Made by a program: the position numbers and the translations under genes. Shown piece after piece: positions 1 through 17,539 of a DNA stretch of 17,539 bases (its first letter is position 1; each line of letters begins with the position of its first letter). Origin of the DNA: Erysipelotrichaceae bacterium. Lineage in GTDB: Bacteria; Bacillota_I; Bacilli_A; Erysipelotrichales; Erysipelotrichaceae. The stretch spans positions 1 to 17,539 of the forward strand of contig JAUNJW010000008.1 in NCBI GenBank assembly GCA_030533035.1, in the 5' to 3' direction. Under the pieces are notes generated by a model, which did no database searches, was not told the origin of the DNA, and saw only the letters and a list, made by a program, of their open reading frames with translations.

Positions 1-1109
1 GTTTCCCAGAATCTTCTGACCATTTCCTCAGCGGTGATATTGCCCCAGCCGTACTGGATGTCGCCTTCATAGGCGATTTCATCCATGACAACCGGCTTGC
101 CGTAACGGACGGCCAGTTCACCGGTCAGCTCAGCGCCCTTGTAGAGATCAATTCTCTGCACGGAGCAGTGGGTGATCCAGGGTCTGGAATGATCATACAT
201 CTGACGGCAGTTGTGAATGGAACGCAGGTGCTTGTACGGATCCTTCCTGACGAGGATCTGCGCAAAACGTTCCCAGTCGGCGACTGTCTTGGCCTTCATC
301 AGGTCATATTCGTTGGCCAGTGCCCACCAGACATTGTGGTAAGCGCTGAAGCGGGCAGCGATATATTTCCAGTAAAGGTCATCCTGCTCAGCTGTCATTG
401 TGCTGAAGCCCCATCTGTCATACGGGTGCATGCAGATCAGATCAGCCTCGATGCCGCGCTTGCCGAGTTCTTCGATGCAGTATTCAATATGGCGGAAATG
501 TTCCGGATTGAAGCGGGTGTAATCGAAATTGTTTCCTTCGCTCTTACCGGTATATGCCATGAAGTTTTCTTCATTCAGGACGGAGGAATCCATCGGGGTT
601 CCTTCATACGGATAGCTTCTCGGCTCATCCAGGTTGAACGCGTAGTGCTTGGGGAAGACACAGAAACGGATCTTGTTGAAACGCGCTTCCTCCAGGCTGT
701 TCAGTGTCTCCTGGATTCTTTCATCACTCTGCAGATTCCAGACATAGGCGGTTGTGCCGACGGGAATGAAGGCTGTGCCGTCCTCGTACGCGAAGTGATG
801 TGTATTGGCAACCCTGACAACACCATGGTTTCCCTCTTCAGGCGCGCCGACATAGAATGCACCGGACACGACACCCTGCAGGAATGATCCCTTCAGGATG
901 AATGTGTACTTGCCCTCGTAGGACGGCATGAAGCGGATTTTGTAAATGCCGTCGCCGTCATAGAAGCCGTCGGTGACAACACTTTCATTTTTGCTGGAGA
1001 AGATTCCGTTGAGATATTGTTCGGCAAACGGATTCCCTTCTGAAGGTCCTTCCAGGGCAACTTCAAAAATGCCCCATTTGCTGACCTGTGTTGGATACTC
1101 CTGATTCAT
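1..1109 (-). CDS. DUF5060/DUF4038-type glycoside hydrolase, C-terminus cut by window edge
   Basis: The first 369 residues of an open frame that runs off the left edge; its stop is not in the window. The start ATG at 1109-1107 has an AGGGGG ribosome site about 8 bases upstream. Residues about 10-90 (KWGIFEVALEGPSEGNPF onward) resemble the small beta-sandwich DUF5060 domain. From about residue 105 the protein looks like a TIM-barrel glycosidase of the DUF4038/apiosidase-like group. WWALANEYD places a candidate acid/base at Glu267 and VVMDEIAYEGD a candidate nucleophile at Glu344; assigning these roles is inference from clan GH-A enzymes. There is no signal peptide, so it probably acts in the cytoplasm on imported oligosaccharides. 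The substrate cannot be read from sequence. It lies 118 bases below hisE, past a terminator, so it is likely a separate unit. A promoter in that gap is uncertain; TTGGCA near 1193-1188 is only a weak -35 candidate. Confidence 0.85.
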   Translation of the reverse strand, partial: MNQEYPTQVSKWGIFEVALEGPSEGNPFAEQYLNGIFSSKNESVVTDGFYDGDGIYKIRFMPSYEGKYTFILKGSFLQGVVSGAFYVGAPEEGNHGVVRVANTHHFAYEDGTAFIPVGTTAYVWNLQSDERIQETLNSLEEARFNKIRFCVFPKHYAFNLDEPRSYPYEGTPMDSSVLNEENFMAYTGKSEGNNFDYTRFNPEHFRHIEYCIEELGKRGIEADLICMHPYDRWGFSTMTAEQDDLYWKYIAARFSAYHNVWWALANEYDLMKAKTVADWERFAQILVRKDPYKHLRSIHNCRQMYDHSRPWITHCSVQRIDLYKGAELTGELAVRYGKPVVMDEIAYEGDIQYGWGNITAEEMVRRFWE

Positions 1110-1191
1110 ACTCTTTTCCCCCTGTGGCACCTGTATGAGACCACGATAAAAAACAGGCGCTATACATTAAAAAGATATCATACTTCATGCC

Positions 1192-1229
1192 AAAAAAAAG
1201 CGGAAAAGCGCACGTTATATGCACTTTTC
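1192..1229 (-). terminator. Intrinsic terminator of the his operon
   Basis: On the minus strand a 10-bp stem (GAAAAGTGCA / TGCGCTTTTC, one G-U pair, 7-base loop) begins inside the hisE stop codon. It is followed after CGC by eight T residues at 1199-1192. The position immediately after hisE marks the end of the ten-gene his transcript. Confidence 0.8.
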
Positions 1230-1551
1230 ACACTTTTGTGACAGGTTTTCTTTCTGCTTTGAGATTATGCTGTTTTTCTGAACGGCGGATCATTTCCTTT
1301 TCGACGTCCTCAAGAGTGATCCCTTTTTCCACCATCAGCACGATCAGATGGTAGGCCAGGTCATTGAGTTCGCCGATCAGATCCTCGTTGGACTGGCTCA
1401 GCGCGGCGACGACAACCTCGGTTGTCTCCTCACCGATCTTCTTGAGGATCTTGTCGAGTCCCTTATTGTAAAGATAGGTTGTATAGCTGCCCTCCTCCGG
1501 GTTCAGTTTCCGGTCGAGGGCTGTTTCATAAAGGTTTTTCAGTTCATTCAT
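1228..1551 (-). CDS. hisE: Phosphoribosyl-ATP pyrophosphatase HisE
   Basis: 107 residues, normal for a free-standing HisE. It hydrolyses phosphoribosyl-ATP to phosphoribosyl-AMP and pyrophosphate, step 2 of histidine synthesis, in the cytoplasm. The MazG-like all-alpha metal site is visible: [11 protein letters not shown] at residues 40-50 and [10 protein letters not shown] at 60-69 supply the expected acidic residues. It is the last gene of the operon. Its ATG overlaps the hisI stop by 4 bases (ATGA), with GGAGAGG of the hisI 3' end as ribosome site. Unlike enterobacteria, HisI and HisE are separate polypeptides here. The stop codon is embedded in the operon terminator. Confidence 0.96.
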
Positions 1552-1877
1552 AGGATTTCCTCTCCTTCGAGATTCCGGTAGAAGCAGCTGTATTTGCCGG
1601 TGTGGCAGGCTGCCGTGTCCTGGTCCACTTTCAGCAGGATGGTATCCTCGTCACAGTCGACCAGGATTTCCCTGACATGCTGGTAATGGCCGCTTGTCTC
1701 ACCCTTGACCCAGAGTTCGCCGCGGCTTCTTGACCAATACGTCGCCAGACCTGTCTCAACGGTTTTCTTCAGGCTTTCCTCGTTCATGTACGCAAGCATG
1801 AGCACCTGCAGGGTGGTATTGTCCTGGACAATGCAGGGCACCAGGCCGCCGCCCTTTTCAAAATCGATTCTGATCAT
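1548..1877 (-). CDS. hisI: Phosphoribosyl-AMP cyclohydrolase HisI
   Basis: 109 residues, a monofunctional cyclohydrolase opening the adenine ring of phosphoribosyl-AMP (step 3). The family metal site is intact: [14 protein letters not shown] gives Asp74, Cys75, Asp76 and Asp78 for Mg/Zn binding, and [10 protein letters not shown] gives Cys91 and Cys98. [17 protein letters not shown] (residues 48-64) is the usual substrate-binding stretch. It starts within the hisF stop (ATGA overlap) and ends in the hisE start (ATGA), so its translation is probably coupled on both sides. An AAAGGAA sequence inside the hisF 3' end is the likely ribosome site. Confidence 0.97.
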
Positions 1878-2635
1878 AAGCGCACCGGAATTCCTTTCTC
1901 TTTCAGGTAATTCTTGACGTCGCCGACAGTCAGTTCGCCATAGTGGAACAGACTCGCCGCCAAAGCAGCGTCGGCAGCGTCCTGGGCAAAGACCTCATGG
2001 AAGTGCTCCAGACTGCCGCAGCCTCCGGAAGCGATGACCGGCACGTGGACTTCTTTTCTGACCGCTTTGAGAAACGGAAGATCGAAGCCGTTTTTGGTGC
2101 CGTCGGCGTCCATGGACGTCAGCAGGATTTCCCCTGCCCCTTTGGCGACGCCTTCTTTGATCCACTCAACCGCGTCGATGCCGGTGTCGATCCGGCCGCC
2201 GTTGATGACGACATTCCAGCCGTCCTTTGTTTCGCGCATCCGGCCGTCAACCGCCAGGACAATGCACTGGGAGCCGAAAAGCGAGGCGGACTGGGAAATC
2301 AGATCAGGATTCCTGACCGCGGCGCTGTTGAGGGAAACCTTGTCAGCCCCGGCCCGAAGAACAGCCCGGATTTCATCGGCCGTGCGGATGCCGCCGCCGA
2401 TAGTGAACGGCATAAAGACCTGTTCAGCGACTTTCTCGACAATGTGGACCATTGTTTCCCGGTGTTCATGGGTGGCGGTGATATCAAGAAAGACGAGTTC
2501 ATCCGCGCCCTGCTCATAGTACTGTTTCGCAAGTTCTGCCGGATCGCCGACTTCCCTGAGGCCGACGAAGTTGATGCCTTTGACTACCCTGCCGTCCTTT
2601 ACGTCAAGGCAGGGAATAATGCGCCGGGTGATCAT
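1874..2635 (-). CDS. hisF: Imidazole glycerol phosphate synthase cyclase subunit HisF
   Basis: 253 residues, standard length. It is the (beta/alpha)8 cyclase half of IGP synthase, which joins PRFAR with ammonia from HisH to give imidazole glycerol phosphate and AICAR. The two catalytic aspartates are present: Asp11 in [13 protein letters not shown] and Asp130 in IVLAVDGR. Phosphate-binding loops FTIGGGIR (78-85) and VIASGGCGS near the C-terminus are also clear. It overlaps hisA by 4 bases upstream and hisI by 4 bases downstream. A GGGAGG ribosome site lies inside the last hisA codons. Confidence 0.98.
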
Positions 2636-3354
2636 AAGGCCTCCCGGGCGGCCGCGATGGCTTCATTCAGGTCAATGTCGCCTGTGTAGATGGCCTTGCC
2701 GATAATGGCGCCATAGAGACCGAGGGCTTTCAGGGCTCTGATGTCATCAACGGATCGGATGCCGCCGGAAGCGGTGATATCACAGGAGACAGCTTCCTTC
2801 AGGTTTGCCAGCATTTCCAGATTCGGCCCGGACAGCGTGCCGTCCCTTGAAATGTCGGTGAAGATAATATTCTTCACCCCGAGTTCTTCGAGGTGCTTCG
2901 CGAAGTCAATGTAATAGTACTTTGATGACTGCAGCCAGCCGTCGGAGCAGGCATAGCCGCCGCGGCAGTCCATGCCGACAGCGATTCTGGCACCATAGCG
3001 GGCAAGGGCTTCTTTGAGAAGCTCTTCGTTGTTGATGGCGGCCGTGCCGAGAATGACCCGGCTGACGCCGTTTTCAATGTACCAGGAGATGTCGTCCATG
3101 GTCCTTATGCCGCCGCCGCATTCGACCGGCACATCCAGTTTCTGCGCGGCTTCCGCGATCAGCTTCGCGTTTTCACGCTTTCCGCTTTTGGCGCCGTCGA
3201 GGTCCACCATATGGATGTATCCGGCTTTTGCCTCAGCGAAGGTTTCCGCTGTTTTCAGGACCGAGTCCGCCACAATCTCGCTGCGGCTGTAATCGCCCTG
3301 GTACAGACGCACCGGGCGGCCGGAAATCATATCGATTGCAGGTAAGATAATCAT
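2632..3354 (-). CDS. hisA: ProFAR isomerase HisA
   Basis: 240 residues, a TIM-barrel isomerase converting ProFAR to PRFAR (step 4). The catalytic pair is Asp8 ([17 protein letters not shown]) and Asp129 (AVGMDCRGG). The phosphate-binding loops ECGGGIRT (78-85) and TASGGIRS mirror those of HisF, its ancient paralogue. FTDISRDGT (165-173) is the third typical segment. Nothing suggests the dual PriA (Trp/His) form, and it sits in an all-his operon. The start is set by the ATGA overlap with hisH and a GGAGG site in the last hisH codons. Confidence 0.97.
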
Positions 3355-3959
3355 TCAAACACCTCCGCGAAATATCTGAGAATCTTCAGGCCGTCTTCAG
3401 CGCTTTTTTCCGGATGGAACTGGGTGCCCATGACATGCGGTCCAATGACAAGTCCGCTGACCCGGATCTCGCCGTACATTGAGTAGCCGGCAAGGGCTTC
3501 GTCATCATAATCCACGGCGCTGTAGGAATGGACATAGTAAACATACGGATGTTCGCTCAGGATTCCTTTCAGGGGATGGTCATGATTCCATTCCAGTTCG
3601 TTCCAGCCGATTTCGGGAACAGGCAGGTCAGTGATCATTTTCGTGACTCTGCCTTTGAGGAAGCCAAGGCCTTCATTGAGGCCGTTTTCCTCGCTGACTT
3701 CGAACAGCATCTGCATTCCCAGGCAGATGCCGAGAAGCGGCTTGCCCGAGGCGACTTCATCCTTCATGAAGACATCAAGTTTTCTGTCCCTGACGTTCTT
3801 CATGCAGTCGCCGAAAGCCCCTACCCCCGGCAGGATCAGTTTGTCACAGCTGTGCAGAACGGCCGGGTCCGCGGAGATCACACATTCCTGTCCGATCGCC
3901 TTCAGCGCGTTTTCCACGCTGCGCAGGTTGCCCATGCCGTAATCGATGATGCCGATCAT
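3351..3959 (-). CDS. hisH: Imidazole glycerol phosphate synthase glutaminase subunit HisH
   Basis: 202 residues, a class I (triad) glutamine amidotransferase that feeds ammonia to HisF. The nucleophile is Cys79 in LLGICLGMQMLF, and the His182/Glu184 pair is in GTQFHPEKS. The oxyanion strand LPGVGAFGDCM (43-53) and the N-terminal IIDYGMGNLRSV are family hallmarks. It overlaps hisB upstream and hisA downstream by 4 bases each. The HisF partner lies two genes downstream. Confidence 0.97.
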   Translation of the reverse strand: MIGIIDYGMGNLRSVENALKAIGQECVISADPAVLHSCDKLILPGVGAFGDCMKNVRDRKLDVFMKDEVASGKPLLGICLGMQMLFEVSEENGLNEGLGFLKGRVTKMITDLPVPEIGWNELEWNHDHPLKGILSEHPYVYYVHSYSAVDYDDEALAGYSMYGEIRVSGLVIGPHVMGTQFHPEKSAEDGLKILRYFAEVFE

Positions 3960-4537
3960 TCAAGCATTCCTTTCGTGCTCATCACCCGGTCGGAGCTGAC
4001 TGTCACCGCGTTTTTCAGCGCGTGGCCGAGGCCCTTGAAAATCGCTTCCGCCTTATGGTGGTCATTATTGCCATAGCGCAGGTTGACATGAAGCGTGATG
4101 CCGGCATTGAAGGCGAAGGCGCGCATGAATTCCTCCACCATTTCCGTTGCCATCATGCCGATCTGGTCACGGCTGAATTCACAGTTGAAGACAAGATACG
4201 GACGGCCGCTGATATCAAGGGAGATCTCCGCCAGGCTCTCGTCCATCGGCAGCAGGAAGAAGCCGTATCTTTCAATGCCGGTTCTTTCCCCCAGCGCTTT
4301 TTTGAACGCCTGGCCGAGGGCAATCCCGCAGTCTTCAATGGTGTGGTGATCATCCACGTCAAGATCGCCGTCGGCTTCCAGGACGAGGTCAAATCCGCCA
4401 TGGAAGGCAAACAGGTTCATCATGTGGTCAAAGAAGCCGATACCGGTTGAAACCTGGCAATGGCCGCTGCCGTCGAGGTTCAGCTGGCAGTGGATGTCTG
4501 TTTCGGCAGTCTGCCGGTCAATAACTGCAGATCTCAT
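3956..4537 (-). CDS. hisB: Imidazoleglycerol-phosphate dehydratase HisB (monofunctional)
   Basis: 193 residues, containing only the dehydratase module. It removes water from imidazole glycerol phosphate to give imidazole acetol phosphate. The manganese-binding motifs are DDHHTIEDCGIALGQ (62-76; His64, His65) and NNDHHKAEAIFKGLGHAL (158-174; His160, His161). The protein ends in the usual STKGML. There is no N-terminal HAD phosphatase domain like that of E. coli HisB, so histidinol phosphatase must be a separate gene, and none is seen here. It overlaps hisC and hisH by 4 bases. GAGGAGG within the last HisC codons is an excellent ribosome site. Confidence 0.97.
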   Translation of the reverse strand: MRSAVIDRQTAETDIHCQLNLDGSGHCQVSTGIGFFDHMMNLFAFHGGFDLVLEADGDLDVDDHHTIEDCGIALGQAFKKALGERTGIERYGFFLLPMDESLAEISLDISGRPYLVFNCEFSRDQIGMMATEMVEEFMRAFAFNAGITLHVNLRYGNNDHHKAEAIFKGLGHALKNAVTVSSDRVMSTKGMLE

Positions 4538-5562
4538 AATTCCTCCTCAAACGTTCTGATTGCTTTCAGTACAAGTTCATTTTCCTGCGGTGTGCCGACC
4601 GTGATGCGGAATCTGTCGGTGCCGGCATAGTCGCGGATGGTGATATTGTTCTGTTTCAGTATATCAAGAAGCTGCTGCTTGCAGGGACTTGAGCAGTACA
4701 GGAAATTGGCTTCAGAGGGATAAACTTTCAGTTTTCTGCATGCCTGCATGGCATCGTAAAGGACACGCCTCTGGGCCTTGATGGCACTGATCTGTTCCTG
4801 ATATTCCTGTGCGTGCCTCAGGACGACGCTCGCGATTTTCATCGAGACGCTGTTGAGGGCATACGGGACAAATGACTGTTTCAGTGCCTTCATGTTCTTT
4901 TCGGAAGAAATCAGGAAACCGGTTCTGATTGCCGCCAGGCCATAGGCCTTCGAGAGCGTCCTTGTCACATAAAGATTGCCATACTCATCTGACAAAGAAA
5001 GACTGCCGGGCGTGTCGGCGAAGTCAATATAAGCTTCGTCGATCAGAACAGGGATTTCCGGGAACGCCTCCGCGATTTTGCGGATTTCTTCCGGCGGCAG
5101 GCAGTTGCCTGTCGGATTGTTGGGATTGGAGAAAAGAATCATGCCGGCTTTGCTGTCTCTGGCAAAAGCGATGAAATCTTCTGTTCTGAAACTGCCGTCA
5201 TCCGCCGTTTTGAATTTGACGACGTCAGCCTCATAGCCGGAGGCGTAATAGTCATACATTGAGAAATCCGGATTCAGTGTGCACAGGACCTTCCCTTTGC
5301 CGAGGAATGTGCCGATCATGTAGCCGAGCATCTGGTCGGAGCCGTTGCCGGCGAGAAGCCGGTCAGGACTGACGCCGATCAGGTTTCCGTAGGCAGCCAG
5401 CAGTTCCGTTTCATCGCTGTCGGGATAGCGGTTGAGTTCAACCGAGGCGACAGCTTCCGTGATTTCCTGGCGGACCGCATCGGAAAGCGGGTATGAATTT
5501 TCGTTGGCATTCAGCAGGATGCCGTCCGTTTTTGCCGGCGCGTAAGTCTGGATTGTCTTCAT
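4534..5562 (-). CDS. hisC: Histidinol-phosphate aminotransferase HisC
   Basis: 342 residues, a fold-type I PLP enzyme moving an amino group from glutamate to imidazole acetol phosphate. Visible motifs: the ALLNANENSYPL-like N-terminal substrate segment (16-26), SNPNNPTGN at 145-153, LIDEAYIDF with the PLP-nitrogen aspartate Asp175, and TLSKAYGLAAIRTG with Schiff-base Lys205. The length is slightly short of the roughly 350-residue norm, but nothing appears missing. It overlaps hisD upstream and hisB downstream with ATGA. The operon context favours HisC over a general aromatic aminotransferase, although such enzymes can have relaxed specificity. Confidence 0.95.
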   Translation of the reverse strand: MKTIQTYAPAKTDGILLNANENSYPLSDAVRQEITEAVASVELNRYPDSDETELLAAYGNLIGVSPDRLLAGNGSDQMLGYMIGTFLGKGKVLCTLNPDFSMYDYYASGYEADVVKFKTADDGSFRTEDFIAFARDSKAGMILFSNPNNPTGNCLPPEEIRKIAEAFPEIPVLIDEAYIDFADTPGSLSLSDEYGNLYVTRTLSKAYGLAAIRTGFLISSEKNMKALKQSFVPYALNSVSMKIASVVLRHAQEYQEQISAIKAQRRVLYDAMQACRKLKVYPSEANFLYCSSPCKQQLLDILKQNNITIRDYAGTDRFRITVGTPQENELVLKAIRTFEEEL

Positions 5563-6842
5563 TTCTTCATCCTCACTCTGGCTGCGTTGGCGTGTGCCCG
5601 CAGCTGTTCTTCCTCGGCCATGGAAACGATGTGGTCTCCATAGTTGTCAAGTGCTTCCTTTGTGTAGTACAGGAAAGATGACTTCTTGATGAAGGCGTCA
5701 ACACCGAGGGCGCTTGAGAAGCGGGCGGTGCCGCTGGTCGGCAGGACATGGTTGGTGCCGCCGAAGTAGTCGCCGATCGACTCGCAGGTATAGTAGCCAA
5801 GGAATACAGAACCAGCGTTTCTGACCCGGTTGAGATAAGGCATCGGATCTGCCGTCATCAGCTCCAGGTGTTCAGGCGCGATGGCGTTGGCGAAATCAAT
5901 GCATTCTTCGACGGAACCGCAGACAATCGCGGTGCCGTAGTCGCGCAGGGAGCTTTCAACGATTTCCTTTTTGGGGAGTCTGTCTGTCTGGATCCGCAGC
6001 TGCTGATTCACCTCAGCCAGCAGGTCTTCGCCGGTTGTCAGCAGGATGGCGCTTGCCATCGGGTCGTGTTCCGCCTGTGAGAGCAGGTCGGCAGCGACAT
6101 ATTCAGGATCCGCTCCTTCGTCGGCGATGACGAGGATTTCGCTCGGCCCGGCGATCATATCGATGTCAACCTTGCCGTAGACCAGTTTCTTGGCGGCCGC
6201 GACATAGATGTTGCCGGGACCGACAATCTTGTCGACAGCCGGAATCGATTCAGTTCCGTAAGCCAGTGCCGCCACTGCCTGGGCGCCGCCGATCTTGTAG
6301 ATTTCATCGACGCCGGCAAGCCTTGCCGCAAAGGCAATGTTGGGATTGATCGTACCCTCTTTGTTGGGCGGGGTGACCATGACGATTCTTCTGACCCCTG
6401 CCACCTTGGCGGGAACCGCGTTCATCAGAACGGAGCTGGGATACTGGGCCCGGCCGCCGGGAACATAGATTCCGACGGAATCCAGGGGGATGACACGCTG
6501 GCCCAGGAAGATGCCGAATTCTTTCTGGAGAATATAGGAATTCTGGATCTGGGCGCGGTGGAAGAACTCAATGTTTTCCTTTGCCTTTTTCATGGATTCC
6601 ATGAAGAAAGCGTCGCACTTTGAAGCGGCCTCATCGATTTCCTCTTCGGAAACACGGAAGTTCTCAATCCGGATGCCGTCAAATTTCTCCGTATACTCCC
6701 TTGCGGCCTGATCGCCGTCACGGCGGATTGCCGCGATGATGTCATTCGCCCTGACAAGAATGTCAGAGGAGATTTCCTGGGAGCGTGAATCAAGATACTC
6801 ACGCAGCTGCTTTGTGGCAGTTCTGTCAATTCTCTTCAGCAT
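5559..6842 (-). CDS. hisD: Histidinol dehydrogenase HisD
   Basis: 427 residues, standard length. It oxidises histidinol to histidine in two NAD-dependent steps. By comparison with the E. coli enzyme, the zinc ligands are Gln256 and His259 (SQAEHDPMA), Asp358 (GDYFGG) and His417. The catalytic pair is Glu324-His325 (APEHLELM). GIYVPGGRAQYPSSVLMN (124-141) and VGPGNIYV are signature segments. Its start overlaps the end of hisG by 17 bases, the only junction in the operon that is not the 4-base ATGA type. GGAAGGAA in the 3' end of hisG is the likely ribosome site. Confidence 0.97.
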   Translation of the reverse strand: MLKRIDRTATKQLREYLDSRSQEISSDILVRANDIIAAIRRDGDQAAREYTEKFDGIRIENFRVSEEEIDEAASKCDAFFMESMKKAKENIEFFHRAQIQNSYILQKEFGIFLGQRVIPLDSVGIYVPGGRAQYPSSVLMNAVPAKVAGVRRIVMVTPPNKEGTINPNIAFAARLAGVDEIYKIGGAQAVAALAYGTESIPAVDKIVGPGNIYVAAAKKLVYGKVDIDMIAGPSEILVIADEGADPEYVAADLLSQAEHDPMASAILLTTGEDLLAEVNQQLRIQTDRLPKKEIVESSLRDYGTAIVCGSVEECIDFANAIAPEHLELMTADPMPYLNRVRNAGSVFLGYYTCESIGDYFGGTNHVLPTSGTARFSSALGVDAFIKKSSFLYYTKEALDNYGDHIVSMAEEEQLRAHANAARVRMKK

Positions 6843-7467
6843 GTTTCACCATTCCTTCCAGATCACTGATCAGTGACATGATTTCATCCTGCTTCATCTT
6901 GAAGCTTGCCTTGTTTACAATCACGCGGGCTGAAAGCTCTGCCGCGGTGTCATAGACAACCAGTCCGTTCTCTTTCAGCGTGGCGCCGGTTTCCATGATG
7001 TCGACGATGCCGTCCACCAGGCCGAGCACCGGAGCCAGCTCTACCGAGCCGTCAATCTTGATGACCTCGATATCCTTGCCTTTGGAGTGGAAATAATCCA
7101 GGGCGACATTGGGATATTTGGAGCCGATCCGGATATGGCCCGTTTTTTCCAGCGGGTTATGTCCCGCCAGTCCGGCGACGATGAATTTGCAGCGGCCGAT
7201 CCGAAGATCAAGCATTTCATAATAATCCTTGCCGCCTTCCATGAGGGTGTCCTTGCCGACAACCCCGACGTCGGCGACGCCGTGCTCCACATATGTGATG
7301 CAGTCATTGGCTTTGACAAGGAAATAGCGGATATCCTTCTTTGTGTCAGGGAAGACGAGCGCCCTCCCCTTGTTGTTCAGCTTTTCCGTACCATAGCCGC
7401 ACTGTTCAAGCATTTCAACCGTCGCCTTTTCCAGGCGTCCTTTTGTCAATGCGATGGAGAGACTCAT
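6826..7467 (-). CDS. hisG: ATP phosphoribosyltransferase catalytic subunit HisG, short form
   Basis: 213 residues, the short HisG type that lacks the C-terminal regulatory domain and requires HisZ. It condenses ATP and PRPP, the committed and feedback-controlled step. The N-terminal IALTKGRLEK (5-14) and the PRPP-binding loop VDGIVDIMETGATLKENGL (151-169) are clear. ADVGVVGKDTLME (65-77) is also typical. HisZ is encoded immediately upstream with an ATGA overlap, which matches a stoichiometric HisG-HisZ hetero-octamer as described for the family. The hisD start lies inside its last codons. Confidence 0.97.
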   Translation of the reverse strand: MSLSIALTKGRLEKATVEMLEQCGYGTEKLNNKGRALVFPDTKKDIRYFLVKANDCITYVEHGVADVGVVGKDTLMEGGKDYYEMLDLRIGRCKFIVAGLAGHNPLEKTGHIRIGSKYPNVALDYFHSKGKDIEVIKIDGSVELAPVLGLVDGIVDIMETGATLKENGLVVYDTAAELSARVIVNKASFKMKQDEIMSLISDLEGMVKHAEEN

Positions 7468-8567
7468 TTCACCACCTCCATGGTATCTTTCTGCCAGGGA
7501 ATCATTTCCACCGGCGCTTCTTTTCTCAGCTCACGTGCCTTTACCATGGCTTCTGCCTGCCTGTTTTCAGGATAGTACAACTTCCATGGCGAGAACGCCG
7601 GCTTCTTTGCGGTTTCAAGGAGATAATCCAGCTTGACGCCGAAGCCGATGGCCGGCATGTCCCGGCCCAGTTTTTTCAGCAGCGAGTCATACCTGCCGCC
7701 GGAAAGAACGCTGGTGCCGATGCCCTGGACGTAGCCTTCAAAAATGATTCCGGTGTAGTAATCCAGATGCGGCACCTTGCCGAGGTCGAATGTCACCCTG
7801 CCCTCATAGCCAAGCTCATTCAGTGTTGCCCGCAGGTTGATCAGACTTTCCACTTCCTTTTTCAGTTCTTCTGCAAAACTGACGTCCATTGCTTTTTCCA
7901 GGGCCCTGCGGCCGCACAGCAGCGGCAGGTTTGCGAAGAAGTCTGCCTGTTCCACGGTAAGATTCAGGCCGCTGACAAAGGCTTTGAGCGCCGGCATTTC
8001 CTTGCGGTCCACCAGATCCGCGAGAACAGCGGCGTTCCGGGATGAGAGCCCGGCTGCCCTGATGGCGGTTCTGAAGAACTCGCTGCTGCCGATTTCCAGG
8101 GTGTATTCATAATCACCCAGGGCGGCCATGACATCGAGGGCACAGCAGAGCACCTCCAGGTCGCAGCGGCTGTCAAGGCCGATCAGCTCCACACCGCAGT
8201 CAGTGACGACATTCCGTTTGCCGGCGAAGCTCTGCCTGACCTTGTAGACACTCGAGCTGTAGGAGAAGCGCAGCGGCACTTCATCCGGCGAAAACCGGCT
8301 GACAGAGACCCGTGCGATCGGCAGGGTCATGTCAGTTCTCAGGGTCAGGATCTGGCCGCTTTCATCAACGAACTTGTACAGGGTCTCTTCCTTCAGGGAA
8401 GTGAATGTATTCTGGTATGTTGAATAGAATTCAATCAGCGGCGTCTCCACCGGCCTGTAGCCGTAGGAGGCATAGACAGCGCTGATTTTCTCCCTGAGGT
8501 TTTCTTTGGCAAGACATTCATCCGCCAGCAGGTCCCGCATGCCGCCGGGAATCTGAATCTGTGTCAT
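7464..8567 (-). CDS. hisZ: ATP phosphoribosyltransferase regulatory subunit HisZ
   Basis: 367 residues, a histidyl-tRNA synthetase-like protein without tRNA charging activity. In this family it activates short HisG and carries the histidine feedback site. Motif 2-like RTDMTLPIARV (77-87), the LDYYTGIIFEGY segment (268-279) and motif 3-like SGGRYDSLLKKLG (289-301) are present. Only a short C-terminal tail replaces the HisRS anticodon domain. I chose ATG at 8567. An upstream in-frame GTG at 8573 is possible, but AAGGAG at 8580-8575 sits 7 bases before the ATG, ideal for it. First gene of the operon, directly behind the T-box terminator. HisS itself is excluded by length (about 420 residues normally) and context. 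Confidence 0.94.
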   Translation of the reverse strand: MTQIQIPGGMRDLLADECLAKENLREKISAVYASYGYRPVETPLIEFYSTYQNTFTSLKEETLYKFVDESGQILTLRTDMTLPIARVSVSRFSPDEVPLRFSYSSSVYKVRQSFAGKRNVVTDCGVELIGLDSRCDLEVLCCALDVMAALGDYEYTLEIGSSEFFRTAIRAAGLSSRNAAVLADLVDRKEMPALKAFVSGLNLTVEQADFFANLPLLCGRRALEKAMDVSFAEELKKEVESLINLRATLNELGYEGRVTFDLGKVPHLDYYTGIIFEGYVQGIGTSVLSGGRYDSLLKKLGRDMPAIGFGVKLDYLLETAKKPAFSPWKLYYPENRQAEAMVKARELRKEAPVEMIPWQKDTMEVVK

Positions 8568-8583
8568 AAACACTCTCCTTTAA

Positions 8584-8850
8584 CAGAAAAGACGTCCGGA
8601 TCAGGGACGTCTTGAACGTGGTTCCACCCATATTTACCGGTCCCTCACGGAAACCGGCCTCATGAAGTACAGTCATACTTCTGTGCTGTAACGCGCACCC
8701 GCGTCATTCCCTACTGATCAGAAATGTTCGGGAATGCGGCTCCGGGATGTGTTTCGGCAGGGCTGATCCGCTTCCTTTCCACCGGCCGGAAGCTCTCTGT
8801 CAGGAACAGTGATCTGCGTACTCTTTCCCTTCATTGCCACTTTTTGATTG
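8584..8850 (-). promoter_or_regulatory. T-box riboswitch (His, CAC specifier) of the his operon
   Basis: The untranslated leader before hisZ carries T-box landmarks in order on the minus strand. These are the AGAGAGC K-turn-like motif near 8798 and a distal-loop GGTGGAAAGG near 8782-8773. The specifier region is GAAACACATCC with CAC (His) at 8751-8749. A stem II region pairs GCATTCCC with GGGAATG around AGTAGG. A stem III hairpin pairs GAAGTA with TACTTC. The conserved T-box GGGTGGAACCACG is at 8629-8617. A leader terminator follows, then the hisZ ribosome site. By family knowledge, uncharged tRNA-His binding stabilises the antiterminator and turns on the operon when histidine is short. Exact stem boundaries and the 5' end are estimates. 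Confidence 0.92.
8585..8613 (-). terminator. T-box leader terminator
   Basis: A perfect 9-bp stem AAGACGTCC / GGACGTCTT with a 7-base loop, followed by TTCT and more U-rich sequence. It lies just after the T-box motif and 18 bases before the hisZ ATG. Its 5' arm (GTCCC) could instead pair with AGGGAC of the antiterminator region around 8645, giving a plausible switch; that alternative pairing is inference. Confidence 0.88.
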
Positions 8851-8859
8851 ATACAATCA
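8845..8859 (-). repeat. Inverted repeat over the his -10 and start site
   Basis: TGATTG-TAT-CAATCA, a perfect 6-bp inverted repeat with a 3-base centre, overlaps the -10 element and the predicted transcription start. It could be an operator half-site pair or only the first small hairpin of the leader. No regulator is identified in the window. Confidence 0.45.
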
Positions 8860-8883
8860 TAACACCGCTTCCCTTCAAGTCAA
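8856..8883 (-). promoter_or_regulatory. his operon promoter
   Basis: TTGACT at 8883-8878 (5/6 to the sigma-A -35), a 16-base spacer and TATGAT at 8861-8856 (5/6 to the -10). Initiation near 8850 would place the start just ahead of the T-box leader. The promoter lies 40 bases beyond the stop of the upstream surface-protein gene, so the his operon need not depend on read-through. Confidence 0.72.
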
Positions 8884-8922
8884 CACGAAATGTGAATTCT
8901 TTCATAATTTTTGAAAACACTT

Positions 8923-10200
8923 TCATTTTGCCGCGCCCTGGCGCATGGCAGCGAAAATCACAAGGCCGATCGCAAGGGCCGAAGTGAGTGAAGCGGCGAT
9001 GACCAGGCCGTCCGCGGTCTTTTTGATTTTCCCGGTGCCCTCTGTTCTGGCAGGGGCAGCCTTCGGTTTGCCGGTGAGTTCAATCAGCGGGTATTCTTCA
9101 TCCGTGATCCGGACCGCGGTGTGTTCAACCGCCACGGGATCCTCGGCATATCCCTGGGCCGGTTTCAGAATCTTTACCGTGTAGGTTTCCCCTTCCGCAA
9201 CCTTGTCACCGGCGACCAGATGGTCTTCTTCCGCGCTGATCCAGGCGTCGACGGGATTGCCTCTGCTGTCGCAGACCGCCAGCGACGCGCCGGCCAGATA
9301 GCGGTGATCCGGACTGCTCAGACGGACCCGGAATCCTGTTTTGTTTTTTCCGGAAGGAGCCGCGGGGGCTTTCTTTTCCGGCTGTGAAATTGTATGTGTG
9401 ACATAGACCGCCGGAGCGCTGTAAACGGGGATCTGCGCTTCCGCCTGCACTTCTGTCTCAATTGAGCCGTCCTCTTCTTCCGGAAAGTCATCCTCATCCG
9501 CCGTCAGGGGCGCTGCAGGCAGATGAATCGGCCAGTATCCGCTGTCCTGACCATTGTCTTCAAATACATACCCTTCGGTTTCCGCCAGCGGCAGAAAGAA
9601 TTCCAGCGGCCTGTCCGTTCCCTCCATAAATGCCGGGATTTCAATCAGGATGTCCTCCGGCGGCTGGTAACCGGGCGCTTCTTCCTTCTGGACCAGAAGA
9701 TACGCCTGGCCGGCCTGCAGCAGGACCTGCTCCCCATTCTCATCCTTTACAAGACCCTGCGGATCCGGTTCAAACTCAAAGACGGCTTCATCCTGTTCGT
9801 TTCTTAGCTCAAGAACACCGCCGCCGGCAAACACCTCCATCTCCTGCACGTGCTGGAAGATCCTGATTTCAAAGGGATTCAGGGCAATCGTCTCCTCCAG
9901 GTCCTTCCGGGTCATTTCCGCCGGCAGCCAGATCTCCCGCGACGGCATCCATCCGGCCGGCACATCGCAGAGGGAGATAAGATATTCATCGCCCTTTTCC
10001 AGTTCAATCTCCTGCGTGCTTTCTTCAGGAACAACTTCACTTTTTGTGCTGTCGGTCAGATTGATGACCCTGACGGAAGGAAGCGGATTTTCCTCAGGGC
10101 CTTCAATACGCAGCTTCAGGCAGACATGGCCGCTGCTCTGATACAGGGGCAGGACGCCAAGCTGGCATGACAGCGCCAGCAGAGCGGCCAGATGCCTCAT
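8923..10200 (-). CDS. Membrane-anchored surface protein with prealbumin-like (SpaA/Cna-B type) repeats
   Basis: 425 residues. The N-terminus (MRH then a hydrophobic run to about residue 20) is a signal peptide or signal anchor. Three beta-rich segments at about 26-110, 112-210 and 288-378 resemble prealbumin-like SpaA/Cna-B modules, with typical phrases such as LRNEQDEAV, EEAPGYQPPE and KPAQGYAED. An acidic Pro/Ala-rich linker runs from 232 to 285. Residues about 397-418 form one C-terminal membrane helix followed by a short RQGAAK tail. There is no LPXTG before it, so sortase attachment is not supported and membrane anchoring is more likely. The start overlaps the SSB-like stop by 4 bases, with GGAG 8 bases upstream, implying co-translation. 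Its function is unknown; adhesion or envelope structure are guesses. I see no good terminator between its stop and the his promoter. Confidence 0.75.
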   Translation of the reverse strand: MRHLAALLALSCQLGVLPLYQSSGHVCLKLRIEGPEENPLPSVRVINLTDSTKSEVVPEESTQEIELEKGDEYLISLCDVPAGWMPSREIWLPAEMTRKDLEETIALNPFEIRIFQHVQEMEVFAGGGVLELRNEQDEAVFEFEPDPQGLVKDENGEQVLLQAGQAYLLVQKEEAPGYQPPEDILIEIPAFMEGTDRPLEFFLPLAETEGYVFEDNGQDSGYWPIHLPAAPLTADEDDFPEEEDGSIETEVQAEAQIPVYSAPAVYVTHTISQPEKKAPAAPSGKNKTGFRVRLSSPDHRYLAGASLAVCDSRGNPVDAWISAEEDHLVAGDKVAEGETYTVKILKPAQGYAEDPVAVEHTAVRITDEEYPLIELTGKPKAAPARTEGTGKIKKTADGLVIAASLTSALAIGLVIFAAMRQGAAK

Positions 10201-10571
10201 GCGGCAAACTCCATCGGGATGCCGCTGATCAGGTCAGGGTCCGCGATTTCCTCCTGTGCTGTTTCTTCTTCCGCATCTTCGATTTCTTCGGCGATCACCT
10301 GGGTGAACGAATGCCGGACGCCGTCATTGCCCTGGAAACTGGTCCTGCGCAGATAGCCCCGCAGCGAGATTCTCATCCCGGCCCTGAGTCTGAGTCCGAC
10401 TTTGCCGGCAAGCGGCTGCCAGACAACGACATCCAGGTAATCCTTCGCCTTTGAGGGCTCTTTGCGGCTGACTGCAATCTGGAAACGGCACATCGGCTCG
10501 TCAGCCTTTGTCCGGCTGAGAGTCGGCTGGTTAAGAACCTGTCCTGTAAGCATTACTTCATTTTTATCCAT
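10197..10571 (-). CDS. Single-stranded DNA-binding (OB-fold) protein, atypical tail
   Basis: 124 residues. I chose ATG at 10571, with AGGAG 7 bases upstream. An in-frame ATG 45 codons earlier would run through the terminator of the preceding gene and add unrelated residues. Residues 1-97 match an SSB OB fold: VMLTGQVLNQPTLSRT, CRFQIAVSRKE, DYLDVVVWQPLAGKV and GMRISLRGYLRRTSF. The tail is acidic (about 97-112) but ends in SGIPMEFAA instead of the usual terminal D-D-D-[IL]-P-F tip that recruits repair proteins. It is far shorter than a housekeeping SSB, so it is probably a paralogue of the SsbB kind. It is translationally coupled to the downstream surface protein, an unexpected partner. No strong promoter is seen in the 58 bases upstream. 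Confidence 0.82.
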   Translation of the reverse strand: MDKNEVMLTGQVLNQPTLSRTKADEPMCRFQIAVSRKEPSKAKDYLDVVVWQPLAGKVGLRLRAGMRISLRGYLRRTSFQGNDGVRHSFTQVIAEEIEDAEEETAQEEIADPDLISGIPMEFAA

Positions 10572-10628
10572 TTTTTTCTCCTGTGGCCTGCTGCTGTATA
10601 TATTCACGCGGCCGGGGAGATACCCACG

Positions 10629-10651
10629 AAAAAACAGGAATTTCTTCCTGT
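10629..10651 (-). terminator. Terminator after the glycosyltransferase
   Basis: A perfect 7-bp stem ACAGGAA / TTCCTGT with a GAAA tetraloop, then six T residues. It begins at the glycosyltransferase stop codon and separates that gene from the SSB-like gene. Confidence 0.8.
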
Positions 10652-11949
10652 CATTTCTCAACCATGAGTGATTTGATTTTCTGGTCAATCCGCTCGATGA
10701 AGACATTGAGCTGAAGTGTCTCCTCGGCCGTGAAGCCGTCGGTGATCACAGCCCTCATGTCGCCCAGAACTTCCTGCAGATCTTTTGTCATCTGGGGATC
10801 AGCGGGGACATATACCGGCACCATTTCGTTTTCAACATATTCCTGCTTCAGAACGCCCTTCAGCAGCATCATCTGCAGGGAAGCGGTAACCGCCAGTTCT
10901 GACATGTTTGTGAAGTCGGCAATACTCTTCGTGAAGCGGGCCTTGCCCGACAGAGCCACAGCCGCGAATACCCAGGCGTCGCGCAGGCTGAGTTCATGGC
11001 GGACGGCGAATGTGTTCAGATACTTTTCAAACAGCTTGCGTGTATAGTAGGCCATCAGCAGCGGATTGCCGGTATCGCCTTCAAAGGAAGCCCTGATTTT
11101 CTCTTCCCCGAGCTTACGGGTGCCCGGCATCATCGGGATCACCATGTCATCATTGGCCGCCGCGATCAGGAATTTGGAAATCGAAATACGTTCATTGCTG
11201 TACTGCTCTTCATCCAGGATATCGCGGAAGAATTCGTTGTAATACTGGAATACGCTCAGCTTCATCTGGACAATGCGGGTCGGGTTCAGATTCTGGGAAA
11301 CCAGGCCGCCTTCGGTTTTGACATAGTAATAAACCGGAACATTGAGCGCCCTGATCTTTTCACAATGATACAGATAATCCAGATTGAAGATGAAGTCCTC
11401 ACAGAAGCTCAGGCTTTCATCCATCCGCACATGATATCTGTCGATCAGCTCTTTTTTGTACAGCTTGTTCCAGAGGACTCCGTAATAATAGTCCGCCGGA
11501 TTCTCCATCATGTATTCCCCGTACTCCTTCAGTGTGAGCAGGCTGTCATCATCGATGGAATTCTTTTTGGCAAGGTGCTCGCCGACAACCCGGTAGAAGC
11601 CGCCGACAACCAGATCGCAGTCATATTCTTCCGCCGCCCTGACAAGGATTTTCGTGGAATCCTCGGTCAGCCAGTCATCCGCGTCCATGAACTGGATATA
11701 ATATCCCTTCGCCATTTCGATTCCGCGGTTTCTGGTGGCGGAAACGCCTTCGTTTTCTTTATGAATAACTATCACGCGGTCATCTTTGGCGGCAAATTCA
11801 TCCAGGATGGCAGGACTGCTGTCCTTCGCGCCGTCATCCACCAGAATCAGCTCAAAATCGGTGAACTCCTGCGTAAGGACACTTTCCACACATCTGCGGA
11901 TGACGTTTTCCGCGTTATAGACCGGAACGATAATACTTACCTTTGGCAT
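10651..11949 (-). CDS. Family 2 glycosyltransferase with a C-terminal MarR-like winged-helix domain
   Basis: 432 residues. Residues 1 to about 215 form a GT-A fold: VSIIVPVYNAENVIRRCVES at the N-terminus, LILVDDGAKDSS (35-45), NEGVSATRNRGI (66-77) and the metal-binding MDADDW (88-93). CEDFIFNLDYL (183-193) supplies the likely catalytic acidic residues. Such enzymes transfer sugars from nucleotide donors to wall, capsule or lipid acceptors; the acceptor here is unknown. No membrane segment is seen. Residues about 318-430 are not typical of GT2 enzymes. LSLRDAWVFAAVAL, then a helix-turn-helix-like stretch (341-370), a beta-wing-like VENEMVPVYVPADPQMTK and a long C-terminal helix follow the MarR layout. 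The start is set by GGAGG 7 bases upstream. It appears to be transcribed alone, between two terminators. Confidence 0.85.
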   Translation of the reverse strand: MPKVSIIVPVYNAENVIRRCVESVLTQEFTDFELILVDDGAKDSSPAILDEFAAKDDRVIVIHKENEGVSATRNRGIEMAKGYYIQFMDADDWLTEDSTKILVRAAEEYDCDLVVGGFYRVVGEHLAKKNSIDDDSLLTLKEYGEYMMENPADYYYGVLWNKLYKKELIDRYHVRMDESLSFCEDFIFNLDYLYHCEKIRALNVPVYYYVKTEGGLVSQNLNPTRIVQMKLSVFQYYNEFFRDILDEEQYSNERISISKFLIAAANDDMVIPMMPGTRKLGEEKIRASFEGDTGNPLLMAYYTRKLFEKYLNTFAVRHELSLRDAWVFAAVALSGKARFTKSIADFTNMSELAVTASLQMMLLKGVLKQEYVENEMVPVYVPADPQMTKDLQEVLGDMRAVITDGFTAEETLQLNVFIERIDQKIKSLMVEK

Positions 11950-11973
11950 AAAAACCTCCGTCTGACAGAATCG

Positions 11974-11979
11974 ATTATA
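11974..11979 (-). promoter_or_regulatory. Candidate -10 element of the glycosyltransferase promoter
   Basis: A perfect TATAAT on the minus strand, 24 bases before the start codon and just beyond the terminator of the preceding gene. The matching -35 is poor (TTCTGA at 17-base spacing), so this is a tentative call. Confidence 0.5.
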
Positions 11980-12000
11980 GTATACAAACGCCCCTTTCAG

Positions 12001-12026
12001 AAAAAAAACAGACCTTTGCGGCCTGT
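12001..12026 (-). terminator. Terminator after the 140-residue unknown gene
   Basis: Stem ACAGGCC / GGTCTGT (7 bp, one G-U) with loop GCAAA, followed by seven to eight T residues. It lies 10 bases beyond the stop at 12036. Confidence 0.85.
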
Positions 12027-12035
12027 CTGATCAGC

Positions 12036-12458
12036 TTATTCCGTTTCTTCCACTGTATCCGGGTTGTGGTCGATCGCGTCAGGAATGACCTTTTCCTCGA
12101 TCTCCTCAATATCGGTGGTGAATTCAGTCGGCAGGATCACCTCAATGATGTTGGCTTCCGGCTTGTAGGCCAGCATGAGTGTCTCACCCTTGTATTCCAT
12201 GATGGCGGTCACGCAGGTGATGGGAACATCCTTCAGGCGGGCAGCGAATTTGTCCGCGTCGGGAATGAAGGGAAGCTGCTTTGTCATGCCGGGCCAGTCA
12301 TCGTTTTCCAGCGGCTGGGTCAGGATGACGCCATGGCCGGTAATGTTTTCGGCATGGAGAATGTCAGCGATATAGCCGAGCATTTCTTCCTTTGAGAGAT
12401 CCTTTACATTATAGGAATATGTAATGCAGCGTGTGTCTTTTTCGATTGATCTTGTCAT
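12036..12458 (-). CDS. Conserved-looking protein of unknown function
   Basis: 140 residues. I do not recognise the family. The start ATG at 12458 has AGAGG 6 bases upstream and a good promoter behind it, and the gene ends just before a strong terminator, so it is a real single-gene unit. The sequence looks like a small soluble alpha/beta protein: an N-terminal strand (RCITYSYNV), a helix rich in E/M (SKEEMLGYIADIL) and strands GHGVILTQPL, ITCVTAIMEYKGETLMLAYK and NIIEVILP. The tail is strongly acidic (from about 113; DIEEIEEKV to DTVEETE). It has no signal peptide, membrane segment, cysteine metal site or nucleotide-binding loop. It sits between larA and the glycosyltransferase but shares no operon with either, so context gives no role. 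Confidence 0.8.
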   Translation of the reverse strand: MTRSIEKDTRCITYSYNVKDLSKEEMLGYIADILHAENITGHGVILTQPLENDDWPGMTKQLPFIPDADKFAARLKDVPITCVTAIMEYKGETLMLAYKPEANIIEVILPTEFTTDIEEIEEKVIPDAIDHNPDTVEETE

Positions 12459-12483
12459 GTTAAACCTCTTTCGTCCATTAATT

Positions 12484-12513
12484 ACTATACCTTAATACTG
12501 TCGTTTTTTCCAA
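12484..12513 (-). promoter_or_regulatory. Promoter of the 140-residue unknown gene
   Basis: TTGGAA at 12513-12508 (4/6 to the -35), an 18-base spacer and TATAGT at 12489-12484 (5/6 to the -10), about 25 bases before the start codon. Confidence 0.62.
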
Positions 12514-12544
12514 CCGTAATTCCTTTTATAAGAACCGCCCGCGC

Positions 12545-12572
12545 AAAAGAAAAGTCTCCTTTCCGGGAGACT
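12545..12572 (-). terminator. Terminator of the serA-larA operon
   Basis: A perfect 7-bp stem AGTCTCC / GGAGACT with loop CGGAAA, followed by TTTCTTTT. It lies 4 bases after the larA stop codon. Confidence 0.88.
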
Positions 12573-12575
12573 CAT

Positions 12576-13820
12576 TTACTGCTTCAGTTTTGGCAGTGTG
12601 CTGCCGCCGAACGGCATTGCCAGAATGGTTTTCCTGCCGCCCTCTTCCGCCAGTTTCAGCGCTTCCTCAACGGACGCTGCCGGTTTCAGGATTGTCTTTG
12701 CGACGATGGCGGGATCCATGTCGGACACAAGATAAATGTCTGCCTTTTCACGGACCATGGCAATGGCGGCTGCCTTATGGGCGCCGAGGATGAAATTCCT
12801 CTGAATCTCCTCCACCATGTCATGGGGCTCTGTATATTTCAGCATCCACTCTTCAAAGTGCGATTCGCCGAATCCTTCCGCGCAGCTGCCGCAGAGAATC
12901 ACGGCGCCGCCCGCACGGACCGCGTGCTTGGCGTTGTCGAGCGCTTTCTGGGTCTGGTAGAGATTGAGATCCTTCGGCGCGCCGCCCTGGGAGACGATGA
13001 CGATATCCGCCTGCTCATCAATCTCACGGCGGTAATAGGAATCCAGGTAGGCACATGCTTTGCGGTGGGCCGCAGTGACGTCGCCTGCTTCAGCGCAGAC
13101 AATTTCTTTCCTTGTATTCAGGACAACGTTGACAATGAAGTCAACGCCGACTTTCGCGGCGGCTTCTTCAATGTCCTCGCGGACCGGATTGCCTTCCAGA
13201 CGGCCGGCACAGGAGTCCGGCTTCACCATATGGCGGTGGTTGTACTGGATGGCGTCACGGGTGGAAACGCCCGGCATGATTGCCTTGGCGCCGCCGGAGT
13301 AACCGGCGAAGTAATGGTATTCCACATTGCCGATGCAGATTCTTCTGTCAGCGGCCATGACCCTTCTGTCAATGTCAATGGGTGTGCCGCGCTCTGTGGT
13401 GCCCACATGGAAAGTGTCATCAGGATCCGAATCAACGCATGTGATTTCGCTGTAGGCCTTTTCGCCCGCCAGGTGAATCATTTCCGCTTCCGTCTGATGG
13501 CGGTGGGAGCCAAGGCCGAAGACGAGCGTGATGTTTTCCTTCTTTACACCGGCGCGGTACAGTTCATCCAGGACAGACGGCAGGATTTTCCAAGTCGGAC
13601 ACGGTCTGGTGATATCGCTTGTGACAATCGCGACGGTTTCATCCGCGCCGACGATTTCAGACAGCTTCCTGCTGCCGACGGGATTGGCCAGCGCTTTTCT
13701 GACAAGCGCCTCCTCATCCAGTCCCTCGGGCAGATCATCGGGCTCCAGGATTCCCAGAACCCTTTCATCATCCACACTGACTGTTTCAGTGCGGGAACCG
13801 ATTCTGAATGACAGTTCCAT
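12576..13820 (-). CDS. larA: LarA-family nickel-pincer-dependent 2-hydroxyacid racemase
   Basis: 414 residues, close to Lactobacillus plantarum LarA (about 425). The family catalyses racemisation of 2-hydroxyacids using a covalently bound nickel pincer nucleotide. Residues aligning by eye with known LarA positions are present: Arg72 in DITRPCP (R75), His106 in GLGSHRH (H108), His169 in EYHYFAGYSGGAKA (H174), Lys179 (K184, the cofactor-attachment lysine) and His195 (H200). Cofactor-making larB, larC and larE are not in the window. The gene begins one base after the serA stop, so it is probably translationally coupled to a D-2-hydroxyacid dehydrogenase-like enzyme. Many LarA homologues act on acids other than lactate, so lactate specificity is not assured. 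A terminator follows directly. Confidence 0.88.
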   Translation of the reverse strand: MELSFRIGSRTETVSVDDERVLGILEPDDLPEGLDEEALVRKALANPVGSRKLSEIVGADETVAIVTSDITRPCPTWKILPSVLDELYRAGVKKENITLVFGLGSHRHQTEAEMIHLAGEKAYSEITCVDSDPDDTFHVGTTERGTPIDIDRRVMAADRRICIGNVEYHYFAGYSGGAKAIMPGVSTRDAIQYNHRHMVKPDSCAGRLEGNPVREDIEEAAAKVGVDFIVNVVLNTRKEIVCAEAGDVTAAHRKACAYLDSYYRREIDEQADIVIVSQGGAPKDLNLYQTQKALDNAKHAVRAGGAVILCGSCAEGFGESHFEEWMLKYTEPHDMVEEIQRNFILGAHKAAAIAMVREKADIYLVSDMDPAIVAKTILKPAASVEEALKLAEEGGRKTILAMPFGGSTLPKLKQ

Positions 13821-13821
13821 A

Positions 13822-14997
13822 TCAGCTGTTCCACTTGAGGACTCTGACCCTGACCATGCCTCTGACTTCGTTCAGTTCACGGACATTGTTCTCATCAACC
13901 TCAGAGTTGACGTCAAACAGGGAATACGCGTATTCACCGCTGGACTTGTTGGTCATGTTTTCAATGTTGATGCCGTCCTCGCCGAGTACGGCTGTGATCG
14001 CCGCCAGGACGCCGGGCAGATTCTTGTGGATCAGGCAGATTCTCGCCTTGCCGCTGCGTTCGAGAACGACTGTCGGCAGGTTGACGGAATTCTTGATATT
14101 GCCGTATTTGAGATAATCGTTGATTTCCTGGGCTGCCATTCTCGCGCAGTTGGCTTCGGACTCATAGGTGGTTCCGCCAAGGTGCGGCGTCAGGATGACA
14201 TTCTCGGTTTCGATCAGACGGCGGGTCGGGAAATCGGAGACGAACTTGGCGACTTTTCCTGATTTCAGGCCTTCGATAATTGCGTCTTCCTCAACAACCG
14301 CGTCACGGGCGTAGTTGATGATGCGGACGCCGTTTTTCATCTTGGCGATGGCGTCGGCATTGATCATGTATCTTGTGTCAGCCTTGAGCGGTACGTGCAG
14401 TGTGATGTAATCACTGTTTCTCAGCAGGTCGTCAAGGTTGTCGACACGGTCAACGTGGCGGCTGACATGCCATGCCGCGTCAACGGAAAGATACGGGTCG
14501 TAGCCGAGTACCTTCATACCGAGGGAAAGCGCGATGTTGGCGACTGCGGAACCGACGTTGCCGGTGCCGATGACGCCGAGTGTCTTGCCTTCGTATTCAG
14601 GACCGGCAAACTGCTTCTTGATCTTCTCCATCCGCTGTTCAACCGGGCCTTCTGAATCGTCATATGAATAAACCCATTTCATGGCGTTGAAAATATCACG
14701 TCCGGCCATGGAAATACCGAACAGGAAAAGCTCCTTGACGCCGTTGGCGTTTCCGCCCGGCGTATTGAAAACCACGATTCCCTTTTCGCTGCATTCCTCG
14801 AGCGGGATTGTGTTGACGCCGATGCCGGCCCTGCCGATGCACTTGAGCTCCTTGTTGAAAGGATAGTTATGCATGTCAGAGGCTCTGACAAAGATGGCGT
14901 CGGGATTTTTCACGTCATCACCGACTGTATACTCGGAAGGCTTGAGTATCTCAAAACATGTATCGGATATGTTATTCAGTGTTTTCACTCTATACAT
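13822..14997 (-). CDS. serA: D-3-phosphoglycerate dehydrogenase-like protein with ACT domain
   Basis: 391 residues from ATG at 14997, which has AAGGAA 6 bases upstream and matches the normal N-terminus. A longer frame from 15093 would pass through the promoter and is rejected. Domains: substrate-binding part (1-100 and 275-310), NAD Rossmann domain with GVIGTGNVGSAVA (141-153) and Asp167, and a C-terminal ACT domain (about 318-391) for likely serine feedback. Arg231 (NYARDA) and His272 (TPHLGGTTYESE) are the expected catalytic residues. The usual DVF-x-x-EP acid motif is replaced by SDFPTRRL, a feature I associate with the short clostridial-type PGDH group. It converts 3-phosphoglycerate to phosphohydroxypyruvate with NAD, starting serine synthesis. 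No serC or serB is adjacent; the coupled partner is larA. Confidence 0.88.
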   Translation of the reverse strand: MYRVKTLNNISDTCFEILKPSEYTVGDDVKNPDAIFVRASDMHNYPFNKELKCIGRAGIGVNTIPLEECSEKGIVVFNTPGGNANGVKELFLFGISMAGRDIFNAMKWVYSYDDSEGPVEQRMEKIKKQFAGPEYEGKTLGVIGTGNVGSAVANIALSLGMKVLGYDPYLSVDAAWHVSRHVDRVDNLDDLLRNSDYITLHVPLKADTRYMINADAIAKMKNGVRIINYARDAVVEEDAIIEGLKSGKVAKFVSDFPTRRLIETENVILTPHLGGTTYESEANCARMAAQEINDYLKYGNIKNSVNLPTVVLERSGKARICLIHKNLPGVLAAITAVLGEDGINIENMTNKSSGEYAYSLFDVNSEVDENNVRELNEVRGMVRVRVLKWNS

Positions 14998-15036
14998 ACT
15001 GGGTTCCTTCTTCCTCCGCCGTGTGCGGTTCGTCAC

Positions 15037-15067
15037 ATTATAGCACAATGATTGAAAATAGCGACAA
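15037..15067 (-). promoter_or_regulatory. Promoter of the serA-larA operon
   Basis: A perfect TATAAT at 15042-15037 preceded by TGC gives an extended -10 element. The -35 is weak (TTGTCG at 15067-15062, 19-base spacer), as is common with extended -10 promoters. The -10 is 39 bases before the serA start. Confidence 0.7.
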
Positions 15068-15092
15068 TCAGTTTCACATGTTGTTTCATTCA

Positions 15093-15111
15093 TTTTCAGA
15101 TAATCTGAAAA
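15093..15111 (-). repeat. Palindrome over the stop codon of the HD-methyltransferase gene
   Basis: TTTTCAGA-TTA-TCTGAAAA, an 8-bp perfect inverted repeat with a 3-base loop, covers the stop codon. No T-tract follows on the minus strand, so it is not a canonical terminator; it could stabilise the mRNA 3' end. Confidence 0.4.
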
Positions 15112-16883
15112 ATAAAGAACTTGAGATAGGATGTTTCATCCATCAGCCAGAGGATCGGATGATCCGCGTTCTGCTGGGTCACCGACACCTGGCGCAGAAT
15201 CACGCCGGCCTCGGCAGCGGCCTCTTTCAGCATCTGCTCAAACAGGGCTGTTTCCATATATCTTGAACAGGAACAGGTTGCCAGGTACCCGCCGCCGGCC
15301 AGCAGCTCCATGGCCCGCCGGTTGATCCGCTTGTATCCGTTGTAGGCCTTGAGAACGGTTTTCCTGGATTTGGTAAATGCCGGCGGATCAAGAATGATAA
15401 AGTCAAACTGCCCTTTCTCCAGACTGTCCAGATACTCAAACACATCCGCCTGAACAAAGCGCATTCTGTTTTCCAGATGGTTCAGCTTCGCGTTGGCAAG
15501 TCCCTGCTCAAGAGCCGCGGCCGACACGTCGACAGCCGTGACTTCCTCAGCTTCACCCATTGCCGCGTTGAGGGCAAAGCCGCCAGTATGGGTGAAGCAG
15601 TCAAGAACCTTATGGCCATACGCCATTTTCCTGACCAGAAGGCGGTTGGACTTCTGATCCAGGAAATAGCCTGTCTTCTGGCCGTTGATGTAATCGACAT
15701 ACAGCTTCAGGCCGTTTTCCTCAATCACAGCCGGGCATTGGGCCGATGTTCCGTTCCAGAAACCGGTGTACTGCCCGAGGCCTTCCTTGGCGCGGGAAGG
15801 AATATCATTTCTTTCATAGACAGCTTTGACAGGAATGCCGTCCCCTGAAATCTCCTCCAGGAGGATTTCATAGATCATGTCCCTGATTTTCTCAAAGCCC
15901 ATGTTGGAGATCTGGGTGACAAGAACGTCATTGTAGCGGTCGGCGACAAGACCCGGCAGCCGGTCGGCTTCGGAGAAGATCATCCGGCAGCACCCGATAT
16001 TATTTCTCTCAACTGTGCGCCGGAAGGATACAGCTTCCCGGATTCTAAGGCGGAAGAATTCGCGGTCAATCAGCTCATTTTCATCACGGCTCAGGATCCT
16101 GACTGTCACATGCGAGCATGAAGAATAGAAACCCCTGGCGATGAACGTGCCATCCTGGCCAAGGATGCAGACAACACCGCCGTCCTGACAGTCAGCCGAT
16201 GCGAAAACCGCATTGTTGGCATACATCCACATCTGCCCTTTTTCCAGGAACTGCTGTCCCTGGCGGCTGATGATGACATGCGGCTCACTGCAATGCCGGC
16301 TGAATCTTTCTTCCATTTCCCGGCGGACAGAGCTCAGATATTCAAATTCCCGGCGGTAGCGCTCAACCCGCCTGTAATCTTTCTGGCTGGGTTCAGCGAT
16401 TCTGGAAAGGTCGCTGTTATGGGTCAGGTCGGCCAGCTTGACACATACCGCGTCATAATTCTTCGCAATCCTGGCAATATAATCCTCCCGCGTCTCATTT
16501 TCGCGGTGGGTCATCGAATCGACGCAGGCCAGCACCCTTTCGCTCATGCCGAGGTTTTTCAGATCCTCATAAGTGACTTCTGTGTCTTCGATCACGTCAT
16601 GCAGCAAAGCGCCAATAACGGCCGCGAAGGAGCCTCTTGTCAGGGAAGACACCTTCACGGGATGTGAAATGTAATCTCTGCCTGCCTTGTCAGTCTGGCC
16701 TTTATGGGCTCTGCGCGCTGTTTCCAGCGCACACAGATACATTTCCGCCTCTTCATCCGGGATGATTTCATACTGCGGCGGCAGCGGTGCGTCAGTCCAT
16801 ACGCCCGCCAGCGGATCCAGTTTCTGGTTTTCCGGCTCAGTGCGGTAAATGGCATTGCCGTTTCCGTGATCATAACAATACAT
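15096..16883 (-). CDS. Fusion of a Rel/SpoT-like HD hydrolase domain with an RlmI-type rRNA cytosine methyltransferase
   Basis: 595 residues from ATG at 16883, with a strong AAGGAGG site 5 bases upstream. A longer frame to 17000 runs into the tRNA gene and is rejected. Residues about 45-170 match the HD domain of (p)ppGpp hydrolases: RRAHKGQ (His60), YISHP (His74), LLHDVIEDTE (His95, Asp96, Glu99, Asp100) and KLADLTHNSDL (Asp152). Residues about 203-285 look like a PUA domain (VIISRQGQQFLEKGQMWMY). Residues about 300-595 are a class I SAM methyltransferase like RlmI, with VLDCFTHTGGFALNAA (427-441), ILDPPAFTKSR (497-507) and catalytic-type Cys538 (CSCS). RlmI makes m5C1962 in E. coli 23S rRNA. 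The joining segment (170-203) is helical and basic. I see no frame break. No clear promoter lies between it and the tRNA. Confidence 0.88.
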   Translation of the reverse strand: MYCYDHGNGNAIYRTEPENQKLDPLAGVWTDAPLPPQYEIIPDEEAEMYLCALETARRAHKGQTDKAGRDYISHPVKVSSLTRGSFAAVIGALLHDVIEDTEVTYEDLKNLGMSERVLACVDSMTHRENETREDYIARIAKNYDAVCVKLADLTHNSDLSRIAEPSQKDYRRVERYRREFEYLSSVRREMEERFSRHCSEPHVIISRQGQQFLEKGQMWMYANNAVFASADCQDGGVVCILGQDGTFIARGFYSSCSHVTVRILSRDENELIDREFFRLRIREAVSFRRTVERNNIGCCRMIFSEADRLPGLVADRYNDVLVTQISNMGFEKIRDMIYEILLEEISGDGIPVKAVYERNDIPSRAKEGLGQYTGFWNGTSAQCPAVIEENGLKLYVDYINGQKTGYFLDQKSNRLLVRKMAYGHKVLDCFTHTGGFALNAAMGEAEEVTAVDVSAAALEQGLANAKLNHLENRMRFVQADVFEYLDSLEKGQFDFIILDPPAFTKSRKTVLKAYNGYKRINRRAMELLAGGGYLATCSCSRYMETALFEQMLKEAAAEAGVILRQVSVTQQNADHPILWLMDETSYLKFFIFQII

Positions 16884-16908
16884 GCCGGCCTCCTTCCGTT
16901 TTCCTTTG

Positions 16909-16952
16909 AAAAATGAAAAGCGGCGGTTGTCTGAAATAAACAACACCGCTTT
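16909..16952 (-). terminator. Candidate terminator after tRNA-Leu
   Basis: A long hairpin of about 13 bp pairs AAAGCGGTG plus TTGT with ACAA plus CGCCGCTTT, with one bulged C. It is followed by TCATTTTTC on the minus strand. The tail is imperfect, so termination may be partial, and it lies ahead of the downstream coding gene, which has no obvious promoter of its own. Confidence 0.55.
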
Positions 16953-16959
16953 CTGAATA

Positions 16960-17046
16960 TGGTGCCCGTGGCCGGACTCGAACCGGCACGGTGTCGCCAC
17001 CGGGAGATTTTGAGTCTCCTACGTCTACCAATTCCATCACACGGGC
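16960..17046 (-). tRNA. tRNA-Leu (anticodon CAA)
   Basis: An 87-base class II tRNA with the CCA end encoded. The acceptor stem is GCCCGTG / CACGGGC. The D arm contains GGAATTGGTAGAC. The anticodon stem GGAGA / TCTCC encloses loop CTCAAAA, with anticodon CAA at 17012-17010. A long variable arm (CGGTGGCGACACCG) is present, and the T arm is GCCGG-TTCGAGT-CCGGC. It reads UUG leucine codons. Confidence 0.97.
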
Positions 17047-17060
17047 AGGAATGCTTAATT

Positions 17061-17089
17061 ATTTTAGAACATGGTTCCTTCAAATGCAA
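17061..17089 (-). promoter_or_regulatory. Promoter of tRNA-Leu
   Basis: TTGCAT at 17089-17084, an exact 17-base spacer and TAAAAT at 17066-17061 (5/6 to the -10), placing initiation about 7 bases before the mature tRNA 5' end. It sits directly after the hairpin that follows the EF-G gene. Confidence 0.62.
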
Positions 17090-17091
17090 TA

Positions 17092-17117
17092 ACAGAGGCC
17101 GCCGGAGCGGCCCCTGT
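17092..17117 (-). terminator. Hairpin after the EF-G gene
   Basis: An 11-bp GC-rich stem ACAGGGGCCGC / GCGGCCTCTGT (one G-U) with loop TCCG, 25 bases past the EF-G stop. The T-run after it is short (TTATTGCATTT), so termination may be incomplete. Confidence 0.68.
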
Positions 17118-17141
17118 ATTGTATTGATTCTGATTGAAAGA

Positions 17142-17539
17142 TTATTCAGCCTGTCTTGCCTTGGCTTCAGCGATGACCTTGTCAGCGACTTCCTTCGGTG
17201 CTGTCTGGTATCTGTCGAAGGCCATGACATATCTGCCTCTGCCCTGGGTCATGGCACGCAGTTCGTTTGCGTATGTCAGCATTTCAGCGACAGGAACTTC
17301 AGCGTGGATGACCTGGTCGCCTTCATCATTGACAGCCATATCCATGATGAGACCGCGTCTCTTTGTGATGTCGCCCATCAGAGTACCTGTGTATTCTTCC
17401 GGAGCGATGACTGTAACCTTGCCGATCGGTTCGAGCAGAGCCGGCTTGGCATTCGGCATAGCCTTGTTGTATGCGAGTCTCGCAGCTTCCTTGAAGGCAA
17501 CTTCCTTGGAGTCTACAGGATGGTAGGAACCGTCGAACA
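17142..17539 (-). CDS. fusA: Elongation factor G, C-terminal part (N-terminus beyond window)
   Basis: The last 131 residues of an open frame entering from the right edge; the first full codon reads FDGSYHPVDSKE. This is the end of EF-G domain IV and all of domain V: KPALLEPIGKVTVIAPEEYTG, MGDITKRRGLI, VIHAEVPVAEMLTYANELRAMTQGRG and FDRYQTAP. EF-G is the GTPase that drives ribosomal translocation; the GTPase domain itself is not in the window. The wording LLEPIGKV and the AKARQAE tail also fit the second EF-G paralogue common in clostridia, so it may not be the main fusA copy of the str operon. The tRNA gene and absence of tuf downstream are consistent with a separate locus. Confidence 0.88.
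   Translation of the reverse strand, partial: FDGSYHPVDSKEVAFKEAARLAYNKAMPNAKPALLEPIGKVTVIAPEEYTGTLMGDITKRRGLIMDMAVNDEGDQVIHAEVPVAEMLTYANELRAMTQGRGRYVMAFDRYQTAPKEVADKVIAEAKARQAE

Follow-up and report, generated by a model that had tools for sequence, protein, structure and literature searches.

The fused frame and its surroundings

The window analysed here is the whole 17,539-nucleotide stretch of contig JAUNJW010000008.1 from an Erysipelotrichaceae bacterium (GCA_030533035.1), whose genome is a draft of 407 contigs, 83.95% complete with 3.58% contamination, and is the single genome found to carry the fusion described below. On the minus strand an open reading frame of 595 codons runs from an ATG at 16883 to a stop codon at 15096–15098 with zero internal stops (Table 1). 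The preliminary description had claimed one uninterrupted frame linking an HD domain to PUA and methyltransferase modules, and this was borne out, with HD_4 at the N-terminus (residues 52–133, 28.2 bits against a Pfam cut-off of 27.2) and the PUA and RlmI-type methyltransferase domains at the C-terminus, PUA_3 and Methyltrans_SAM both scoring above their own Pfam cut-offs. Judging by the aligned sequences, the active-site residues appear to be kept in both halves, as had also been proposed. The N-terminal extension (residues 1–42; 16758–16883) has no Pfam match, is predicted with high confidence by AlphaFold2 to form strands between residues 2 and 41, and has aligned counterparts in five relatives with adjacent, unfused genes as well as in the genomes G060, G022, G007 and G067.

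Table 1. Positions of the features of the fused gene and its neighbours in the window, and of a second gene pair elsewhere in the same genome.
Feature	Position	Strand	Basis
Fused gene, 595 codons + stop	15096..16883	−	Open reading frame
GGAAGGAGG, probable ribosome-binding site, 5 bases 5′ of the ATG	16889..16897	−	Sequence reading
Beta-rich N-terminal extension, residues 1–42, not covered by the 7smg match	16758..16883	−	AlphaFold2 strands
HD hydrolase domain, residues 43–190, nearest to the (p)ppApp hydrolase 7smg	16314..16757	−	Sequence, profile, predicted fold
Junction, residues 191–202, site of the HD stop and methyltransferase start in relatives	16278..16313	−	
PUA_3 domain, residues 203–266	16086..16277	−	Pfam
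Methyltrans_SAM domain, residues 385–556, with DPPAF and TCSCS motifs	15216..15731	−	Pfam, alignment
tRNA-Leu (CAA), upstream of the fused gene	16960..17046	−	Same place in five relatives
2-Hydroxyacid dehydrogenase with ACT domain, downstream of the fused gene	13822..15093	−	Conserved synteny
RsmF-type gene and RelA/SpoT-type synthetase-domain gene	L094 673–3377 (G000:C262)		

Elsewhere in the window a compact minus-strand run of histidine-biosynthesis genes, most of which overlap by a few bases, occupies 1228–8573; the names in this run were given by eye, the first gene, histidyl-tRNA-synthetase-like, being the only one verified. The 425-residue protein encoded at 8923–10200 has no Pfam match at E≤1e-5 and by eye resembles a membrane-anchored surface protein, with the anchor at its C-terminus. 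A LarA (lactate-racemase-like) gene at 12576–13820 lies directly behind the 2-hydroxyacid dehydrogenase gene, an arrangement seen by eye in one related genome (G014) as well.

Affinities of the two halves

The HD half had been assigned to the Rel/SpoT type from its motifs, and the motifs HKGQ, ISHP, HDVIEDTE and KLADLTHN are indeed present, but the Rel/SpoT affinity did not hold since the domain is closest to PDB 7smg, a (p)ppApp hydrolase of Bacteroides caccae. This structure outranked Rel and Mesh1 in all four comparisons, which covered sequence, profile and predicted fold, and the reading of the domain as a canonical ppGpp hydrolase is lowered for that reason. The modelling suggested in the preliminary description gave a confident, 7smg-like HD domain (AlphaFold2 pLDDT 97.2; 7smg as closest structure, rmsd 1.0 over 141 residues, the match beginning at residue 44 of the HD model) but a poor full-length model (pLDDT 70.6, pTM 0.45, methyltransferase parts <50). 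The latter was folded from an alignment (A6) that was clean but shallow, and no packing claims are drawn from it; two other alignments (A2 and A5) were dropped as they aligned HD rows, in part or in full, to the methyltransferase half.

The window HD domain shares with 7smg the Q-x-D and N-x-D positions, and differs from that free 149-residue chain in its beta N-terminal extension and its fusion to a methyltransferase. Long Rel/SpoT proteins and Mesh1 have the HD fold and the metal and catalytic residues in common with the window domain, at a similarity lower than that of 7smg; the Rel chains shown carry Arg at two positions where the window has Asp at both, and long Rel/SpoT proteins contain a RelA_SpoT synthetase domain in the chain, for which the fused protein has no Pfam match. 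Eight residues (H60, H74, H95, D96, E99, D100, D152 and N156) are invariant in 26 HD rows, window included, and it is our assumption which of them individually serve in metal binding and which in catalysis. An HD_4 domain that carries the superfamily's metal and catalytic residues is what would be expected of a small alarmone hydrolase, but the chain is not a hydrolase alone, the domain being fused here and encoded by a separate gene in five relatives. Because of the fusion only the HD domain, and not the whole chain, is likened to a (p)ppApp hydrolase. The residues governing base specificity in such hydrolases are described as not evident (PMC7644958).

We infer that 7smg is Aph1, which is described as the product of an immunity gene adjoining the synthetase toxin Apk2 (PMC12226406; PMC11699363). 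Whereas Aph1 has this adjoining synthetase toxin gene, the contig of the window has no synthetase gene: the RelA_SpoT matches in the genome lie on two other contigs (C131 and C262) and none on that of the fused gene. A toxin-immunity role was therefore rejected as the main reading.

The assignment of the other half to PUA plus SAM methyltransferase modules of the RlmI type was confirmed by the Pfam domains, by motifs and by near end-to-end alignment with both PH1915 (PDB 2as0, E 2.5e-79) and E. coli YccW/RlmI (PDB 3c0k, E 5.3e-70). Both proteins have the PUA and methyltransferase architecture and the DPP and SCS motifs in common with the window protein, which differs in adding an N-terminal HD domain; DPPAF and TCSCS of the window align at the DPPKF and SCS positions of E. 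coli YccW. One Cys of this half is presumably catalytic, and which one is our assumption. As the half fell below the cut-offs of the NCBIfam RlmI equivalogs (282 of 575 bits for NF053718 and 265.7 of 712 for NF011707), it is called RlmI-type and not RlmI, the m5C1962 methyltransferase of 23S rRNA. A second RlmI-type paralogue in the genome (G000:C137; L002 1088–2403) is interrupted by a run of N that probably marks an assembly gap. The PADLOC matches were one to mad2, in its methyltransferase part (residues 401–572, E 9.9e-26), and three weak ones to MTase_II; since they touch nothing beyond the general methyltransferase domain, an antiphage role was rejected.

A probable ancestral gene pair and the likely origin of the fusion

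The preliminary description had named separate genes in related genomes, together with a frame break in reads, as a finding that would count against its reading, and in five of 70 genomes of the genus the two halves are indeed encoded by separate, overlapping genes. These are RUG12097 (G075; locus L024), NK3D112 (G043; L025, Erysipelotrichaceae), S24M_St_67 (G066; L026), RUG10685 (G072; L029) and G014 (L066), the genome and locus labels of the first four being equated through their contig coordinates; the two open reading frames overlap by 8 bases in the first of these and by 4 in each of the other four. In all five the order is an EF-G-like gene, tRNA-Leu (CAA), the HD gene, the methyltransferase gene and a dehydrogenase gene, the EF-G-like and dehydrogenase families having been verified at the RUG12097 locus and in the window. 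Identity to the RUG12097 genes at the same synteny is 59% for the HD half and 76% for the methyltransferase half, so the fused frame is not a product of chance.

Recurrence of the fusion among related genomes, proposed as a check, was not seen: it occurs in one of the 70 genus genomes, that of the window itself. Among the matches listed from 272 genomes of the family there was no other full-length match to the fused protein, and in the class sample none besides its own among the 16 of 395 genomes that matched at E≤1e-120, a threshold that excludes distant methyltransferases. With the HD domain as query the fusion was not seen in the order (82 of 315 genomes matching) or in the phylum sample (19 of 392). 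In one library, it is not named in the titles and opening parts of abstracts of the RlmI, HD-domain, alarmone and ppGpp literature, and we found there no work that pairs an alarmone hydrolase with an rRNA methyltransferase or RsmF with a RelA SpoT domain; the word methyltransferase is absent from the main text of a survey of RSH proteins (PMC3153485).

In the HD tree the window groups with RUG12097 (support 98/91) and the six genomes fall together (99/96), some other rows being long-branched, and in the methyltransferase tree the corresponding values are 100/99 and 96/80, such that in both trees the sister of the window is a genome with separate genes. Sister methyltransferases in two further genomes (G021 and G070) lie in another context with no HD neighbour. 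Between the window and RUG12097, dN is 0.38 and dS 1.85 for the HD half, and dN 0.18 and dS 1.20 for the methyltransferase half; as dS is near saturation and the estimates probably span mostly the time before the fusion, the dN/dS values indicate that both halves have been kept, not that the fusion has been selected.

We consider it reasonably probable that the frame is a lineage-private fusion of an older overlapping gene pair, and that it most likely represents two independent enzymes in one chain. Such a young fusion is the best-supported origin because of its single occurrence, the separate syntenic genes in the relatives and the position of RUG12097 as sister in both trees; most simply, to judge from these comparisons, the pair would have formed once and fused once. 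The ancestor of the six related species would have carried a (p)ppApp-type hydrolase gene and, directly behind it, a gene for an RlmI-type methyltransferase whose start overlapped the hydrolase stop; in the window lineage changes at the junction would have erased this stop and this start alike, so that one ribosome makes one chain.

That the fusion is an assembly or sequencing error, two overlapping genes having been merged by an error in base length at the junction, is in our estimation unlikely. The overlap of 4 or 8 bases in five relatives means that a small length change would be enough for a merger, and the draft state of the assembly, one other contig of which contains a run of N, is in keeping with such an error. 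In RUG12097 the HD homology continues in frame to its final residues, where the HD stop overlaps the ATG of the methyltransferase; the window junction has neither the HD stop nor the ATG of the relatives, and the frame reads through, with in-frame ATG codons nearby at M190 and then at M218 and M220. In order to model simple errors, 420 single-base indels were introduced in silico over 84 bases at the junction, and 253 of these created an HD stop near it. A stop together with any in-frame start was obtained for 142 if M190 is allowed, which leaves room for an error, but a stop together with a methyltransferase start where the relatives have theirs for only four, so a simple error is possible but would seldom restore the layout of the relatives. 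The missing ATG also argues against an error, as do the remaining genes of the window, which appear uninterrupted by eye on their own sequence, and the split of the C137 paralogue, which falls at a run of N.

The frames might also have merged with no functional fusion, the methyltransferase being made mostly from an internal start and the long form being a by-product; we give this low probability. M190 is an in-frame ATG just 5′ of the junction and so a candidate start, but it has no clear ribosome-binding site by eye, and the next ATG codons, M218 and M220, fall inside the PUA domain.

Possible functions and a second pairing in the genus

For the favoured reading of two enzymes in one chain, the HD half would, in a metal-dependent manner, remove the 3′-pyrophosphate from nucleotides of the (p)ppApp kind, and possibly from (p)ppGpp, and in the C-terminal half the PUA domain would bind rRNA and a catalytic Cys would make m5C on 23S rRNA. 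Fusion would fix the ratio of hydrolase to methyltransferase and bring the hydrolase to assembling ribosomes with PUA as the tether, the two sites most likely being catalytically independent on their separate domains.

A signalling link, the interpretation originally offered, goes further: the HD domain would sense or clear alarmones at the pre-50S particle and control methylation, or the two sites would regulate each other. The adjacency of the two genes in five relatives, besides the fusion here, is consistent with this, as is the pairing within the same genus of a RelA/SpoT-type synthetase-domain gene with an RsmF-type methyltransferase gene. According to one study, the nucleotide messenger c-di-GMP inhibits E. 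coli RlmI, for which residues R64, R103, G114 and K201 are named (PMC11894153), and all four are identical in the window if the chain positions of 3c0k equal these residue numbers. On the other hand their counterparts may be conserved for catalysis, the same study reports that ppGpp did not compete for the RlmI site (PMC11894153), and c-di-GMP is itself improbable as the signal since no GGDEF match was found in the genome of the window, which is 84% complete. The sister methyltransferases with no HD neighbour, and the occurrence of the same HD type fused to unrelated enzymes elsewhere, also weigh against a link, which we regard as distinctly unlikely.

These other fusions came from longer open frames chosen among the order and phylum HD queries, of which seven were run through Pfam, three (G242, G046 and G007) were read only, and G244, G274 and others were left out. 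Five of the seven have a partner family, namely PmbA/TldD (G114), amidohydrolase (G255), NUDIX (G235), microbial PARG (G045) and GNAT (G021), although in the GNAT fusion HD_4 scores 25.3 bits, below 27.2; no partner family was found by Pfam in G304 and G507. The five loci (L102, L103, L104, L105 and L081) are from single genomes with frames as assembled. The HD domain joined to the amidohydrolase is Rel-like and carries QYRK, so Rel-type HD fusions exist too. On these sequences the HD domain seems to be readily fused, which weakens the special meaning of any one fusion.

An alternative substrate for the HD half, some other 3′-(pyro)phosphorylated molecule such as PAPS, NADPH or an RNA 3′ end, is given little credence here. 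In PMC9765508, XccSAH is reported to accept (p)ppGpp, pppApp and NADPH and some small alarmone hydrolases to act on pyrophosphorylated tRNA, a promiscuity that would allow such a role; an RNA substrate would fit the fusion to an RNA-binding protein, and among relatives of the window HD there are fusions to NUDIX and PARG-type domains. Against this, the nearest solved relative of the domain is named a (p)ppApp hydrolase.

Also encoded in the genome of the window are, on C131, a long frame of the Rel type and, on C262, a RelA_SpoT-domain protein (43 bits) of 455 residues that begins 8 bases behind an RsmF-type gene. The product of the latter scores 274.9 bits against NF041567, below the cut-off of 690, and 220.3 against TIGR00446, above the cut-off of 210.45. 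By eye, the motifs of the synthetase domain are partly altered relative to those we take to be typical. Proteins of this type were matched in 54 of the 70 genus genomes, and in the 30 best-scoring of these, own genome included, the RsmF-type gene lies beside the synthetase-domain gene on the same strand at every locus (L115–L144), with a gap of approximately −7 to 24 bases; at L131 only the last 41 residues of the RsmF-type gene are on the contig. In the phylum sample the synthetase-domain protein was found in 25 of 392 genomes, and an RsmF-type gene adjoins in eight of 23 further loci, two of the eight being from the same genus; L153 and L155 cover less sequence than the other loci, and absence of the RsmF-type gene is less sure there. 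As in this group of Erysipelotrichaceae a hydrolase is tied to an RlmI-type enzyme, once by fusion, and a synthetase-domain protein is the conserved neighbour of an RsmF-type enzyme, both being ribosomal m5C methyltransferases by type, a reversible cycle of 3′-pyrophosphorylation that gates ribosome assembly, and that may act on nucleotides or RNA 3′ ends, can be conceived, but we hold it to be highly improbable.

What bacterial alarmone hydrolases do apart from counteracting toxins is described as uncharacterised (PMC9765508), and for this reason their partners are informative. The neighbourhood of synthetase-domain and RsmF-type genes is perhaps a better lead in this respect than the HD–RlmI-type fusion. 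If real, the fusion would naturally tether the breakdown of alarmones to ribosome modification, and the unfused, overlapping copies in five relatives provide a ready comparison.
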